Below, in pieces: positions 1 to 64,000 of a stretch of 64,000 bases of DNA (positions within the stretch are counted from its first letter, which is position 1; the number at the start of each line of letters is the position of its first letter). Made by a program: the position numbers and the translations under genes. The notes under the pieces were generated by a model. The model searched no databases and was not told where the DNA came from. It saw only the letters and a program-made list of their open reading frames with translations. The DNA is from Tepidanaerobacter acetatoxydans Re1 (GTDB lineage: Bacteria; Bacillota; Thermosediminibacteria; Thermosediminibacterales; Tepidanaerobacteraceae): NCBI RefSeq assembly GCF_000328765.2, contig NC_019954.2, positions 748,501-812,500 of the forward strand. Direction: 5' to 3'.

Positions 1-54
1 ATCGGTTTCCAATACAGCATATTTGTCTTCAAACCTATCTACTACGGCATACAT
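1..54 (-). CDS. DUF3006 family protein, N-terminal fragment cut by the window edge
   Basis: Reading leftwards from an ATG at 54, the visible 18 residues begin MYAVVDRFEDKYAVLE and run off the left edge. The opening 'VVDRFE..YAVLE' resembles the start of DUF3006, a short family often encoded beside ComEC-like metallo-beta-lactamase proteins. It lies directly downstream of such a gene, whose last codons supply its GGGTGA ribosome site, so the two are probably translationally coupled. No function is known to me. The family call rests on few residues plus context. Confidence 0.6.
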   Translation of the reverse strand, partial: MYAVVDRFEDKYAVLETD

Positions 55-55
55 T

Positions 56-943
56 TTATTTCACCCTTTTTATTTCAATATTTTGGCCATCACTGGTTAT
101 CAATATATTACCATTGTCGGCAGTAGTGTATACTTGCACACCGTAATCAGATAAAAGTTCTAATGTTTCTTTATGCGGGTGACCGTAAGTGTTATCACTC
201 CCTACGCAAATAACGGCATATTTGGGAGATACAGCCGATAAAAATTCTTTTGTTGTACCTGAACTGCTGCCGTGGTGAGCGACCTTAAGCACATCTGCAC
301 TCAGATTATAATTCTCATTTTTTAGCATTTCTTCTTCAGAAATTTTTTCGGCATCACCGGTAAAAAGAAATGAAGTATTTCCGTAAGTAAGCTTTATTAC
401 AATACTATAGTTGTTAAGGCTTTCATAGCTGCTGCTATTGGGGGCAAGTATATCTATATTCACACCTTCATCAAGAGAAAACTCCATGCCTCCTCGTGCC
501 GAAGTGACTTTTAAGCCTTTATCTTTTACTGCCAATAGAACATCTTTGAAGGTTTTTGTGTTTGCAGTGACTTTTGGCATGAGGATTTTTCCGATATCAA
601 AATGTTCAATTATGTCATCCATTGCACCAATATGATCTTCATGCGGATGTGTTCCTACTACAAAATCAAGTCTATGTACATTTAGCCTCTCAATATAATC
701 GATAATCGTCTGGCCATCGTCATTGTTTCCTGCATCTATTAGCATGCTTTTTCCATCAGGTGATTTAATAAAGATGCTGTCAGACTGACCGGTATCAATA
801 AAATGAATTTCAAGAAGACCATCATCGGCAGGTTGTAATGTATCAATTTCAATTGAGCAGGCAGAAAGTAAAAGCAAACCCAAGAGTAAAATAATAAAGT
901 ATTTGTTGCATAGTTTTTTACTTCCAACATTAGAATGTTGCAA
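56..943 (-). CDS. ComEC/Rec2-like metallo-beta-lactamase-fold lipoprotein
   Basis: This 295-residue protein has a lipoprotein signal peptide: a hydrophobic stretch at 16-26 and lipobox LLSAC with Cys29. It should be anchored outside the membrane. The mature part is a metallo-beta-lactamase fold with the metal-binding HPHEDH motif (His99, His101, Asp103, His104), plus GDAE and VAHHGSSSG motifs seen in the C-terminal domain of ComEC. It lacks the ComEC channel helices, so it is a stand-alone secreted hydrolase, possibly acting on nucleic acids or phosphodiesters; the substrate is not evident. The start is TTG at 943 with AGAGGTGA (951-958) just upstream. It is followed by a DUF3006 gene, a common pairing. 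Confidence 0.85.
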   Translation of the reverse strand: MQHSNVGSKKLCNKYFIILLLGLLLLSACSIEIDTLQPADDGLLEIHFIDTGQSDSIFIKSPDGKSMLIDAGNNDDGQTIIDYIERLNVHRLDFVVGTHPHEDHIGAMDDIIEHFDIGKILMPKVTANTKTFKDVLLAVKDKGLKVTSARGGMEFSLDEGVNIDILAPNSSSYESLNNYSIVIKLTYGNTSFLFTGDAEKISEEEMLKNENYNLSADVLKVAHHGSSSGTTKEFLSAVSPKYAVICVGSDNTYGHPHKETLELLSDYGVQVYTTADNGNILITSDGQNIEIKRVK

Positions 944-1141
944 TTAGAAATCACCTCTAAAAATATGTCCATATTTTTTATTTATTTTTTTGAAAATAAG
1001 TTAAGCAAAGAGCATGTAAATAATACCATATCAAAATCCTCTCCACAAGGTAAACTGTCGTTTATTTCTTTTTAAATGGATAAAGTTGTGCTATAATCTT
1101 ATTGTATCATAGAATTATTTAACAGGTCTTTGGAGGTTGTA

Positions 1142-2140
1142 ATGGAAAAACAATTTATTAAAGATTTAAAAGTCGGAGATAAAGTAAAGACTTTATTTGG
1201 CGTAGTAAAAAAGAATTTTGCAAATTACTCGCCTTCAAGTGCTAAAGCTCCGGGTCAGTTTCTGAAACTGGTTCTGGCAGATGCGACTGGAAATATTGAA
1301 GGTAGGGTATGGGATGGAGCTTGCGATGTGGCAGGTCTTTTTGATGAAGGCGATATTGTAATGGTTGAAGGCTATGTATCAGAGTATAATGGCCTGCAGA
1401 TAAATATTGTTAATATAAAAAAGTATGAGGATAATGTAGATTTAACTCTTTTTCAACAATCCACTTCAAAAGACCGTAAAGAGATGGTAAAAAGATTTAA
1501 TGAATTAATTCAATCAGTGGAGGATACATATCTCAAAAAGTTACTATTATCAATTTTTAACGACAAAAATACATATTGGGCTTTTATAAACAGCCCGGCG
1601 GCGCAGAGAATCCACCATGCATATATAGGCGGCCTTTTAGAACACAGCCTTGAAGTGGCCCAAGTTTGTGAATTAATAGCTTCTGAATATAAGGATATCA
1701 TAAACCGCGATTTACTGATTACAGGTGCTTTATTGCATGATATTGGGAAGATTAAAGAATATAATTTTTCAAGTATTTCTTTTGAAATGACAGACATAGG
1801 AAAACTCATAGGCCATTTAGTAATTGGAAAAGAAATGGTGGATGAAAAAATCCGAGAAATTCCGGACTTTCCGAAGGAACTACAATTGTCCATCAGCCAC
1901 ATGATAATTTCACACCATGGTGAAAAACAGTGGGGCAGTCCTGAGGTGCCAAAGACAATAGAGGCTTTTGCACTTTTTCATTCCGACCTTTTAAGTGCCA
2001 GATTAAACCAATTTTCCGGGCTTCTAAACAAACATACAGATTCGGAGTCGCCTTGGACTCCATGGGATAAGTTTTTAGAACGCAGTGCGTATATGTCAAA
2101 CTACAGCGATAGTAATTCAAAAGAAAATATGAACAAATAA
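1142..2140 (+). CDS. yhaM: YhaM-type 3'-5' exoribonuclease (OB fold plus HD domain)
   Basis: This 332-residue protein joins an N-terminal OB-fold (about 10-100, including 'GNIEGRVWDG') to a C-terminal HD domain with HHAYIGGLLEHS and LLHDIGKIKEY. That order matches YhaM/CBF1, a metal-dependent 3'-5' exoribonuclease of Firmicutes that trims RNA ends in the cytoplasm; B. subtilis YhaM is about 314 residues. ATG at 1142 is preferred over an in-frame TTG at 1130 because GGAGGT (1132-1137) sits at the right distance. A TATAAT at 1092-1097 may be its -10 box, but I see no clear -35. HprK follows 35 bases later. Confidence 0.88.
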   Translation: MEKQFIKDLKVGDKVKTLFGVVKKNFANYSPSSAKAPGQFLKLVLADATGNIEGRVWDGACDVAGLFDEGDIVMVEGYVSEYNGLQINIVNIKKYEDNVDLTLFQQSTSKDRKEMVKRFNELIQSVEDTYLKKLLLSIFNDKNTYWAFINSPAAQRIHHAYIGGLLEHSLEVAQVCELIASEYKDIINRDLLITGALLHDIGKIKEYNFSSISFEMTDIGKLIGHLVIGKEMVDEKIREIPDFPKELQLSISHMIISHHGEKQWGSPEVPKTIEAFALFHSDLLSARLNQFSGLLNKHTDSESPWTPWDKFLERSAYMSNYSDSNSKENMNK

Positions 2141-2175
2141 AAATAAAAAGGATTTTAAAATCAGTGGAGAGTAAA

Positions 2176-3111
2176 ATGCAAAAAATAAATCTTAGGGACC
2201 TGATTGATAAGTTTAAATTAAAAATAATCGCAGATACCGATTGCGATATGCCCTGTATTACGGTGGCGGATTTAAACCGTCCGGGGCTTGAACTTACCGG
2301 ATACTTTGATTATTTTGCATATGATAGAATACAAATTTTAGGAAGAACGGAAATATCTTATTTGGAAGGTCTTCCTAAAAATATCCTCAAGGCTCGCCTT
2401 GAAAAATTTTTTTCCTATGATATACCATGTGTAATAATAACCCGCGACCTTATACCACCGGAAGAGCTTACTTTAGTGGCGCGAAAATATCAAAAACCTG
2501 TTTTGGGGTCTCCTGCCGCAACCACACAATTTATGAGCAGGCTAACGGATTTTCTGGAAAGCATGCTTGCGCCGCGTACGACAATTCATGGCGTATTAGT
2601 TGACATATACGGTATAGGTATATTAATAATAGGCGAGAGCGGCATAGGCAAAAGTGAAACAGCAATAGAACTCATTAAGCGGGGTCATCGTTTGGTTGCT
2701 GATGATGCTGTGGAAATAAAACAAGTTGCAAAAAATGTTTTAGTCGGAACAGCCCCTAAGCTTATACGACATTTTTTAGAGGTGCGCGGGCTGGGAGTTA
2801 TCGATGTGAAAACCATTTTTGGGGCAGGCAGTATACGAAATGATATAAAAATTGAGTTGGTGGCGGAACTGGTGGAGTGGGAAAAGTATAAAGAAGACGA
2901 TAGATTAGGATTAGAAGAAGAAAAAATAAAAATTCTTGATTCAAATATAACGAAAAAAACGATTCCAATTAGGCCGGGAAGAAACCTGGCTGCTATTTTA
3001 GAAGTTGCGGCGATGGATTTCCGCTTAAAAGCTTTTGGATATAATGCCGCATTAGAGTTTAGTAAAAGACTTCTGGAGGAAATCAATAAAGACAAAAAAA
3101 ATTTGCAATAA
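2176..3111 (+). CDS. hprK: HPr kinase/phosphorylase
   Basis: HprK phosphorylates Ser46 of HPr with ATP and removes that phosphate, making it the switch of carbon catabolite repression in low-GC Gram-positives. The 311-residue protein has the expected N-terminal domain ('DLNRPGLELTGYFDYF'), a P-loop GESGIGKS at about 153-160 and the family signature EVRGLGVIDVKTIFG. ATG at 2176 aligns with the start of known HprK proteins and has GGAGAG just upstream; an in-frame GTG lies at 2164. Its substrate HPr is encoded in this window at 18.4 kb. A PGI/PMI isomerase follows 30 bases later. Confidence 0.97.
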   Translation: MQKINLRDLIDKFKLKIIADTDCDMPCITVADLNRPGLELTGYFDYFAYDRIQILGRTEISYLEGLPKNILKARLEKFFSYDIPCVIITRDLIPPEELTLVARKYQKPVLGSPAATTQFMSRLTDFLESMLAPRTTIHGVLVDIYGIGILIIGESGIGKSETAIELIKRGHRLVADDAVEIKQVAKNVLVGTAPKLIRHFLEVRGLGVIDVKTIFGAGSIRNDIKIELVAELVEWEKYKEDDRLGLEEEKIKILDSNITKKTIPIRPGRNLAAILEVAAMDFRLKAFGYNAALEFSKRLLEEINKDKKNLQ

Positions 3112-3141
3112 ATATTAATAAAAAACAGGAGGTATTTAAAA

Positions 3142-4197
3142 ATGTTAGACAATCTGGAAAAAATAAAGGAATTAGACAAAGGTGGTATGTTTGACCTTAT
3201 ATACAAATTTCCGGACCACTGCATAGAAGCTGTCAACATTACCAAGGAGTCAATATCCGGACTGCGATTTAACAATATTATGAATGTGGTAATAACAGGA
3301 ATGGGAGGCTCTGCTATTGGCGGCGACTTAGTTCGCATGCTGACGACTGACAGAGCTCAGATTCCTGTTATTGTTAATAGGGATTACAAGTTACCTGCTT
3401 TTGTGGACGAGAAGACACTTGTTGTTGCTTCAAGTTATTCCGGCAACACGGAAGAAACCCTGACTGCCTATGATTATGCAAAAACTAAGAAAGCTAAAAT
3501 TATAGTTATTACTACGGGAGGCAAATTAAAGGAAAAAGCCGCACAAGATGAAGTTCCTGTTATTACGATTCCGGGTGGATTGCCTCCGCGCGCGGCTTTG
3601 GGATTTTCACTGTTTCCGATTTTAGTATTGTTTAAAGAGCTGGGAATAGGATTTGGCAAGAAATCAGATATAGAAACAGCCGTTAGTCTTTTAAAACGAG
3701 TCCGTGAAAAATACTGCCCGCAGGTACCAGAAAAGGATAACCCTGCAAAAGCCTTAGCTGGAAAATTGCATGGAAAGCTTCCTTTGATTTACGGCACTTC
3801 AAATCTGACCGATATTATTGCGGTGAGATGGAAAGGGCAGATGAATGAAAATGCTAAACACCCGGCTTTCTATAATGCTTTTCCGGAGCTAAATCACAAT
3901 GAGATAATGGGCTTTGAGGGTGACAGTAAGCTTTTAAAGACCTTTGAAATTATTATACTAAGGTCACCGAATGAAAGTGATCGCATAAAAAAACGTATTG
4001 ATATAACGACTGACATTTTAAAAGAAGAAGTCAGCGGTATTACGGAGATATGGCCTGAAGGCGAATCATCACTGGAACAAATGCTTTATCATATAATGTT
4101 CGGAGATTATGTAAGTGCATATTTGGCGATACTAAATAACAAAGACCCTAAAGAAATAGATTTTATTGATGAATTAAAAGAACGGATGAAGGATTGA
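3142..4197 (+). CDS. Bifunctional phosphoglucose/phosphomannose isomerase (double SIS)
   Basis: This 351-residue protein has two SIS folds and belongs to the archaeal-type PGI/PMI family, which interconverts glucose-6-P or mannose-6-P with fructose-6-P in the cytoplasm. Visible motifs are GMGGSAIGGDLVR (sugar-phosphate loop), SSYSGNTEETL, and NENAK..NHNE. The Glu of NEN and the His of NHNE are 16 residues apart, the spacing I recall for the catalytic Glu/His pair of the family. AGGAGGT precedes the ATG. A second, diverged member lies at 60481-61554 in a sugar operon; this copy sits among housekeeping genes and may be the general isomerase. Confidence 0.9.
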   Translation: MLDNLEKIKELDKGGMFDLIYKFPDHCIEAVNITKESISGLRFNNIMNVVITGMGGSAIGGDLVRMLTTDRAQIPVIVNRDYKLPAFVDEKTLVVASSYSGNTEETLTAYDYAKTKKAKIIVITTGGKLKEKAAQDEVPVITIPGGLPPRAALGFSLFPILVLFKELGIGFGKKSDIETAVSLLKRVREKYCPQVPEKDNPAKALAGKLHGKLPLIYGTSNLTDIIAVRWKGQMNENAKHPAFYNAFPELNHNEIMGFEGDSKLLKTFEIIILRSPNESDRIKKRIDITTDILKEEVSGITEIWPEGESSLEQMLYHIMFGDYVSAYLAILNNKDPKEIDFIDELKERMKD

Positions 4198-4222
4198 AAT
4201 TTCATTTTATGAGGTGGTAATA

Positions 4223-4972
4223 TTGAAATACGAAGTAGATACCCATTGCCACACTATAGCAAGTGGCCATGCCTACAGCACGGTTATTGAAAATGCTCAA
4301 GCTGCAGCAAAGAAAGGTCTTAAAATGATCGCCATAACAGACCATGGGCCGGCTATGGGAGAAGGCGTGAATCGCTATTATTTTGGGAACATGACAGTTA
4401 TACCTCAGCAGATTGAGGGCGTATATATACTCAGAGGAATTGAGGCAAATATACTTGATAATGAAGGAACTCTAGACCTTCCCGAACGCTATTTAAAAAA
4501 GTTAGATATAGTGCTGGCGGGTCTGCATACCGGATGTTCTCCGAAAGGAACGGTTGAAGATAATACAAGAGCCGTCATTGAAGCGATGAAAAACCCCTAT
4601 GTGGATATCATTGTGCATCCGGGAAATCCGGAATTTCCCTTGGACATTGATAGATTTGTTGAGGCTGCTCATGAATATAATGTGCATATAGAGATAAACA
4701 ACAGTTCTTTTACTGTTAGCCGCAAGGGCAGCAAGGATAATTGCATATTAATTGCGAAAAAAGCCGCAGCAATTGGAGCCAGAGTTTCTCTGGGAAGTGA
4801 CGCACATATTTGCTTTGATATCGGTAATTTTGATAAAGCCGAAGAAGTAATAAAAGAAGCCGGAATTCCTGAGGAAAATGTTTTAAACACTTCTATGAAA
4901 AAGGTCATAGACTTCTTAAAATCCAAGGGTAGGGAAGTTGTGCCTAGTTACAAAACATCAACTAAAATCTAA
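4223..4972 (+). CDS. PHP-domain phosphatase (YcdX-like)
   Basis: The 249-residue protein is one PHP domain, a metal-dependent phosphoesterase barrel. It opens with DTHCHTIASGHAYST and has AITDHGPAMG, LAGLHTG, IVHPGNP and LGSDAH, which together supply the His/Asp/Glu ligands of a trinuclear site. It resembles the YcdX group of small phosphatases; the substrate cannot be read from sequence. TTG at 4223 is the likely start because GAGGTGG (4211-4217) is five bases upstream; the GTG at 4214 falls inside that ribosome site. It lies 17 to 25 bases after the isomerase and 23 bases before the aminotransferase, within one probable operon. Confidence 0.88.
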   Translation: MKYEVDTHCHTIASGHAYSTVIENAQAAAKKGLKMIAITDHGPAMGEGVNRYYFGNMTVIPQQIEGVYILRGIEANILDNEGTLDLPERYLKKLDIVLAGLHTGCSPKGTVEDNTRAVIEAMKNPYVDIIVHPGNPEFPLDIDRFVEAAHEYNVHIEINNSSFTVSRKGSKDNCILIAKKAAAIGARVSLGSDAHICFDIGNFDKAEEVIKEAGIPEENVLNTSMKKVIDFLKSKGREVVPSYKTSTKI

Positions 4973-4995
4973 AACATCAAAAGGGGGCATTGTGC

Positions 4996-5847
4996 ATGTC
5001 AACAGTGGTGTATTTAAACGGGCAAAGAGTAGATTATGAAAATGCCAAAGTATCGGTTGAAGACAGAGGTTTTCAATTTGGAGACGGTTTATATGAAGTA
5101 GTACATATATATAATGGCAGATTCTTCTATCTTGACCGTCATTTGGCTCGCTTGCAAAATGGAGCAAAAGAAATATACATGGATCTCGATTTTGGACTTA
5201 ACAATTTGGAGAAAGTGTGTCGGCAGGCTGTAAAAGAGAGCGGATTCAATGATGCCTCGGTATACATCCAGGTTACACGAGGTGCGGCTGTCAGGCAGCA
5301 TGCTTTTCCTAAGGAAAGCTCCTGTACTTGGGTAGTTATAGTGAGAGAATCAAAAGGAAATCCACAAGAATTTTACGAAAATGGCATTACCTGTATAACA
5401 GTGCCCGATGAGCGCTGGAGCCGCTGTAATATCAAAACGGTTCAGCTTCTGGCAAACTGTATTGCAAAAGAGAAAGCAAAGAAAGCCGGATCGTTTGAGG
5501 CGATTTTCCATCGAGGAGGAAGCGTAATAGAAGGTTCCAGCAGTAATGTATTTATAGTTAAAGATAATAAGCTGATTACACACCCTGCAAACAATAAAAT
5601 ACTTAACGGCATAACTCGCGGTGTGGTTTTAGAAATTGCCGACCAAAATGACATAAAGTATTCTGAAGAAGTTTTTTGTATTGACGACCTTTTTGATGCT
5701 GATGAGGTTTTTCTGACAGGAACTACTACGGAGATAATGCCGGTAGTTAAAGTTGATGGTAAAATTATTGGTGATGGGATTCCCGGCAAATTAACAAAAA
5801 TAATACAGAAATATTACCAAGAGCACATCCAAACAGTAGACTGCTAA
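4996..5847 (+). CDS. dat: D-amino-acid (D-alanine) aminotransferase, fold-type IV
   Basis: This is a PLP enzyme of aminotransferase class IV. It opens MSTVVYLNGQ and carries VEDRGFQFGDGLYEVV, the catalytic lysine region CNIKTVQLLAN (Lys147) and EGSSSNVFIV. Its 283 residues match Bacillus D-alanine aminotransferase in length. That enzyme moves amino groups between D-alanine and 2-oxoglutarate, making D-glutamate for the cell wall. Branched-chain aminotransferases share the fold but have longer N-termini. ATG at 4996 follows AAGGGGGC (4981-4988). A strong terminator follows at 5889. Specificity for D-alanine is inferred from length and overall pattern. Confidence 0.82.
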   Translation: MSTVVYLNGQRVDYENAKVSVEDRGFQFGDGLYEVVHIYNGRFFYLDRHLARLQNGAKEIYMDLDFGLNNLEKVCRQAVKESGFNDASVYIQVTRGAAVRQHAFPKESSCTWVVIVRESKGNPQEFYENGITCITVPDERWSRCNIKTVQLLANCIAKEKAKKAGSFEAIFHRGGSVIEGSSSNVFIVKDNKLITHPANNKILNGITRGVVLEIADQNDIKYSEEVFCIDDLFDADEVFLTGTTTEIMPVVKVDGKIIGDGIPGKLTKIIQKYYQEHIQTVDC

Positions 5848-5888
5848 GCAAAGAGATATGGCGTAAAATATCTGTCAATATGTTTATA

Positions 5889-5933
5889 AAATGGGATAGA
5901 GGATTCTTCAAAGCTTCCTTTATCCTATTTTTT
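5889..5933 (+). terminator. Intrinsic terminator after the dat gene
   Basis: The arms 5889-5903 and 5916-5930 form a 15-pair stem with two G-U pairs, followed by T residues. It closes the transcription unit that ends with the aminotransferase. Confidence 0.8.
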
Positions 5934-6040
5934 ATGTTGCAATTCTACATATCTGAATAAGAAAAAAATAAAAAAGGTAAAAAATAGCATTAAGCAGCAG
6001 CACGGTAAAACTGAAAAGTACAAATAAGGAATGTTTATAC

Positions 6041-6301
6041 ATGAGTTTTGATAATTATGCCATCTATGATAAAATGATATTGGGTAAGCCAAGGACAATA
6101 GGGGATTTGACATTTATACCTCTTATTCATATTACTTTAAGAGCCTACTACATATTTAGCCTATTTTTGGGTATGAGCATATCGCCTGAGGCTTTTATTA
6201 TAAGGGAAGCCGGTGGGATGATAAGCTTTTATAATATTTCTGATGATGCCACTCTTGCAGAGCTGCTGTCAAATATTATGTCAACAGTCGATGAAGAATA
6301 A
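6041..6301 (+). CDS. Small protein resembling the C-terminal half of GerW/YtfJ sporulation proteins
   Basis: The frame encodes 86 residues. The middle, GMSISPEAFIIREAGGMISFYNI, recalls the 'GVSVKPVAFLVI..G.V.LLPI' end of GerW (YtfJ) spore proteins. The glycine-rich part usual in GerW is replaced by a hydrophobic stretch (LIHITLRAYYIFSLFLG). It may be a shortened or worn family member, or an unrelated small membrane-associated protein. The ribosome site is weak (TAAGGAATG about ten bases upstream). It stands alone between a terminator and murB. I am unsure both of its function and of whether it is translated. Confidence 0.45.
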   Translation: MSFDNYAIYDKMILGKPRTIGDLTFIPLIHITLRAYYIFSLFLGMSISPEAFIIREAGGMISFYNISDDATLAELLSNIMSTVDEE

Positions 6302-6420
6302 ATTATAATAATTATGAAGGTTCCTTTTTTGACATATTGCAGGAATTATAGCCTTTATATAGAAATAAACTATGTTAGAAGATAAAATTGTATTTTTATT
6401 GAAGAAGAAGGGAAGGTATC

Positions 6421-7332
6421 ATGGACGTTACAAAAATATATGAAATTATGAGAGAATTCTTGCCTGAAAGTCAAGTTAAAATAAACGAACCAATGAAAAA
6501 ACATACCTCGTTTCGTATTGGGGGGCCTGCGGACATAATGGTTTTGCCTACAAATATAGGAGAGGTAACAAGTATTATCAAAGTATGCAGGCAAAACGAT
6601 ATTCCCTTTTTCGTCATGGGCAATGGAACGAATTTACTAGTAAAGGATGAGGGTATTAGGGGCGTAGTAATGAAATTGGCACAAAATTTTAATGATGCCA
6701 ATGTAAATAAAAATATTATTAGGTGCAAAGCCGGAGTTCCCCTATCAGCTTTGTCCAGAATAGCACTTGAAAGCAGTCTTAGCGGATTAGAGTTTGCCAA
6801 TGGTATTCCGGGCACTGTTGGAGGTGCCGTGGTTATGAATGCGGGAGCTTATGGCGGAGAAATGGCTGATGTTGTAAAAAAGGTCACTGTAGTAGATATG
6901 AATGGCAGATTGTATGAGATGCAAAAAGAAGAACTTGATTATTCTTATCGCAGATGCATTCTTCAAGATGGCGATAGAATTTTATTGGAAGTTGAAATGG
7001 AACTTTTACCCGGAAATTACGAAGACATAAAAAGACAAATGGAGGAATTTGCAGCTTGCCGAAAAGCTAAACAACCGCTTAATTTGCCAAGTGCCGGCAG
7101 TGCTTTTAAAAGACCTCCAGGCCATTTTGCAGGAGCTCTGATAGAAAAGGCGGGTCTTAAAGGATACAGAATAGGCGGAGCCATGGTATCTGATAAACAT
7201 GCAGGTTTTATCGTAAATGTAGAAAATGCAACTTTTAAGGATGTGATAAGCCTTATCAGTCACGTGCAAAAGGAAGTCAAAAGAAAATTCAATGTTGATC
7301 TTGAATCCGAAATTAAAATCATAGGTGATTAA
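6421..7332 (+). CDS. murB: UDP-N-acetylenolpyruvoylglucosamine reductase
   Basis: MurB uses NADPH and FAD to reduce UDP-GlcNAc-enolpyruvate to UDP-MurNAc, the second committed step of peptidoglycan synthesis, in the cytoplasm. The 303-residue protein has the N-terminal HTSFRIGGPAD motif, the FAD-binding stretch VMGNGTNLLV, GIPGTVGGAVVMNAGAYGGE, and the active-site serine in LPSAGSAFKRP, all typical of the shorter type II enzyme of Firmicutes. The ATG follows GGGAAGGT. A hydantoinase-like gene follows 14 bases later. Confidence 0.96.
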   Translation: MDVTKIYEIMREFLPESQVKINEPMKKHTSFRIGGPADIMVLPTNIGEVTSIIKVCRQNDIPFFVMGNGTNLLVKDEGIRGVVMKLAQNFNDANVNKNIIRCKAGVPLSALSRIALESSLSGLEFANGIPGTVGGAVVMNAGAYGGEMADVVKKVTVVDMNGRLYEMQKEELDYSYRRCILQDGDRILLEVEMELLPGNYEDIKRQMEEFAACRKAKQPLNLPSAGSAFKRPPGHFAGALIEKAGLKGYRIGGAMVSDKHAGFIVNVENATFKDVISLISHVQKEVKRKFNVDLESEIKIIGD

Positions 7333-7346
7333 AGGAGGCAGAAAAA

Positions 7347-9026
7347 TTGATTGTTGGGCTGGATATGGGGGGAACTAATGTAGATGCGGTTCTTATTCAT
7401 CAAGGCAAGATTATTGAAACATCTAAAATTCCCACCGATCACAGCAATTTACTGGAATCTATTTGGGGAGCTTTAAAGCCCTTGCTTTCAGGACAAGATC
7501 CTAATAAAATTGAGCGAATGATACTGAGTACCACTATTTCTACTAATGCCATTATAGAACAAAAGACAGATCCGGTTGGAATGATAATCGAAAGCGGACC
7601 CGGTCTGCAAAAAGATTTTCTCAGTTGCGGCCGGGAAAATATTTTTATTGGGGGTTATATAGACCATCGGGGTAGGGAAGTAAGTCCTATTGATAAATCA
7701 GAAATAGAAAAGGCAGCAAGGACCTTGAAACGCAAAGATATCTCAGCTGTAGCGGTAGCTGGAAAGTTTTCTGTGCGCAATGCCGATCATGAGATAAGAA
7801 TAAACGAACTATTGAAAGATGAATTTTTCCCCATAACTTTGGGTCATACTGTATCAGGCAAATTAAACTTCCCTCGCAGGGTTTTCACTTCGTATTATAA
7901 TTCTGCAGTTTATACAACATTTCTAAAGTTTAGTGAAAGCATATATAAGGCTCTTCAGCGCGAAAAAATCAATGCACCCGTAAGTGTCTTGAAAGCTGAT
8001 GGAGGAACTATGAGTCTTAAAGCCGGTGAAAGATATCCGGTTAATACTATTTTGTCAGGCCCGGCAGCAAGTGTAATGGGCGGACAAGCCTTTCTTGAAA
8101 CTTCTAAAGATGCCATATTTCTAGATATCGGCGGAACTACTACTGATATTTCATTTTTAGCCGATGGAGTTCCGTTGCTTGAACCGTTGGGAATAAAAAT
8201 CGGAGAATTTCCAACACTGGTAAGATCTCTTTATAGCGTATCCATAGGCGTTGGCGGAGATAGCAGTGTTTGCGTGAAAAATAAAAAGATTGTTATAGGT
8301 CCAAAAAGGCTGGGACGACCACAGGCCTTTGACGGGCCATGTCCGACCCCTACAGATGCAATGATAGTTCTGGGATTAATCAGTGCCGGCAATAAAAGCA
8401 AGGCCTTAAGTGCTATGAAGGAAATAGGCGAACAACTAAATCTATGTCCTGAGGCCGCAGCATCTGCAATTTTGGATACAATGGCTGAAATGATAAAAAA
8501 TAAGGCAGAAGAACTGTTGCATGAAATAAATTCTCACCCGGTATACACTGTAAAAGAATTACTTTACGGCAAAAAAATTAAGCCTGAATTAATACAAGTT
8601 ATAGGTGGTCCGGCTAAGGCGATGGCTCCTATTCTTGAAAAAAGTTTTGGCATACCTTGCCGCTATCCCAAAGTTTATGAAGCGGCAAATGCGGTGGGTG
8701 CTGCGTTGGCTAGAACTACAGCGGAAATTACTATGTTTATAGATACCGCACAAAGAACCCTTGCGGTTCCCGAGATGGGTTTATATGAAAAGATAAATAA
8801 AGATTATACTTTGGAAGAGGCAAGACTTAAAGCCATAGATTTATTAAAACAGCAATCTTTGCTGCTCGGAGCTGAAAAGGGCGAAATTCAGGCTGAAATA
8901 GTAGAAGAAAACAGCTTTAATATAGTGCGCGGCTTTTACACAAGTGGCAAGAACATAAGGATAAGAGCCCAAATTAAGCCCGGACTAATATACGGGTTAT
9001 GGGGTGATAAAAATGTTAGTTGCTAA
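7347..9026 (+). CDS. Hydantoinase/oxoprolinase family protein (HyuA-like)
   Basis: The 559-residue protein has an actin/Hsp70-like ATP-binding core. It shows the phosphate-1 motif GLDMGGTNVDAVL at the start, TTISTNAIIE, LSGPAASVMGG, FLDIGGTTTDISFL, and QVIGGPAKAM near the C-terminus. Family members cleave cyclic amides such as hydantoins and 5-oxoproline with ATP, usually with a HyuB partner, but no HyuB is present here. At about 560 residues it is shorter than classical HyuA (about 690). The start is TTG at 7347 after AAAGGAGG. Its end overlaps the next gene, an HDAC-like protein, which hints at a shared role in removing amide or acyl groups. The substrate is unknown. Confidence 0.8.
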   Translation: MIVGLDMGGTNVDAVLIHQGKIIETSKIPTDHSNLLESIWGALKPLLSGQDPNKIERMILSTTISTNAIIEQKTDPVGMIIESGPGLQKDFLSCGRENIFIGGYIDHRGREVSPIDKSEIEKAARTLKRKDISAVAVAGKFSVRNADHEIRINELLKDEFFPITLGHTVSGKLNFPRRVFTSYYNSAVYTTFLKFSESIYKALQREKINAPVSVLKADGGTMSLKAGERYPVNTILSGPAASVMGGQAFLETSKDAIFLDIGGTTTDISFLADGVPLLEPLGIKIGEFPTLVRSLYSVSIGVGGDSSVCVKNKKIVIGPKRLGRPQAFDGPCPTPTDAMIVLGLISAGNKSKALSAMKEIGEQLNLCPEAAASAILDTMAEMIKNKAEELLHEINSHPVYTVKELLYGKKIKPELIQVIGGPAKAMAPILEKSFGIPCRYPKVYEAANAVGAALARTTAEITMFIDTAQRTLAVPEMGLYEKINKDYTLEEARLKAIDLLKQQSLLLGAEKGEIQAEIVEENSFNIVRGFYTSGKNIRIRAQIKPGLIYGLWGDKNVSC

Positions 9027-10329
9027 GAATCGGTTGGGCGTAGTCTTATTTCCTGCTTTTGATTGGGCAATCAGTCCAACACATCCTGAACGTGAAGAAA
9101 GACTGCTATATACTCAGGATCAGATATTTGAGGAAGGTATAATGGATATAGAAAATATCAAATTCTACAACCCTGAAATAGCAGTAAAGCAAGATATCCA
9201 GAGAGTTCATTTTTGTGTTCCAAATGTAGAGCAAAGAGTTACTAAATCCCATTTAATTTCAGCAGGTGGTGCTATTAAGGCAGCACATGCGGTAATGGAC
9301 AAAGAAACAGATAAGGCATTTGCCCTTGTAAGGCCGCCAGGGCATCATGCTCAGCGTGTCGTATACGGGGATAGAGGTTTTTGTATTATCAATATTGAAG
9401 CAGTGATGCTGGAAAATCTCAGGGCAAAATACGGGCACTGTCGGGCGGCAATAGTTGATACGGACTGCCATCATGGGGATGGAACTCAAGATATATATTG
9501 GAATGACAGAGATACCCTGTTTATTTCTTTTCACCAGGATGGGAGAACACTTTATCCGGGAACAGGCTTTATAGATGAATTTGGCGGCCCTGGAGCCATG
9601 GGCTATAATATAAACATTCCGCTTCCTCCGGGAACCGGCGAGGAAGGATTTTTATATGTGCTCGATAATCTTGTCCTTCCAATATTAAGTGAATACAAAC
9701 CGGACTTAATTATAAATTCGGCAGGGCAGGACAACCATTATACAGATCCGCTTACTAATATGAACTTCACTGCTTGGGGTTATGCCGAATTAAATCATAA
9801 ACTGAACCCTGATATAGCAGTTTTAGAAGGAGGATATTCGATAGAAGGGGCATTGCCCTATGTGAATCTTGGGATAATATTGGCTATGGCAGGCTTAGAC
9901 TATTCCCATGTTAGGGAACCGGATTATGACCCGGTAAAATTAAAACAATCAAAGAAAATTACAGAATATATCAAAGAACTTTGTGAAAATATCTATAACC
10001 GCTGGCGGCAAAAAGATTTAATTGCATATGAGTTTATAAAAGATAAAGACTATATTACAAGACAGCGGCAGATATATTACGATACTGACGGCATACTTGA
10101 AAATCAAACACAAACATTCAAAGTATGCTCTAAGTGTTCGGGCGTAAATATGATTAAGTCTAATAGCGACAGAGGCATGCCCATTTTTGCGGTAACTATA
10201 CCTCGTGATGCATGTTCTTCATGCGTGGACGAAGGCTATAAAATCTATAAAGATGTCGACATGCAAAAATATTTTAAAGCTTACCTACAAGATCGTGTAA
10301 ATGATGCTTACCTTGATAAACAATCTTGA
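9013..10329 (+). CDS. Histone-deacetylase-family amidohydrolase with a C-terminal four-cysteine extension
   Basis: The core (about 1-300) is a zinc-dependent HDAC/AcuC-like amidohydrolase. It has VRPPGHHA, DTDCHHGDGTQDI (paired His, then Asp metal ligand), SAGQDNHY and EGGYSIEG. Bacterial relatives deacetylate small amines or acetylated proteins. Beyond the core is a tail of roughly 100 residues with CSKC and CSSC about 35 residues apart, which could form a zinc ribbon; I do not recognise this as usual for the family. ATG at 9013 has GGGGTGA upstream and overlaps the preceding hydantoinase gene by 14 bases, so the two are co-translated. A terminator follows at 10353. The natural substrate is unknown. 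Confidence 0.82.
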   Translation: MLVAKNRLGVVLFPAFDWAISPTHPEREERLLYTQDQIFEEGIMDIENIKFYNPEIAVKQDIQRVHFCVPNVEQRVTKSHLISAGGAIKAAHAVMDKETDKAFALVRPPGHHAQRVVYGDRGFCIINIEAVMLENLRAKYGHCRAAIVDTDCHHGDGTQDIYWNDRDTLFISFHQDGRTLYPGTGFIDEFGGPGAMGYNINIPLPPGTGEEGFLYVLDNLVLPILSEYKPDLIINSAGQDNHYTDPLTNMNFTAWGYAELNHKLNPDIAVLEGGYSIEGALPYVNLGIILAMAGLDYSHVREPDYDPVKLKQSKKITEYIKELCENIYNRWRQKDLIAYEFIKDKDYITRQRQIYYDTDGILENQTQTFKVCSKCSGVNMIKSNSDRGMPIFAVTIPRDACSSCVDEGYKIYKDVDMQKYFKAYLQDRVNDAYLDKQS

Positions 10330-10352
10330 AATTAAATGTAAGAGATTCTTAA

Positions 10353-10387
10353 AGCTCGAGTATTCAAAAACTCGGGCTATTTTTTTG
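10353..10387 (+). terminator. Intrinsic terminator after the HDAC-like gene
   Basis: AGCTCGAGT (10353-10361) pairs with ACTCGGGCT (10370-10378), including one G-U pair, and is followed by ATTTTTTT. Confidence 0.9.
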
Positions 10388-10459
10388 TATAAAAAACTTT
10401 TTTTAAAAGAAAAATATGGATGTAGAAAAGAATATACAAAAGGACAAAATATCTAAAAG

Positions 10460-10487
10460 GAATTAGCAAAAAAGAATTAGCAAAAAA
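10460..10487 (+). repeat. Exact 14-base tandem repeat ahead of the first Q-rich gene
   Basis: GAATTAGCAAAAAA occurs twice without a gap (10460-10473 and 10474-10487), just before the GGAAGGTG ribosome site of the gene at 10501. It probably arose by slippage and lengthens the A-rich leader. No function is evident. Confidence 0.7.
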
Positions 10488-10500
10488 GGAAGGTGATAAC

Positions 10501-11085
10501 TTGGACGATTTTAAAAATCTTTGCAACAATTTTTCAGACCAAACTCTAAAAATTGAAAACTTCATCGCACAAAATAAAATGAATTTTAGCGATTTGACTA
10601 ATCAATTTAAAAACACTCATCAGGATATATTAAATTTTAAAAACGAGTTAGATACTGCAATTCAACAAATTGAGATAGAAATAGAGCGAAACCAAAATCT
10701 TCTGGCCAAATGGGTATCTGGTGCTAATACTAAACTTTTACAAGAACAAATAGCCCAAAAGCGAATTGCATTGACAAATCAGGCACAGAAAATCAACGAT
10801 AGTTTTGCTAAACTTTCCCAGCAAATAGATCGAATATTAAATGATTTTAATACATCATCCCAACAAATTACCATTGATTTAAAAAACACTGAGAATCAAC
10901 TGCAGACTATATCAAAAGCAAATCAGGCCGGGGAATATATTTTTTCTGCTTCGGATGATACCACATATCATCTTCAACAAAATTTGCAGCAAGTTATAGA
11001 TACTCTCAATTCTGCACAACAAACCATGGAGCAACAAAAGGTATTTAATGAAATAAGTAAATCTATTGATAGTTTACTTCAGTAA
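10501..11085 (+). CDS. Glutamine/asparagine-rich coiled-coil protein of unknown function, paralogue 1
   Basis: This 194-residue protein has no signal peptide or membrane segment. It is rich in Gln, Asn, Ile and Leu in heptad-like spacing ('NELDTAIQQIEIEIERNQN', 'KINDSFAKLSQQIDRILND'), so a long coiled coil is likely. Its last 35 residues (IDTLNSAQQTMEQQKVFNEI...LLQ) match the Q-rich protein encoded next (IDALSQAQQNIQTNQVFYQM...LDQ). The start is TTG at 10501 after GGAAGGTG. I do not recognise a family. A structural, spore-associated or surface role is conceivable in this spore former, but nothing in the sequence proves it. Confidence 0.7.
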   Translation: MDDFKNLCNNFSDQTLKIENFIAQNKMNFSDLTNQFKNTHQDILNFKNELDTAIQQIEIEIERNQNLLAKWVSGANTKLLQEQIAQKRIALTNQAQKINDSFAKLSQQIDRILNDFNTSSQQITIDLKNTENQLQTISKANQAGEYIFSASDDTTYHLQQNLQQVIDTLNSAQQTMEQQKVFNEISKSIDSLLQ

Positions 11086-11166
11086 TGGGGAAAATTTATC
11101 TATTAAAATGCAATGCACAGGGTATGCTAATATGGGAGGTTAAAATTCCTTAAGGGAGGTGTTTGT

Positions 11167-11616
11167 TTGACTGGGAAAAAAGACTTTAAAGATTATTTAT
11201 TGGAAAAGAAAATTGACGCTGAGGTTTCCGAAGAAATAAATAATAAGCTGGAAAATAAAGGCATATATGCTGACCAAACCGGAGTAAATCAACAAGTTCA
11301 AGGGAGTGTAAACAATCAAATGACAAATCAGATACAACCGGATCAATTTAATCAATTACTGAACCAGTTAAAAAATCAAGCACAGACTCAGCAGCAACAG
11401 ACGGATAACCAGATAAATCAAGCAATTCAGCAGGCAATTGATGCTCTTTCACAGGCTCAACAAAACATCCAGACCAATCAAGTATTTTATCAAATGAATC
11501 AATTATTAGATCAGTCGACAAAACAACTCCAACAATTAAATCAACAATCGCAGCAGCAGCAACAGCAGCAACAGCAAAAACAGCAGCAACAGCAGGCCGG
11601 TCAGCAGCTTCAGTAA
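11167..11616 (+). CDS. Glutamine-rich low-complexity protein of unknown function, paralogue 2
   Basis: The 149-residue protein begins with a charged region (MTGKKDFKDYLLEKKIDAEV) and then becomes extremely rich in Gln and Asn. It ends in a nearly pure poly-Gln tail encoded mostly by CAG/CAA repeats (about 11530-11605). The segment IDALSQAQQNIQTNQVFYQM matches the C-terminus of the preceding gene product, so the two arose by duplication. The start is TTG at 11167 after GGGAGGTG (11154-11161). Such tails are self-associating and prone to length change by slippage. No known domain is seen. A terminator follows at 11625. Confidence 0.68.
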   Translation: MTGKKDFKDYLLEKKIDAEVSEEINNKLENKGIYADQTGVNQQVQGSVNNQMTNQIQPDQFNQLLNQLKNQAQTQQQQTDNQINQAIQQAIDALSQAQQNIQTNQVFYQMNQLLDQSTKQLQQLNQQSQQQQQQQQQKQQQQQAGQQLQ

Positions 11617-11624
11617 AATGCATG

Positions 11625-11663
11625 AAGGGGAGGTTAGTAAAGGCAGCCTCCTCTTTATTTTTA
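11625..11663 (+). terminator. Intrinsic terminator after the Q-rich pair
   Basis: AAGGGGAGG (11625-11633) pairs with CCTCCTCTT (11647-11655), including one G-U pair, followed by TATTTTT. Confidence 0.72.
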
Positions 11664-11671
11664 AGTTTTCC

Positions 11672-11701
11672 TTGACATACATTTCAAAAAGAGATTAAAA
11701 T
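11672..11701 (+). promoter_or_regulatory. Probable sigma-A promoter of the M-box/mgtE operon
   Basis: TTGACA (11672-11677) and TAAAAT (11696-11701) are separated by 18 bases and lie about 23 bases before the M-box RNA begins. Confidence 0.6.
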
Positions 11702-11723
11702 AGTATTAAAGCAAAGGTATATC

Positions 11724-11885
11724 GAACTTCCCGTTAGGTGAGGCTCCTGTGCGAATACAAGCCACTGCCCGGAAATGTCGAGAGACACCAATGGGTTAAC
11801 AGGTTTTACCGGATTAAGGTGGAATCTAATGTGGCTGGAATTTAAGTTCCAAAGTCGCTCAGTGCTAAAACCGATGACGAGGGGA
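11724..11885 (+). ncRNA. M-box (ykoK) magnesium riboswitch
   Basis: The stretch carries the well-conserved M-box blocks in order: GTTAGGTGAGGCTCCT, the 'ACTGCCC..AAATGTCGAGAGAC.CCAATGGGT' core, the 'AACAGG....CCGGATTAAGGTGGAATCTAATG' region and the closing 'GTGCTAAAAC..ACGAGG'. This RNA binds several Mg2+ ions and compacts, stopping transcription when Mg2+ is ample. It is followed by an intrinsic terminator at 11901 and then, after another structured stretch, two mgtE magnesium-transporter genes, exactly the expected targets. Confidence 0.95.
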
Positions 11886-11900
11886 AAATATTTTGTCATG

Positions 11901-11923
11901 CCCTTTCATCGGAAAGGGTTTTT
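11901..11923 (+). terminator. Expression-platform terminator of the M-box
   Basis: CCCTTTC (11901-11907) pairs with GAAAGGG (11912-11918) over a four-base loop, followed by TTTTTA. It lies just after the riboswitch, so read-through into mgtE should depend on Mg2+ status. Confidence 0.85.
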
Positions 11924-11946
11924 ATATTGATTTTTATACTTAAAGG

Positions 11947-12060
11947 GGGCGGTAAGGTGGACCCTGGTCCTAGTAGTCGATATTTACTAAATAAAAGAAT
12001 ATTACGAGAGGTTTACCCTACCGCTAATGCAGCGTTCGGGTGATCCTCTTAAAAAGGAGG
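11947..12060 (+). other. Unassigned structured leader between the M-box terminator and mgtE
   Basis: After the M-box terminator there are about 140 bases with no gene. GCGGTAAGGT (11949-11958) pairs with ACCCTACCGC (12015-12024) with one A-C mismatch, closing a domain that holds GGAC/GTCC with a CCTG loop (11959-11970) and TAGTA/TACTA. Downstream, CCTCTT (12045-12050) can pair with the AGGAGG ribosome site of mgtE (12055-12060). This looks like a folded RNA that could control translation. It does not match any riboswitch I know. Confidence 0.5.
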
Positions 12061-12067
12061 TACTGTA

Positions 12068-13465
12068 ATGCTGCCAAAGAAAGACATAATTCTTATAAAG
12101 CATCTTGTACTTAACAAAAGTGACGAAGCACATAAAATACTGGCAAATCTACATCCGGCAGATATTGCCGAAATATTAAATGAAATAAAAAACGGCAATA
12201 AAAAGCTTTTCTTGCATATGATGAGCAGCTCTAAAGCCGCAGAAGTTTTAGAAGAACTTGATCCGGCGGATAGTCTTCAAATACTTGAAGAAATGAGTGA
12301 GGAGGAAACTATAAAAATCCTGGAAAATATGTCTGTAGATGAAATTATAGACCTTATTCAGGAGATGCCTACAGCTCAGGCGGAGCGCCTTCTCATGAAA
12401 CTTCCCCAAGAAGATTACGAGGAACTTAAAGAGCTTCTCAAAATGGCGGAAGATACGGCCGGCGGACTTATGACTACCGACTATGTTTATATTTTTTCTG
12501 ATGAAACTGTGAGTCAAGCCATAGAAGATGTTCGTCAATTTGGCCAAAAAGCCGAAACAATTTATTACCTATACGTAGTTGATAACAAAAAACACTTACA
12601 AGGAGTTCTATCACTTAGAGAACTTATAAGCGCTCCGAGAGATAAAAAAATCCATGAAATAATGCATAAAAAAGTTATCTCGGTAAATGTAGACCAAGAC
12701 CAAGAAGATGTTGCAAAAATCATATCGCGGTATTCACTGCTGGCCGTTCCAGTAGTTGATAATGAAAATCGTTTACTGGGTATTGTTACTGTTGATGATG
12801 CTATGGAAGTTTTGGAAGCGGAGAATACTGAAGATATCCATAAAATGGCCGGTATCACTACGGAAGAAGATGTGATTTTAACAAGTACAATCTGGGGTGC
12901 ATCAAAAAAAAGGATTTTCTGGCTTATTGTCTGCCTTTTCGGGGATATGCTGTCAGGAAAAGTTATTGATGGATTTTCTCATGTGTTAGAGTCTGTTGTA
13001 GCTGTAGCATTTTTTATTCCGGTGCTCATGGCTACCGGAGGTAATATCGGAACTCAGTCCTTAGCATTAGCGGTGCGCGGTATAGCTACCGAAGAACTAA
13101 ACAGAAAAAATATTTTTCAGTTTATTATTGGAGAAACTTTAGCAGGGCTACAATTGGGAATAATATGCGGTGCACTAATTTCAGTTATAAGCTATATATG
13201 GCAAAAAAATGCTCAACTAAGTCTGGCAGTAGGTCTTTCTATGTGCATTTCATTAATGCTTGCAGCACTCATAGGTGTCTTAATACCGCTCATTTTTAAC
13301 ATGTTCAACATCGACCCTGCTGTGGCTTCGGGGCCATTTATAACTACAGTGGTGGATATAACAACACTCATAGTATATTTTACATTTGCCATTTACTTTA
13401 TTGATATAATTTCTCCAAACATGGTCGGCTTTGCAAGGCTTGGATTAGAGGGGGTGCTGGCATGA
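12068..13465 (+). CDS. mgtE: MgtE magnesium transporter, first copy
   Basis: The 465-residue protein has the full MgtE layout: a cytoplasmic N-domain of helical repeats (about 1-125, with LHPADIAEIL and EELDPADSLQILEEM), the TAGGLMT linker motif, paired CBS domains (about 135-255) and a membrane domain (about 285-460) with ATGGNIGTQSLALAVRG and the pore region VASGPFITTVVD. MgtE is a Mg2+-gated Mg2+ channel in the plasma membrane. It lies behind an M-box riboswitch and overlaps the second copy by four bases (ATGA), so both are made together. The ribosome site AAGGAGGT may be masked by the leader structure. Confidence 0.95.
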   Translation: MLPKKDIILIKHLVLNKSDEAHKILANLHPADIAEILNEIKNGNKKLFLHMMSSSKAAEVLEELDPADSLQILEEMSEEETIKILENMSVDEIIDLIQEMPTAQAERLLMKLPQEDYEELKELLKMAEDTAGGLMTTDYVYIFSDETVSQAIEDVRQFGQKAETIYYLYVVDNKKHLQGVLSLRELISAPRDKKIHEIMHKKVISVNVDQDQEDVAKIISRYSLLAVPVVDNENRLLGIVTVDDAMEVLEAENTEDIHKMAGITTEEDVILTSTIWGASKKRIFWLIVCLFGDMLSGKVIDGFSHVLESVVAVAFFIPVLMATGGNIGTQSLALAVRGIATEELNRKNIFQFIIGETLAGLQLGIICGALISVISYIWQKNAQLSLAVGLSMCISLMLAALIGVLIPLIFNMFNIDPAVASGPFITTVVDITTLIVYFTFAIYFIDIISPNMVGFARLGLEGVLA

Positions 13466-14802
13466 ACGGAGTAGAAGAAATCCGAGATATTTTAGGTAAA
13501 GAGGATTATACTAAGTTAAAATCGGTAATTCATAAGTATCATCCTGTAGATATAGCTGAATTTTTCGAGGAGCTTTCACCCAAAGAAAGCCTAAATTTGT
13601 TTAAGATACTAGATTTCGAAGATGCCATACAAGTCCTAGAAGAAGTCGATTCAGATAAAAAGTACTTTATTTTAACAAACATTGAAGCAAATTATGCCTC
13701 TAAATTACTTGCAGAAATGTCATCAGACGATGTGGCAGACTTTTTAGGTGATTTAAAAGAAGAAGAAAAAAAGCAGATACTGTCTTTAATGGAGGAAAGT
13801 GCAAAATTAGATTTAAAAGACCTTCTGGCTTATGATAAAAACACGGCCGGCGGTCGTATGACAACTGAATACATTGCTTTTTCCAAAGATTTAAAAGCAA
13901 AAGATGTGCTCAATAAATTAGCAGAGCTGGCACCCGATGCGGAAACCATATATTATCTTTATGTGGTGGATTCTGAGGGCAGGCTTGCAGGGGTTATTTC
14001 CTTAAGGGATCTGATTTTGGCACCGGAGCAAACCCCAATCGAAGATTTTATGAAGACAGATGTAAAGAAAGTAAATGTGATGTCACACCAAGAAGAGGTA
14101 GCACGACTTATCAAAAAATATGGTCTTTTAGCACTGCCCGTGGTTGATGACAATGATGTTTTGCTCGGTATTGTCACTGTAGATGATGCTATGATGGTGG
14201 TTGAAGAGGAAACTACCGAAGACATATTAAAATTCTCTGGTTCCGATGTCGATGAGAAAATAGATTTAAAACAAATATCCCCTTGGATTCGAGCAAAGCG
14301 AAGACTGCCATGGATTTTGGTAGCCATTATCGGGGAGATTTTTTCCGGAAGAGTAATCAACGGCTTTTCTGCCACTTTACAGACTATAGTTGCCTTATCA
14401 TTTTTTATACCGGTTATCATGGACATGGGTGGAAATGTTGGCACACAATCTGCCGCGATTGTTGTCAGGGGACTTGCAACAGGGGAAATCGACACTGCTT
14501 CTATAATAAAAAACGTTCTTCGGGAGGCTGCGGTCGGGATAATTTTAGGCATAATTAATGGTATATTAGTGACTGCAATAACATATTTTTGGCAGGGAAA
14601 AGTGCTATTGGGTCTTGTAGTAGGAATTGCCATGGCATTTAATCTCACATTAGCCGCCGCATTAGGTACATTTATTCCGCTGTTATGGCATAAGTTCGGA
14701 CATGACCCGGCGGTGGCATCTGGCCCGTTTGTAACCACACTTCTTGATATTATAGGGCTCTTTGTTTATTTTTCCACAGCAACATGGATTTTAAATCTGT
14801 AA
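13462..14802 (+). CDS. mgtE: MgtE magnesium transporter, second copy
   Basis: This 446-residue paralogue has the same order: N-domain (about 1-120), TAGGRMT linker, two CBS domains (about 130-250) and five predicted helices with MGGNVGTQSAAIVVRG and VASGPFVTTLLD. It is clearly diverged from the first copy over its whole length, so the duplication is old. The ATG overlaps the stop of the first gene (ATGA). MgtE works as a dimer; two co-expressed versions could form a heterodimer, but this is inference. Only one riboswitch controls both. Confidence 0.94.
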   Translation: MNGVEEIRDILGKEDYTKLKSVIHKYHPVDIAEFFEELSPKESLNLFKILDFEDAIQVLEEVDSDKKYFILTNIEANYASKLLAEMSSDDVADFLGDLKEEEKKQILSLMEESAKLDLKDLLAYDKNTAGGRMTTEYIAFSKDLKAKDVLNKLAELAPDAETIYYLYVVDSEGRLAGVISLRDLILAPEQTPIEDFMKTDVKKVNVMSHQEEVARLIKKYGLLALPVVDDNDVLLGIVTVDDAMMVVEEETTEDILKFSGSDVDEKIDLKQISPWIRAKRRLPWILVAIIGEIFSGRVINGFSATLQTIVALSFFIPVIMDMGGNVGTQSAAIVVRGLATGEIDTASIIKNVLREAAVGIILGIINGILVTAITYFWQGKVLLGLVVGIAMAFNLTLAAALGTFIPLLWHKFGHDPAVASGPFVTTLLDIIGLFVYFSTATWILNL

Positions 14803-14808
14803 GTATGA

Positions 14809-14867
14809 GAAATCAACCGCCCAGCTACTGATGCGCATTTTATCGGAACAGCATAGCGGTTGATTTC
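14809..14867. repeat. 12-base perfect inverted repeat between convergent genes
   Basis: GAAATCAACCGC (14809-14820) and GCGGTTGATTTC (14856-14867) are perfect complements around a 35-base loop. Neither strand has a T run right after the stem, so it is not a standard terminator, although it lies where mgtE and the minus-strand YlbF-like gene converge. Confidence 0.6.
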
Positions 14868-14876
14868 CTAAAAAAA

Positions 14877-15221
14877 TTATTTATCCTCCGTATCTATATC
14901 AAATTCTATACCTTTTATAATAATATTCTGAATATCGGTAAACAAGACTGCAAATCGTTCTTCCGCTTCTAAATACTGCCTTAGCAGTGAGTTGTTAACT
15001 GCGATATTATAGAGATTTTCAAGGCTTTTTTGAGCTTCGGCGATTGGCTTTCCGGATATACTAAGAGCTTGGACTTCGATTTGTTTAGCTCTCAAATCTT
15101 TAAGCATTTTTTCAACTTGAGGGTCTTGTTTAATAGTTTCCTTAGCCTTTTTGTATTCTAAGTATTCCTGACTCTCATTCAAACTTCGCGCAAGTTGGTG
15201 CGCAAGATCGTATACATTCAT
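14877..15221 (-). CDS. YlbF/YmcA family regulator
   Basis: The 114-residue all-helical protein matches the YlbF/YmcA (Com_YlbF) family in length and pattern: N-terminal 'VYDLAHQLARSLNESQEYLEYKKAKETI', a DPQVEKMLKDLR segment and a helical tail. In B. subtilis, YlbF, YmcA and YaaT form a complex that influences RNase Y cleavage, competence, biofilm and sporulation. Only this member is seen here. AGGAGGTTG precedes the ATG and a clear promoter lies at 15263-15290. Which family member it corresponds to is not settled. Confidence 0.8.
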   Translation of the reverse strand: MNVYDLAHQLARSLNESQEYLEYKKAKETIKQDPQVEKMLKDLRAKQIEVQALSISGKPIAEAQKSLENLYNIAVNNSLLRQYLEAEERFAVLFTDIQNIIIKGIEFDIDTEDK

Positions 15222-15262
15222 CTTATAACAACCTCCTTTTCGTAATTGCTACCTTAAATCTT

Positions 15263-15290
15263 ATTATAGCAAATATTGCAGTTTTTCCAA
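15263..15290 (-). promoter_or_regulatory. Sigma-A promoter of the YlbF-like gene
   Basis: On the minus strand TTGGAA (15285-15290) and TATAAT (15263-15268) are 16 bases apart, about 40 bases before the gene. The rest of the 15222-15532 gap is AT-rich, and I see no gene in it. Confidence 0.7.
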
Positions 15291-15532
15291 ACTCGATTTT
15301 ATGTACATTTGTATGGAATGGATTTTATTAATAATATATATTATACTGTTACTAAGATATTATAAGATATGAAGCTGATAAACGCAGTTAGAACCAGCGG
15401 CAATATAATTAAATAAATATATGGAATTAATGCTGTTTTAATATGTAAATAAAAAACATAATTAAAGCAGGCATTGCCCATAAGGTGTTTAAGTGTTTAG
15501 CTGCCTCAAGAGCAGTAAAGGGGTGAAAATGT

Positions 15533-16411
15533 ATGAATGACATAGAATTTGTAATTATTACCGGGCTTTCAGGAGCTGGGAAAACGTTGGCTATGAGGGT
15601 ATTTGAAGATCATGGATATTTTTGCGTAGACAATCTTCCTCCGGCATTGATTCCTACTTTTATAGAACTTTGCCGACAGAGCATTAAAAAAATAAATAAG
15701 ATAGCCTTAGTAATTGATATACGGGGAGGCGGCTTTTTCGACAAGCTTTTTGAGAGCTTAAACGAACTGAGTAAGGCAGGCCATAACTATGAAATACTTT
15801 TTCTTGAGGCGTCTGACGAGGTGCTCATAAAAAGATATAAGGAAAGCCGCAGACGTCATCCGCTAGCCTTTGAAGGGCGCATAGTTGAAGGCATAAAATC
15901 CGAACGTGAGAAAATGTCCAAACTTCGTGAAGTGGCCGACTATATCATTGACACATCTTTAACAACGCCGGCTGAACTGAAAGAAGAAATAGTAATCAGG
16001 TTTATTGAACAGGAAAAAGAGGATCCTTTTTTAATAAACATAGTATCATTTGGCTTTAAACAGGGAATTCCTTTGGATGCAGATTTGGTTTTTGATGTGA
16101 GATTTCTGCCTAATCCGTATTATATTGATGAACTTAGACCATATACCGGCGAAGATCCGGAAGTTAAAGAATTTGTAATGAAATGGCCGGAAAGCCAACA
16201 GTTTTTGGATAAACTAATTGATATGATTCAGTATTTAATACCATATTATATAAGAGAAGGCAAAACTCAGCTGATAATAGGCATCGGTTGCACCGGCGGC
16301 AGACATAGGTCTGTGGCCTTAGCCGATGAAATAGCCGCAAGGCTTAAGATTGACCGCTGCCGGGTGATCATAGACCATAGAGATATAGACAAAGACATAG
16401 AACGGAGTTGA
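15533..16411 (+). CDS. rapZ: RapZ/YvcJ nucleotide-binding protein
   Basis: The 292-residue protein has an N-terminal P-loop GLSGAGKT (about 11-18), the conserved VDNLPPALIP segment, and the C-terminal GIGCTGGRHRSVALADEIA block that binds RNA in E. coli RapZ. In Firmicutes the protein (YvcJ) hydrolyses nucleotides and is linked to competence. It opens the conserved rapZ-yvcK-whiA-HPr cluster, with six bases to the next gene. ATG at 15533 follows GGGGTGA. Its exact role in this lineage is less clear than in enterobacteria. Confidence 0.93.
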   Translation: MNDIEFVIITGLSGAGKTLAMRVFEDHGYFCVDNLPPALIPTFIELCRQSIKKINKIALVIDIRGGGFFDKLFESLNELSKAGHNYEILFLEASDEVLIKRYKESRRRHPLAFEGRIVEGIKSEREKMSKLREVADYIIDTSLTTPAELKEEIVIRFIEQEKEDPFLINIVSFGFKQGIPLDADLVFDVRFLPNPYYIDELRPYTGEDPEVKEFVMKWPESQQFLDKLIDMIQYLIPYYIREGKTQLIIGIGCTGGRHRSVALADEIAARLKIDRCRVIIDHRDIDKDIERS

Positions 16412-16417
16412 GAAAAC

Positions 16418-17353
16418 TTGTACCCTAATATAGTATGTTTAGGGGGAGGCACAGGTCTTCCAAATCTTTTAAGAGGCTTAAAATCTTATTCGGACCGCAT
16501 TACTGCTATTGTAACGGTAGCAGATGATGGTGGCAGCTCGGGAGTTATCAGAAATGAACTTAAAATACCACCTCCGGGTGATATCAAAAACTGTATATTA
16601 GCCTTAGCTTATACAGAACCACTTATGGAGGAGTTGTTTCAATACCGTTTTAGCAGTGGGTCATTGAAAGGGCATAGCTTTGGAAATCTATTCTTGGCAG
16701 CAATGACTGAAATGCTGGGTAATTTTGAACTGGCCATAAAAGAATCCAGTAAGATTCTAGCAGTTAAAGGAACTGTTCTTCCGTCTACTTTGGAGGATGT
16801 AACACTTGAGGCGATTTATGAGGATGGCGAGAAAGCCAGTGGTGAGTCTTGTATTCCTAATTCGCGAAAAAGGATATCAAAAGTAATGCTAAAGCCATCC
16901 GATGCTAAGCCGCTAGACGATGCATTAGAAGCCGTGGAAAAGGCCGATTTGATAATACTCGGCCCTGGAAGCTTGTATACCAGCTTAATTCCCAATCTTC
17001 TTGTAAAAGATCTGGCTGAGGCCATATCAAAATCAAAGGCAAAGAAGATTTATATTGTAAATGTAATGACACAGCCGGGAGAAACTGATGGCTATACTGC
17101 ATCTGATCATGTGAAAGCGGTTATAGAACATTCAAATCCTAATGTGATGGAGTATGTCATTATAAATACCGGTCAAATTCCGGATCATCTATTATCGCGC
17201 TATCTATCCGAAGGTTCCACATATGTAGAGTGTGACAAAGATGTCATAGAAGAAATGGGGTATACCGTAGTGGCAGATTCCATAGTTAATCCCACTGATG
17301 TAGCTCATCACAGTCCGGTAAAGCTAGCTGAAACGATTATGAAATTAATTTAA
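16418..17353 (+). CDS. yvcK: YvcK/CofD-family gluconeogenesis factor
   Basis: The 311-residue protein opens NIVCLGGGTGLPNLLRGLK, the nucleotide-binding loop of the CofD-like fold, and has VTVADDGGSSGVIR, PPGDIKNCILALA and ILGPGSLYTSLIPNLLV. YvcK binds UDP-GlcNAc and supports cell-wall homeostasis and growth on gluconeogenic carbon sources. The start is TTG at 16418, six bases after rapZ, with a CGGAG ribosome site inside the rapZ end. It belongs to the same operon as whiA. Confidence 0.93.
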   Translation: MYPNIVCLGGGTGLPNLLRGLKSYSDRITAIVTVADDGGSSGVIRNELKIPPPGDIKNCILALAYTEPLMEELFQYRFSSGSLKGHSFGNLFLAAMTEMLGNFELAIKESSKILAVKGTVLPSTLEDVTLEAIYEDGEKASGESCIPNSRKRISKVMLKPSDAKPLDDALEAVEKADLIILGPGSLYTSLIPNLLVKDLAEAISKSKAKKIYIVNVMTQPGETDGYTASDHVKAVIEHSNPNVMEYVIINTGQIPDHLLSRYLSEGSTYVECDKDVIEEMGYTVVADSIVNPTDVAHHSPVKLAETIMKLI

Positions 17354-17414
17354 TAAATTTTGTTTGAAGGTTTTTTAAAATTAATGTAGAATAAGATGGA
17401 ATGAGGTGAGGATG

Positions 17415-18371
17415 GTGTCTTTTTCGTATAATGTAAAAGAAGAATTATCCAGACTATCCTCAAGCACATGCTGTCAGCGAGCAGAACTAGCCTCGCTTAT
17501 ACAAATGGCTGGAACAATCCAAATAATAGGTGGGCAGAAAAAGATACTTCTTCGGATTCAAACTGTACATGCACCTACAGCCCGAAGGATTTACAAACTT
17601 TTAAAGAAAAATTCCATATCACCGGATGGGATCGCTGTAAAGCGGAATAGTTTTCTAAAAGACAGAAGCTTATATATTATTTCCGTAGATGTAAAGCAAT
17701 GCAAGACTTTACTTGAAGAACTGGGAATACTACCCATTGGGAACGATTCCGAACATCAAAGCACCGGCATCAATCCGGCCTTAATTAAAAATAAATGCTG
17801 TAAAAAAGCCTTTTTGAGAGGCGCTTTTTTAGGTGGAGGTTCTATCAGTAATCCTAAAGGCTCTTATCATATGGAATTTGTTACACAAGATAAGGATATG
17901 GCTCAAACTCTATTAAAACTTATTGGTGATTTTGGTTTAAAATCAAAGGTGGTAGAGCGTAAAAACAACTATTTAATATATTTGAAAAACGGGGACCACA
18001 TTGCCGATATGTTAGGGATTATCGGTGCACACAGCAGTCTTTTAAAATATGAAGACATAAGAGTGCTAAAAGAAATGCGAAACAGTGTGAACCGCATGGT
18101 TAATTGCGAAACTGCCAATTTGAACAAGACGGTTGATGCTTCTGTCAGGCAGACTGCTAGCATTAACTATTTAAAAGAAAGTGGTAAGTTTAATGATTTA
18201 CCGGAGAATTTAAAACAAGTTGCTGAACTTAGACTCAAACACCCGGATTTAAGCTTAAAAGAATTGGGACAAATGATGGATCCGATTTTAGGCAAATCAG
18301 GTGTGAGTTATAGATTAAAAAAAATTGAAGAAATAGCTAAGAAGCTACAGTCAACGAAAGGGGAATATTAG
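17415..18371 (+). CDS. whiA: DNA-binding protein WhiA
   Basis: WhiA has an N-terminal homing-endonuclease-like fold, which has lost nuclease activity, and a C-terminal helix-turn-helix. The sequence shows the Firmicute opening SFSYNVKEELSRL..CCQRAELASLI, a GAFLGGGSISNPKGSYHMEF segment and the C-terminal LPENLKQVAELRLKHPDLSLKELG block. In Bacillus it affects cell division and chromosome segregation. The start is uncertain: GTG at 17415 best matches other WhiA proteins and has GAGGTGA at good spacing, but ATG at 17412 and GTG at 17406 are also in frame. HPr begins directly after the stop. Confidence 0.94.
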   Translation: MSFSYNVKEELSRLSSSTCCQRAELASLIQMAGTIQIIGGQKKILLRIQTVHAPTARRIYKLLKKNSISPDGIAVKRNSFLKDRSLYIISVDVKQCKTLLEELGILPIGNDSEHQSTGINPALIKNKCCKKAFLRGAFLGGGSISNPKGSYHMEFVTQDKDMAQTLLKLIGDFGLKSKVVERKNNYLIYLKNGDHIADMLGIIGAHSSLLKYEDIRVLKEMRNSVNRMVNCETANLNKTVDASVRQTASINYLKESGKFNDLPENLKQVAELRLKHPDLSLKELGQMMDPILGKSGVSYRLKKIEEIAKKLQSTKGEY

Positions 18372-18638
18372 ATGTTTCAACAAAATGTAACCGTTAAGAA
18401 CAAAACGGGTCTTCATGCAAGGCCTGCAGCATTGTTTGTCCAAACAGCAAACAAATTTAAATCAGAAGTATTTATCGAAAAAGACGGGAAAAAGGTTAAT
18501 GCAAAAAGCATAATGGGTGTTATGTCACTTGCAGTAAGTCAAGGAACTCAAATTACAATTTCTGCTCAGGGTGAAGATGAGAAAGAAGCTGTGGAAAAAC
18601 TAGTAGAATTGATAGAAAGCAAATTTGGTGAAGATTAA
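18372..18638 (+). CDS. ptsH: HPr phosphocarrier protein with both His15 and Ser46
   Basis: The 88-residue protein has the PTS phosphorylation site TGLHARPA (His15) and the regulatory site KSIMGVMSL (Ser46). His15 accepts phosphate from Enzyme I; Ser46 is the target of HprK, encoded at 2.2 kb. It sits directly behind whiA, the place held in B. subtilis by crh, whose product has Gln at position 15. Here the histidine is kept, so this is a true HPr by sequence. No Enzyme I or PTS permease gene is in the window, so PTS transport cannot be judged. A very strong terminator follows. Confidence 0.93.
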   Translation: MFQQNVTVKNKTGLHARPAALFVQTANKFKSEVFIEKDGKKVNAKSIMGVMSLAVSQGTQITISAQGEDEKEAVEKLVELIESKFGED

Positions 18639-18671
18639 TTTAAAAGCTACCGTGACGGTAGCTTTTAAATT
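18637..18671. terminator. Strong hairpin terminator after HPr
   Basis: Perfect 16-base arms (18637-18652 and 18656-18671) around a TGA loop begin at the HPr stop codon. The 3' arm contains CTTTTAAATT, so it ends the rapZ-HPr unit. A TATAAT at 18675-18680 right behind it may start the next unit. Confidence 0.85.
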
Positions 18672-18697
18672 AGATATAATGAATTAAGGGTGAGGTT

Positions 18698-19996
18698 ATG
18701 ACAAAACATGCCCGAATTATTGAATATATTAAAAAGCTTGAGGTAGGTTCGAAAATATCGGTAAGGCAGTTGGCAAATGATTTAAATGTAAGTGAAGGAA
18801 CGGCATATCGCGCCATTAAAGATGCACAGCTGGCAGGATATGTTTGTACCATGCCCAGAATAGGTACTATCCGAATTGAAAAAAAGACTGATGAAGCAAT
18901 TGAACATTTATCCTTTGCCGAAGTAGTAAATATAGTTGAGGGAAGTGTAATGGGCGGTAAATCCGGCCTGCATAAACCTCTTAGTAAGTTTTTAATTGGT
19001 GCTATGGAAGTAGAAGAAATGCATAAGTTTATTGAACCAGAAAGCCTTCTTATAGTCGGCAATCGTAAAGATGCGCAAATCCTGGCATTAAAACATGGTG
19101 CGGCAGTGCTAGTAACGGGTGGCTTTGATGTGGATGATGAAGTAATTAAACTGGCAGATGATATGGGAATGCCCTTACTTTCTTCATCATATGATACCTT
19201 TACCGTAGCTACTATTATCAATCGTGCTATCTACAAAAGGTTGGTAAGGAAAGAAGTTGTCAGAGTAAAGGATGCGATGGTAAAAGAACCTGATTATTTA
19301 ACCATTGATGCTACCGTAGGCGATTGGAGAAACATGTATAAAACAACCCAACACAGTAAATTTCCTGTAGTCGACAAAAATATGAAAGTCTGTGGTATTG
19401 TTACTACAAATGACATATCAAGCCTAAAGGATGATGTTTTAATAAAAGATGTTATGAGCAAGGATCCGATAGTATTGACGAAAGATACACCGGTGGCTCA
19501 TGCGGCACGGCTAATGGGTTGGGAAGGTATAAAGCTTATTCCTGTGGTAGAGGATAAAAGGCTGGTAGGTATCTTGACTCGAAAAGATGCGATTAAGGCT
19601 TTGCAACATTTGAGTTTTCAGCCGCAAATAGGTGAAACGGCGGATAGTATTGTGATGAGTCGTTTTTCCATGAGCAAAACCGAAGATGGAGTGAAGCTTA
19701 GAGGAAAGACAGATCCCGTTATGTTAAATCCTTATGGTGTAGCAAGCAGCGGAGCTCTTATGACGATTATAGCTAATGCCGGTTTTGAAGCATTCAGGGC
19801 ACAGAAAAGATTGGAAACAGTTTTAGATAGTTTTACGGTATATTTTTCAAAACCTGTACAGTTAGAGCAGGAAATAGAGATAGAAGCTAAAATAATCGAT
19901 ATAGGGAGAAAGTCGGGAAAAGCTGAAATAAATCTCATGCACGAGGAAAAATTGGTGGCAAAAGCCATTATTTCTGCGAGGGTTATTGACAGGTAG
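18698..19996 (+). CDS. YtoI-like regulator: HTH, DRTGG, CBS pair and hot-dog domain
   Basis: The 432-residue protein has an N-terminal winged HTH (about 1-60, 'ISVRQLANDLNVSEGTAYRAIKDA'), a DRTGG domain (about 75-180, with 'VLVTGGFDVDDEV'), two CBS repeats (about 190-305, 'KFPVVDKN..VCGIVTTNDI' and 'LIPVVEDKRLVGILTRKDA') and a C-terminal hot-dog thioesterase-like domain (about 320-430). This matches B. subtilis YtoI, also encoded near dnaE. CBS domains usually sense adenine nucleotides, so it may report energy state, but its targets are unknown. It directly precedes dnaE, with ten bases between the stop and the dnaE ATG. Confidence 0.85.
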   Translation: MTKHARIIEYIKKLEVGSKISVRQLANDLNVSEGTAYRAIKDAQLAGYVCTMPRIGTIRIEKKTDEAIEHLSFAEVVNIVEGSVMGGKSGLHKPLSKFLIGAMEVEEMHKFIEPESLLIVGNRKDAQILALKHGAAVLVTGGFDVDDEVIKLADDMGMPLLSSSYDTFTVATIINRAIYKRLVRKEVVRVKDAMVKEPDYLTIDATVGDWRNMYKTTQHSKFPVVDKNMKVCGIVTTNDISSLKDDVLIKDVMSKDPIVLTKDTPVAHAARLMGWEGIKLIPVVEDKRLVGILTRKDAIKALQHLSFQPQIGETADSIVMSRFSMSKTEDGVKLRGKTDPVMLNPYGVASSGALMTIIANAGFEAFRAQKRLETVLDSFTVYFSKPVQLEQEIEIEAKIIDIGRKSGKAEINLMHEEKLVAKAIISARVIDR

Positions 19997-20005
19997 GTGA
20001 TTTTA

Positions 20006-23000
20006 ATGGGAGAGTTTGTGCATTTGCATGTCCATACGAACTATAGCCTCTTAGACGGTGCGTGTGAAATAGAGAGGCTGGCTAAACGTCTGACAGAACT
20101 GGGTATGAAAAGCGCAGCCATTACAGACCATGGTGTAATGTATGGTGTAATAGATTTTTACAAAATTATGCTCTCTTATGGAATCAAGCCGATAATAGGC
20201 TGCGAAGTTTATATGGCTGCACGAACCATGCAGGACCGCCAGCCGGGAATAGATGATGATTTATATCATTTGGTTCTTTTGGCAAAAAATAATGAGGGCT
20301 ATAAAAATTTGATGAAGCTTGTTTCGGTAGGTTTTACCGATGGGTTTTACTATAAACCAAGAATAGATATGTCGGTTCTTAAAGAATATTCAGATGGTCT
20401 TATAGCATTAAGTGCTTGTCTTGCAGGCAAGATACCGACTTTGCTGTTGGAAGGCAATTATGATCAAGCTAAAAGAACTGCTGAAGATTTTAAGGAAATA
20501 TTCGGACAAGACAATTTTTACTTAGAAGTTCAAGACCATGGCATATTAGATCAGAGAAAAATAATCAATGACCTTATACGTTTAAGTAAAGAAACTGAAA
20601 TCCCTATTGTAGCAACAAATGATGTCCATTATATTAATAAAGTTGACGCAACGGTGCAAGATGCTCTTTTATGTATACAAACAGGGAAAACCTTAGATGA
20701 TGAAAACAGAATGAAATTCCAAACTTCAGAATTTTATTTGAAATCATCGGAAGAAATGGAAAAACTCTTTTCATATATCCCAGATGCCATTGAAAACACT
20801 GCCGTAATTGCCGAAAAATGCAATGTAAAACTGGACTTTAATACAATACATCTGCCCAGCTTTGAAGTTCCGGAAGGCGTTACGCAGGATGAATTTCTGG
20901 AAAAATTGTGCTATGAAGGTGCGGCTGAAAGATATTCCGAAATTACGGATAAAATCAAACAGCGTTTAGATTATGAGTTAGATACAATTAAGAAAATGGG
21001 TTATTCCAGTTATTTTCTGATTGTATGGGATTTTATTAACTATGCACGGAAAAATAAAATCATGGTAGGACCCGGAAGGGGATCTGCCGCCGGCAGCCTT
21101 GTAGCTTATTGCCTGCATATTACTAATATTGATCCGTTAAAGTACAATCTTCTATTTGAGCGCTTTTTAAACCCCGAGCGAGTATCTATGCCGGATATAG
21201 ATGTGGACTTCTGTTATGAGCGGCGTCAGGAGGTTATTGATTATGTCGTCAAGAAATATGGCCAAGATCGAGTAGCACAAATTGTAACATTTGGAACAAT
21301 GGCTGCCCGAGCTGCTATTAGGGATGTAGGCAGAGTTATGGGATATCCTTACGGCGAAGTGGATATGATTGCAAAAATGATACCACAGGAGATAGGCATG
21401 ACTATCGAAAATGCCTTGATAGTAAATCCTGAGCTTAAAAAAATGTATGATGAAAATGAAAGAATCAAGCGTCTTTTAGATGTAGCTAAAGCTCTTGAAG
21501 GTTTCCCGCGCCACGCATCGACACATGCTGCAGGTGTTGTAATATCAAAAGACCCAATTGTAGAACATGTTCCCTTGCATAAAATAGGCGATTCTAATGT
21601 GGCAACACAGTATACAATGACTGCTCTTGAAGAACTAGGCCTTTTAAAAATGGATTTTTTAGGGCTGCGAACTTTGACGGTTATAAGGGATGCTATAAAC
21701 ATTATCCGCCACACGAAAGGTAAAGAAGTAAATCTTGATAAACTTTCGTTAGATGATAAAAAAGTTTACGAAATGCTAGGGCAGGGAAACACTGCAGGGG
21801 TTTTCCAGCTTGAAAGTTCAGGTATGAGAAATTTACTTACGGAATTAAAACCCGAATCTTTTCAGGATGTGGCAGCAATAATAGGTTTGTATCGACCGGG
21901 TCCGCTAGGAAGCGGTGCAGCCGATGATTTTATAAAGAGTAAAAATGGTCAAAAATCTATAAATTACTTGCATCCTGCGCTAAAGCCCATATTAGATGAA
22001 ACTTATGGAATAATTCTTTATCAAGAGCAGGCTATGCAGATTGCTCAGGAGCTAGCCGGTTTTTCTTTGGCTCAAGCCGATATCCTTCGTAAGGCTATGG
22101 GAAAAAAGAAGCAGGATGTTATGGCTGCTCAGAGGGAGTCGTTTGTAGAAGGCTGTATAAAAAATGGCATTGACAAAATAACAGCAGGTAAGATATTTGA
22201 TGAAATTTCTTATTTTGCCGGTTATGGCTTTAATAAGGCACATACTGCCGCTTATGCCGTTATAGCATATCAGACGGCCTATCTCAAAGCCCATTTTCCG
22301 GTAGAATTTATGGCTGCTCTTTTGACCAGTGTGATAGACAATACCGATAAAGTAGCTTATTATATAAATGAGTGCCGCCGCATGAATATAGAGGTCCTGC
22401 CGCCGGATATAAATGAGAGTTACGAAAGTTTTACAGTAGTGTCTGATAAAATAAGGTTCGGCCTTACTGCTGTAAAAAACGTGGGTCAAAGTGTTGCAAA
22501 ATCGATCATAAATGCCAGAAAAGATAAAGGCAGGTTTACTTCTTTTACCGATTTTATTGAAAAGGTTTGCGGCGAATTAAATAAGAAGGCATTAGAGAGC
22601 CTTATAAAGAGCGGGGCATTTTCATCATTAGGAGTAAAGCGTTCCCAACTTATTAGAATCTATGAAGGTACTTTAGTTCGTGTTCAGAAACAGCAAAAGG
22701 AAAATGTAAAAAATCAAATCTCAATTTTTGAAATGCTTGATGATGTCCCTGCATTTCAGGAGATTTTACCCGATATTCCGGAATATCCGAAGGCTGAATT
22801 GCTGGCTATGGAAAAAGAAATGTTAGGCATCTACTTAAGTGGTCACCCATTGCTGGAATATGAAGAAGAATTGTCGAAAAATGTTACTTTCTATATTGGG
22901 AATAAGAATGATGTAAATAATATTCAGGATAACATGCCTGTAACCATAGGCGGTATTATAACAGCAATAAATACTAAAACTACTAAAAATGATAAAATAA

Positions 23001-23434
23001 TGGCATTTGTAGACATTGAAGATTTAACCGGGACAATGGAAGCCATAGTTTTCCCTACAATTTTTGAAAAGTACAAATCTTATTTGCTTGCGGATTCAAA
23101 GGTGTACCTAAAAGGCAGAATTAGTTATAAAGAGGATGAATCACCAAAGGTCATTGTGGATGAAATTATTCCGATGGAAAAAGATAATACGGCAAGGCTG
23201 TTGGTGATTCCCTTGTCCGGCCAGGATGATACTAATGTTATAAGTGATATCAAAGAATTTATTTCCACACATTCCGGCAATACACAAGTTGTGATACATC
23301 TGAAAGATATAGATAAAAGTTTTTTACTAAACGAGAAGCTGGACATTTCGGCTAATAATTTAAATTTATTTACTGAAAGGACTGGCTTGAGAAATTATTT
23401 ATTTTGGGATAAATTAGTGGTAGGGCAACAGTAA
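20006..23434 (+). CDS. dnaE: DNA polymerase III subunit alpha, DnaE type
   Basis: The 1142-residue protein starts with a PHP domain (HLHVHTNYSLLDGA), continues through the polymerase palm with GPGRGSAAGSLVAYCL and the catalytic-aspartate motif PDIDVDFCYERR, then fingers, a helix-hairpin-helix region, a beta-binding segment and a C-terminal OB fold ('TIGGIITAINTKTTKNDKIMAFVDIEDLTG'). There is no inserted exonuclease domain, so it is DnaE and not PolC. In Firmicutes DnaE works with PolC, extending RNA primers at the fork. ATG at 20006 has AGGTGAT upstream; an in-frame GTG at 19997 overlaps that site. Confidence 0.96.
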   Translation: MGEFVHLHVHTNYSLLDGACEIERLAKRLTELGMKSAAITDHGVMYGVIDFYKIMLSYGIKPIIGCEVYMAARTMQDRQPGIDDDLYHLVLLAKNNEGYKNLMKLVSVGFTDGFYYKPRIDMSVLKEYSDGLIALSACLAGKIPTLLLEGNYDQAKRTAEDFKEIFGQDNFYLEVQDHGILDQRKIINDLIRLSKETEIPIVATNDVHYINKVDATVQDALLCIQTGKTLDDENRMKFQTSEFYLKSSEEMEKLFSYIPDAIENTAVIAEKCNVKLDFNTIHLPSFEVPEGVTQDEFLEKLCYEGAAERYSEITDKIKQRLDYELDTIKKMGYSSYFLIVWDFINYARKNKIMVGPGRGSAAGSLVAYCLHITNIDPLKYNLLFERFLNPERVSMPDIDVDFCYERRQEVIDYVVKKYGQDRVAQIVTFGTMAARAAIRDVGRVMGYPYGEVDMIAKMIPQEIGMTIENALIVNPELKKMYDENERIKRLLDVAKALEGFPRHASTHAAGVVISKDPIVEHVPLHKIGDSNVATQYTMTALEELGLLKMDFLGLRTLTVIRDAINIIRHTKGKEVNLDKLSLDDKKVYEMLGQGNTAGVFQLESSGMRNLLTELKPESFQDVAAIIGLYRPGPLGSGAADDFIKSKNGQKSINYLHPALKPILDETYGIILYQEQAMQIAQELAGFSLAQADILRKAMGKKKQDVMAAQRESFVEGCIKNGIDKITAGKIFDEISYFAGYGFNKAHTAAYAVIAYQTAYLKAHFPVEFMAALLTSVIDNTDKVAYYINECRRMNIEVLPPDINESYESFTVVSDKIRFGLTAVKNVGQSVAKSIINARKDKGRFTSFTDFIEKVCGELNKKALESLIKSGAFSSLGVKRSQLIRIYEGTLVRVQKQQKENVKNQISIFEMLDDVPAFQEILPDIPEYPKAELLAMEKEMLGIYLSGHPLLEYEEELSKNVTFYIGNKNDVNNIQDNMPVTIGGIITAINTKTTKNDKIMAFVDIEDLTGTMEAIVFPTIFEKYKSYLLADSKVYLKGRISYKEDESPKVIVDEIIPMEKDNTARLLVIPLSGQDDTNVISDIKEFISTHSGNTQVVIHLKDIDKSFLLNEKLDISANNLNLFTERTGLRNYLFWDKLVVGQQ

Positions 23435-23479
23435 TTTACAACTATCCTTTATAAAACCAAAAAAAGGAGGCCGGTGGAT

Positions 23480-23674
23480 TTGTGGACTGTAATATATATA
23501 GCCTCAGATAAAGAAACTGCCCTTAAAGTGGAAGAGGCAATACGAAGTGAAGGTTTCCTAGTTGCGACAAGGGAGGTAATGAAAAGCAAGAGACATGGCT
23601 GCTATATTGAGGTAATAGTTCCCGAATCCGAAGCACAAGAAGCGCAAAATGTTATTTTGGAGAAGAATCTATAG
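23480..23674 (+). CDS. Small conserved protein between dnaE and pfkA
   Basis: About 64 residues opening MWTVIYIASDKETALKVEEAIRSEGF form a predicted beta-alpha-beta unit similar to small 'signal-transducing' DUF2007-like proteins. AAAGGAGG at 23463-23470 fits TTG at 23480 (nine-base spacing) better than GTG at 23474. It lies between dnaE and pfkA, and I recall small genes in this slot in other Clostridia. No function is evident. There are no membrane segments or cysteine motifs. Confidence 0.72.
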   Translation: MWTVIYIASDKETALKVEEAIRSEGFLVATREVMKSKRHGCYIEVIVPESEAQEAQNVILEKNL

Positions 23675-23693
23675 TTGAAAGGAGAAATGATAT

Positions 23694-24653
23694 ATGAACA
23701 GAATTGGAGTACTTACAAGCGGCGGAGATGCACCCGGCATGAATGCTGCAGTCAGAGCGATAGTTAGGAAAGCTATACATTATGGCATTGAAATCTATGG
23801 TGTACATAGAGGCTTTATGGGACTAATAAACTCGGACTTTGTAAAATTGGATATAAGTTCGGTAGGTGATATTATACATCGCGGAGGAACCACTCTACTT
23901 ACTGCCAGATGTGATGAGTTTAAGACTGAAGAAGGGCAAAGGAAAGCATTAAAAAATCTTGAAGCTTTTGGTATTGAGGGAATCATTGTAATAGGAGGAG
24001 ATGGCTCTCTTAGAGGCGCCAATGCTTTGTCAAAACTTGGTATCCCTACAATCGGGATTCCTGCAACGATTGACAATGACATAGCATTTACAGATAATTG
24101 TATTGGTTTTGATACTGCTGCAAATACAGTGGTTGATGCACTAAACAAGGTTAGAGACACTGCAACATCACATGAGCGAACTTTTATTATAGAAGTTATG
24201 GGCAGAAGAGCAGGTCATCTGGCTTTATACACCGGCCTTGCCAGCGGGGCTGAAACTATTTTGGTACCGGAAATTCCATTCGATTTAAATGCCGTATGTG
24301 ATAAAATTGAAAAAGGCTATATCAGAGGCAAACTGCACAGTATTATCGTAGTTGCCGAAGGGGCGGCCAACAGCATGGAAGTAGGAAAAGTTATCCAGGA
24401 AAAAACCGGTCTTGAAACAAGAGTTATCATTTTAGGTCATTTGCAAAGAGGTGGCAATCCTTCGGCATATGATCGAATATTGGCCAGCCGTTTTGGAGGA
24501 AAAGCTGTTGATTTAATAATACAAAACACAAAGGATAAAATGCTAGGTCTTATCAATGGGGAACTGGTTATCACTGATATAGAAAAAGTGCTTAGTGCTA
24601 CTAAACCCTTGGATATGGAATTATATCAATTGTCAGATGTATTATCATTTTAA
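23694..24653 (+). CDS. pfkA: ATP-dependent 6-phosphofructokinase
   Basis: PfkA converts fructose-6-P and ATP to fructose-1,6-bisphosphate, the committed step of glycolysis. At 319 residues it equals the Bacillus enzyme in length. It has TSGGDAPGMNAAVRA (ATP site), GGDGSLRGA, the catalytic PATIDNDIAFTD (Asp at the expected place) and EVMGRRAGHLA. A glycine and not lysine follows GGDG, in keeping with ATP and not pyrophosphate as donor. The ATG follows GAAAGGAG. It is followed 12 bases later by pyruvate kinase. Confidence 0.97.
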   Translation: MNRIGVLTSGGDAPGMNAAVRAIVRKAIHYGIEIYGVHRGFMGLINSDFVKLDISSVGDIIHRGGTTLLTARCDEFKTEEGQRKALKNLEAFGIEGIIVIGGDGSLRGANALSKLGIPTIGIPATIDNDIAFTDNCIGFDTAANTVVDALNKVRDTATSHERTFIIEVMGRRAGHLALYTGLASGAETILVPEIPFDLNAVCDKIEKGYIRGKLHSIIVVAEGAANSMEVGKVIQEKTGLETRVIILGHLQRGGNPSAYDRILASRFGGKAVDLIIQNTKDKMLGLINGELVITDIEKVLSATKPLDMELYQLSDVLSF

Positions 24654-24665
24654 GGATGTGATTTT

Positions 24666-26105
24666 ATGCTCAGGACAAAAATAATATGCACTCTTGGTCC
24701 TTCAAGCGAAGATAAATATATAATGAGTCAATTAATCAGAGCAGGGATGAATATTGCTCGTGTAAATCTTTCACATGGGGACCATGAAGAACATTCCAAG
24801 AGAATTAAGGTCCTGCGCGAAACCTGTAGAGAATTAAAATCCAATGCAGCATTACTGCTTGATACAAAAGGGCCTGAGATACGTTTGGGAACATTTTATG
24901 GCGGGAAGGTAACTCTGGAAAAAGGCCAGGAATTTACAATTACTTCAACTCCAATAATAGGTAGCGAAAAAGAGGCTTTTATAAATTACGAAAAGATTTC
25001 TAAAGCAGTAGTGCCGGGAGACAGGATACTTTTATCTGACGGTTTAATAGAGCTTCAAGTAAAAGAAATACGAGGCGAAAATGTTACCTGCACTGTTGTA
25101 AACGGTGGCCAGTTAAGCGATAGGCAGGGTGTAAATATACCTAACAAATCCTTGGATTTGCCTTCATTAGCAAAGAAAGACATAGAAGATATAATTTTTG
25201 GCATAGGTATGGGTGCGGATTTTATAGCAGCCTCGTTTATAAGAAAAGCTGCAGATGTAAATGAAATAAGAAAGCTATTAGATTCAAACGGCGGCAGTGA
25301 TATTCACATAATAGCAAAGATAGAAAACCGTGAAGGTGTTCAGAACATTGATGAAATAATCAATGCGGCTGATGGAATCATGATAGCTCGCGGAGATTTA
25401 GGTGTTGAGATTCCGGTTCAAGAGATACCTTTAGTTCAGAAGAAAATAATAAGTAAATGCAATACGGCGGGAAAACCTGTTGTGACTGCCACTCAAATGT
25501 TAGACTCCATGATTAGAAATCCCAGGCCCACAAGGGCTGAAGTTACCGACGTTGCAAATGCCATATTTGATGGAACCGATGCAATTATGCTGTCGGGAGA
25601 AACAGCAGCGGGAAAATATCCCATAGAATCTGTAAGGATGATGGCGAGCATAGCACAGAAGGCTGATCAGGCACTTATTGAGCGTGCGAAGCATATGGCG
25701 TTAAATGCAAAACAGATAACTGCAAAGTCTGTAACTGATGCCATAAGTCATGCAACATGTTCTATAGCTTCAGAACTTAAAGCAAAAGCGATAATCACTT
25801 CCACAAAGTCAGGCTATACTGCAAGAGCGGTTGCAAAATACCGACCGGGTATTCCGATTATAGCGGTTACGTTTAAGGAAAAAGTTTTAAAAACCCTTCA
25901 AATTGTTCATGGCGTAATTCCTCTTAAAGTTGAAGAAACCTCCTCAACCGATGAAATGTTTTTTGAAGCAGTAAGAGGGGCTTTAAGTTCCGGAATGGTT
26001 AAAAAAGGTGATTTAGTCGTGATAACTGCCGGCGTTCCGGTCAATGTAACGGGTACTACCAATTTAATTCGCGTGCATGTAGCGGGAGATGAAAAGATAA
26101 GTTAG
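24666..26105 (+). CDS. pyk: Pyruvate kinase, short form
   Basis: The enzyme transfers phosphate from phosphoenolpyruvate to ADP. The 479-residue sequence has RTKIICTLGPSS at the start, LLDTKGPEIRLG, the signature IMIARGDLGVEIP and TATQMLDSM, and ends shortly after VNVTGTTNLIRVH. It lacks the extra C-terminal PEP-utiliser-like domain that makes Bacillus and many clostridial enzymes about 585 residues, so it is of the shorter E. coli-like size. pfkA lies directly upstream, so two of the irreversible glycolytic steps are co-transcribed. Confidence 0.97.
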   Translation: MLRTKIICTLGPSSEDKYIMSQLIRAGMNIARVNLSHGDHEEHSKRIKVLRETCRELKSNAALLLDTKGPEIRLGTFYGGKVTLEKGQEFTITSTPIIGSEKEAFINYEKISKAVVPGDRILLSDGLIELQVKEIRGENVTCTVVNGGQLSDRQGVNIPNKSLDLPSLAKKDIEDIIFGIGMGADFIAASFIRKAADVNEIRKLLDSNGGSDIHIIAKIENREGVQNIDEIINAADGIMIARGDLGVEIPVQEIPLVQKKIISKCNTAGKPVVTATQMLDSMIRNPRPTRAEVTDVANAIFDGTDAIMLSGETAAGKYPIESVRMMASIAQKADQALIERAKHMALNAKQITAKSVTDAISHATCSIASELKAKAIITSTKSGYTARAVAKYRPGIPIIAVTFKEKVLKTLQIVHGVIPLKVEETSSTDEMFFEAVRGALSSGMVKKGDLVVITAGVPVNVTGTTNLIRVHVAGDEKIS

Positions 26106-26386
26106 CAAGTGATATTATCAAAAAATAATTACAAGACAAGCTAACTCTCAAAGGCGATACCTTACCGGAATAAATTTAATATGACTTTATCATAAAATAA
26201 CTACGCGTCCCTTTATTACTTGTATTACTTGAGTTTTTTCAAAAAAAGTAAAAAATAAAACGAGGCTGTATGAACTTATAAAGTACATAATTCTACTTTT
26301 TATTAACTGTTTACATTATAAGGCTAAATGAGGCTAAACCCATTGTTGTTTTGCAGTTTTGTAAAAGAATGCAAAAATTGAAGTGC
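26106..26386. other. Intergenic stretch with no recognised gene
   Basis: About 280 AT-rich bases follow pyk. I find no convincing hairpin with a T tract, no tRNA-like fold and no protein frame with a ribosome site. It ends at a good promoter for the HAD gene. Confidence 0.5.
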
Positions 26387-26415
26387 TTGACATAATACTC
26401 TTTTATTGTTAAAGT
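26387..26415 (+). promoter_or_regulatory. Probable sigma-A promoter of the HAD gene
   Basis: A perfect TTGACA (26387-26392) and a weak TAAAGT (26410-26415) are 17 bases apart, about 50 bases before the HAD gene. Confidence 0.5.
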
Positions 26416-26467
26416 AAAGCTCAAGTTTGATTTATTGAAGGAAATCAGGGATGGTGTGCTGTAAAAT

Positions 26468-27160
26468 ATGGAAAAATTATCATTAGTTATCTTTGATATG
26501 GACGGCTTGATGTTCGATACAGAAAGGATTTCAGCTTTGGCCTGGCAAAAAGCAGGAGAAGAACTAGGATTCAAGCTTGATCCCGATATAATTGCCGGGG
26601 CAACAGGTTTGAATGCCGGTGATGCATTACCTTATTTCAAGAAATACCTGGGCGAACGTTTTTCTTACTCTGAAATCCAAAAAGTAAAATTAGCGTATTT
26701 TAACAAATATATAAAAGAAAATGGACTTCCGGTTAAAGAAGGCCTATATGAATTGATAGATTTTCTCGAAAAGGCATCTATTCCAAAAGCGGTTGCCACT
26801 TCCACATACAGAAAAAAAGCCGAAGAATGCTTGTCTTTAGCTAATGTAAAAGACAGGTTTGATTTGATAGTATGCGGGGACGATGTTTCAAGGGGTAAAC
26901 CTGAACCGGATATATTTTTAAAGGCGGCAGAAGAGTTAAATTGCTTACCTAATGAGTGCATTGTGTTGGAAGATTCGGAAAACGGCTTAAAGGCTGCCTT
27001 GCGAGCCAAAATGTATCCCATCTGTGTTCCCGACCTAAGGCGGCCTTCTAAGGAAGTCCGGAAGCTTATATTTAAAGAATTTAGTTCACTTATTGAAGTT
27101 AAGGATTTTCTGGAAAAGGAAATAAGTAATTTATTTATAAAAAAATGCGAGTGGGCCTAA
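26468..27160 (+). CDS. HAD-superfamily phosphatase/phosphoglucomutase-like protein
   Basis: This 230-residue HAD protein has motif I FDMDGLMFDTE, a helical cap of subclass I, motif II ATSTYRKK, the lysine motif RGKPEPDIF and motif IV LEDSENGLKAAL. It belongs to the large group containing beta-phosphoglucomutase and sugar-phosphate phosphatases (GS1/YcjU-like); the substrate cannot be told apart by eye. The ribosome site before ATG 26468 is poor. It is flanked by its own promoter and by a hairpin at 27149. Confidence 0.83.
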   Translation: MEKLSLVIFDMDGLMFDTERISALAWQKAGEELGFKLDPDIIAGATGLNAGDALPYFKKYLGERFSYSEIQKVKLAYFNKYIKENGLPVKEGLYELIDFLEKASIPKAVATSTYRKKAEECLSLANVKDRFDLIVCGDDVSRGKPEPDIFLKAAEELNCLPNECIVLEDSENGLKAALRAKMYPICVPDLRRPSKEVRKLIFKEFSSLIEVKDFLEKEISNLFIKKCEWA

Positions 27161-27171
27161 ATAACCCACTC
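27149..27171 (-). terminator. Terminator for the minus-strand HD gene, shared hairpin with the HAD gene
   Basis: GAGTGGG (27149-27155) pairs with CCCACTC (27165-27171). On the minus strand the stem is followed by GCATTTTTTT, a good terminator for the HD gene. On the plus strand it falls at the end of the HAD gene but has no long T run. Confidence 0.78.
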
Positions 27172-27189
27172 TTACTCTACTAACATTAA

Positions 27190-27771
27190 TCACAAGTTTC
27201 CTTTTAGGCCGATTTCTTCTGCGACCTTCTGCATTCCCTTTATAGTTTCATCAATTATAAAATCTCTTTCAAGGCCTAAAAGCTCTATACCTTTTTCGAT
27301 TACTTCTCTATTAACCCCTGCCGCAAAGCTTTTTTGGTTCCATTTTTTCTTGACTGACTTTGTCTTAAGGTCTAATACGCTTTTGCTTGGACGTAGCAGA
27401 GCTGTTGCCGTGATAAGGCCAGTTAGTTCATCAATGGTGTAAAGAACCTTCTCCATTTTTTCAATAGGCTCCACATCTGAGCAAATTCCCCACCCGTGGC
27501 TCTGGACAGCCCTTATATAATCTTCCGGCCAACCCACTTTTGTAAGTATATCTCGGACCTTTTGGCAATGCTGGTCGGGATACATCTCATAATCCAAATC
27601 ATGGATGAGGCCTATGATACCCCATTTTTCCTTATCAGGCTCCTCGAATATTTCCGCAAAATGGAGCATAACTGCTTCAACAGCTAAAGCATGTCGAATT
27701 AAAGCCTCATTTGAATTATACTTTTTTAAAAGTTCAAAAGCTTCATCTCTCGTGGGATTTGCTTTACTCAT
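27190..27771 (-). CDS. HD-domain hydrolase
   Basis: The 193-residue protein has an HD metal-binding pattern: RHALAVEAVMLHFAE, GLIHDLDYEMYPDQH and VQSHGWG, with later TIDELTGLI. Such stand-alone HD proteins act as phosphohydrolases on nucleotides or other phosphoesters; the substrate is unknown. The start is placed at ATG 27771 because AGGTTT with GGAGG (27779-27783) lies seven bases upstream; an ATG at 27789 would put that ribosome site inside the gene. It is a single-gene unit convergent with the HAD gene. Confidence 0.82.
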   Translation of the reverse strand: MSKANPTRDEAFELLKKYNSNEALIRHALAVEAVMLHFAEIFEEPDKEKWGIIGLIHDLDYEMYPDQHCQKVRDILTKVGWPEDYIRAVQSHGWGICSDVEPIEKMEKVLYTIDELTGLITATALLRPSKSVLDLKTKSVKKKWNQKSFAAGVNREVIEKGIELLGLERDFIIDETIKGMQKVAEEIGLKGNL

Positions 27772-27976
27772 TCTAAAACCTCCATCCATTAATATAATTG
27801 CTTTACTAAATACTAAACTTTTGCCATTTATATGTCAAGGTCTCTGATTTTCTATAATACTTTGCCTTTGAGAAGTTTTTATTTCTAAATATAATAAAGG
27901 ATTTTATCATTTTTTAGCGAAATAATAAACATTGAGTATTGGAGTTTTCACAAACAAGTCAAAACGGAGGATGTAA

Positions 27977-28819
27977 ATGAACAGGATTGCTTTAGTGACT
28001 GATAGCACAGCCGACCTTACGGAAGAAATTATGCAAGAATATGACATACATGTAGTTCCTTTAAAAATAAGATTTAAAGATGAAGAGTATTTAGATTATG
28101 AAATTGCCGGCGATAAATTTTATGAGCTTTTAACACAGGCGAAGGAGCTTCCTACCACATCACAACCATCTCCTGAGGACTTTGCCTGTATTTATCGTAA
28201 TTTACTTGAAGAATATGATGAAATAATATCCATACATATTTCATCGGGATTAAGCGGAACGTTAAATTCGGCCAATATTGCTAAAGAAAAGTTCGGCGAG
28301 AGAATTCACATAGTAGATTCCAAGACTATCAGCCTGGGAATAGGACTTATGGTAGTAGAAGCAGCCAAGAATATCAGAGAAGGCCTGAGCGCGTTACAGA
28401 TTGTTGAAGGTCTTTCAGCAGTAAGGAAGAATGTAGAAGTCCTTTTCACACTAAATACGTTGGAATATCTGCAGAAAGGCGGTAGAATTGGAAAAGTCCA
28501 AGGCATGATGGGATCTCTTTTAAACATAAAGCCGGTAGTTAGGGTAGGGGATGATGGCATATATCACACTTACAGTAAAGCAAGAAGCCAGGAGAGGGCT
28601 ATTAACAGTATTGTGCAAGCTTTTCAAGATATGGCTCGGGGCAGAAAATACAAGAGTCTGGTAGTGGCTCACGGTGCAGCTCAACAAGCCGGTTTATATC
28701 TTAAAGAAGCATTGGAAAATGCCTTGCAAATTAAAGCTAAGATATTTACACAGGTAGGTCCGATTATAGGAGTCCATACAGGTCCGGGAACTGTAGGTGC
28801 GGGAGTGCTTTTCGAGTAA
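27977..28819 (+). CDS. DegV-family fatty-acid-binding protein
   Basis: The 280-residue protein shows the DegV pattern: ALVTDSTADLTEE at the N-terminus, LPTTSQPSPEDF, HISSGLSGTLNSA, and YLQKGGRIGKVQGMMGSLLNIKP. DegV/FakB proteins hold a fatty acid and, with the kinase FakA, hand acyl-phosphate to phospholipid synthesis. No fakA is in the window. ACGGAGGATG precedes the ATG. A 21-pair terminator follows. Which fatty acid it binds is not predictable here. Confidence 0.92.
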   Translation: MNRIALVTDSTADLTEEIMQEYDIHVVPLKIRFKDEEYLDYEIAGDKFYELLTQAKELPTTSQPSPEDFACIYRNLLEEYDEIISIHISSGLSGTLNSANIAKEKFGERIHIVDSKTISLGIGLMVVEAAKNIREGLSALQIVEGLSAVRKNVEVLFTLNTLEYLQKGGRIGKVQGMMGSLLNIKPVVRVGDDGIYHTYSKARSQERAINSIVQAFQDMARGRKYKSLVVAHGAAQQAGLYLKEALENALQIKAKIFTQVGPIIGVHTGPGTVGAGVLFE

Positions 28820-28820
28820 A

Positions 28821-28865
28821 ACAAAGGGGGGTTCATTCAAAGCATTTGAATGAACCCCCCTTTGT
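28821..28865. terminator. Bidirectional 21-pair terminator between degV and cblS
   Basis: Perfect arms 28821-28841 and 28845-28865 around a GCA loop end in T-rich sequence on the plus strand (TTTGTTTATTTTTT). The two flanking genes converge on it. Confidence 0.92.
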
Positions 28866-28878
28866 TTATTTTTTGTTA

Positions 28879-29616
28879 TTACATAAATTCTGCAAGCAGC
28901 CAAACAGGTTGTGGCTGTGATATTCTAAGCTCCACAGGACTTGTTACCAGCACACATGTAGATGGACCTGCGGTTTTTTGTATGTCAATGGGCAGATTTT
29001 GTTTCCAATTTAGCCTTAGTCCTAAAAATGACGCCAGCATCTGGGCCTCACCTTCTACTCCCTTTGAACCTACGGGGATTATATCGTGGATATCAGGCAC
29101 TTTAAGCAATTCTTTTACAAGCAAACTTGTAGCAATTTCAGTATCGTCCAGATGGATTTCATCACCCACTTTAGGCATGCCCACACAGTAAAGCTTATCA
29201 TTTGCCATTGTTCTGTTTACACGCAGGTTTTGTTTTTCTGCAATTCCGATTATGGTAATTCCTAAGCTGGTTTGATATGTTTTCATATTCTTTTCTGTGC
29301 TAATGACCAGAGGCAAATCGAGGGAGACATCTTTTAACTCTTCTCTTATGCCTGAAAGCATGCCTTCGCCGGTGGGGTCAGGCTCATTGCAAATTGCAGC
29401 AGTTAAAGCCTTTGGAGCAGCTCCTACTGACAAGGTCTCCATCAAAGCAACTCGGCTGGTAAACCTGCCTACAATATACGGTGGAACTTTAACTACATCT
29501 TTTTCTTTTTCACCGGCCCCGCCGCAAGAATCGCAGGCAACCACCATATAAAGGCTTTCGTTTAACTTTATAAAACTTACGTCTCTATTTGGTGCTATCA
29601 AATCATTCTCGTGCAT
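28879..29616 (-). CDS. cblS: AIR-synthase-related protein, probable alpha-ribazole kinase CblS
   Basis: The protein (about 245 residues) belongs to the PurM/AIR-synthase-related family. It has ACDSCGGAGEKEKD, RVALMETLSVGAAPKALTAAICNEP (nucleotide-binding N-domain) and a C-domain with VGMPKVGDEIHLDD. In Listeria and Geobacillus a protein of this family, CblS, phosphorylates alpha-ribazole to alpha-ribazole-5'-P for the lower loop of cobamides, beside the transporter CblT. Here it lies downstream of an ECF S-component gene under a B12 riboswitch, which fits that pair. ATG at 29616 has GGAGG 11 bases upstream; another in-frame ATG at 29634 overlaps that site. The name is inferred from family and context. 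Confidence 0.75.
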   Translation of the reverse strand: MHENDLIAPNRDVSFIKLNESLYMVVACDSCGGAGEKEKDVVKVPPYIVGRFTSRVALMETLSVGAAPKALTAAICNEPDPTGEGMLSGIREELKDVSLDLPLVISTEKNMKTYQTSLGITIIGIAEKQNLRVNRTMANDKLYCVGMPKVGDEIHLDDTEIATSLLVKELLKVPDIHDIIPVGSKGVEGEAQMLASFLGLRLNWKQNLPIDIQKTAGPSTCVLVTSPVELRISQPQPVWLLAEFM

Positions 29617-29817
29617 TTGAGCGCTAACCTCCATATTTTGTTTGATCTTTATGAACTAATATGCAGTACAGCGGATAAGAGAAATGGCTGAAACTTGATT
29701 GCACTGCAAGAAGTCAATTTTGGTCTAAAAAATATAAATATCTTGTTTCCTGATTATGATAAAAAAGTTGTATGCTGCTGTAAATTTAAAAATTTCCACA
29801 ATAACCTCAAACTCAAA

Positions 29818-30315
29818 TTAATTGTTAGAAATATCGGTTTTGATTGTACCGGAAATAACTTTGTATATCAATGCCGAAACAATGACATTTGCCGCAGAGG
29901 CTACCAAAAGAGGAACAAGCATAGATACAAAAAATGCCATTCCAAACTGAGGAAAAACTATAAATGTTGCCGGAGCTATAACGCCGTTTAAAATAGAAAC
30001 CGCTACCACTGCCAAAGGCAAATTCTTTTTCCCAAGATAGCCATATACTGCAGCAAATGCTGCCATCTCCAGGGCTACAATAATATGAATGGGAAAAGTC
30101 ATGGGAAATCCTGCAAAAAGACTTGTAAAAAGGTGGCCAAGAGCTGCTGATAATGCTCCAAGACCGGGTCCCAGCAAAAGTGCAGCTGCAAAACCCGGTG
30201 CCGAGTCAAAAGCTACCGTACCTGTAGGACTGGGTACTTTTATAAGGGCACCCACTGCACTTAAAGCAATAAACATACCTGTAAGCGCAAGTTGTTTTGT
30301 TTTTTGTTGTTCCAT
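29818..30315 (-). CDS. cblT: ECF transporter S component, probable alpha-ribazole transporter CblT
   Basis: The 165-residue membrane protein has about five to six hydrophobic helices and the ECF substrate-binding pattern: an N-terminal 'KQLALTGMFIALSAVGALIKVP' helix and SAALGHLFTSLFAGFPMTFPIH. It would recruit a shared ECF energising module not encoded here. A cobalamin riboswitch precedes it and a CblS-like gene follows, so uptake of alpha-ribazole or another cobamide precursor is the best guess; direct B12 uptake (CbrT-like) is the alternative. AAAGGATG precedes the ATG. The 183-base gap to cblS holds no gene that I can support. Confidence 0.75.
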   Translation of the reverse strand: MEQQKTKQLALTGMFIALSAVGALIKVPSPTGTVAFDSAPGFAAALLLGPGLGALSAALGHLFTSLFAGFPMTFPIHIIVALEMAAFAAVYGYLGKKNLPLAVVAVSILNGVIAPATFIVFPQFGMAFFVSMLVPLLVASAANVIVSALIYKVISGTIKTDISNN

Positions 30316-30375
30316 AATACATGATCATCCTTTCATTTTTTAAAATCTGCCGAAGGTGATTTTGGGAGAAAACAA

Positions 30376-30414
30376 AAAGTTCACAGTCTAATTTGTCATT
30401 AGACCGTGAACTTT
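30376..30414 (-). terminator. Expression-platform terminator of the B12 riboswitch
   Basis: The arms at 30376-30392 and 30398-30414 (17 bases each, one mismatch) enclose a TTGTC loop. On the minus strand the stem is followed by TTGTTTTC-type T-rich sequence. It lies between the aptamer and cblT, so control is probably by premature termination when B12 is bound. Confidence 0.82.
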
Positions 30415-30439
30415 ACCATCATCCCCGGAAAATCAAACT

Positions 30440-30587
30440 CTTAAGGCAGGTCTCCTGGCTGGGTTCACAGCTGTTTAACCCTTCCCGATTTATCAGTGGA
30501 TATTTTTTAAACAGCTCCCCTTTACAGTGGCGGGACCGCGCCGGATTTGCACCGGACTTCCCTATTCTCCCAAATGGGCACCTTAAG
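30440..30587 (-). ncRNA. Cobalamin (adenosylcobalamin) riboswitch
   Basis: Read on the minus strand, CTTAAGG (30581-30587) and CCTTAAG (30440-30446) form the closing stem. Inside lie GGGAAGTCCGGTGCAAATCC, GGTCCCGCCACTGTAA and the B12 box AGCCAGGAGACCTGCC (30445-30460). These blocks define the class. The RNA turns off the downstream CblT/CblS genes when B12 is sufficient. Confidence 0.96.
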
Positions 30588-30607
30588 CAGTCTATTTACT
30601 TAACCTT

Positions 30608-30636
30608 ATTGTAGGCAATAATACCGTAAAAGTCAA
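30608..30636 (-). promoter_or_regulatory. Sigma-A promoter of the B12 riboswitch operon
   Basis: On the minus strand TTGACT (30631-30636) and TACAAT (30608-30613) are 17 bases apart, about 20 bases before the riboswitch begins. Confidence 0.75.
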
Positions 30637-30657
30637 CATAATAATTTTGAGATAATA

Positions 30658-30686
30658 TTGACAAAATGATTTTATAAGAGTATACT
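30658..30686 (+). promoter_or_regulatory. Sigma-A promoter of the LacI-family regulator gene
   Basis: TTGACA (30658-30663) and TATACT (30681-30686) have the ideal 17-base spacing. It is back-to-back with the riboswitch promoter, and an operator begins four bases after the -10 box. Confidence 0.8.
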
Positions 30687-30689
30687 GAG

Positions 30690-30707
30690 AATGTAATGGA
30701 TTACATT
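30690..30707 (+). promoter_or_regulatory. Palindromic LacI-type operator, copy 1
   Basis: AATGTAATGGATTACATT is an inverted repeat (AATGTAAT / ATTACATT around GG). It lies over the expected transcription start of the regulator gene. Its form resembles LacI-family sites such as TGTAATCGATTACA, apart from the central bases. Confidence 0.75.
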
Positions 30708-30729
30708 CCATTTTATATTTTTTAAAGCA

Positions 30730-30747
30730 AATGTAATGGATTACATT
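30730..30747 (+). promoter_or_regulatory. Palindromic LacI-type operator, copy 2
   Basis: The same 18 bases as copy 1 recur exactly 40 bases downstream (centre to centre), about four helical turns, still ahead of the regulator's start codon. Two aligned sites would suit cooperative or looped binding by a LacI-family tetramer or dimer pair. Confidence 0.75.
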
Positions 30748-30801
30748 TTACATAATTGCAAAAATTCTATCATTTATAACATATACAATTTGGAGGTTTA
30801 T

Positions 30802-31815
30802 ATGGTTAAAATTGCAGATGTTGCCAGAGAAGCCAATGTTTCAGTGGCAACAGTATCACGGGTCTTAAATAAAAAAGGTTCGGTAAGGCCCGAAACATGT
30901 GAGCGCGTATATAAGGCTATAGAGAAATTGTCCTTTGAGCCTAACATGTCAGCAAGAAATCTCAGGCGAAATGAAACCAGGGTTATCCTTATAGTAGCTC
31001 CAAATATAACCAACCCGTATTATGCCCATATCCTTGCGGGAATCGGTGATGAGGCCCGTAAGTCGGGATATAGTGCGCTTATTTACAATACCGGGGGAGA
31101 TGAGGAGCGGGAGAAAAACGGCATGGATATGCTAAAGAAAAGAAGGGCAGACGGAGCAATACTCCTTGCAAGCAATATAGATTCCATGTGGGTAAAAGAA
31201 TACGCTGATAAATATCCCATAGTCCACTGTTCCGAGTATGTTAAGGGATTAGATATCCCCAGAGTATCTATTGACAACTACAAAGCAACTCTGGAGGTTA
31301 TGGAGTACATCATAAGTCTCGGACACAAAAAAATTGCTACAATCAGCAGCTCCAACAGTTATATTTCCACATTGTTAAGGCTTAAAGGATATAAAGACAC
31401 TTTAGAGCGCCATGGCATCGAAGTGCGTAAAGACTACATTGCCTTAGCCGGTGCGGAGTATTCGTTTAAAAGCGGAAAGGCTGCGGCATTTAAGCTGCTT
31501 CAGCAAAAAGACAGGCCCACAGCCATTTTTTGTATATCAGACACCATTGCGCTTGGAGCCATTACTGCAGCCAAAGAAATGGGTCTTCGAGTTCCGGAAG
31601 ATCTTACCGTTACCGGCTTTGATGATGTTGATTATACTACAATGTTTCACCCATACATCACAACGGTTGCTCAGCCGTGCTATGACCTGGGAAGAAAGTC
31701 TTTTAAAATACTACATGCATGTATGAACAAAACAAATGATATTGAAAAAAAAGTAGTACTCCCACATAAATTTATTATTAGAGAATCATCAGCACCAATT
31801 TCTACTTGCGATTAA
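30802..31815 (+). CDS. LacI-family transcriptional regulator of the sugar operon
   Basis: The 337-residue protein starts MVKIADVAREANVSVATVSR, the LacI helix-turn-helix, followed by the hinge helix ('SARNLRRNETR') and a periplasmic-binding-protein-like effector domain ending FIIRESSAP. ATG at 30802 follows TTGGAGG; upstream in-frame codons are ignored because they lack a ribosome site and sit among the operators. The two identical palindromes in front of it suggest self-repression. The genes downstream encode sugar uptake and conversion, so the inducer is probably that sugar or its phosphate. Confidence 0.93.
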   Translation: MVKIADVAREANVSVATVSRVLNKKGSVRPETCERVYKAIEKLSFEPNMSARNLRRNETRVILIVAPNITNPYYAHILAGIGDEARKSGYSALIYNTGGDEEREKNGMDMLKKRRADGAILLASNIDSMWVKEYADKYPIVHCSEYVKGLDIPRVSIDNYKATLEVMEYIISLGHKKIATISSSNSYISTLLRLKGYKDTLERHGIEVRKDYIALAGAEYSFKSGKAAAFKLLQQKDRPTAIFCISDTIALGAITAAKEMGLRVPEDLTVTGFDDVDYTTMFHPYITTVAQPCYDLGRKSFKILHACMNKTNDIEKKVVLPHKFIIRESSAPISTCD

Positions 31816-31899
31816 CTGCGGCGAAACATCTCGCAGCTATAACATAACCTGATGAGATAATCGTTTAACAATTAAAAAATAGCGAAATGTGGTGAAAAA

Positions 31900-33303
31900 T
31901 TGGAAAATCATGTATCTTGTGATTATAATGGTTCGCCTCAACCGGAGGAATATGCCCGTCAGGTAAGTAATGCTTTATTAAGCACAGATTTTGATATATT
32001 ACGTGCTATTGCTGATGAAATCCTGCTCAGCAAAGATTTGGACAGGTTTATCTTTACTGCAGGTAACGGCGGCTCTGCCGCTACAGCAAGCCATGCTATA
32101 AACGACCTGATGAAGGGATGCCGGGTATGGGGTAGGGAAGGCTTTTCTTCTATATGTTTAAACGACTCAAATGCCGTTATAACTTGTCTTTCCAACGACT
32201 TCTCTTACGATGATGCTTACAGTATCCTGCTTCGGACTATCGGACGTCGTGGAGACTTGTTGATTGTCTTTAGTGGTAGCGGCAACTCACCAAATATCAT
32301 AAAAGTCTGCCAGACGGCTCGAAAAATGGGCATGACCGTCATTGGTTTCGGAGGTCGTGACGGCGGCCGGATGAAATCCCTTTGCGACCTTTGCCTTATA
32401 GCACCTACATATTCAATGGAACAAATCGAAGACCTTCACATGTTTTACATACATTCACTTATCTGCACTCTTCGCGAAAAGCTCAAAAATGTATGGGACA
32501 TTGAAGTAATTAGCTATCCCAGTGGTGAGATTCCTGAATGTGCAATATTTGATTTTGATGGTACTGTAAGCCTTCTTAGAGAAGGTTGGCGGTCGATTAT
32601 GTGTGAATATTTTACAGATGAGCTCTTAACATGTCCGAAGGCACCTGAAAAAGATAATGCAAAAGTAATAGTCACTGATTTTATAGATAGGCTTACAGGT
32701 AAACAGACCTTTTTCCAGTGCCTGGAGCTCTGTAAGATAGTAAAAAAATATGGCGGGGTTCCAAAAGAGCCAATGGAGTATAAAAAAGAATACTTGTATC
32801 GCCTTATGAAACATATACAAAGTAGGCTAGATTATCTGAAAGATGGAGGAAATCCAGCAGCCTATCTAGTTCCTGGCGTAAAGGATACCCTTATAGCTCT
32901 AAATGAGATGGGCATAAAATGCTATTTAACTAGCGGCACCGATGAAGTAGACGTGCTTAAGGAAACCGGTCTTTTAGGTGTTTCAAATATGTTTGAATCA
33001 ATCCACGGCGCTACGGATTCCAATAGCATCCTCTGTTCAAAGGAACAGGTTCTAAAAAATTTGATAGAGAAAAAGAGCGTAAAGGGAAATAGGCTCATTT
33101 CCTTTGGTGACGGGTATGTAGAAATATTACTTACCAAGAATGTAGGTGGCTATGCGGTAGCTGTAGCCAGTAACGAGACACTGAAGGATACCTCGGTTAA
33201 TCAGTGGAAACGGCAGCGACTTTTAGAAGCAGGAGCCGATTGTGTCATTCCTGATTTTACAAATACTAGTAGGCTTTTAAAATTCATACTTGGTAAAAGG
33301 TAG
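31900..33303 (+). CDS. Fusion of a GmhA-like SIS isomerase and a HAD phosphatase
   Basis: Residues 1-210 form a SIS domain close to sedoheptulose-7-P isomerase GmhA: FTAGNGGSAATASHAINDL, FSGSGNSPNIIKVCQTA, VIGFGGRDGG and QIEDLHMFYIH. Residues 215-467 form a HAD hydrolase with motif I FDFDGTVSLL, motif II LTSGTDEVD, a lysine (KEQVLKNLIEKK) and motif IV SFGDGYVEI. GmhA and the HAD enzyme GmhB act in the same heptose route, so the fusion suggests isomerisation and dephosphorylation of one sugar phosphate, but neither substrate is proven. The start is TTG at 31900 with only a weak GTGGTGA site. It overlaps no neighbour and is followed ten bases later by the next gene. Confidence 0.82.
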   Translation: MENHVSCDYNGSPQPEEYARQVSNALLSTDFDILRAIADEILLSKDLDRFIFTAGNGGSAATASHAINDLMKGCRVWGREGFSSICLNDSNAVITCLSNDFSYDDAYSILLRTIGRRGDLLIVFSGSGNSPNIIKVCQTARKMGMTVIGFGGRDGGRMKSLCDLCLIAPTYSMEQIEDLHMFYIHSLICTLREKLKNVWDIEVISYPSGEIPECAIFDFDGTVSLLREGWRSIMCEYFTDELLTCPKAPEKDNAKVIVTDFIDRLTGKQTFFQCLELCKIVKKYGGVPKEPMEYKKEYLYRLMKHIQSRLDYLKDGGNPAAYLVPGVKDTLIALNEMGIKCYLTSGTDEVDVLKETGLLGVSNMFESIHGATDSNSILCSKEQVLKNLIEKKSVKGNRLISFGDGYVEILLTKNVGGYAVAVASNETLKDTSVNQWKRQRLLEAGADCVIPDFTNTSRLLKFILGKR

Positions 33304-33313
33304 GATTGATATT

Positions 33314-34291
33314 ATGCCCTTTAAAATGTTTGATACGTCAAAACTGAATATAAAATCCTTAGATGAGAGGAAACACGATGTAGATCTGTTAAGTACTATC
33401 ATTCCTGTTGACAGTTCTCCTGCCATTATTGATGATGAGAAAGTAAGAGCCATTGCCAGAGCTATTGTCGATGCAAAAAAGAAAAATGCTGCATCAATTC
33501 TTATGTATGGTGCACATGTTATACGCACGGGTTGCTCCTTATACATGATAGAACTTATGAAGAGGGGGCTCGTAACTCACTTTGCCACCAATGGTGCAGG
33601 AAGTATACATGACTTTGAATTTTCCTTGATTGGCAAGACCTGTGAATCAGTGGCCAAATATGTAAGCGAGGGCCAGTTTGGCCTATGGCATGAGACCGGA
33701 ATGATAAACGACATCTTAAGCGAAGGCGTGGAAGATGGCCTAGGCGCCGGCGAGGCTATTGGCCGCTACATATGGGAAAACGACCTTCCTTATAAAGAAT
33801 ACAGTGTTTTAGCAAACGGCTATCATATGGGCGTGCCTTGTACAGTACATATTGGTATAGGAAATGACATATTACATGAGCATCCGAATACGGATGGCAG
33901 AGTTCTAGGTGAAGCATCCTACCGTGATTTTCTCATATACACCCAGACTATAACAAACCTTGAAAACGGAGTATATCTCAACTTTGGTTCAGCCGTCACA
34001 GGTCCTGAAGTATACTTAAAAGCCCTTTCTATGGCGCGGAATGTTGCGCATCAGCGGGGAAAAAGAATTACTAACTTTACCACAGGAGTAATGGATATAC
34101 AGCCTATACCTGATGGAGGTTACAGCACTATTCCGCCAAAGACAGACCCCGGATATTACTTTCGACCCTGGAAGACAATACTTACTCGTACCGTTGCCGA
34201 TGGCGGAAAGAGTTACTATATTCAAGGCCTGCACAAAGATACTCTGCCAAGTATAGCAAAGTTTGCAATAGCTATAGAGGATGAAAAATAG
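33314..34291 (+). CDS. Protein of uncertain function, faintly deoxyhypusine-synthase-like
   Basis: The 325-residue soluble protein has conserved-looking blocks ILMYGAHVIRTG, VTHFATNGAGSIHDFE, GYHMGVPCTVHIGIGND and YLNFGSAVTGPEVYLKAL. The 'NGAGSIHDFE' region and overall alpha/beta pattern recall the deoxyhypusine synthase (NAD-binding) superfamily, but the active-site lysine segment of true synthases is not recognisable to me. It lies between the SIS-HAD fusion and the HldE-like kinase; ATG at 33314 is ten bases after the first and its end abuts the second. By position it should act on the same sugar, perhaps as an NAD-dependent step. This is inference. Confidence 0.6.
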   Translation: MPFKMFDTSKLNIKSLDERKHDVDLLSTIIPVDSSPAIIDDEKVRAIARAIVDAKKKNAASILMYGAHVIRTGCSLYMIELMKRGLVTHFATNGAGSIHDFEFSLIGKTCESVAKYVSEGQFGLWHETGMINDILSEGVEDGLGAGEAIGRYIWENDLPYKEYSVLANGYHMGVPCTVHIGIGNDILHEHPNTDGRVLGEASYRDFLIYTQTITNLENGVYLNFGSAVTGPEVYLKALSMARNVAHQRGKRITNFTTGVMDIQPIPDGGYSTIPPKTDPGYYFRPWKTILTRTVADGGKSYYIQGLHKDTLPSIAKFAIAIEDEK

Positions 34292-34292
34292 C

Positions 34293-35303
34293 ATGAATAA
34301 CAAAGCGTTAATAGAAATTTTAAAGAGCCGAAAAAAGCCGGTCATAACAGTGTTTGGAGACTTTTGCATTGATAAGTATTTATACATAGATGGAGCTTTG
34401 GATGAGATTTCTCTAGAAACAGGACTTACAGCATACCAGGTAGTAAAAAAGAAAATTTACGCCGGTGCCGGAGGTACTATAGTAAACAACCTCTGCTCGT
34501 TGGGGGCAAAAGTATACTGTGTGGGTATATTGGGTGAAGACGGCGATGGATACGAGCTGGAAAAATGTCTCAAAGAGGTAGGTGCAGATACATCATTTAT
34601 GATTCATACGGAAAAGCGATATACCTGCGCATACGAAAAGCCTATACGCTTAGAAAAAGATTCTGAGCATGAAATGAATAGAATTGATATAAAAAATTTT
34701 TCTAAAACCCCTATGGCTCTTCAGGAAAAGCTAATTGAAAACATTAAAGCGGTTGCTGAATTAAGCGATGGAGTAATCATATGTGACCAGTTTGAAGAAG
34801 AAGATTTTGCGGCTGTAACTTCTCATATAAGAAAATTTTTGGGTAACCTGGCACGGATATATAGCAGTGTTGTGTTCTATGTAGATTCACGCAGATATAT
34901 AGATAGATTCAACAATTCTATTTTAAAATGCAATGAAAAGGAAATTTCTAAAATATTCGGCATAGATGCTCAGGTTATAGATGGAGATACGGCACTTAAG
35001 TATGCAGAGCTGCTCTATAAAAAAAAGCACATGCCTATATATGTGACTCTGGGAGAGTATGGCAGCGTCTTGTTTGACGGCAATTCCCATAAAATTCCAC
35101 CATTTCCTGTGAAAGGCCCCATAGATATTGTTGGTGCAGGAGATGCGTTCAATGCTGGAGCGGTATTTGCATTAACAAAAGGAGCTACTTATGAGGAAGC
35201 TGCTTATGTCGGCAGTGCGGCATCAAGCATAGTAATAAAGCAACTTAAGGTAACAGGAACTGCAAATCTAGAAGATATTATAATATTACTCAAAAATATG
35301 TAA
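34293..35303 (+). CDS. PfkB-family kinase resembling the HldE/RfaE kinase domain
   Basis: The 336-residue ribokinase-fold protein has VFGDFCIDKYLYIDG, AGAGGTIVNNLCSLGAKVYCVG (PfkB signature 1) and DIVGAGDAFNAGAVFAL (signature 2, catalytic Asp and anion hole). The opening and the 'DGYELEKCLKEVGAD' pattern resemble the heptose-7-P kinase half of HldE, but the adenylyltransferase half is absent. ATG at 34293 is preferred over 34281, which would leave no room for the GAGG site; both overlap or abut the preceding stop. It likely phosphorylates the sugar handled by the SIS-HAD protein. Confidence 0.8.
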   Translation: MNNKALIEILKSRKKPVITVFGDFCIDKYLYIDGALDEISLETGLTAYQVVKKKIYAGAGGTIVNNLCSLGAKVYCVGILGEDGDGYELEKCLKEVGADTSFMIHTEKRYTCAYEKPIRLEKDSEHEMNRIDIKNFSKTPMALQEKLIENIKAVAELSDGVIICDQFEEEDFAAVTSHIRKFLGNLARIYSSVVFYVDSRRYIDRFNNSILKCNEKEISKIFGIDAQVIDGDTALKYAELLYKKKHMPIYVTLGEYGSVLFDGNSHKIPPFPVKGPIDIVGAGDAFNAGAVFALTKGATYEEAAYVGSAASSIVIKQLKVTGTANLEDIIILLKNM

Positions 35304-35470
35304 TATCCATATATTGTTTTTATTATAAAAAAGCACACTACATATTGACAATGAAATTAAATAATGAAGATTTTTATACTAAAATCATATTTAATATACA
35401 TAATTAATCAAAACAGTAAGCAAAAAGCCGACTGCTATATCAGAGTCATCAAAACCTTTTATTGACTTTG

Positions 35471-35495
35471 GATAATAAGGCGAAAGCCTATTATC
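35471..35495 (+). other. GNRA-capped hairpin in the leader of the binding-protein gene
   Basis: GATAATAAGGC, a GAAA tetraloop and GCCTATTATC form a stem with one bulged A, about 34 bases before the start codon. It may protect the abundant binding-protein mRNA. No strong promoter was found in the 35304-35528 gap. Confidence 0.5.
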
Positions 35496-35528
35496 ATAAA
35501 AATAAAAACTCAAAAGGAGGATATTAAA

Positions 35529-36611
35529 ATGAGGAGATTTTTGTCTTTAATTCTTACTGTAGCCATGGTGGTTTTGTTGTTGGCCGGATGTGGTAGCAAT
35601 AATTCCGCAACTAGTCCGGAAGAACCTAAAGAACAGGCTGAAACGAAGTCGTTCAAAATCGGTGTTGTGATTCCTTCGGGAGACCACGGCTTTACTGGCG
35701 AGAGTGTTGCTCATGCCAAGATGGAAGCAGAGGCCTTAATGACGGAATATGATGGTCTTGAAATAGTGGTTAAGGATGGGCTTGAGGCTTCCGATCAGAT
35801 TACTTCAATAGAGAACCTTTTGGCAGGAGGCGATGTAGATCTGATTATGTTATGGCCTATGGAAGGTGAAGCCTTGAGAAGTGCTGCTCAGAGTATCATC
35901 GATTCTGGTGTTGAACTCGTAGTTTACGACCGTCTTATCAGCAACTTTGAGGGCTTAGTCGGCGAAATCATGGGCGATAATGTGGGTATTGGCAAAATGA
36001 TGGGCGAATATATTAACAAATACTATGCAGATATGGATTCAGTGCAGTATCTTCGCTTCGTAGGTGATAGTTCTACCGTTACCTCCCAGCGCAATGAAGG
36101 CATGGATGAAGTTATCGAACCCAAATTTAAACAGGTTGCAAACACCTTTGTGACCGATTGGTCTACAGAAACGGCCCAGGGTCAGATGGAAGACTGGCTC
36201 AATGCCCACACTGTTGAAGAAATAGAGGAGCTGGACCTTATAGTCACCCATGATGATGAAATCGTTGATGGCCTCATGAATGCACTTGAAGCATATTCAG
36301 GCCCGGCTAAAATCAATATAAAACTCATCACATCAGTAGGTGGTCGCGAAGACACTCTTGTAAAATTCGAAAACACCAAACTCCCCGTAAAATTCTGCAC
36401 ATTTTATTTTGCGCCGTCCTTTATCCGCGAAGCTTTACGGCTTTCAGTAGCACATCTTTATGGAGAAGAATACACAGGAGCCAACTTAGTAAACGGTCAG
36501 TATTTGATTCCATCTTTCTCTATCAGCAATGCAGGCGATGCTACATATGATTTTGAAGAGTACAGGAACAGTGATATCTACAAAGAAAGATATTCTATAG
36601 GGAAATTTTAA
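35529..36611 (+). CDS. Sugar ABC transporter substrate-binding lipoprotein
   Basis: The 360-residue protein has a lipoprotein signal (hydrophobic 5-18, lipobox LLAGCG) followed by a Ser/Asn/Glu-rich linker and a type-1 periplasmic-binding fold: FKIGVVIPSGDHGFTGESVAHAK, MLWPMEGEALRSAAQSIIDSG, VTHDDEIVDGLMNAL. It captures a sugar outside the membrane and delivers it to the permease encoded at 38.2 kb. The ligand is unknown; the fold is that of ribose/xylose/rhamnose-type binders. AAAGGAGG precedes the ATG. A hairpin separates it from the ATPase gene, usual where the binding protein must be made in excess. Confidence 0.9.
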   Translation: MRRFLSLILTVAMVVLLLAGCGSNNSATSPEEPKEQAETKSFKIGVVIPSGDHGFTGESVAHAKMEAEALMTEYDGLEIVVKDGLEASDQITSIENLLAGGDVDLIMLWPMEGEALRSAAQSIIDSGVELVVYDRLISNFEGLVGEIMGDNVGIGKMMGEYINKYYADMDSVQYLRFVGDSSTVTSQRNEGMDEVIEPKFKQVANTFVTDWSTETAQGQMEDWLNAHTVEEIEELDLIVTHDDEIVDGLMNALEAYSGPAKINIKLITSVGGREDTLVKFENTKLPVKFCTFYFAPSFIREALRLSVAHLYGEEYTGANLVNGQYLIPSFSISNAGDATYDFEEYRNSDIYKERYSIGKF

Positions 36612-36631
36612 TCATTATTTAGACACTGACT

Positions 36632-36667
36632 ATAAAAGCCGGTCGGCAAACCCTGGCCGGCTTTTAT
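36632..36667 (+). terminator. Intercistronic hairpin (partial terminator) after the binding-protein gene
   Basis: ATAAAAGCCGG (36632-36642) pairs with CCGGCTTTTAT (36657-36667). The T run is short, so it probably reduces read-through or protects the upstream mRNA without stopping transcription fully. Confidence 0.7.
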
Positions 36668-36695
36668 GATAATCATTGAAGGGAGCAAACATAAA

Positions 36696-38222
36696 ATGCT
36701 AGTTGAAATGAAGGGCATCGTTAAAGACTTCGGACCTGTGCGAGCTCTCGACCATGTAAACTTTACCGTGAGACCTGGAGAAATAGTCGGCCTTTTAGGT
36801 GAAAACGGTGCCGGCAAATCCACGCTCATGAATGTACTTGCAGGCAGTTATCCCCCGACTTCAGGAGAAATATTCATCAACGGCGAAAAGGTAAATATTG
36901 CTAATGCAAAGATTGCAAATCAGCATGGGATACGTCTCATACATCAAGAATTGAATTTATGCAATGACCTTAGGGTATTTGAGAATATGTTCCTTGCAAA
37001 TGAAATAACTAATAAGTTTGGGTTTTTGAACAAAAAAGAGATGATAAGTCGTTGCAATAAGGTTTTTGAGCGTATGAAGGTTAAGATCGACCCTAATTCG
37101 CCGGTGGAAAAGTTGCCTGCGGCCGATAAGCAGTTGGTGGAAATAGCCAAGGCTTTGCTGTTTAAGTGTGAGCTTATAATAATGGATGAACCTACAACTG
37201 CACTTTCCACAAATGAGATAGAAAATCTTTTCTCAATAATGCGCCAGCTTAGAGATAGCGGCGTCAGTTTCATATATATATCACATAAGATACCAGAGAT
37301 TTTTGAAATATGCGAAACATATTATGTCCTTCGCGATGGCAAGTTAGTGGCCGAAGGCAATTTAAAAGATATGGACGAAAACGGTATTACGGAGCTTATG
37401 ATAGGCCGCCAGTTGGCTGACGATGAATTTTCGAAGCGAATAAGCAGCTTTGGGGAAAAGATAGCACTCTCAGTGAAAAACTTGACTGGCGAAGGTTTTA
37501 GAAATATTAGCTTTGATTTACATGAAGGTGAGGTACTGGCCATAACCGGCCTACATGGGAGCGGCTGTGACGCTATAGCCGATGCCCTCTACGGTATAAT
37601 ACCGTATAAGGGTGAAATTATAGTTGACGGAATTCATTTAAAAGCAGGGACAAATATACGTGACTCCCTTTGCCATGGGATAGTAATGGTACCGAGAATG
37701 AGGAAGGAGCGGGGTATCCACAATGATCTTTCTATTTATGACAACATTTCAATGGGATACTTTAATACCAAGCATAAGAGATTTTTTATAAACTCCAAAA
37801 TCGAGAGCCAGCGTTTTTTGCGTCAAAAAAAGGCATTATCCATAAAAACAGAGCAACCCCAAAACCCTATTACCTCTCTTTCGGGTGGAAATCAACAAAA
37901 AGTTATCTTAGGCCGGTGGCTGGAAACCGATGCAAAAATAATGCTTTTTGACAATCCGACTCAAGGTATAGACGTAGGCACTAAGTTTGAAATATACCGC
38001 CTCATACTAGATTTGGCTCGAGCAGGAAAGGCCATCATCATATTCAGCCAGGAGTTCCCTGAAATCTATAAGGTAGCAGATTCCTGTATTGTGCTCTACA
38101 AGGGCGAAATTAATGCCATTTTAAATCGTCATGAGATGACCGAGAAAAATGTAATGTACTATTCTACCGGTGCAAATTTGGAGGGTGAAAGATATGCTCA
38201 AAACTATAAAAAACATGTCTAA
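36696..38222 (+). CDS. Sugar ABC transporter ATP-binding protein (RbsA/MglA type)
   Basis: The 508-residue protein has two ABC domains. The first has Walker [10 protein letters not shown] and Walker B LIIMDEPTTAL, with a weak signature (LPAADKQLV). The second has a worn Walker A (GLHGSGCDA) but a good signature LSGGNQQKVILGR. This uneven pair is typical of RbsA/MglA ATPases that drive monosaccharide import. ATG at 36696 follows GAAGGGAG; the frame also opens at 36666, inside the hairpin. Its end overlaps the permease gene by 29 bases. Confidence 0.94.
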   Translation: MLVEMKGIVKDFGPVRALDHVNFTVRPGEIVGLLGENGAGKSTLMNVLAGSYPPTSGEIFINGEKVNIANAKIANQHGIRLIHQELNLCNDLRVFENMFLANEITNKFGFLNKKEMISRCNKVFERMKVKIDPNSPVEKLPAADKQLVEIAKALLFKCELIIMDEPTTALSTNEIENLFSIMRQLRDSGVSFIYISHKIPEIFEICETYYVLRDGKLVAEGNLKDMDENGITELMIGRQLADDEFSKRISSFGEKIALSVKNLTGEGFRNISFDLHEGEVLAITGLHGSGCDAIADALYGIIPYKGEIIVDGIHLKAGTNIRDSLCHGIVMVPRMRKERGIHNDLSIYDNISMGYFNTKHKRFFINSKIESQRFLRQKKALSIKTEQPQNPITSLSGGNQQKVILGRWLETDAKIMLFDNPTQGIDVGTKFEIYRLILDLARAGKAIIIFSQEFPEIYKVADSCIVLYKGEINAILNRHEMTEKNVMYYSTGANLEGERYAQNYKKHV

Positions 38223-39207
38223 TAAAACTAAATATCCAAAAGATCTATATAAAATGCTGATTACGGAATACAGCTTTATTCTTTCTTTTATACTGCTGGT
38301 GATAATCGCTGCAAGCGTCAACAAGAATTTCTTTACATGGACGAACATATCCAACATATTTGTACAGAGCTCTATGGTGGGCCTTATTGCTATGGGCATG
38401 AGCATGGTAATATCTGCAGGCCTTATAGATATATCTGTAGGATCACAGGTGGCCTTCATCGGCAGTTTTGGCATACTTGTACTTAATAACACCGGAAGTA
38501 TTTTTATTATGCTTCTCTTCTGTATCGTAGTAGGTTTTATCTTAGGAGGACTAAACGGTCTCATGGTTACAAAGGGCGGAATTCCTGCCATGATAGCAAC
38601 CATGGCCATGCAAAGCGCATGCCGCTCCATTATTAATCATTTTGGCTCTGGCGGCCCGTTTACGGTAAATAAAGAATATTATGAGAGCTTGCGAATGTTG
38701 GCCGTCGGTGGGATTTACATAACACCGAAATTTAAAATTCCATACCTGATGATAATTTTCTGCGCTGCAGGTATCATATTCGATATCATTATGAAACATA
38801 CCAAGTTCGGCAAGTATATCTATGCTGTGGGCAGCAATGAGACTTCCGCTCGACTTTCGGGCATTAATGTAGACTTGGTAAAGGCCTGTACCTTTATTGT
38901 AACAGGTATTATGTGCGGCATTACTTCTCTAATTTATGCTTCTCGTACTACGGCTGTGGCGGCAGCATCTGCAGCTACAGGATTTGAAATGGATGCCATT
39001 GCCGCAGTGGCAATAGGCGGTACATCCATGAGCGGCGGTAAAGGCAAAATTATTGGGACATTCATCGGTGTCCTCATGTTTAAAATGATAAGCAACATAC
39101 TTACGGCTGCGGATGTTTCTACTTACTTAAATGGTGCCATAAGTGCCGCAATTATAGTAATTGCAGTTCTAATGCAGAAACTACAGAACAGCAAAAAGTC
39201 CAGTTAA
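38194..39207 (+). CDS. Sugar ABC transporter permease (RbsC type)
   Basis: The 337-residue membrane protein has about eight to ten hydrophobic segments and the ribose/galactose permease blocks NIFVQSSMVGLIAMGMSMVI, DISVGSQVAF and AIAAVAIGGTSMSGGKG near the C-terminus. ATG at 38194 follows GGAGGGTGA and lies inside the end of the ATPase gene. One permease gene is present, so the channel is probably a homodimer. It is followed after 120 bases by the dehydrogenase gene. Confidence 0.93.
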   Translation: MLKTIKNMSNKTKYPKDLYKMLITEYSFILSFILLVIIAASVNKNFFTWTNISNIFVQSSMVGLIAMGMSMVISAGLIDISVGSQVAFIGSFGILVLNNTGSIFIMLLFCIVVGFILGGLNGLMVTKGGIPAMIATMAMQSACRSIINHFGSGGPFTVNKEYYESLRMLAVGGIYITPKFKIPYLMIIFCAAGIIFDIIMKHTKFGKYIYAVGSNETSARLSGINVDLVKACTFIVTGIMCGITSLIYASRTTAVAAASAATGFEMDAIAAVAIGGTSMSGGKGKIIGTFIGVLMFKMISNILTAADVSTYLNGAISAAIIVIAVLMQKLQNSKKSS

Positions 39208-39327
39208 TATTACCACTTAAAAAACAACTTGTAATTATGAATCAAGCAAACCTTATAAAAAATTTACAAGCAGGTTCATAGGTTTACCTGTTTAAAAGCC
39301 TAAATATATTATATAAGGAGAAATCTT

Positions 39328-40368
39328 ATGCTAAAAATAGGTATTATAGGTTGCGGCAAAATCACTGAAGTTCGTCATGCGCCTGAATATTCAGAAAACC
39401 CTAACTGTCAGATTGTCGGCTTTTTTGATATGGTGCCGGAAAAGGCTCAGGCTATGGCTGAAAAGTATGGCGGCAGAGCTTTTGACTCTCTAGAATCTCT
39501 ATTGGCTTCAGATTTGGATGCAGTGAGTGTATGCACTGCAAATATATATCATGCACCTATTTCTATTCTTGCCCTCAGGGCAGGGAAACATGTTCTATGC
39601 GAAAAACCCATGGCCACTACACGGCAAGATTGTGAAGCCATGGTAGAAGAGGCCCAAAAATCCGGGAAGTTTCTCATGATAGGATTAAATCAACGGCTGG
39701 CAAAGGCCCATATGAAGGCACAAGAGATACTCCAGAGCGGTGAGATGGGCAGGGTAATTACATTCGAGACTAAGTTTTGTCATCCGGGTCCGGAGGGCTG
39801 GACAGGCAGTAAGGATTCATGGTTTCTCGACAAGCGCATAGCATCTTTCGGCGCTCTTGCAGACCTTGGCGTGCACAAGACAGACCTTATATATTACATA
39901 ACGGGTCAGAAGATAGTCAAAACCTCGGCTGTTGTTACAACTTTGGACAAAAAGCTCCCTGATGGTAAACCTATATCTGTGGATGATAACGCTTTTTGTA
40001 TTTATACTCTTGAGAGCGGCGCCGTTGGGACTATGCATGTGAGCTGGACCAATTACGGCGTTGAAGATAACTCGACAAAGCTTTACTGCACAGATGGAGT
40101 TATCCGCTTATATGATGATCCGAAGTATTCCCTCATTATCGAGAAAAGGAATGGAGATGTTACACCATATCAATTGGACTTTCTTACATCCAACAAAGAG
40201 CAGACCAGCGGTGGGCGAACATCCACAGGGGTAATAGATGCTTTTGTAAACAGTATTATTACGAATACCCCTTCTGCCTTAAGCGGTGAGAGCGCAATCC
40301 ATGCCATGAATGTAATTTTTGCAAATGAGGAGTCGGCAAAGCTTGGCAAGACTATAGATGTAAAGTGA
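39328..40368 (+). CDS. Gfo/Idh/MocA-family NAD(P)-dependent oxidoreductase
   Basis: The 346-residue protein opens LKIGIIGCGKITEVRHAPEY, a Rossmann dinucleotide site, and has the family's VCTANIYHAPISILALRAGKHVLCEKPMA motif region with the catalytic-type Lys of EKP. A C-terminal alpha/beta substrate domain contains DLGVHKTDLIYY. Members oxidise or reduce sugars, inositols or amino sugars. In this operon it probably oxidises a hydroxyl of the imported sugar or its glycoside. AAGGAG precedes the ATG. The cofactor preference and substrate are unknown. Confidence 0.9.
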   Translation: MLKIGIIGCGKITEVRHAPEYSENPNCQIVGFFDMVPEKAQAMAEKYGGRAFDSLESLLASDLDAVSVCTANIYHAPISILALRAGKHVLCEKPMATTRQDCEAMVEEAQKSGKFLMIGLNQRLAKAHMKAQEILQSGEMGRVITFETKFCHPGPEGWTGSKDSWFLDKRIASFGALADLGVHKTDLIYYITGQKIVKTSAVVTTLDKKLPDGKPISVDDNAFCIYTLESGAVGTMHVSWTNYGVEDNSTKLYCTDGVIRLYDDPKYSLIIEKRNGDVTPYQLDFLTSNKEQTSGGRTSTGVIDAFVNSIITNTPSALSGESAIHAMNVIFANEESAKLGKTIDVK

Positions 40369-40383
40369 GAAAGGAGCAATATT

Positions 40384-41373
40384 ATGAAAAGACCAATCAC
40401 AATAACTACCGGACAGTTTGGCGATATGCCATTGGATGAACTTTGCAAAATGGTAAGTTCTATAGGCTATGAAGGCATAGAAGTTGCTTGTCATTCACAC
40501 CTGGATGTCCATAAAGTTATCCGGGAGGATTCATATGTGTCAGATTTTAAAGCTACCCTGTCAAAGTATAACCTTAAAGTTTGGGCATTAGGAGCTCATC
40601 TCATTGGACAATGTGTTGGCGACAACTGGGATCCGAGACTGGATAACTTTGCACCTAGCGACTTATCAGGGAAGCCTGATGAAATCCGTGCATGGGCAAT
40701 AGAAGAGATGAAAACTGTTGCAAGGGCAGCAGAGAAACTAGGCATACATATCGTTACTTGTTTTTTAGGTTCTCCTATCTGGCCGTATTGGTATTCCTTC
40801 CCTCAGACTCCCCAGACGATGGTGGAAGAGGGCTTTTGGAAAATCAAAGAACTGTGGACCCCAATATTTGACGTATTTGACCAGTGTAATGTTAAATTCG
40901 CTTTAGAGGTGCACCCCACTGAAATTGCCTTTGACTACTATACCACCGAAAAACTATTCAAGACCTTTGACTATCGCCCCACCTTGGGACTTAACTTCGA
41001 TCCGTCTCATCTGGTATGGCAGGGTATAGATCCTTGTATCTTCATAAGAGATTTTGCTGATAGGATATATCACGTTCACATGAAGGATGTAAAAGTAAAG
41101 TTAGACGGGAAGGCAGGAATATTGGGCAGTCACATTGAATTTGGCGATACTCGAAGGGGCTGGAACTTTGTATCCCTAGGTCATGGTAATGTTGACTTTG
41201 ATGGTATTATCCGAGAATTAAACCAAATAGGTTACCATGGTCCACTTTCGGTTGAATGGGAAGACAGTGGCATGGAGCGGACCTTTGGTGCCAGAGAAGC
41301 CTTTGAGTTTACAAAAAAAATAAACTTCGAACCATCGGAAGTAAGTTTTGATTCGGCTCTTAAGTTAGACTAA
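40384..41373 (+). CDS. TIM-barrel sugar isomerase/epimerase (AP-endonuclease-2 family)
   Basis: The 329-residue protein is a xylose-isomerase-like TIM barrel: SIGYEGIEVACHSHLDVHKV, FALEVHPTEIAFDY, LNFDPSHLVWQGID, HVHMKDVK and LSVEWEDSGME provide metal-binding Glu, His and Asp residues in the family order. Such enzymes pair with Gfo/Idh dehydrogenases to epimerise or isomerise keto sugars. It follows the dehydrogenase by 15 bases (AAGGAGC ribosome site). The substrate is not known. Confidence 0.88.
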   Translation: MKRPITITTGQFGDMPLDELCKMVSSIGYEGIEVACHSHLDVHKVIREDSYVSDFKATLSKYNLKVWALGAHLIGQCVGDNWDPRLDNFAPSDLSGKPDEIRAWAIEEMKTVARAAEKLGIHIVTCFLGSPIWPYWYSFPQTPQTMVEEGFWKIKELWTPIFDVFDQCNVKFALEVHPTEIAFDYYTTEKLFKTFDYRPTLGLNFDPSHLVWQGIDPCIFIRDFADRIYHVHMKDVKVKLDGKAGILGSHIEFGDTRRGWNFVSLGHGNVDFDGIIRELNQIGYHGPLSVEWEDSGMERTFGAREAFEFTKKINFEPSEVSFDSALKLD

Positions 41374-41482
41374 GATTTTATTTTTGCATGTCATCAAATC
41401 TTGTTCCATACCTATCGATGATAATCAACCCAGAGAAATATTTATAGGTTTTGTGAACATTATTCGTATTGGGGGATTTAGC

Positions 41483-42436
41483 ATGACAAAGCCTGCGGTA
41501 CTGGCAATAGACATCGGTGGATCAAAATACATAGTTGGTCTTGTAAGTGAAAAAGGCGAAATATATGCGAAAAAACGCTATACATGTTTTGAAAAAACAG
41601 GGAATGAACTGGTGACATCAATTATTGCCGCCGCGCAAGAACTTTTAGAGAAAAACGAGAATTACACTCCAAAAGTAATTGGAGTCACCATCCCGGGCTT
41701 GGCAGACCCTAAAAGAGGATATTGGATTGAGGCTTCTTTTTCCGGAATAAGGGACATACCTCTAGGTTCTATACTCAGCAGGCAATTTGGAATACCCGCG
41801 TATGCAGACAACGACGGACAAGCATGTGCCTTGGCAGAACGGCTTTTTGGGGTTTGCCAAAATGTATCAGATTTTTTATATCTTACGGTTTCTAATGGTG
41901 TCGGAGGGGGTATATTCTTAAAAGATAGAATATACTACGGAGCTACGGGCTGTGCCGGGGAGATGGGCCATGTGACCGTAGTTGAGCATGGGCGCCGGTG
42001 CAAATGTGGCAAGCGAGGGTGTCTTGAGATGTATGCTGCAGGTGGCGGAATAGTGAAAAATTACATTGAACTTGGTGGAAACCGGTTAATTCATGGCAAA
42101 ATCACAGATGCAAGAACCATTGCAGCTCTTGCAGAAGAAGGAGACCTTATTGCACTGGAGACATTCAGATTAGAAGGTTATTACCTGGGTAAAGCCATAG
42201 CTGGAGCTTGCAACCTATTAAACCCCGCAATGATAGTAATCGGTGGAGGTGTATCCCTGTCGTTTCCTCTTTTTGAAAAAACACTATGGGAATACATACG
42301 GCGCTCCATATACTTGAGAGCAAATGAGGACTTAAAAATTAAGGCATCTCCTTTTGGCAATGATGGCGGCTTGATGGGGGCGACTGCGGTTGCCCTTTGC
42401 GGATTAAATAAAATGTATGGATGGGGAGAGCTATGA
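41483..42436 (+). CDS. ROK-family sugar kinase
   Basis: The 317-residue protein starts MTKPAVLAIDIGGSKYIVG (phosphate loop). It contains the zinc motif CKCGKRGCLE, the ROK signature block GATGCAGEMGHVTV with the EMGH pattern, and VIGGGVSLSF. There is no N-terminal HTH, so it is a kinase and not a ROK repressor; glucose or a glucose-like hexose is the usual substrate. ATG at 41483 follows GGGGGAT. It ends the LacI-controlled operon, with a terminator just after. Confidence 0.9.
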   Translation: MTKPAVLAIDIGGSKYIVGLVSEKGEIYAKKRYTCFEKTGNELVTSIIAAAQELLEKNENYTPKVIGVTIPGLADPKRGYWIEASFSGIRDIPLGSILSRQFGIPAYADNDGQACALAERLFGVCQNVSDFLYLTVSNGVGGGIFLKDRIYYGATGCAGEMGHVTVVEHGRRCKCGKRGCLEMYAAGGGIVKNYIELGGNRLIHGKITDARTIAALAEEGDLIALETFRLEGYYLGKAIAGACNLLNPAMIVIGGGVSLSFPLFEKTLWEYIRRSIYLRANEDLKIKASPFGNDGGLMGATAVALCGLNKMYGWGEL

Positions 42437-42443
42437 TACTAAC

Positions 42444-42480
42444 AAAAAGTTAAGATATGAATATACACTTAACTTTTTAC
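42444..42480 (+). terminator. Intrinsic terminator ending the first sugar operon
   Basis: AAAAAGTTAAG (42444-42454) pairs with CTTAACTTTTT (42468-42478). The T run is part of the 3' arm. Confidence 0.78.
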
Positions 42481-42534
42481 ACCAAGACTAAGAAAAGCCT
42501 GAACCTGGCAATTTAATCTAGTTTAAAATATTGG

Positions 42535-42562
42535 TTGCATTTTTGATATTATATTATATAAT
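42535..42562 (+). promoter_or_regulatory. Probable sigma-A promoter of paaK
   Basis: TTGCAT (42535-42540) and TATAAT (42557-42562) are 16 bases apart, about 90 bases before the gene. Confidence 0.65.
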
Positions 42563-42649
42563 TTTACTTAACTATTAAAATCTAGTATCGCAGATAGTTA
42601 GTATGAATATTACATTCTAAAGCAAAATTTCAAGTTAGGGGGGACGCTT

Positions 42650-43948
42650 ATGCACTGGAATAAAGCAAGAGAATGTATGAGTAGAGACCAGCTCCGTTCA
42701 TATCAGTTTGAAAAGCTAAAAGAAACCATAGACAGAGTTTATCACAATGTAGAAAGTTACAGGCAAAAGATGCAGGAAAGAGGAATAATCCCTGAAGACA
42801 TCAATAGCCTTGAAGATTTGAAGCTGCTGCCGTTTACCACTAAGCAGGATTTAAGAGATAATTATCCTTACAATATGTTTGCTGTGCCTCTTGAAGAAAT
42901 TATCAGAATTCATGCTTCTTCGGGCACAACCGGAAAGCCGACAGTAGTTGGATACACCCGCAGGGATATAGCCAACTGGGCTGAGTTAATAGCAAGATGT
43001 CTTACGATGGGTGGCGGAAAGCGGGAATCCGTAGTCCAGATTTCATACGGCTATGGCCTTTTTACAGGCGGATTGGGTTTCCACTATGGTGCGGAAAAAC
43101 TGGGTGCGGTAGTAGTTCCTACCTCTGGTGGCAATACCCGCCGTCAGGTGATGCTGATGAAGGATTTAAAAACCGAAATCCTTGCATGCACTCCTTCTTA
43201 TGCTCTGTGTATTGCTGAAACCCTGGAAGAAATGGGAATAAAGCACGAGGAGTTAAACCTAAAGGCCGGAATATTTGGAGCAGAACCATGGTCGGATAAT
43301 ATGCGCAAAGAATTGGAATCAAAGCTTGGGCTTAAGGCATTGGATATTTATGGATTAAGCGAAGTAATCGGTCCGGGTGTAGCCTGCGAATGCATGGAGC
43401 AGCAAGGCCTTCATATATTTGAGGACTTCTTTATTCCTGAAATCATAGATCCGAATACAGAAGAACCTCTGCCCGAGGGTGAAAGGGGCGAGCTGGTAAT
43501 TACAACCATTGATAAGGAAGGCTTGCCTGTTATCAGATATAAGACGAGAGATATTACGTCCATTTCCTACGAGCCGTGTTCCTGCGGCAGGACTCATGCC
43601 AGAATTGAAAAACTCTTAGGCAGAACGGATGATATGCTCATTATCAGAGGAGTCAATGTGTTCCCGTCGCAAATTGAAAGTGCCTTGATGACTGCCGGCG
43701 ATGCGGAGCCTCACTACTTAATTATTGTAGACCGCAAAGACAACCTTGATTCTATGGAAGTTTTGGTAGAGGTTTCAGAAAAATTGTTTGCTGATGAAGT
43801 CAGGAAACTGGAAGAGGTTCGAAGAAAAATCATTTCGTCAATTTACACAACTCTGGGAATCAATGTTAACGTAAAACTGGTTGAACCACATACCATTGAA
43901 CGAACCGAAGGCAAGTCAAAACGGGTTATTGATAAAAGAAAGCTGTAA
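42650..43948 (+). CDS. paaK: Phenylacetate-CoA ligase family enzyme
   Basis: The 432-residue AMP-forming ligase has the P-loop [37 protein letters not shown], and [20 protein letters not shown]. It activates an aryl acid with ATP and CoA. In anaerobes without a phenylacetate pathway, PaaK with an ACT protein often accompanies aromatic amino-acid fermentation through indolepyruvate:ferredoxin oxidoreductase, giving ATP in reverse. No such oxidoreductase is in the window. AGGGGGGAC precedes the ATG and the ACT gene follows 36 bases later. Confidence 0.92.
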
Positions 43949-43984
43949 GAGGTTTATTCCAAGCAAAATGAACGGAGGGGTTTT

Positions 43985-44416
43985 ATGTTTGTAAAACAGA
44001 TATCGGTGTTTTTGGAAAATAAACCCGGCAAACTTTCTCAAGTTACTGATATTCTCGAGAAAAATGATATTGATATAAGCGCAATATCCATTGCAGATAC
44101 TACGGAATTTGGTATTCTTCGCATGATTGTAAACAAACCGGAAGAAGCAGTTGCTGCCATAAAAGCCGAGAAATTTCCGGTCAGTACAACTGAAGTTTTG
44201 GCTGTTGAAGTAGCCGATAAGCCCGGCGGCTTAAATTTAGCCCTTCAAACGCTGAATGAAGCCGGCGTGAGTATTGAGTACCTTTACTCGTTTATAAAGC
44301 GAAACGGAAAACGGGCCCTCATACTATTTAGAGTCGAGGACCCCGAAAAGGCAGTAGAAGTTCTGCAGTCTGCCGGAATAAAACTTTATACAACTGAGGA
44401 AATAAACTCCTTGTAA
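43985..44416 (+). CDS. Protein with two ACT domains
   Basis: The 143-residue protein consists of two ACT folds: 'FVKQISVFLENKPGKLSQVTDIL' (about 2-70) and 'VLAVEVADKPGGLNLALQTLNEAG' (about 72-140). ACT domains bind amino acids. Small tandem-ACT proteins are often encoded after paaK, as here, probably as amino-acid sensors for that pathway. ACGGAGGGG precedes the ATG. A strong terminator follows. Confidence 0.9.
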   Translation: MFVKQISVFLENKPGKLSQVTDILEKNDIDISAISIADTTEFGILRMIVNKPEEAVAAIKAEKFPVSTTEVLAVEVADKPGGLNLALQTLNEAGVSIEYLYSFIKRNGKRALILFRVEDPEKAVEVLQSAGIKLYTTEEINSL

Positions 44417-44432
44417 ATTATAACTGCATCTC

Positions 44433-44482
44433 AAGGGAGTGTTTTGCTTTTTTATGATTAGCGAAACACTCCCTTAATGCTT
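44433..44482 (+). terminator. Intrinsic terminator after the ACT gene
   Basis: The 15-base arms 44433-44447 and 44461-44475 pair with one mismatch and are followed by AATGCTTTTT. Confidence 0.85.
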
Positions 44483-44513
44483 TTTACTGCATAATCTGTA
44501 TTATTAACAGAAA

Positions 44514-44542
44514 TTGCATCACAGAATTTCTAATGCTATAAT
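44514..44542 (+). promoter_or_regulatory. Sigma-A promoter of murT-gatD
   Basis: TTGCAT (44514-44519) and TATAAT (44537-44542) are 17 bases apart, about 50 bases before the TTG start of murT. Confidence 0.75.
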
Positions 44543-44592
44543 AAAAACAGTTTTATTGATTAATGCCGTATTTAAAAGGGGAGGGACATAAG

Positions 44593-45975
44593 TTGAGAAG
44601 AATCCTGGCTGTGATAGCAGCAAAAATGACCTCAGCACTTGCTAAACTGACAGGTCATCAGGGAACAAATATAGGAGGAGAATTGGCTCTTAGACTGTGC
44701 CCCGATATTCTTACATGGTTTGGTTCAAAAGTAAAAGATAAAATAATATTTGTTACCGGAACAAATGGAAAAACTTCAACAAATAACATGATATATTCCA
44801 TAATTCGTCAATCAGGTCATTCCTGTGTCTGCAATCAGCTGGGTGCCAACATGAATTCGGGGCTTATTTCGGCATTTATAAACAGCAGTACCCTTGGAAG
44901 TTTTGAGTGGGATTATGCCTGCTTGGAAGTGGATGAGGCGTCACTGCCGAAAGTAATGGCTCATATAAAGCCGCATATTATTGTATTTACAAATATATTT
45001 GTAGATCAGTTAGACCGACACGGCGAGATGGATGTCCTCCTGGATAAAATTAAAACAGCCATTAAAACATCTGAAGACACAGTATTATTAATAAATGCAG
45101 ATGACCCCGCATTGGTTAGTCTCGGCGATGGGCTGCCGCACATGAAGTATTACTATGGTGTTGAAACCGAAACAGACATGGGCAGCAAAGGCTTGGCTAG
45201 AGATGCCGTTTTCTGTAAAAAATGCGGCAATAGATTACATTACAATTACTGCTATTACGGACAGTTGGGTCACTATACCTGTCAAAAATGCGGCTTTACA
45301 AGACCTGTGCCTGACTTTAGAGCATTTATAGAGGATAAATCAGGAAAAAGGAAATTGATTGTTTGGGGCAAGGATAAAGACTTCATAGTAGAAACAGATA
45401 TAAACATCAACGATACATATTCCATTTATAACACATTGGCAGCCGCATCTTGCGGAGCTTTGGCGGGAAATACTCCGGAAACTGTATTAAAGGGTATTGA
45501 AACCTACAGACCTCAAGTCGGGAGAATGGAAAAATTTTATATTCAAAAACCCATTACGTTAAATCTTGCTAAAAATCCGATAGGTTTTAATGAGTCAATG
45601 AAGGTCGTAAGTCGTGATTCAAGCTTGAAAACTGTAGCTATAGGCATCAATGACCTTCCACAGGACGGCAGGGATGTTTCGTGGCTGTGGGATACAAATT
45701 TTGAGATATTGCAGGAAGTTGATGAAACAATATATTGCTATATATTGTTCGGCCAACGAAGATACGATGTTGCACTTCGGCTAAAATATGCGGGTGTAGA
45801 GCCTGAAAAACTAATAATCGCAGAAAACCTTGAGGATGTTGTTGATGGTATCGTTAAATCCGAAAGTGATGCGGGATATATTTTACTGAACTACAGCCTG
45901 CTTTTTGACATCCAAAAAATATTAAAGGAGAGAAATGAGGATAATGAAACTTACCATGTGCCATCTGTATCCTGA
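44593..45975 (+). CDS. murT: Lipid II isoglutaminyl synthase, MurT subunit
   Basis: MurT and GatD amidate the D-Glu of lipid II to D-isoglutamine. The 460-residue Mur-ligase-like protein has the ATP loop FVTGTNGKTSTNN, the DQLDRHGEMD block, a four-cysteine zinc ribbon typical of MurT (CKKCGNRL...CQKCGF, about 205-245) and the DUF1727 C-domain. TTG at 44593 is preferred because AGGGGAGGGA sits just before it; the ATG at 44563 precedes that site. It overlaps gatD by 41 bases. Confidence 0.93.
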   Translation: MRRILAVIAAKMTSALAKLTGHQGTNIGGELALRLCPDILTWFGSKVKDKIIFVTGTNGKTSTNNMIYSIIRQSGHSCVCNQLGANMNSGLISAFINSSTLGSFEWDYACLEVDEASLPKVMAHIKPHIIVFTNIFVDQLDRHGEMDVLLDKIKTAIKTSEDTVLLINADDPALVSLGDGLPHMKYYYGVETETDMGSKGLARDAVFCKKCGNRLHYNYCYYGQLGHYTCQKCGFTRPVPDFRAFIEDKSGKRKLIVWGKDKDFIVETDININDTYSIYNTLAAASCGALAGNTPETVLKGIETYRPQVGRMEKFYIQKPITLNLAKNPIGFNESMKVVSRDSSLKTVAIGINDLPQDGRDVSWLWDTNFEILQEVDETIYCYILFGQRRYDVALRLKYAGVEPEKLIIAENLEDVVDGIVKSESDAGYILLNYSLLFDIQKILKERNEDNETYHVPSVS

Positions 45976-46657
45976 GCTGTTGAATTTATATGGCGATACC
46001 GGCAATGTCCTTGCACTGTTTAAACGCTGCCAATGGCGAAATATTCAGTTGGATGTCATTGAGCATCACATGGGGGATAAAGTAGATTTTAAAGATGTGG
46101 ATATGTTTTTTGTCGGTGCAGGTGCTGCAAGTGAACAGAGTATTGCAGTACACGATATGAAAAACATAAAAGCAAACCTCAAAGATGCAGTTGAGCAAGG
46201 CAAAGTTCTGCTTGCCATATGTGGTGGATACCAGCTTTTGGGTCAATACTATCAAGGCAAAGGAGGAACTGCTGACGGTTTGGGTCTTTTTGACTTTTAT
46301 ACCGAACCCGCAGATAGTCACTTTGTGGGCAATATAGTAGTAAAAACTGAAGATTATTATCTTGTCGGATTTGAAAACCACATAGGAAAGACATACCTAA
46401 ATGGCTTAAAGCCTCTCGGACAAGTAATTTCCGGCTTTGGAAACAACGGCGAGGATAAAACTGAAGGAGTGCGTTACAAGAACGCCATCGGAACTTATTT
46501 GCACGGCCCGCTCCTTCCCAAAAACCCAAAGCTCTGTGATGAAATTATAGCCATAGCCTTGAAAAATAAGTATAATATCGCAAACCTTGAGGAATTGGAT
46601 GATTCCTTGGAAATAAAGGCTCGGGAGCATATATTAAAATCAATGGGGCAAAAATAG
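45935..46657 (+). CDS. gatD: Lipid II isoglutaminyl synthase, glutaminase subunit GatD
   Basis: This 240-residue class-I glutamine amidotransferase-like protein has LAICGGYQLLGQYY with the nucleophilic Cys and GTYLHGPLLPKNP with the catalytic His. The opening LTMCHLYPELLNLYGDTGNV is characteristic of GatD (CobB/CobQ-like). It releases ammonia from glutamine for MurT. Two starts are possible: ATG 45935, four bases from AGGAG, and ATG 45944, which better matches other GatD proteins. Confidence 0.92.
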   Translation: MRIMKLTMCHLYPELLNLYGDTGNVLALFKRCQWRNIQLDVIEHHMGDKVDFKDVDMFFVGAGAASEQSIAVHDMKNIKANLKDAVEQGKVLLAICGGYQLLGQYYQGKGGTADGLGLFDFYTEPADSHFVGNIVVKTEDYYLVGFENHIGKTYLNGLKPLGQVISGFGNNGEDKTEGVRYKNAIGTYLHGPLLPKNPKLCDEIIAIALKNKYNIANLEELDDSLEIKAREHILKSMGQK

Positions 46658-46688
46658 GTCAAAATATATTATATAAGGAGAGATTATT

Positions 46689-47096
46689 ATGCTAATTAAA
46701 AAAATAGAAGAGTACTACTCTAAAGAGCATAACTTAAATTGTGCAGAAACAATCCTTTATGCAGCCAATGATGTATATAAACTGGGATTGGACAAAAATG
46801 CGCTGAAAATGGCTGCGGGTTTTGGAGGGGGCATGGGCATCGACAGTGTGTGCGGTGCTCTGACAGGGGGTATAATGGTGCTGGGGGTGCTTTTTGTAAA
46901 GGACAGGGCACATGAAAGCGATAGAGTAAAGACTTTGGAAAAGGAGTTTTTGAATCGATACAGGGATAAGATGGGAGATATAAACTGTCCCCAATTAAAA
47001 GAAAAACACCATAACGATGAGGTTAGGTGTCTTAATGTCATAAAGGAAGCAGGGATTATCCTGGATGATATAGTTAAAAGAGAGTTAAGCTGCTGA
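46689..47096 (+). CDS. C-GCAxxG-C-C family protein
   Basis: The 135-residue protein has the family cysteine pattern: NCAETIL (C1), DSVCGALTGGIMVLG (the GCAxxG-like element), DINCPQL and VRCLNVI. Such proteins are common in anaerobes and may bind a metal or redox cofactor; the function is not established. The hydrophobic glycine-rich middle is typical and not a clear membrane helix. Its AAGGAG site lies in a 20-base stretch shared with the gene at 39328. Confidence 0.82.
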   Translation: MLIKKIEEYYSKEHNLNCAETILYAANDVYKLGLDKNALKMAAGFGGGMGIDSVCGALTGGIMVLGVLFVKDRAHESDRVKTLEKEFLNRYRDKMGDINCPQLKEKHHNDEVRCLNVIKEAGIILDDIVKRELSC

Positions 47097-47111
47097 AATA
47101 GCAAGCAAGAA

Positions 47112-47130
47112 CCTTTATCGTGGATAAAGG
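47112..47130. terminator. Hairpin between convergent genes
   Basis: CCTTTATC (47112-47119) and GATAAAGG (47123-47130) form an eight-pair stem with a GTG loop. T-rich sequence follows only after eleven more bases on the plus strand, so its strength is uncertain. Confidence 0.5.
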
Positions 47131-47134
47131 CCGA

Positions 47135-47629
47135 TTAAAAATTTTTTCCTGATAAAGACAATCCGGTGGAAAGCACCTTTATCAAGCCTATGGCTACAGC
47201 ACTGTCGATTAAATGATGCAAAATAGTCCCAACACCTACTACGACAAAGGCAGTATACAGGTCAAAGCCCAGTGGAAGGACTATCAAAGCCTCACCCAGA
47301 GCATGGATCGGAGTTACAAGCAGCAGAGTTTTGGAAAAGGAGAATCCCTTTTTTATTAAGTAAGCGCCGACAACTCCAAAGATTACATGTATAAATGCCC
47401 TAGCCGCCACAACAGGCCCTAATATTAATAAAAAACCCAGTGAAGAACCCAACCCTACCATTACCGCTGCTGTTGGACTGATTAGCATAGATATCATTGA
47501 GGGTACATGTGATGCCAAGGTAGCCGAAAAGGGCGGAATATATATCCGAAGATATCCCCCAAAGGCAATTGGTATAAGCAGTGATAAAGCCGTAAGTAAA
47601 GCACTTGTGACAAGTTGTTTAGTTTTCAT
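47135..47629 (-). CDS. niaX: ECF transporter S component, probable niacin transporter NiaX
   Basis: The 164-residue membrane protein has five to six helices and the S-component pattern 'QLVTSALLTALSLLIPIAFGGYLRI' plus 'FSATLASHVPSMISMLISP'. It lies next to the niacin-responsive repressor NiaR, and NiaX is the usual ECF partner in Firmicutes that cannot make NAD de novo, so nicotinate or nicotinamide is the probable substrate. The shared ECF module is not here. AAAGGAC precedes the ATG, and it has its own promoter at 47704-47733. Confidence 0.85.
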   Translation of the reverse strand: MKTKQLVTSALLTALSLLIPIAFGGYLRIYIPPFSATLASHVPSMISMLISPTAAVMVGLGSSLGFLLILGPVVAARAFIHVIFGVVGAYLIKKGFSFSKTLLLVTPIHALGEALIVLPLGFDLYTAFVVVGVGTILHHLIDSAVAIGLIKVLSTGLSLSGKNF

Positions 47630-47703
47630 TGCACATTAGTCCTTTCAATTTTTTTTAGTTTTTGCGTTTTAATGCAAAAATTAGATATGGTTATTTAGCA
47701 ACT

Positions 47704-47733
47704 ATTATACTGTATATACACATGAATAGTCAA
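47704..47733 (-). promoter_or_regulatory. Sigma-A promoter of niaX
   Basis: On the minus strand TTGACT (47728-47733) and TATAAT (47704-47709) are 18 bases apart. TGTATATACA (47711-47720) in the spacer is a perfect palindrome and a possible repressor site. A small TTTTTGC/GCAAAAA hairpin lies in the leader. Confidence 0.7.
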
Positions 47734-47749
47734 CTAGTTTTAAAAAAAT

Positions 47750-48274
47750 TTATTCAAGTAAAAAGCCTTTTTCTTTTAGCAGTTTTTCGGCTCTGCTGAT
47801 GCAGTCAAAATTGATGGCCTCCACCGTATGAATATGGACACCATTTGTTAATCGGGAAAGCAGATTGGCCTTGTGTCGGTTTACGGCGTTTAAAAAGGTA
47901 TCTACATCTTGAGAATTGGATAGCATTAGCATGCCCCGAAGCTCGCCATATAAAGGGTGCTCGACTATTACATCTATCACTTTGCAGCCGCATTCGACGA
48001 AGGTTAAAAGTTCCTCCTGAGTATCTCTTTCGTCATGGCAAACGGCTATCTGTTTAGTGCATACCGGGAAGGGTTTTTTTATCATATATCCTTGAGCGGT
48101 TGCGATAATATCCTTTCCGGAAGCCCTTAGAATGGCTATATCCTGTACTATTATTTGGCGGGTAACCTCAAAGATTTTTGCCAGCTCATTGCCGGATAAA
48201 GGTTCTGGATGCGACTGCAGTAAATCTAAGATTTTATCTCTGCGCTGTTCCGCATTCAATTTCATCACCACCAT
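47750..48274 (-). CDS. niaR: NiaR-type niacin-responsive repressor
   Basis: The protein (about 172 residues) has an N-terminal winged HTH (RRDKILDLLQSHPEPLSGNELAKIF, then SRQ-like VTRQIIVQDIAILRASG) and a C-terminal 3H domain with the three conserved histidines visible in CHDERD, VEHPLYGEL and NGVHIHTVEA. NiaR (YrxA) binds nicotinate and represses NAD synthesis or niacin uptake genes. It is encoded just upstream of the ECF gene it probably controls. Start unclear: ATG 48274 or ATG 48265; neither has a classical ribosome site, and a TATAAT lies only about 15 bases upstream. Confidence 0.9.
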   Translation of the reverse strand: MVVMKLNAEQRRDKILDLLQSHPEPLSGNELAKIFEVTRQIIVQDIAILRASGKDIIATAQGYMIKKPFPVCTKQIAVCHDERDTQEELLTFVECGCKVIDVIVEHPLYGELRGMLMLSNSQDVDTFLNAVNRHKANLLSRLTNGVHIHTVEAINFDCISRAEKLLKEKGFLLE

Positions 48275-48370
48275 GGCATATTTACATATATTATATCAGA
48301 CTTTTTACTACTTACTACGTTAAAAAAGATTTTGATGCAGTATAAGTTACGCCATGAAAGGTGTACATAC

Positions 48371-48410
48371 AAAAAGCACCACGTATTATAATGCAGACTG
48401 AACGTGGTGC
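48371..48410 (-). terminator. Terminator of the ger operon
   Basis: GCACCACGT (48376-48384) pairs with ACGTGGTGC (48402-48410); on the minus strand the stem runs into TTTTTGT. It follows the small two-helix gene, the last of the ger operon. Confidence 0.85.
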
Positions 48411-48422
48411 ATTGATACAATA

Positions 48423-48641
48423 CTACTTTAACTTTTTTGATATAGACTCAATAATAAATATGATTGCATCATTAGGGCTTGGTATTTTCACCTTCATAAT
48501 CTGCAAAAGGCTCAAGACAAAACCAATAGCAAGAAGTACAAAAAAGGCTGTAAGTTCTCTCCAAAGTTTCTTTTGGATGAGACTTGGAACTTCTAAAAAT
48601 ATTATTAATAATACAAGTAAGATAATCAGACCATATTCCAT
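48423..48641 (-). CDS. Small two-helix membrane protein, candidate germinant-receptor D subunit
   Basis: About 72 residues contain two hydrophobic segments (YGLIILLVLLIIFL and LTAFFVLLAIGFVLSLLQI) joined by a short charged loop. It is the last gene of the gerA-gerB-gerC operon, 21 bases after gerC. Bacillus species have small two-helix 'D subunit' proteins of about 75 residues encoded in or beside ger operons, which modulate receptor function; size, topology and place all agree. Sequence similarity could not be checked. AAAGGAT fits ATG 48641 better than ATG 48647. Confidence 0.7.
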   Translation of the reverse strand: MEYGLIILLVLLIIFLEVPSLIQKKLWRELTAFFVLLAIGFVLSLLQIMKVKIPSPNDAIIFIIESISKKLK

Positions 48642-48662
48642 AGCCATATCCTTTCTAACGCC

Positions 48663-49829
48663 TTATCTCACCTTGCTGGGTGCTGTAGAAACGCCGGCAG
48701 TTCTAAGCTTTGCGTCAACTTTGACCTGTATGTCGACTTTAGGGAACTCCTCTCGCCATTTCCCCTTAAGCTCTTTCCACTCTTTCGGATACTTTCGATG
48801 TATTGCTTCACCAAATCCGAAAATATCGGTTCCCCACTCCTTTTGAGCTTTATCTAAAACGGCATTTATTTCGTTTTTTATTACCTGCGCCTTTCGCTTT
48901 TCCAGTTCCTTGAAAGTCTCCACATTAGTCAGCTGCACATTCGACATTTGTTCCGCCAAGTTGCCTTCCTCATGTATTTCAACGGTAATTGTTATTTTAC
49001 CGTCTCGAATTTCAGGAGTTATTTTGCTGCCGGCTCTTATTATTTCAAGTGCAACATCTTTGTTTTCTTCTTTTGGCGATTTTACAACGATAATGCCGCT
49101 GCCTACTTTGCCCAAGACCCAGTTAAGACCGCGAGTTTCAGGGCGATCCAGCCACCCTACCAGCTTGTCTTTTTTAAATACAGCGGCACCAGTAACACAC
49201 ATTTTTTTATCACTTTGCTTACCATCACCTATCAATTCAATGCGGCATGCTACAGGGTCCACGCCGGGAGTTGAAAGACATTTTGCAAAATCATTGAGAT
49301 TGACCTGAACGGCTGTTGAGGTGGCACTACTGGCTTTTATCATACCCCTAATAGCTTTTGCCGGAATATTTTCTTGTTCATGCTTGGCTTTTATAATATC
49401 ACTAGCCTCGCCCTTTGCTATTAACAACCAACTTAACCGCCTTGGTTCGGGATCCTTAAGAAAAAAATCCAAGAACGGAGCTATACCCGATTTTGCTACC
49501 TCCTCTCCGATTACAATAACCTTATTTTCAGGGAAAAATAATTTGCGGTCTGTTTGCATTGTGGCATTTCTGGCGGCATCAAAGATGGTGTATCCGGTAG
49601 ATGACAAAGTCCAAACACCTTTTTGCTCACCTGAGCTTGAAGAACCAGAAGTCTTTAATGCACTGGGTTTCATTATCTGAAAGGTAGTCTGTATTTTTTC
49701 TTCAGTTTTTGATTTATCAATACCTACTGCTGTTACAATCGATATAGCATCCAGCTCACGACGATTCCAGCAGCCGTTTAAAGTCACGAGCAAAATAACT
49801 GCAAGACAGACTATAAAGCACTTTTTCAT
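48663..49829 (-). CDS. gerC: Germinant receptor C subunit, Ger(x)C lipoprotein
   Basis: The 388-residue protein has a lipoprotein signal (MKKCFIVCLAVILLVTLNGC, lipobox LNGC) then NRRELDAISIVTAVGIDKS, the hallmark opening of Ger(x)C proteins, and a C-terminal domain with 'EINAVLDKAQKEWGTDIFGFGEAIHRKYPKEW'. GerC sits on the outer face of the spore inner membrane and forms the receptor with the A and B subunits. It overlaps gerB by four bases. The nutrient sensed cannot be predicted. Confidence 0.95.
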   Translation of the reverse strand: MKKCFIVCLAVILLVTLNGCWNRRELDAISIVTAVGIDKSKTEEKIQTTFQIMKPSALKTSGSSSSGEQKGVWTLSSTGYTIFDAARNATMQTDRKLFFPENKVIVIGEEVAKSGIAPFLDFFLKDPEPRRLSWLLIAKGEASDIIKAKHEQENIPAKAIRGMIKASSATSTAVQVNLNDFAKCLSTPGVDPVACRIELIGDGKQSDKKMCVTGAAVFKKDKLVGWLDRPETRGLNWVLGKVGSGIIVVKSPKEENKDVALEIIRAGSKITPEIRDGKITITVEIHEEGNLAEQMSNVQLTNVETFKELEKRKAQVIKNEINAVLDKAQKEWGTDIFGFGEAIHRKYPKEWKELKGKWREEFPKVDIQVKVDAKLRTAGVSTAPSKVR

Positions 49830-50923
49830 CTTGAATCTGCTCCTTTTTTACGAATTACTGCTGCCAGAAGCAAAAAGGATGGTAAAATTACCGTAAAAAA
49901 CAGTACATACCAGGTATATACCTTGTATGACAGGAATTTATTAAGAGCAACCATATTCTCGGATTGCAAAATGGAAAGACTTACAATTATGATTCCCATA
50001 GGCAGTAATATGGGCCGATAGTCTTGTAACTTAAGAAACTGAGCCGTTCCTAAAACTGCAAGATAATAATGAATTGATGCATGAACAAACATGCCTGAAA
50101 TCCATATGGCAACAAAAAGCACATCTATTCTTTCCAGAAAATCCCCTACACTTATAAGCTGTACTGCATAGAAAAACGGGAAATCGATGATTTTAGCCTG
50201 TTCAACTCCGAAAACACCTGCAGTTAATAACACAATAATGCAAAAATAGAAGGAGAGTATTATTAAGCCGATAATCAAATAATTTTTTAATTTTCCAGGT
50301 ATATTTATGTAAGGTATCAACATGGGTATGGCCAATATCATTCCGGTTCTGGAAGATATAACAAAAGCACCGTATATGACAGGAGCAATACCGTCTTCTA
50401 AAACAGGCAAGATACATCTTAAGTCAAAAACCTTTACTAATAGTGCCATAATTAAAAGGACAGAAAAAAGTATTACAGGAAGTGCAATTTGTGCAATACG
50501 GCAAATAGTTTCAATCCCGTTTTTGACCGCATATGCGGCAAACAAAGCAGTTAAGCCTATAAAAACCAGAATGGGGGTTTCCGGATATAAAATCGCTGTA
50601 AAAAATTCCCCGAATTCCCTCAAGATTGTTGCAGTTCGGTGTATAAAAAACCAGACAAATAAAGCCGATACTAATTTTCCCGCGGGACCAAGAATTACTT
50701 CGGCCGATTGAACAGCGGACATATTCCTGAAGCGCTTTGCCAAAAAATAGGCCGGAAGCATAAGAAGTATATGCATTGGCGCTGATAAAAGAGCGGATAA
50801 CCATAAGTCCTGATTAAACGGCGGAGCTTTAAAATAAGAAAGATAGGTCATAGTAAGCATCAGCCGGCTGAGAACAAAAGCGCATATAAACTGCAGATTG
50901 GATATTTTTCCGTCTTCTAACAT
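49826..50923 (-). CDS. gerB: Germinant receptor B subunit, spore permease
   Basis: The protein is 365 residues, the usual GerAB length, with about ten membrane helices. It opens KISNLQFICAFVLSRLMLTM and belongs to the amino-acid/polyamine transporter-like GerAB family, which binds the germinant. The frame extends to 50950, but ATG 50923 has GAGGAA seven bases upstream and gives the standard N-terminus. It starts ten bases after gerA and overlaps gerC by four bases. Confidence 0.94.
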   Translation of the reverse strand: MLEDGKISNLQFICAFVLSRLMLTMTYLSYFKAPPFNQDLWLSALLSAPMHILLMLPAYFLAKRFRNMSAVQSAEVILGPAGKLVSALFVWFFIHRTATILREFGEFFTAILYPETPILVFIGLTALFAAYAVKNGIETICRIAQIALPVILFSVLLIMALLVKVFDLRCILPVLEDGIAPVIYGAFVISSRTGMILAIPMLIPYINIPGKLKNYLIIGLIILSFYFCIIVLLTAGVFGVEQAKIIDFPFFYAVQLISVGDFLERIDVLFVAIWISGMFVHASIHYYLAVLGTAQFLKLQDYRPILLPMGIIIVSLSILQSENMVALNKFLSYKVYTWYVLFFTVILPSFLLLAAVIRKKGADSR

Positions 50924-50933
50924 ATAACATTCC

Positions 50934-52544
50934 TCATTTATTATCATCATCCTTATTTGGTTCAGGGATTAGATTATATTTTTGCCTTACTAGATTTTTC
51001 CAACCGATCACACGCGGTCTTGTATGCATAGCCCACCATGGAGCTCGTATAAAGACATCTTTCATATCTTGTGTGGATATGGGGGCAATTGGAGAAAGAT
51101 ACGGTACGCCGAAGGAACGCATAGCGGCCAAGTGTGTTAAAAACCCTGCGGCACCTATCATTATTCCGAACATCCCAAGTGAGCCGGCTAAAATCATATA
51201 AAAAAATCGCATGATCGTTGTAGTATCATTGATAGATGAAACTACGAAAGCTGAAACAGCAGTAACAGAGATAACGATGACCATTGGTGCACCTACGAGG
51301 CCTGCCGAAACAGCCGCTTCTCCCACAACAAGGGCTCCCACAATACTTACGGCTTGGCCGACGGGCCTTGGCAGCCGCACGCCAGCTTCTTTTAAGATTT
51401 CATATATGATATTCATAATCATGGCTTCTATAAAAGCAGGAAAAGGAGTCCCTTCTTTAGATGCGGCCATATTTATGAGTAAGGTCGGCGGAAGCATTTC
51501 CTGATGAAAAGTTGTTAGAGCTATGTAAGCCGCCGGAGCAAATTCGGATATAAAAAATGCTATATACCTTAATGTTCTTAAAAAAGAAGCGTAATAAGGC
51601 CGCGAGTAATAGTCTTCACTGCTTTGAAAGGCCTCGACAAAAAGGTATGGGACTGTGAGCACAAAAGGAGTGCCATCAGTTAATATGGCTACTCGCCCTT
51701 CCAGCATCTTCGCAGCAACCATATCAGGTTTTTCACTGTTTCCCACTGTAGGCAGAAAAGAAAGGGGATTATCCTCGATGTATTCTTCAATATAGCCTGA
51801 TTCAAGTATAGAGTCGGTATCAATTCGAGACAGCCTTCTTTTTACTTCTTCAACAATTTTATCATTGGCAATACCTTTTATATAAGCTATTATCACATCG
51901 GTTTGGGTTTGCCTTCCTATTTTCATGCTTTCGAATTTCAGGTTAGGGCTTTTAATTCTCCTGCGCAGCAAAGCGGTATTTGTCCTCAATGTTTCAGTAA
52001 AACCCTCGCGCGACCCTCGGACAACGACTTCGGTATCCGGTGCTTCGATACTGCGCGCTTCCCAACCGCGGCTGCCTGCAATCAGAGCAGTCGATGAGCC
52101 GTCTAAAAACAATACCGTATCTCCGGACAAGACTGCATTAACAGCATCCTGCAGGCAATTTATTTCATTAACTTCACTAATAGATAAAATCCGTTCTTTT
52201 ATTATAGTTAAAGCATTTTTTTTATTAAATTTACAGCCCACAGTAGTCGGATTGATGTCTACCATCAAAGGTTTCATCAGGCTTAATTGCACTATTTCTC
52301 TGTCAACAAGGCCGTCTATGTAAACTATAAATGCACCTATTTTTACATCTGAACCTACTTCAAACCGGCGAATCACTGCATCACTGGAATTAGCAAAAAT
52401 GTCTTGCATTTTTTCAAAATTAACTTTGATATCTTTGGATAAAGGTTCACCCTTTTTGTCCGGGATATCTTGATCGGATTCGGATTGTTGATTTGAACTT
52501 GAATGCACTAAAGTTCTATGCAGTTTCTTCATCCAACTGAACAT
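50934..52544 (-). CDS. gerA: Germinant receptor A subunit
   Basis: The 536-residue protein has the GerA layout: a cytoplasmic N-domain (about 1-270, with 'VKIGAFIVYIDGLVDREIV' and 'GSREGFTETLRTNTALLRRRI'), then about five membrane helices with 'LPRPVGQAVSIVGALVVGEAAV', and a short tail. GerA forms the core oligomer of the receptor. ATG 52544 lies exactly at the end of a duplicated block; its GGAG ribosome site is supplied by the duplicated gerA coding sequence itself (CCGGAGATACGGTA), not by the original leader. An N-terminal extension to 52562 would read that same junction. Confidence 0.92.
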   Translation of the reverse strand: MFSWMKKLHRTLVHSSSNQQSESDQDIPDKKGEPLSKDIKVNFEKMQDIFANSSDAVIRRFEVGSDVKIGAFIVYIDGLVDREIVQLSLMKPLMVDINPTTVGCKFNKKNALTIIKERILSISEVNEINCLQDAVNAVLSGDTVLFLDGSSTALIAGSRGWEARSIEAPDTEVVVRGSREGFTETLRTNTALLRRRIKSPNLKFESMKIGRQTQTDVIIAYIKGIANDKIVEEVKRRLSRIDTDSILESGYIEEYIEDNPLSFLPTVGNSEKPDMVAAKMLEGRVAILTDGTPFVLTVPYLFVEAFQSSEDYYSRPYYASFLRTLRYIAFFISEFAPAAYIALTTFHQEMLPPTLLINMAASKEGTPFPAFIEAMIMNIIYEILKEAGVRLPRPVGQAVSIVGALVVGEAAVSAGLVGAPMVIVISVTAVSAFVVSSINDTTTIMRFFYMILAGSLGMFGIMIGAAGFLTHLAAMRSFGVPYLSPIAPISTQDMKDVFIRAPWWAMHTRPRVIGWKNLVRQKYNLIPEPNKDDDNK

Positions 52545-52977
52545 TACCGTATCTCCGGACAAGACTGCATTAACAGCATCCTGCAGGCAATTTATTTCAT
52601 TAACTTCACTAATAGATAAAATCCGTTCTTTTATTATAGTTAAAGCATTTTTTTTAATTAAATTTACAGCCCACAGTAGTCGGATTGATGTCTACCATCA
52701 AAGGTTTCATCAGGCTTAATTGCACTATTTCTCTGTCAACAAGGCCGTCTATGTAAACTATAAATGCACCTATTTTTACATCTGAACCTACTTCAAACCG
52801 GCGAATCACTGCATCACTGGAATTAGCAAAAATGTCTTGCATTTTTTCAAAATTAACTTTGATATCTTTGGATAAAGGTTCACCCTTTTTGTCCGGGATA
52901 TCTTGATCGGATTCGGATTGTTGATTTGAACTTGAATGCACTAAAGTTCTATGCAGTTTCTTCATCCAACTGAACAT
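52113..52977 (-). repeat. Tandem duplication of the first 144 codons of gerA
   Basis: Positions 52113-52544 (432 bases) and 52545-52977 (433 bases) are a head-to-tail repeat that I find identical on reading apart from one extra base in the upstream copy, next to a T8/A8 run at about 52655-52660. The unit is 144 codons, so without the extra base the two would read through in frame. The right ends coincide with the ATG codon in both copies. Confidence 0.92.
52545..52977 (-). pseudogene. Broken upstream copy of the gerA 5' end
   Basis: From ATG 52977 the frame repeats gerA exactly (MFSWMKKLHRTLVHSS...) for 107 residues. An extra T on the coding strand then turns AAT-AAA into AAT-TAA, ending at 52654 with ...VGCKFN. 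The remaining 109 bases still match gerA but are out of frame. The copy carries the original leader, with only a weak GGGG ribosome site, and probably the operon promoter. The fragment holds only part of the N-domain and no membrane helix, so activity is unlikely. Confidence 0.88.
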
Positions 52978-53008
52978 AACTTAAACCCCATTTAAAAAAT
53001 TATCTTTG

Positions 53009-53037
53009 CAATATGACAAATAAAAACATATTTATGC
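53009..53037 (-). promoter_or_regulatory. Candidate sigma-G (forespore) promoter of the ger operon
   Basis: On the minus strand GCATA (53033-53037) and CATATTG (53009-53015) are 17 bases apart, close to the forespore consensus (GHATR, about 18 bases, CATNNTA) with the last -10 base off. It lies about 30 bases before the first gerA ATG. Ger operons are normally sigma-G dependent. Confidence 0.5.
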
Positions 53038-53102
53038 TTAGTATTTACTAATGAGGTCTGAATATACACGATACAGGAATAAAAAGCAATTTAAAAACCA
53101 GG

Positions 53103-53132
53103 TTGTCAATCGACTTTCCTTCCTGATATAAT
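53103..53132 (+). promoter_or_regulatory. Sigma-A promoter of lplA
   Basis: TTGTCA (53103-53108) and TATAAT (53127-53132) are 18 bases apart, about 30 bases before the lplA start. Confidence 0.65.
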
Positions 53133-53164
53133 TTAATATATCAAAAAAAGATAGGAGAGTTGTG

Positions 53165-54151
53165 ATGCTATACATAAGAAATGATTCCAATGATCCGTAT
53201 TTTAATATGGCTCTGGATGAATATGCGGTAAAATACCTAGATCCGTCCAATGATTATTTTTATTTTTATCAAAACAATCCCACTATAGTTATTGGGAGAA
53301 ATCAAAACACAATAGAAGAAGTTAATCTGGAATATGTTAAAAATCATGGAATAACAGTAGTGCGAAGAATGTCAGGAGGTGGTGCGGTATACCATGATTT
53401 AGGTAATGTCAACTTTACTTTCATAGTAGACTATAGAAAGGAAGATTTTAATAGCATAGAAAGATTTGCTAAGGCAATTGTAAAGGCCCTTGATAAACTG
53501 GGAATTGATGCGGAGTTTTCAGGAAGGAACGATATTATCATCGCAGGGAAAAAAATTTCCGGCAATGCTCAGTATGTCGCAAAAAAACGAATACTTCATC
53601 ATGGAACATTGTTATTTGATTCGGACTTGACGGTGCTTGGCAAAGCGCTGAATGTAAAACCGGAAAAAATCACATCAAAAGGCATAAAGTCTGTAAAAAG
53701 CCGTGTCGCAAATATTAAAGATTATTTAAAAACCGATATAACGGTTTCGGAATTTAAAGAAATGCTGCTCAAGTTTGTGTTCGAGGTTGAAGGCAGTAAG
53801 TTAAAGGAATATACGCTTATGCCCGAAGACATGGAAAATATCATAAGCTTAAGAAATAAAAAGTATGCAACATGGGACTGGAACTTCGGAAGTGCTCCTG
53901 AATTTGATTTAAGCCGTTCCTGCCGCTTTAAGGGTGGAGAAATTCAAGCTCACATGAATGTACAAGATGGAATTATAACGGATATTAAGTTTCTTGGTGA
54001 CTTTATGAGTGTGGGCGATGTTTCAGAAGTGGAAGAACAGTTGAAAGGGCAAAGGTTTAAGCAGGAGGAAATAAGAGGAGTCCTTTTAAAAATGGATTTA
54101 AAAGAGTATTTCGGTTCCATATCCTTAGAGGAAATCATGTCTCTGTTTTAA
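53165..54151 (+). CDS. lplA: Lipoate-protein ligase A
   Basis: The 328-residue protein has the LplA/BirA-like catalytic fold: NPTIVIGRNQNTIEEVN, VVRRMSGGGAVYHDLGNVNFTFI, RNDIIIAGKKISGNAQY and LHHGTLLFD, with the lipoyl-AMP-binding lysine in GKKISG. The C-terminal accessory domain (about 245-328) is present. It activates free lipoate with ATP and attaches it to GcvH or 2-oxoacid dehydrogenase E2 proteins. ATG at 53165 follows AGGAGAG; GTG 53162 is directly before it. It stands alone, divergent from the ger operon. Confidence 0.94.
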   Translation: MLYIRNDSNDPYFNMALDEYAVKYLDPSNDYFYFYQNNPTIVIGRNQNTIEEVNLEYVKNHGITVVRRMSGGGAVYHDLGNVNFTFIVDYRKEDFNSIERFAKAIVKALDKLGIDAEFSGRNDIIIAGKKISGNAQYVAKKRILHHGTLLFDSDLTVLGKALNVKPEKITSKGIKSVKSRVANIKDYLKTDITVSEFKEMLLKFVFEVEGSKLKEYTLMPEDMENIISLRNKKYATWDWNFGSAPEFDLSRSCRFKGGEIQAHMNVQDGIITDIKFLGDFMSVGDVSEVEEQLKGQRFKQEEIRGVLLKMDLKEYFGSISLEEIMSLF

Positions 54152-54164
54152 TAAATAAACTAAT

Positions 54165-54210
54165 AAAATTTAAACCGCCGTATTTCAAGGAGAATGGCGG
54201 TTTAAATTTT
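54165..54210. terminator. Bidirectional terminator between lplA and the metal-dependent repressor gene
   Basis: The 15-base arms 54165-54179 and 54196-54210 are perfect complements. On both strands the stem ends in AAATTTTA-type sequence. The stop codon of the minus-strand gene lies inside it. Confidence 0.82.
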
Positions 54211-54684
54211 ACTTAAATGTTCTTTATATTTTAAAAACTGTTGTAAAATCTCCGGATAATCTTTGAAAAATTTGTTGAGAATATCGATACTCTCTACCGT
54301 ATCTAAAGTCAAGTGGTGTTCAATCATTTCTGTCTGGTGAAGTATGTCGTCCTTTACACCTATATTCTTCAGAAAGGTTTCAATGATTTTATGCCTTTTC
54401 AAGAAAAAACTCCCCAATTGTTTTCCCTTATCGGTCAATTGAATTATCCCATATTTCTCATAGGCCAGCAGGCCTATTTCCGTAAGCTTTTGCACCGTCT
54501 TCGTAGCCGATGAAGCCTGGACGTTTAACTGTTCAGCTAAGTTTGTCATGCGTATATAACCTTGAGCCTTACATGTCCTGTAAATCATTTCAAGATAATC
54601 TTCCATACTGGGTGTCAGCGGGATATTTTCCTGCCGAAGCATCTCATATCCCCGGTATGTATAAAATTCCTCATCGCTTTTCAT
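54202..54684 (-). CDS. DtxR/MntR-family metal-dependent repressor
   Basis: The 160-residue protein has a winged HTH (LTPSMEDYLEMIYRTCKAQGYIRMTNLAEQL and ASSATKTVQKLTEIGL) and the metal-binding dimerisation domain with LKRHKIIETFL and EMIEHHL, where family members coordinate Fe2+ or Mn2+. There is no SH3-like third domain. It is divergent from feoAB and probably represses it when iron is ample; manganese is the alternative effector. ATG 54684 follows GGGAGGGA; upstream codons to 54726 are ignored. Confidence 0.85.
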   Translation of the reverse strand: MKSDEEFYTYRGYEMLRQENIPLTPSMEDYLEMIYRTCKAQGYIRMTNLAEQLNVQASSATKTVQKLTEIGLLAYEKYGIIQLTDKGKQLGSFFLKRHKIIETFLKNIGVKDDILHQTEMIEHHLTLDTVESIDILNKFFKDYPEILQQFLKYKEHLSKI

Positions 54685-54815
54685 TAAAAATCCCTCCCTT
54701 TGTAACACTGCGTAGATAAACAGCATATATTAGTTTTAAAAGGAATGTTTCCCTAGACTAACTTATTAAGGAACGAGAAAAAATATGTCATAATTTATAA
54801 GGGAGGATTTTACAC

Positions 54816-55055
54816 ATGGAAAAAAACCTTATCTTATTAGATAACTTGCCTGTTGGAAGTTGCGGGAGAGTAAAAAAGCTTACGGCTAAAGGCAATATAC
54901 GGCGCCGAATGTTGGATTTAGGCTTAATTGAAGAAACTCAAGTTGAAGCTCTGAGAAAAAGTCCGTCAGGAGACCCTACCGCATATCAAATTCGAGGAGC
55001 TGTAATTGCTTTGAGGTCGGAAGAAGCATCTAAAATCCTGGTAGAAATGTGTTAG
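54816..55055 (+). CDS. feoA: FeoA ferrous-iron transport accessory protein
   Basis: The 79-residue SH3-like protein shows the FeoA pattern: 'NLPVGSCGRVKKLTAKGNIRRRMLDLGLIEETQVEALRKSPSGDPTAYQIRGAVIALR'. FeoA interacts with FeoB and is needed for full Fe2+ uptake. AAGGGAGG precedes the ATG. The intergenic region, shared with the divergent DtxR-type gene, contains TTAGTCTAG on the minus strand (54753-54761), which loosely resembles a DtxR-type half-site. Confidence 0.92.
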   Translation: MEKNLILLDNLPVGSCGRVKKLTAKGNIRRRMLDLGLIEETQVEALRKSPSGDPTAYQIRGAVIALRSEEASKILVEMC

Positions 55056-55072
55056 ATCGGGGTGAATTACCA

Positions 55073-57229
55073 ATGGGTTTAACAGGTCAATCTACATGGC
55101 TTGGAGCCTTGAAAAACGAGTATTCGATGAATGATGCTGTCTTAGATGGTGTTGTAATTGCATTAGCAGGTAATCCTAATACGGGAAAAAGCACATTATT
55201 TAACAGTATTACAGGTTTGAACCAGCATACGGGGAACTGGCCGGGTAAAACAGTGACACTGGCCTATGGAAATTACTATTATGCTGATAACAAATTTCTA
55301 TTGGTTGACTTGCCTGGGACTTATTCCTTACTGTCAAATTCAGTGGAAGAAGAAGTAGCAAGGGATTATATTTGCTTTGCAAAACCAAAGGCATGCATAG
55401 TAGTCGCTGATGCCACATGTTTAGAAAGGAATTTGAATCTGGTGCTTCAAGTTTTGGAGATAACGGATAAAGTAGTAGTATGCGTGAACCTTATGGATGA
55501 AGCCGATAGAAAAAAGATAAACATTGATTTTGAAAAACTATCGGCAATTTTAGGCGTACCGGTGGTGGGGACTAATGCCCGCGACGGCAAAGGCATTGAT
55601 GAATTGATGCAATTTGTTTATAAAGTTGCTGATAATCAAATACAAGCTATGCCGTTGAAAATTAAATACGATGAAGTTATTGAAGAAGCGGTAGAACACC
55701 TAAGACCTTATTTACAAAATATAGTAAAAGATGAACTCGACAGCCGCTGGGTGGCATTGAGATTGATAGAAGGGGAATGGGAAACCCTTGACACTATAAA
55801 CAGCTTCCTTAAATCCCGACTTTATAAAAATGATGACTTAAAGCAAGAATTAAAAAAAGCAAATGAGATTTTACAAGCAAAATACCATGGAACAGATGAG
55901 ATAAGAGATGCTATAGTTTCATCAATTGTAAGGAAAGCCGAGGAAATCAGCAAGATGGTAGTTAGCTTTGAAAACAAGAGATATAATGAGATGGACCGGA
56001 AAATAGATGATATTTTAACATCAAAAACCTTTGGTATTCCGATTATGTTAGCTCTTTTAGGTTTTGTATTTTGGCTTACAATCTCAGGGGCAAATTACCC
56101 TTCGGAAATTATCGCAAAGGTACTTTTTCGGATAGAGGATATTTTAACCGATTACTGCTTTAGGTGGGGTGTGCCGGAATGGATTCATGGCGCACTGGTT
56201 TTAGGCGTATATCGAACATCGGCGTGGGTTGTATCTGTAATGCTGCCGCCCATGGCTATTTTCTTTCCGCTGTTCACCCTGCTTGAAGACTTGGGATATT
56301 TACCAAGAGTGGCTTTTAACTTAGACAACTTTTTTAAAAAAGCTTGTGCACATGGCAAGCAAGCCCTTACTATGTGTATGGGCTTTGGATGCAATGCCGC
56401 AGGAATCATAGGCTGTAGGATTATTGATTCTCCCAGAGAAAGACTGATAGCAATAATTACGAACAATTTTGTCCCATGTAATGGCCGGTTCCCCACATTG
56501 ATTGCGCTTTCTTCCATATTTATCGCAGGTTCTTTCAGAAAATTCCAAACAGTAATTGCTGCCCTTGCTCTATTAGGCACAATAATAATAGGAGTATTAA
56601 TAACTCTTGCAGTATCGAGGATACTATCGGCTACGATTTTAAAAGGCATACCGTCCACATTTACATTGGAGCTGCCGCCTTACCGTAAACCCCGGGTTGG
56701 AAAAATTTTAATAAGGTCCCTGCTGGATAGAACCTTGTTTGTACTAGCCCGTGCAGTAATCGTAGCCGCTCCTACAGGGCTAATAATATGGCTGATGGCC
56801 AATACGACCGTTGAAAATCTAAGCATTCTAAAATGGAGTGGAAAAACCCTTGAGCCCATTGGCCATCTCTTGGGGATGGACGGATATATCCTCCTAGCCT
56901 TTATTTTAGGATTTCCTGCCAATGAAATTGTCATACCTATTATAGCAATGAGCTATATGGCAACGGGCTCTTTAATCGAAATCGAAACCCTTTCAGCTCT
57001 TAAGGAACTATTAATTGATAATGGCTGGACTTATCTTACAGCAGTATGCACAATGTTGTTTTCTCTAAATCATTTTCCTTGCGGCACCACACTGCTTACC
57101 ATCTATAAAGAAACCCAAAGTCTTAAATGGACAGCTATTTCCTTTCTGGTTCCGACCATAACAGGTATAATAATATGCTTTATAGTAGCTCAAACCATTC
57201 GATGCTGCCAAATAATGATGTTACTGTAA
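55073..57229 (+). CDS. feoB: FeoB ferrous-iron transporter
   Basis: The 718-residue protein has an N-terminal G domain (G1 GNPNTGKST, G3 DLPGTYSL, G4 NLMDEADR), a guanine-dissociation-inhibitor region, and a membrane domain with two Gate motifs: MCMGFGCNAAGIIGCR with NFVPCNGRFPTL, and LFSLNHFPCGTTLLTI. It imports Fe2+ across the plasma membrane. ATG 55073 lies after GGGGTGA; the frame opens at GTG 55049 inside feoA. A terminator follows at 57279. No feoC is present. Confidence 0.96.
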   Translation: MGLTGQSTWLGALKNEYSMNDAVLDGVVIALAGNPNTGKSTLFNSITGLNQHTGNWPGKTVTLAYGNYYYADNKFLLVDLPGTYSLLSNSVEEEVARDYICFAKPKACIVVADATCLERNLNLVLQVLEITDKVVVCVNLMDEADRKKINIDFEKLSAILGVPVVGTNARDGKGIDELMQFVYKVADNQIQAMPLKIKYDEVIEEAVEHLRPYLQNIVKDELDSRWVALRLIEGEWETLDTINSFLKSRLYKNDDLKQELKKANEILQAKYHGTDEIRDAIVSSIVRKAEEISKMVVSFENKRYNEMDRKIDDILTSKTFGIPIMLALLGFVFWLTISGANYPSEIIAKVLFRIEDILTDYCFRWGVPEWIHGALVLGVYRTSAWVVSVMLPPMAIFFPLFTLLEDLGYLPRVAFNLDNFFKKACAHGKQALTMCMGFGCNAAGIIGCRIIDSPRERLIAIITNNFVPCNGRFPTLIALSSIFIAGSFRKFQTVIAALALLGTIIIGVLITLAVSRILSATILKGIPSTFTLELPPYRKPRVGKILIRSLLDRTLFVLARAVIVAAPTGLIIWLMANTTVENLSILKWSGKTLEPIGHLLGMDGYILLAFILGFPANEIVIPIIAMSYMATGSLIEIETLSALKELLIDNGWTYLTAVCTMLFSLNHFPCGTTLLTIYKETQSLKWTAISFLVPTITGIIICFIVAQTIRCCQIMMLL

Positions 57230-57278
57230 AAACCCCCTTTTTCTAAATTCATGGTCAATAGGCATTATTGCATTATTT

Positions 57279-57315
57279 TTGCCAAATCAGGGGAATCCTA
57301 TTGGCAATTTTTTTT
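57279..57315 (+). terminator. Intrinsic terminator after feoB
   Basis: TTGCCAA (57279-57285) pairs with TTGGCAA (57301-57307), with AGG/CCT extending inside, followed by eight T residues. Confidence 0.9.
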
Positions 57316-57437
57316 ATTAAGAATTTTACTTAATAAAAAAATTAATAAAGTTATTAATAAAAGTAGAAGGATTTTTAACTTTAATGTCGAATATATAATA
57401 CAAAGAAGTAAAAATTTTAATTAAGTTGGGGAATTTT

Positions 57438-58628
57438 ATGCAAAAATTTAATCTTGATGAATTCAAAGCCACAACAAATGCTAACGACTGCTTGGTTCTT
57501 AATACAATAAGACATTATGGGCCGATATCTCGGGCAGCTATAGCTAAGGTTACCGACCTTACCGCACCTGCCATTACTTACATAACAAATAAGTTGCTGG
57601 ATTCAGGGCTTGTAGTAGAATACAAAGTCGGAAAGTCAAGCGGTGGCAGGCGGCCTATACTGCTTACTGTAAATCCTGACATCTTAAACGTCGTAGTGAT
57701 TCATATAAGTTCCAATAAGTTGAGGGGCTATCTTGTAAATGGAGATTTACAGGTCTTAACGGAAAGAGAATACCCGGTCCAAAAAGTGCCCAAGGATGAT
57801 ATATTGGAGCTTATGCTTACAACTATCTCTGATTTAAAGCAAGAATCTAAAACCGATATACTTGGCATTGGTGTAGTTGTCCACGGACCGGTAAAATCAA
57901 AAGAAGGTATATCCATATTCGCACCGAACCTAGGCTGGCGAAATGTACCCATTAAGTACATTGTAGAAGAAAAGATAGGCATTCCTACATTTGTAGAAAA
58001 TGACGTAAGGGCTATGGCTATAGGTGAGTTTCACTATGGCACGGCACGCAGCGTTGAAAACATGGTCTTTTTAAAGGTCGGATACGGTGTGGGTTCTGCC
58101 ATTTTTATAGAGGGCAAACTTTATCGCGGCCACGGAGACAGTGCCGGTGAAATCGGCCATACAACAATCGACGTGGGAGGTCCTTTGTGCAGCTGCGGCA
58201 ACTATGGATGCTTGGAGTCGCTTGTTTCGGAAAATGCACTGGTCAAAGCCATGGTTAAATCAATTAAAGAAGGCAGGTCATCAGTTGCCCAAGATATGGC
58301 AGGGGGCAATCTTGATGAAATAACCCCTGAGATTATTTATGAAGCAGCAGAAAAAGGCGATGTACTGGCCGGCAGGATTTTAAGACAGGTGGCGCGATAC
58401 CTTGGTATAGGTATTGCTAACACCATCAACACATTTAACCCTGAGCTTTTGACGATTGGAGGGGGAATAGTCCGAGCAAGGGCTTTTATTGAAGATACTA
58501 TTTTAGATACAGTAAAAACACGGTCACTGGAGAATAGTTTCAGTTTGTGTGAAATTGAATTTTCAGATATGGGTGAAGTGGCCACTGTTAAGGGAGCTGC
58601 CGATGTGGTAATGACAGCTATCCTTTAA
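57438..58628 (+). CDS. ROK-family transcriptional regulator (NagC/XylR type)
   Basis: The 396-residue protein has an N-terminal winged HTH (about 15-75, 'CLVLNTIRHYGPISRAAIAKVTDLTAPAITYITNKLLDSGLV') and a ROK domain with CSCGNYGCLE and GDSAGEIGHTTID. It is thus a sugar-responsive repressor, probably of the operon that follows. ATG 57438 is chosen after a GGGGA site; TTG 57426 is the alternative. A TATAAT at about 57391 may be part of its promoter. The ROK kinase gene starts 21 bases after it. Confidence 0.9.
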   Translation: MQKFNLDEFKATTNANDCLVLNTIRHYGPISRAAIAKVTDLTAPAITYITNKLLDSGLVVEYKVGKSSGGRRPILLTVNPDILNVVVIHISSNKLRGYLVNGDLQVLTEREYPVQKVPKDDILELMLTTISDLKQESKTDILGIGVVVHGPVKSKEGISIFAPNLGWRNVPIKYIVEEKIGIPTFVENDVRAMAIGEFHYGTARSVENMVFLKVGYGVGSAIFIEGKLYRGHGDSAGEIGHTTIDVGGPLCSCGNYGCLESLVSENALVKAMVKSIKEGRSSVAQDMAGGNLDEITPEIIYEAAEKGDVLAGRILRQVARYLGIGIANTINTFNPELLTIGGGIVRARAFIEDTILDTVKTRSLENSFSLCEIEFSDMGEVATVKGAADVVMTAIL

Positions 58629-58649
58629 GTCTAAAGCGGAGGGATAAAA

Positions 58650-59606
58650 ATGTATTTTATCGGCGTCGATTTAGGAGGTACGAATATTGCCTCAGCCTTG
58701 GTAAATGAAAAGGGCGAAATCATAAACAGCACTGTCATTCCAACAGAAGCACAAAAAGGGCCCGAATACGTGATAGGCAATATGAAAAGAGAAATTCACA
58801 AACTAATAAATAATGCTGCAGGTTCTAAAATTGTCGGAATAGGCCTGGGAATTCCGGGCCTGGTTGATATAGATAAGGGCATGTCCCTTTTTGCCGGTAA
58901 TTTAGGATGGCAAAACATACCTGTGCTGGAACAATTTCAAAATGAGTTTGATGTTCCTGTATGTATGGATAATGACGTAAGAACGGCAGCTCTTGGCGAA
59001 AAGCATTTTGGTGCCGGTGTCGGAATCGATAATTTAATCTGCATAACATTAGGCACCGGCATCGGTTCAGGAATAATTCTTGACGGTAAAATCTATAGAG
59101 GTCATTCTCTCAGTGCCGGTGAAATCGGCCATATTACTATAGTAAAAGATGGCCTTTACTGTAATTGTGGAAATAGAGGCTGTTTAGAAATGTATGCTTC
59201 AGCTCCGGGAATTGTCCGTCGAACACAAAAATACATCCTCGAAGGCCATAATACGGTGATGACTTCAATGATTGACGGAGATTTAGATAAAATTACAACA
59301 AAAACCTTATCACAAGCATGGGAAAAAGGCGATGAGCTTGCTCAACTGGTAATAGACGAAACTGCGGAGTTTTTAGGGATTGGCCTTGCCACATTTGCGC
59401 ACTTGATAAATCCTGAAGTAATTATTATTGGCGGCGGCGTCTCGCTAATGGGAGATAAACTATTTAATCCACTGCAAAAATATTTTGATGAACATTCTAT
59501 GAGAATATTGAGAAATAAACTCCCTATTATTCCGGCCAAACTGAAAAGCGAGTCGGGTACGGTCGGAGCCGCAGCTTTAGCCATGATAAACCTGGGTATT
59601 TTATAA
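58650..59606 (+). CDS. ROK-family glucokinase
   Basis: The 318-residue protein opens YFIGVDLGGTNIASALV (phosphate loop) and has the zinc motif CNCGNRGCLE, SAGEIGHITIV and INPEVIIIGGGVS, without an HTH. It resembles Firmicute glucokinase GlcK and would phosphorylate glucose or a close hexose with ATP. CGGAGGGAT precedes the ATG. It lies in an operon that also encodes isomerase, PfkB kinase and aldolase, matching a glucose-to-triose route. A second ROK kinase is at 41.5 kb. Confidence 0.88.
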   Translation: MYFIGVDLGGTNIASALVNEKGEIINSTVIPTEAQKGPEYVIGNMKREIHKLINNAAGSKIVGIGLGIPGLVDIDKGMSLFAGNLGWQNIPVLEQFQNEFDVPVCMDNDVRTAALGEKHFGAGVGIDNLICITLGTGIGSGIILDGKIYRGHSLSAGEIGHITIVKDGLYCNCGNRGCLEMYASAPGIVRRTQKYILEGHNTVMTSMIDGDLDKITTKTLSQAWEKGDELAQLVIDETAEFLGIGLATFAHLINPEVIIIGGGVSLMGDKLFNPLQKYFDEHSMRILRNKLPIIPAKLKSESGTVGAAALAMINLGIL

Positions 59607-59621
59607 GTTGGAGGCGATATA

Positions 59622-60467
59622 ATGCTGGTATCTTCTAAAGAAATGCTGCAAAAGGCTCAACAAAATAAGTATGCAATAGCAGCTTTTAATATTCATAATC
59701 TTGAAACGCTAAAAGCCGTGGTTGAAACTGCCGAAGCAGAACAAAGCCCGTTGATATTACAAACAACTCCGGGAACCTGTGAGTATGCAGGCATAGATTA
59801 CCTTGCTGCCATGGCCGAAACAGCATCAAAGGCTGCAGACATTCCCATAGCCCTACATCTTGACCATGGAAATTCGGCGGACCTTGCAATAAAGTGTATA
59901 GATGTCGGCTATACATCGGTAATGATCGATGGTTCTATGCTGCCCTTTGAAGAAAATGTGTCATTGGTTAAGCAAGTAGCAGACTATGCACATAAAAAGC
60001 ATGTCCAAGTTGAGGCAGAGCTTGGCCATATTTCCGGAGTTGAGGAGAATATTTCTTCGAGCACAGAGTTGCTAACAGACCCTATGGAGGCGGCAGAATT
60101 TGTAAAAAGAACCGGCGTAGATTCATTAGCAATTGCTGTAGGCACAGCCCATGGAATTTACAAAGGGACTCCCAAAATTCACTTTGACATTATCCGAAAT
60201 ATCCGCAAAGTTGTAAGCATTCCGCTGGTTTTGCACGGATGCTCCGGCGTGCCCGAAGATGATGTTAAGCAAGCCGTCGAGTGCGGAATATGCAAAATCA
60301 ACATTGCGACAGATATTAAAATTGCATTTGCAGCAGAACTTAAAGAATTCTTTTCATTAAAACCAGATGAAACCGACCCAAGAAAATATTTTAAACCTGC
60401 GATAGAGTCGGTAAAAGAGGTAGTGAAATCTAAAATTCATATAGCAGGTTCATATAACAAGGCATAG
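59622..60467 (+). CDS. Class II ketose-bisphosphate aldolase (FbaA/GatY type)
   Basis: The 281-residue TIM barrel has the zinc site HLDHGNSADLAIKCIDVGY, VEAELGHISG, VDSLAIAVGTAHGIYKG (His ligand) and LVLHGCSGVPEDDVKQAV (His ligand), then INIATDI. It cleaves fructose-1,6- or tagatose-1,6-bisphosphate to DHAP and glyceraldehyde-3-P. Telling the two apart by sequence is unreliable. In this operon with a PGI-type isomerase, fructose bisphosphate is more likely. TTGGAGGC precedes the ATG. Confidence 0.9.
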   Translation: MLVSSKEMLQKAQQNKYAIAAFNIHNLETLKAVVETAEAEQSPLILQTTPGTCEYAGIDYLAAMAETASKAADIPIALHLDHGNSADLAIKCIDVGYTSVMIDGSMLPFEENVSLVKQVADYAHKKHVQVEAELGHISGVEENISSSTELLTDPMEAAEFVKRTGVDSLAIAVGTAHGIYKGTPKIHFDIIRNIRKVVSIPLVLHGCSGVPEDDVKQAVECGICKINIATDIKIAFAAELKEFFSLKPDETDPRKYFKPAIESVKEVVKSKIHIAGSYNKA

Positions 60468-60480
60468 AGGAGGCAGCAAA

Positions 60481-61554
60481 TTGATTGATTTAAATGATGT
60501 GAAAAAAGTCAGACAAATTGACAGCATGAGTTCTTTACTTACAACGGAAAGGTATGACATGCAGTTCGAGGAAGGTTTAAAAATAGCTGAAAATTTCAAA
60601 ATAGAAAAACCAATGCATAATTTCCATGAACTCGTAATATTAGGTACTGGTGGAGGATCTTCGGTGGCCGCAGGGCTTTTGAGGTCATACCTCTTTGATG
60701 AACTTGATATTCCGGTAATAATTAACCAGGGTTATAACGTGCCGGCTTATGTGGATGAAAACTCACTAATTTTTGTGATTTCTCATTCGGGAAATACCGA
60801 AGAAACGCTTTCGGCTTTTGAGCAGGTAAAATCAAAAGGCGCATATATGCTTGCAATTACAGCCGGCGGGCTTTTACAAGACAAATGTGCCGAAAATCAA
60901 ATTCCCTGTCTCATAGTTCCGCAAGATATCGGCCATCCCAGAAGGGTCTTAGGCTACATATTTATTCCCATACTTGTAATATTGTCAAAACTTGGCCTGA
61001 TATCGGATAAGACCCATGAAATCCAACAACTTATAAACTTGTTTTCAGAACTTAAACAAAAATATGGTGTCGATGTGCCGGTTGAAGACAACCCGGCAAA
61101 GCAAATAGCTATGGAACTATATGGATACATACCTTTGGTTTACGGCTCACTTGACTATTATGATTCGGTAGCTTGGAGGATAAAAAATCAGTTTGGCGAA
61201 AACAGCAAACTCATGGCATTTTATAATGTCATACCTAACTTGCACCATGATGAAGCCGTCGGGTGGGATATGCCGGAGGACCTTATTTCAAAATTTTATT
61301 TAATTTTACTTAGGGATGATGAACTAGACAGCCCTAAAATTAAAAAACGCAAGGATATAACCGCAGAAATGTTATCTGCCAGAATGGGCAAGGTAAGACA
61401 GGTTTATGCTGAAGGTCCGAACAGACTTTGCCGCATGTTTTCCCTAGTATATCTCGGAGACTTTATTACACTGTATGCGCCGATATATCGGGGAGTAGAC
61501 CCAACGCCGGTAAATATTATCAACCTTTTTAAAACTAAAATGGCGGAGTCATAG
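60481..61554 (+). CDS. SIS-family phosphoglucose/phosphomannose isomerase, second paralogue
   Basis: The 357-residue protein is diverged from the copy at 3142-4197 but keeps its blocks: LGTGGGSSVAAGLLR, ISHSGNTEETLSAF, RRVLGYIFIPIL and GENSK..LHHDE. The Glu of GEN and the second His of LHHDE keep the 16-residue spacing seen in the other copy, while the NHNE motif became HHDE. It should interconvert aldose- and ketose-6-phosphates, with possibly altered specificity. The start is TTG at 60481 after GAGGCAGC. The next gene starts right at its stop. Confidence 0.85.
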   Translation: MIDLNDVKKVRQIDSMSSLLTTERYDMQFEEGLKIAENFKIEKPMHNFHELVILGTGGGSSVAAGLLRSYLFDELDIPVIINQGYNVPAYVDENSLIFVISHSGNTEETLSAFEQVKSKGAYMLAITAGGLLQDKCAENQIPCLIVPQDIGHPRRVLGYIFIPILVILSKLGLISDKTHEIQQLINLFSELKQKYGVDVPVEDNPAKQIAMELYGYIPLVYGSLDYYDSVAWRIKNQFGENSKLMAFYNVIPNLHHDEAVGWDMPEDLISKFYLILLRDDELDSPKIKKRKDITAEMLSARMGKVRQVYAEGPNRLCRMFSLVYLGDFITLYAPIYRGVDPTPVNIINLFKTKMAES

Positions 61555-62499
61555 ATGATTCTTGCAGTAAACTTAAATGCATCCATAGATAAGGCATATA
61601 CCGTGGAGAATTTTAAGCCCGGAACGGTGACAAGAGTAAAAGAGGTAATACCGACTGCCGGCGGAAAGGGATTAAATGTAGCAAGAGTGCTGAATTCACT
61701 GAATCAGACCGTAAGTGTCACCGGATTTATCGGTGGATTTTCAGGAGCCTTTATAGAGCAGCAGCTTAAAGAGCAAAAAATGCCTTTTGAGTTTATACAT
61801 GTAAATGGTGAAACCAGGTCCTGCATCAATATTATAGATTTATCCTCAAATATTCATACAGAACTGTTGGAGCCTGGGCCATATATATCGGAAGAAGAGC
61901 TTGATGAGTTTTTAGAATTTTACACAAGCTCAGTTAAGCAATATGACGTGATAACGCTTTCCGGCAGTGCTCCTCGGGGCATTGATACAGATATATATGC
62001 AAAACTCGTATCTATCGCAAAAGATGCAAATAAAAAGGTCATACTCGATACAAGCGGCGAGTATTTGGCTAAAGGTATACAGAGTTCTCCTACTTTAGCA
62101 AAACCGAATAAATCAGAAGCGGAGCTGCTTTTAGGAAGAAAGCTTAAAGATACCGGTGACTTGGCATCTGCTGCAAAAGAACTTGTGGGCATGGGTCCTG
62201 AAATCGTTGCAATATCACTAGGTGCCGAAGGCGTAATGGTGGCAAGCGGTTTGACTAAAGAAGCCTACTTGGCGGTTCCTCCTAAAATCCGCCCTGTAAA
62301 CACCGTAGGCTGTGGTGATGCAATGGTAGCCGGATTTGCCACAGGACTTTCCAACAACTGGCCTCTTACAGAATGTATTAAATATGCCGTAGCGGTTTCG
62401 GCAGCAGCGGCACTGAGCCCTGTAACGGGTGGAATTGTTTTAAAAGAAGTAGACAACATTATTGGAAGTATGGATTTTCATAATCTGTACCTACTTTGA
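61555..62499 (+). CDS. PfkB-family 1-phosphofructokinase/tagatose-6-phosphate kinase
   Basis: The 314-residue ribokinase-fold enzyme opens MILAVNLNASIDKAYTVENF and has PTAGGKGLNVARVLNSL and NTVGCGDAMVAGFATGL (catalytic Asp in GCGDAM). This is the FruK/LacC/PfkB subfamily. With hexose-6-P made by its neighbours it could supply fructose- or tagatose-bisphosphate to the aldolase two genes upstream. The ATG is directly after the isomerase stop with no gap, so the two are coupled. 1-phosphofructokinase activity is the alternative. Confidence 0.87.
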   Translation: MILAVNLNASIDKAYTVENFKPGTVTRVKEVIPTAGGKGLNVARVLNSLNQTVSVTGFIGGFSGAFIEQQLKEQKMPFEFIHVNGETRSCINIIDLSSNIHTELLEPGPYISEEELDEFLEFYTSSVKQYDVITLSGSAPRGIDTDIYAKLVSIAKDANKKVILDTSGEYLAKGIQSSPTLAKPNKSEAELLLGRKLKDTGDLASAAKELVGMGPEIVAISLGAEGVMVASGLTKEAYLAVPPKIRPVNTVGCGDAMVAGFATGLSNNWPLTECIKYAVAVSAAAALSPVTGGIVLKEVDNIIGSMDFHNLYLL

Positions 62500-62571
62500 T
62501 AATTGCAGCACATTAAATTAATAGGTGCTGGATTATATAAAAAAAAATTATTTATCAGGGGGTAAGTAAGT

Positions 62572-63639
62572 ATGAAGAAAACCATATCAATCATTCTCAT
62601 GTCAGTTCTTCTAATAGGTCTTCTAGCTGGCTGTGGAGGAGGCGGTCAACCTGCGGGAGGAGATAACGAACAAGCAGAAGGCGGCGAGAAAGCCGGCAGC
62701 GAAATCAAGATAGGCCTATGCCTTTACAAATTCGACGACACCTTCATCTCCACCGTACGCCAAGCGATAGAAAAAGACGCAGCAGAAAAGAGCAAAGCCA
62801 CAGGCGACAAAATCACCATCAACGCCGTAGACGGCCAAGGCCAACAAGCGACCCAAAACGACCAAGTAGACACATTCATAACCCAAGGCTACGACATAAT
62901 AGACGTAAACATGGTAGACCGAACCGCAGCCTCAGTCATAATAGACAAAGCCAAAAAAGCCGACATACCCATAGTATTCTTCAACCGTGAACCCGTATCC
63001 GAAGACATGGACAAATGGGATAAACTATACTACGTAGGAGCAAAAGCCGAAGAATCAGGGACCATGCAAGGCAGCATAGCCGTAGAATACTGGAAAAACC
63101 ATCCAGAAGCAGACAAAAACGGAGACGGCATAATGCAGTATGTAATGCTGGAAGGAGAACCCGGCCACCAAGACGCAATACTTAGAACCGAGTACTCCAT
63201 CAAAGCCGTAGAAGAAGCCGGAATAAAAACCGAAAAACTAGCCAGCGACACCGGCAACTGGCAAAGAGCCCAGGGCCAAGAAAAAATGGCAGCATGGCTT
63301 TCCGCCTTTGGAGACAAAATCGAAGTAGTATTTGCCAACAACGACGACATGGCCCTAGGAGCAATCGAAGCACTAAAAGCCGCCGGCTACTTCCAAGGCG
63401 ACAAATACATGCCCGTAATAGGCGTAGACGCCACAGCACCGGCCCTTGACGCACTAGCAGACGGCAAACTGCTGGGAACAGTACTAAACGATGCCAAAGG
63501 TCAAGGCAACGCAATCCTAGAAATATCCTATGCACTAGCCAAAGGCAAAGACCCCGAACTTGAAGGCCTAACCGATGGCAAATACTGCTGGGTACCATAC
63601 CAGCCCGTAACCAAAGAAAATATGGACCAATTCAGATAA
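62572..63639 (+). CDS. mglB: Galactose/glucose-binding lipoprotein MglB
   Basis: The 355-residue protein has a lipoprotein signal (hydrophobic 6-18, lipobox LLAGCG), a Gly/Glu linker and a type-1 binding fold. The segment DKNGDGIMQYVMLEGEPGHQ is the calcium-loop region of MglB; NNDDMALGAIEALKAAG and VIGVDATAPALDAL also fit. It should deliver glucose or galactose to MglAC. From about residue 40 onward nearly every codon ends in C, A or G, whereas the first 40 codons use T-ending codons like the rest of the window. GGGGGTAAG precedes the ATG. Confidence 0.9.
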   Translation: MKKTISIILMSVLLIGLLAGCGGGGQPAGGDNEQAEGGEKAGSEIKIGLCLYKFDDTFISTVRQAIEKDAAEKSKATGDKITINAVDGQGQQATQNDQVDTFITQGYDIIDVNMVDRTAASVIIDKAKKADIPIVFFNREPVSEDMDKWDKLYYVGAKAEESGTMQGSIAVEYWKNHPEADKNGDGIMQYVMLEGEPGHQDAILRTEYSIKAVEEAGIKTEKLASDTGNWQRAQGQEKMAAWLSAFGDKIEVVFANNDDMALGAIEALKAAGYFQGDKYMPVIGVDATAPALDALADGKLLGTVLNDAKGQGNAILEISYALAKGKDPELEGLTDGKYCWVPYQPVTKENMDQFR

Positions 63640-63652
63640 CACAACAAACAAC

Positions 63653-63676
63653 TTAGGGAGTGCATGCACTCCCTAA
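63653..63676 (+). other. 24-base perfect palindrome between mglB and mglA
   Basis: TTAGGGAGTGCA and TGCACTCCCTAA are adjacent perfect complements. With only AAAATTCC after it, this is probably an mRNA-protecting or partial-termination hairpin that lets the binding protein exceed the ATPase, as at 36632 in the other sugar operon. Confidence 0.75.
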
Positions 63677-63718
63677 AATTCCCCAAACCCACATCTAACT
63701 TAAAAAAAGGTGAGAACA

Positions 63719-64000
63719 ATGACACAAGAGCACATACTAGAAATGCAAAACATATCAAAAAGCTTTCCCGGAGTCCAAGCACTAGACAACGTAACACTAA
63801 AACTAAAACCAGGCACAGTCCACGCCCTGGTAGGCGAAAACGGAGCCGGCAAATCCACACTAATGAAATGCCTATTTGGCCTATACACCCCGGACAAAGG
63901 CCATATAATCCTAGACGGAAAAACAGTCGAACTCAAAACCGCCAAAGACGCCATAGAAAACGGCATCTCAATGATACACCAAGAACTCCAGCCGATACCC
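63719..64000 (+). CDS. mglA: Sugar ABC transporter ATP-binding protein MglA, N-terminal part
   Basis: The first 94 residues are visible before the window ends. They open [20 protein letters not shown] and contain Walker [17 protein letters not shown] and the Q-loop region [12 protein letters not shown]. By position after MglB it is the double ABC ATPase MglA. AAAGGTGAGAAC precedes the ATG. Codon use shows the same T-poor third positions as mglB, so both belong to one compositional block. Confidence 0.92.

Follow-up and report, generated by a model that had tools for sequence, protein, structure and literature searches.

A near-perfect tandem repeat at the start of the sole gerA gene of Tepidanaerobacter acetatoxydans Re1

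The gerA operon and its repeated start

The closest described systems for the gene content of this locus are the GerA-type receptor operons (gerA-gerB-gerC), which it resembles in that its A, B, and C genes are complete, ordered, and overlap at their ends. T. acetatoxydans is described as spore forming (PMC3587937), and a SpoIVA gene was found in the genome. In the window, i.e., the whole 64-kb stretch of DNA that was analysed, at positions 748501-812500 of a single 2,761,252-base contig, the two genes following gerA encode the B and C subunits (PF03845; PF25198/PF05504). The GerA domain covers positions 2-465 of the 466 in PF03323, and the N-domain of the A subunit has its match in 6O59, a GerK3A structure, and a weaker one in 9PRB (GerIA). 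Per genome searches, gerA is the sole full GerA-family gene, i.e., the only receptor A gene, and gerB the only PF03845-type match. The operon is laid out as follows:

50934..52544, minus strand: complete gerA, 536 aa (PF03323, E 2.4e-190; genome search)
49826..50950, minus strand: gerB, spore germination permease, overlapping the end of gerA (PF03845)
48663..49829, minus strand: gerC subunit, overlapping the end of gerB (PF25198, PF05504)

Just past gerC, a 74-aa ORF (window 48423-48647) retrieved no Pfam or NCBIfam match and possibly encodes a fourth, small subunit in this receptor operon.

The difference from such operons is that gerA is preceded here by a second, truncated version of its first 144 codons. 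The elements of this repeat are:

52113..52544, minus strand: downstream copy, 432 nt, corresponding to codons 1-144 of the complete gerA (copy comparison)
52545..52977, minus strand: upstream copy of the gerA 5' end, 433 nt, with an extra T and an early stop (copy comparison)
52654..52977, minus strand: truncated GerA ORF, 107 codons (ORF call; Pfam GerA match)

The 432-nt block at 52113-52544 abuts the 433-nt copy at 52545-52977 head to tail, and the sole difference between the two is one extra base, with zero substitutions. TRF scored the repeat at 1724 (2.0 copies, 99% matches) and found no second tandem array comparable to it in the 64-kb window. A near-perfect 432-base tandem duplication at the gerA start had been claimed in a preliminary description made from the sequence alone, and both the copy comparison and TRF bear this out. 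Because gerA is read from the minus strand, the broken copy is the upstream one and the full gene comes after it. An ATG is the exact first codon of both copies (at 52977 and 52544), which confirms the further claim of an in-frame, 144-codon unit with both copies meeting the ATG, and the downstream ORF is complete. In the upstream copy, reading ends after 107 codons at a TAA (52656-52654); the Pfam GerA match in this ORF, at residues 45-94, is weak yet above the cut-off.

A recent duplication or a product of assembly

As an event, the repeat is most readily compared to spontaneous short tandem duplications by illegitimate recombination, which it resembles in being head-to-tail, near-identical, a few hundred bases long, and flanked by imperfect short breakpoint homology. 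It differs from them in that the breakpoint falls exactly at the start codon, where it would create a new ribosome site, and in that the upstream copy is frameshifted. The breakpoints have an imperfect GTWWTGTT in common (6/8), and a 4-base run so close to the breakpoint is expected in ~4% of random pairs; the breakpoint itself is without flush microhomology, which counts against a real duplication.

In the nearest relative, Tepidanaerobacter sp. EBM-38 (98% GerA protein identity), there is one intact copy and no extra base. The remaining GerA-carrying genomes searched, from the same family and order, yielded a single N-terminal match per gerA, and a tandem scan of 60 related loci found no doubling of this kind in other gerA genes. 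Between the unit and EBM-38 there are 7 differing sites, every one of which is common to both copies, and since no differences separate the copies at such sites, the doubling postdates the species split. The abutting near-identical copies and the single-copy relatives thus support the earlier suggestion of a recent event. A rough 95% bound on its age is ~0.2-0.4 of the split time, a figure behind which gene conversion between the copies could mask a greater age. Codons 105-106, adjoining the indel site, read AAA TTT in both copies (52224-52235 and 52657-52668) where EBM-38 has GAA CTT; no other amino-acid changes separate the unit from EBM-38. Over gerA as a whole, the first 432 bases have diverged less from EBM-38 (7/432 sites) than the remainder (46/1176; p = 0.026). 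We calculated dN as 0.010 and dS as 0.12 since the split (dN/dS ~0.08); judging from these rates, the gene is under purifying selection. A same-genus genome (G001), of 2.4 Mb in 9 contigs, gave no match to any of GerA, GerC, and SpoIVA, while the present genome and a further one (G002) have all three; the G001 lineage may have lost sporulation.

We infer that the duplication is real and recent, and that it repeated the first 432 bases of gerA head to tail while leaving GerA intact beside a truncated 107-aa upstream ORF; we would give this reading a probability of roughly 0.55. The observations behind it are the structure itself, the single copy in the relative, the intact downstream ORF, and the in silico ribosome-site pairing described below. 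Its origin would lie in illegitimate recombination or template slippage.

Two abutting near-identical copies with a one-base, homopolymer-type difference are also what contig-overlap duplications in merged drafts look like, and the history of this genome fits that comparison. The final draft of Re1 (HF563609; 2,761,252 bases) was obtained by joining 96 scaffolds, with Mauve, to a mapping draft that had been made with MIRA against NC_015519 (PMC4374699). HF563609 rests on Ion Torrent reads assembled with Newbler 2.8, and the mean read of ~173 b that we computed from the published figures is too short to span or resolve a 432-base unit. The window sequence probably derives from this merged draft, and a single-base indel next to a T8 run is a typical Ion Torrent error. 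The chromosome might accordingly hold a single gerA start, as EBM-38 does, with two overlapping pieces (a contig from Newbler and fill mapped with MIRA, or the ends of two contigs) concatenated instead of merged and an Ion Torrent error in one of them accounting for the one-base difference; near-identity broken by one base beside a homopolymer would suit two drafts of one sequence. Assembly error had been mentioned before as an alternative, and the published assembly method makes it concrete. We uphold it as a serious rival, quite possible though short of probable.

Several points weigh against it. Our duplication scan covered 1.104 Mb (40%) of this genome, sampled in stretches, and detected no other near-identical tandem duplication of 90-5000 bases, two CRISPR-like arrays aside, although ~38 of the 96 joins would be expected in that 1.1 Mb; a further 0.95 Mb from other genomes and 0.61 Mb of GerA loci contained no near-identical tandem duplication either. 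The authors of the draft report merging overlapping scaffolds (PMC4374699), and an overlap of 432 bases at 99.8% identity is easily spotted. Furthermore, the sequence analysed may instead be the JGI record NC_015519, should that record be equally long. Because the reads cannot span the unit, there are two possible origins for the copies: the JGI reference, which would make them probably real, or the merging step. In ~23.7 kb aligned to EBM-38, the extra base in gerA is the only indel in a coding frame, a count that rests on ORF calls: one of them contains a 2-base indel, at 44576, but probably has its true start further in. General sequencing noise was rejected as an explanation for this region, as no other coding indel occurs in that alignment. 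The clean surroundings and the rarity of merge duplications moderately favour a real event. Reads crossing the string GGAGATACGGTAATGTTCAG would support the duplication; if it proved to be an artefact, a public reference genome would be wrong at this point and gerA annotation would be misled. The two CRISPR-like arrays have a period of ~66-70 bases and lie at contig positions ~131274-132366 and ~237245-239503 (L107:11274-12366 and L108:17245-19503).

The extra base, slippage, and collapse of the copies

Phase-variable homopolymer genes offer another comparison, as here too a frameshift adjoins an 8-base A/T run. In contrast to such genes, in which the frame follows the length of the tract, the tract here is constant and lies behind the stop, and its slippage cannot restore the frame. 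The site in question is:

52656..52660, minus strand: extra-base site, TT for T, giving an AAT TAA stop; adjoins the A8 run but lies outside it (copy comparison)

The intact copy reads TGT AAA TTT AAT AAA AAA AAT, i.e., AAT-AAAAAAAAT with no extra T (AA-T-A8), and the broken copy reads TGT AAA TTT AAT TAA AAA AAA (AA-TT-A8). The inserted base is therefore the second T of a TT pair, and the run is equally long in both copies. An extra base beside the T8 run had been held to cause the stop; a stop is indeed made and the run is adjacent, but the base belongs to the TT pair and not to the homopolymer.

From this base, the preliminary description derived a reversible switch of germination, in which slippage at the homopolymer would turn the gene on and off or fuse the two frames. 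The extra base does directly adjoin the A8/T8 run, and without it the 144-codon frame continues into the full GerA. However, the TAA lies 5' of an A8 that is unchanged between the copies, so gain or loss of an A leaves the stop in place and reopening by slippage fails. Deleting a single T from the pair would join the two frames, yet this is an ordinary one-base mutation. Further against a switch, GerA has its own start and can in principle begin downstream in either state, no relative carries a similar doubling, and a canonical in-frame -1 slippery heptamer is absent from the sequence as read by eye. The string AAATTTA was found, but its frame does not suit a slippery heptamer, and canonical -1 ribosomal frameshifting was rejected.

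The fusion had also been described as a receptor subunit with a doubled N-domain, which the position of the block contradicts. Its boundary falls between residues 144 and 145, inside LSGDT-VLFLDG (LxGDTxLFxDG), the best-conserved part of this stretch and the most conserved motif of N1, and alignment to GerIA places the block end in this subdomain, ahead of the N1-N2 linker (356-372; PMC13170314). Since the block ends inside this motif of N1 and is no domain unit, a clean N-domain doubling was rejected; by this alignment, a fusion protein would carry an incomplete N1. The feature was thus well seen and its mechanism over-read: it is most likely not a genetic switch, and we give the slippage version hardly any credence.

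The copies could also resolve in one direction, with homologous recombination between them restoring a single gene and possibly varying germination between spores. The geometry would allow it, as the first difference lies at offset 321 and is followed by 112 identical bases: a crossover ahead of the indel (321 bases) would give an intact gerA, and one behind it (112 bases) a broken gene, so that about one quarter of collapses would be gerA-null in a genome with only one receptor A gene. Collapse is, however, expected of any tandem repeat, nothing indicates its use, and it presupposes that the duplication is real; we consider it very unlikely as the meaning of the repeat. It is just as improbable that the duplication serves as a standing source of spore heterogeneity, with a clone steadily yielding slow- or non-germinating spores.

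The junction as a probable start for the full gene

If the duplication is real, as we favour, the full gene would begin where the two copies meet:

52542..52556, minus strand: junction, GGAGATACGGTA followed by ATG, copy-1 coding sequence as putative ribosome site for the full gene

The junction, GGAGATACGGTA and its ATG, occurs once in the whole genome, and the ATG is preceded by GGAG. The computed anti-SD pairing is -6.6 kcal/mol at the junction start vs -5.9 kcal/mol at the original start, so the claim that coding sequence of the upstream copy serves as a ribosome site holds up as serviceable in silico. The pairing computed for gerB itself is weak (-2.3), and because gerB also overlaps the end of gerA, it probably depends on gerA translation.

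Under the duplication reading, the original promoter would drive transcription through the upstream copy, a 107-codon dead-end ORF, into the full gerA, which would be started at the junction ATG from the GGAG at the end of that copy. The extra base would end upstream translation ~110 nt short of the real start and prevent a 680-aa fusion, and the stop may favour starting or restarting of ribosomes at the junction. As ribosomes would leave ~110 nt before the junction start, the frameshift in the upstream copy could be neutral or compensatory. GerA, along with the products of the overlapping gerB and gerC, would thus still be producible. A real event would illustrate how the breakpoint of a duplication can supply the only germinant receptor A gene with a new translation start, and how that gene may benefit rather than suffer from a frameshift in its upstream copy.

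Small indels relative to EBM-38 also occur upstream of gerA (window 53025-53062), namely a 2-base gain at 53025 and a 2-base loss at 53062, the latter changing the distance between the two elements of a possible sigma-G-like promoter (TGTATA, 17, AATACTA).
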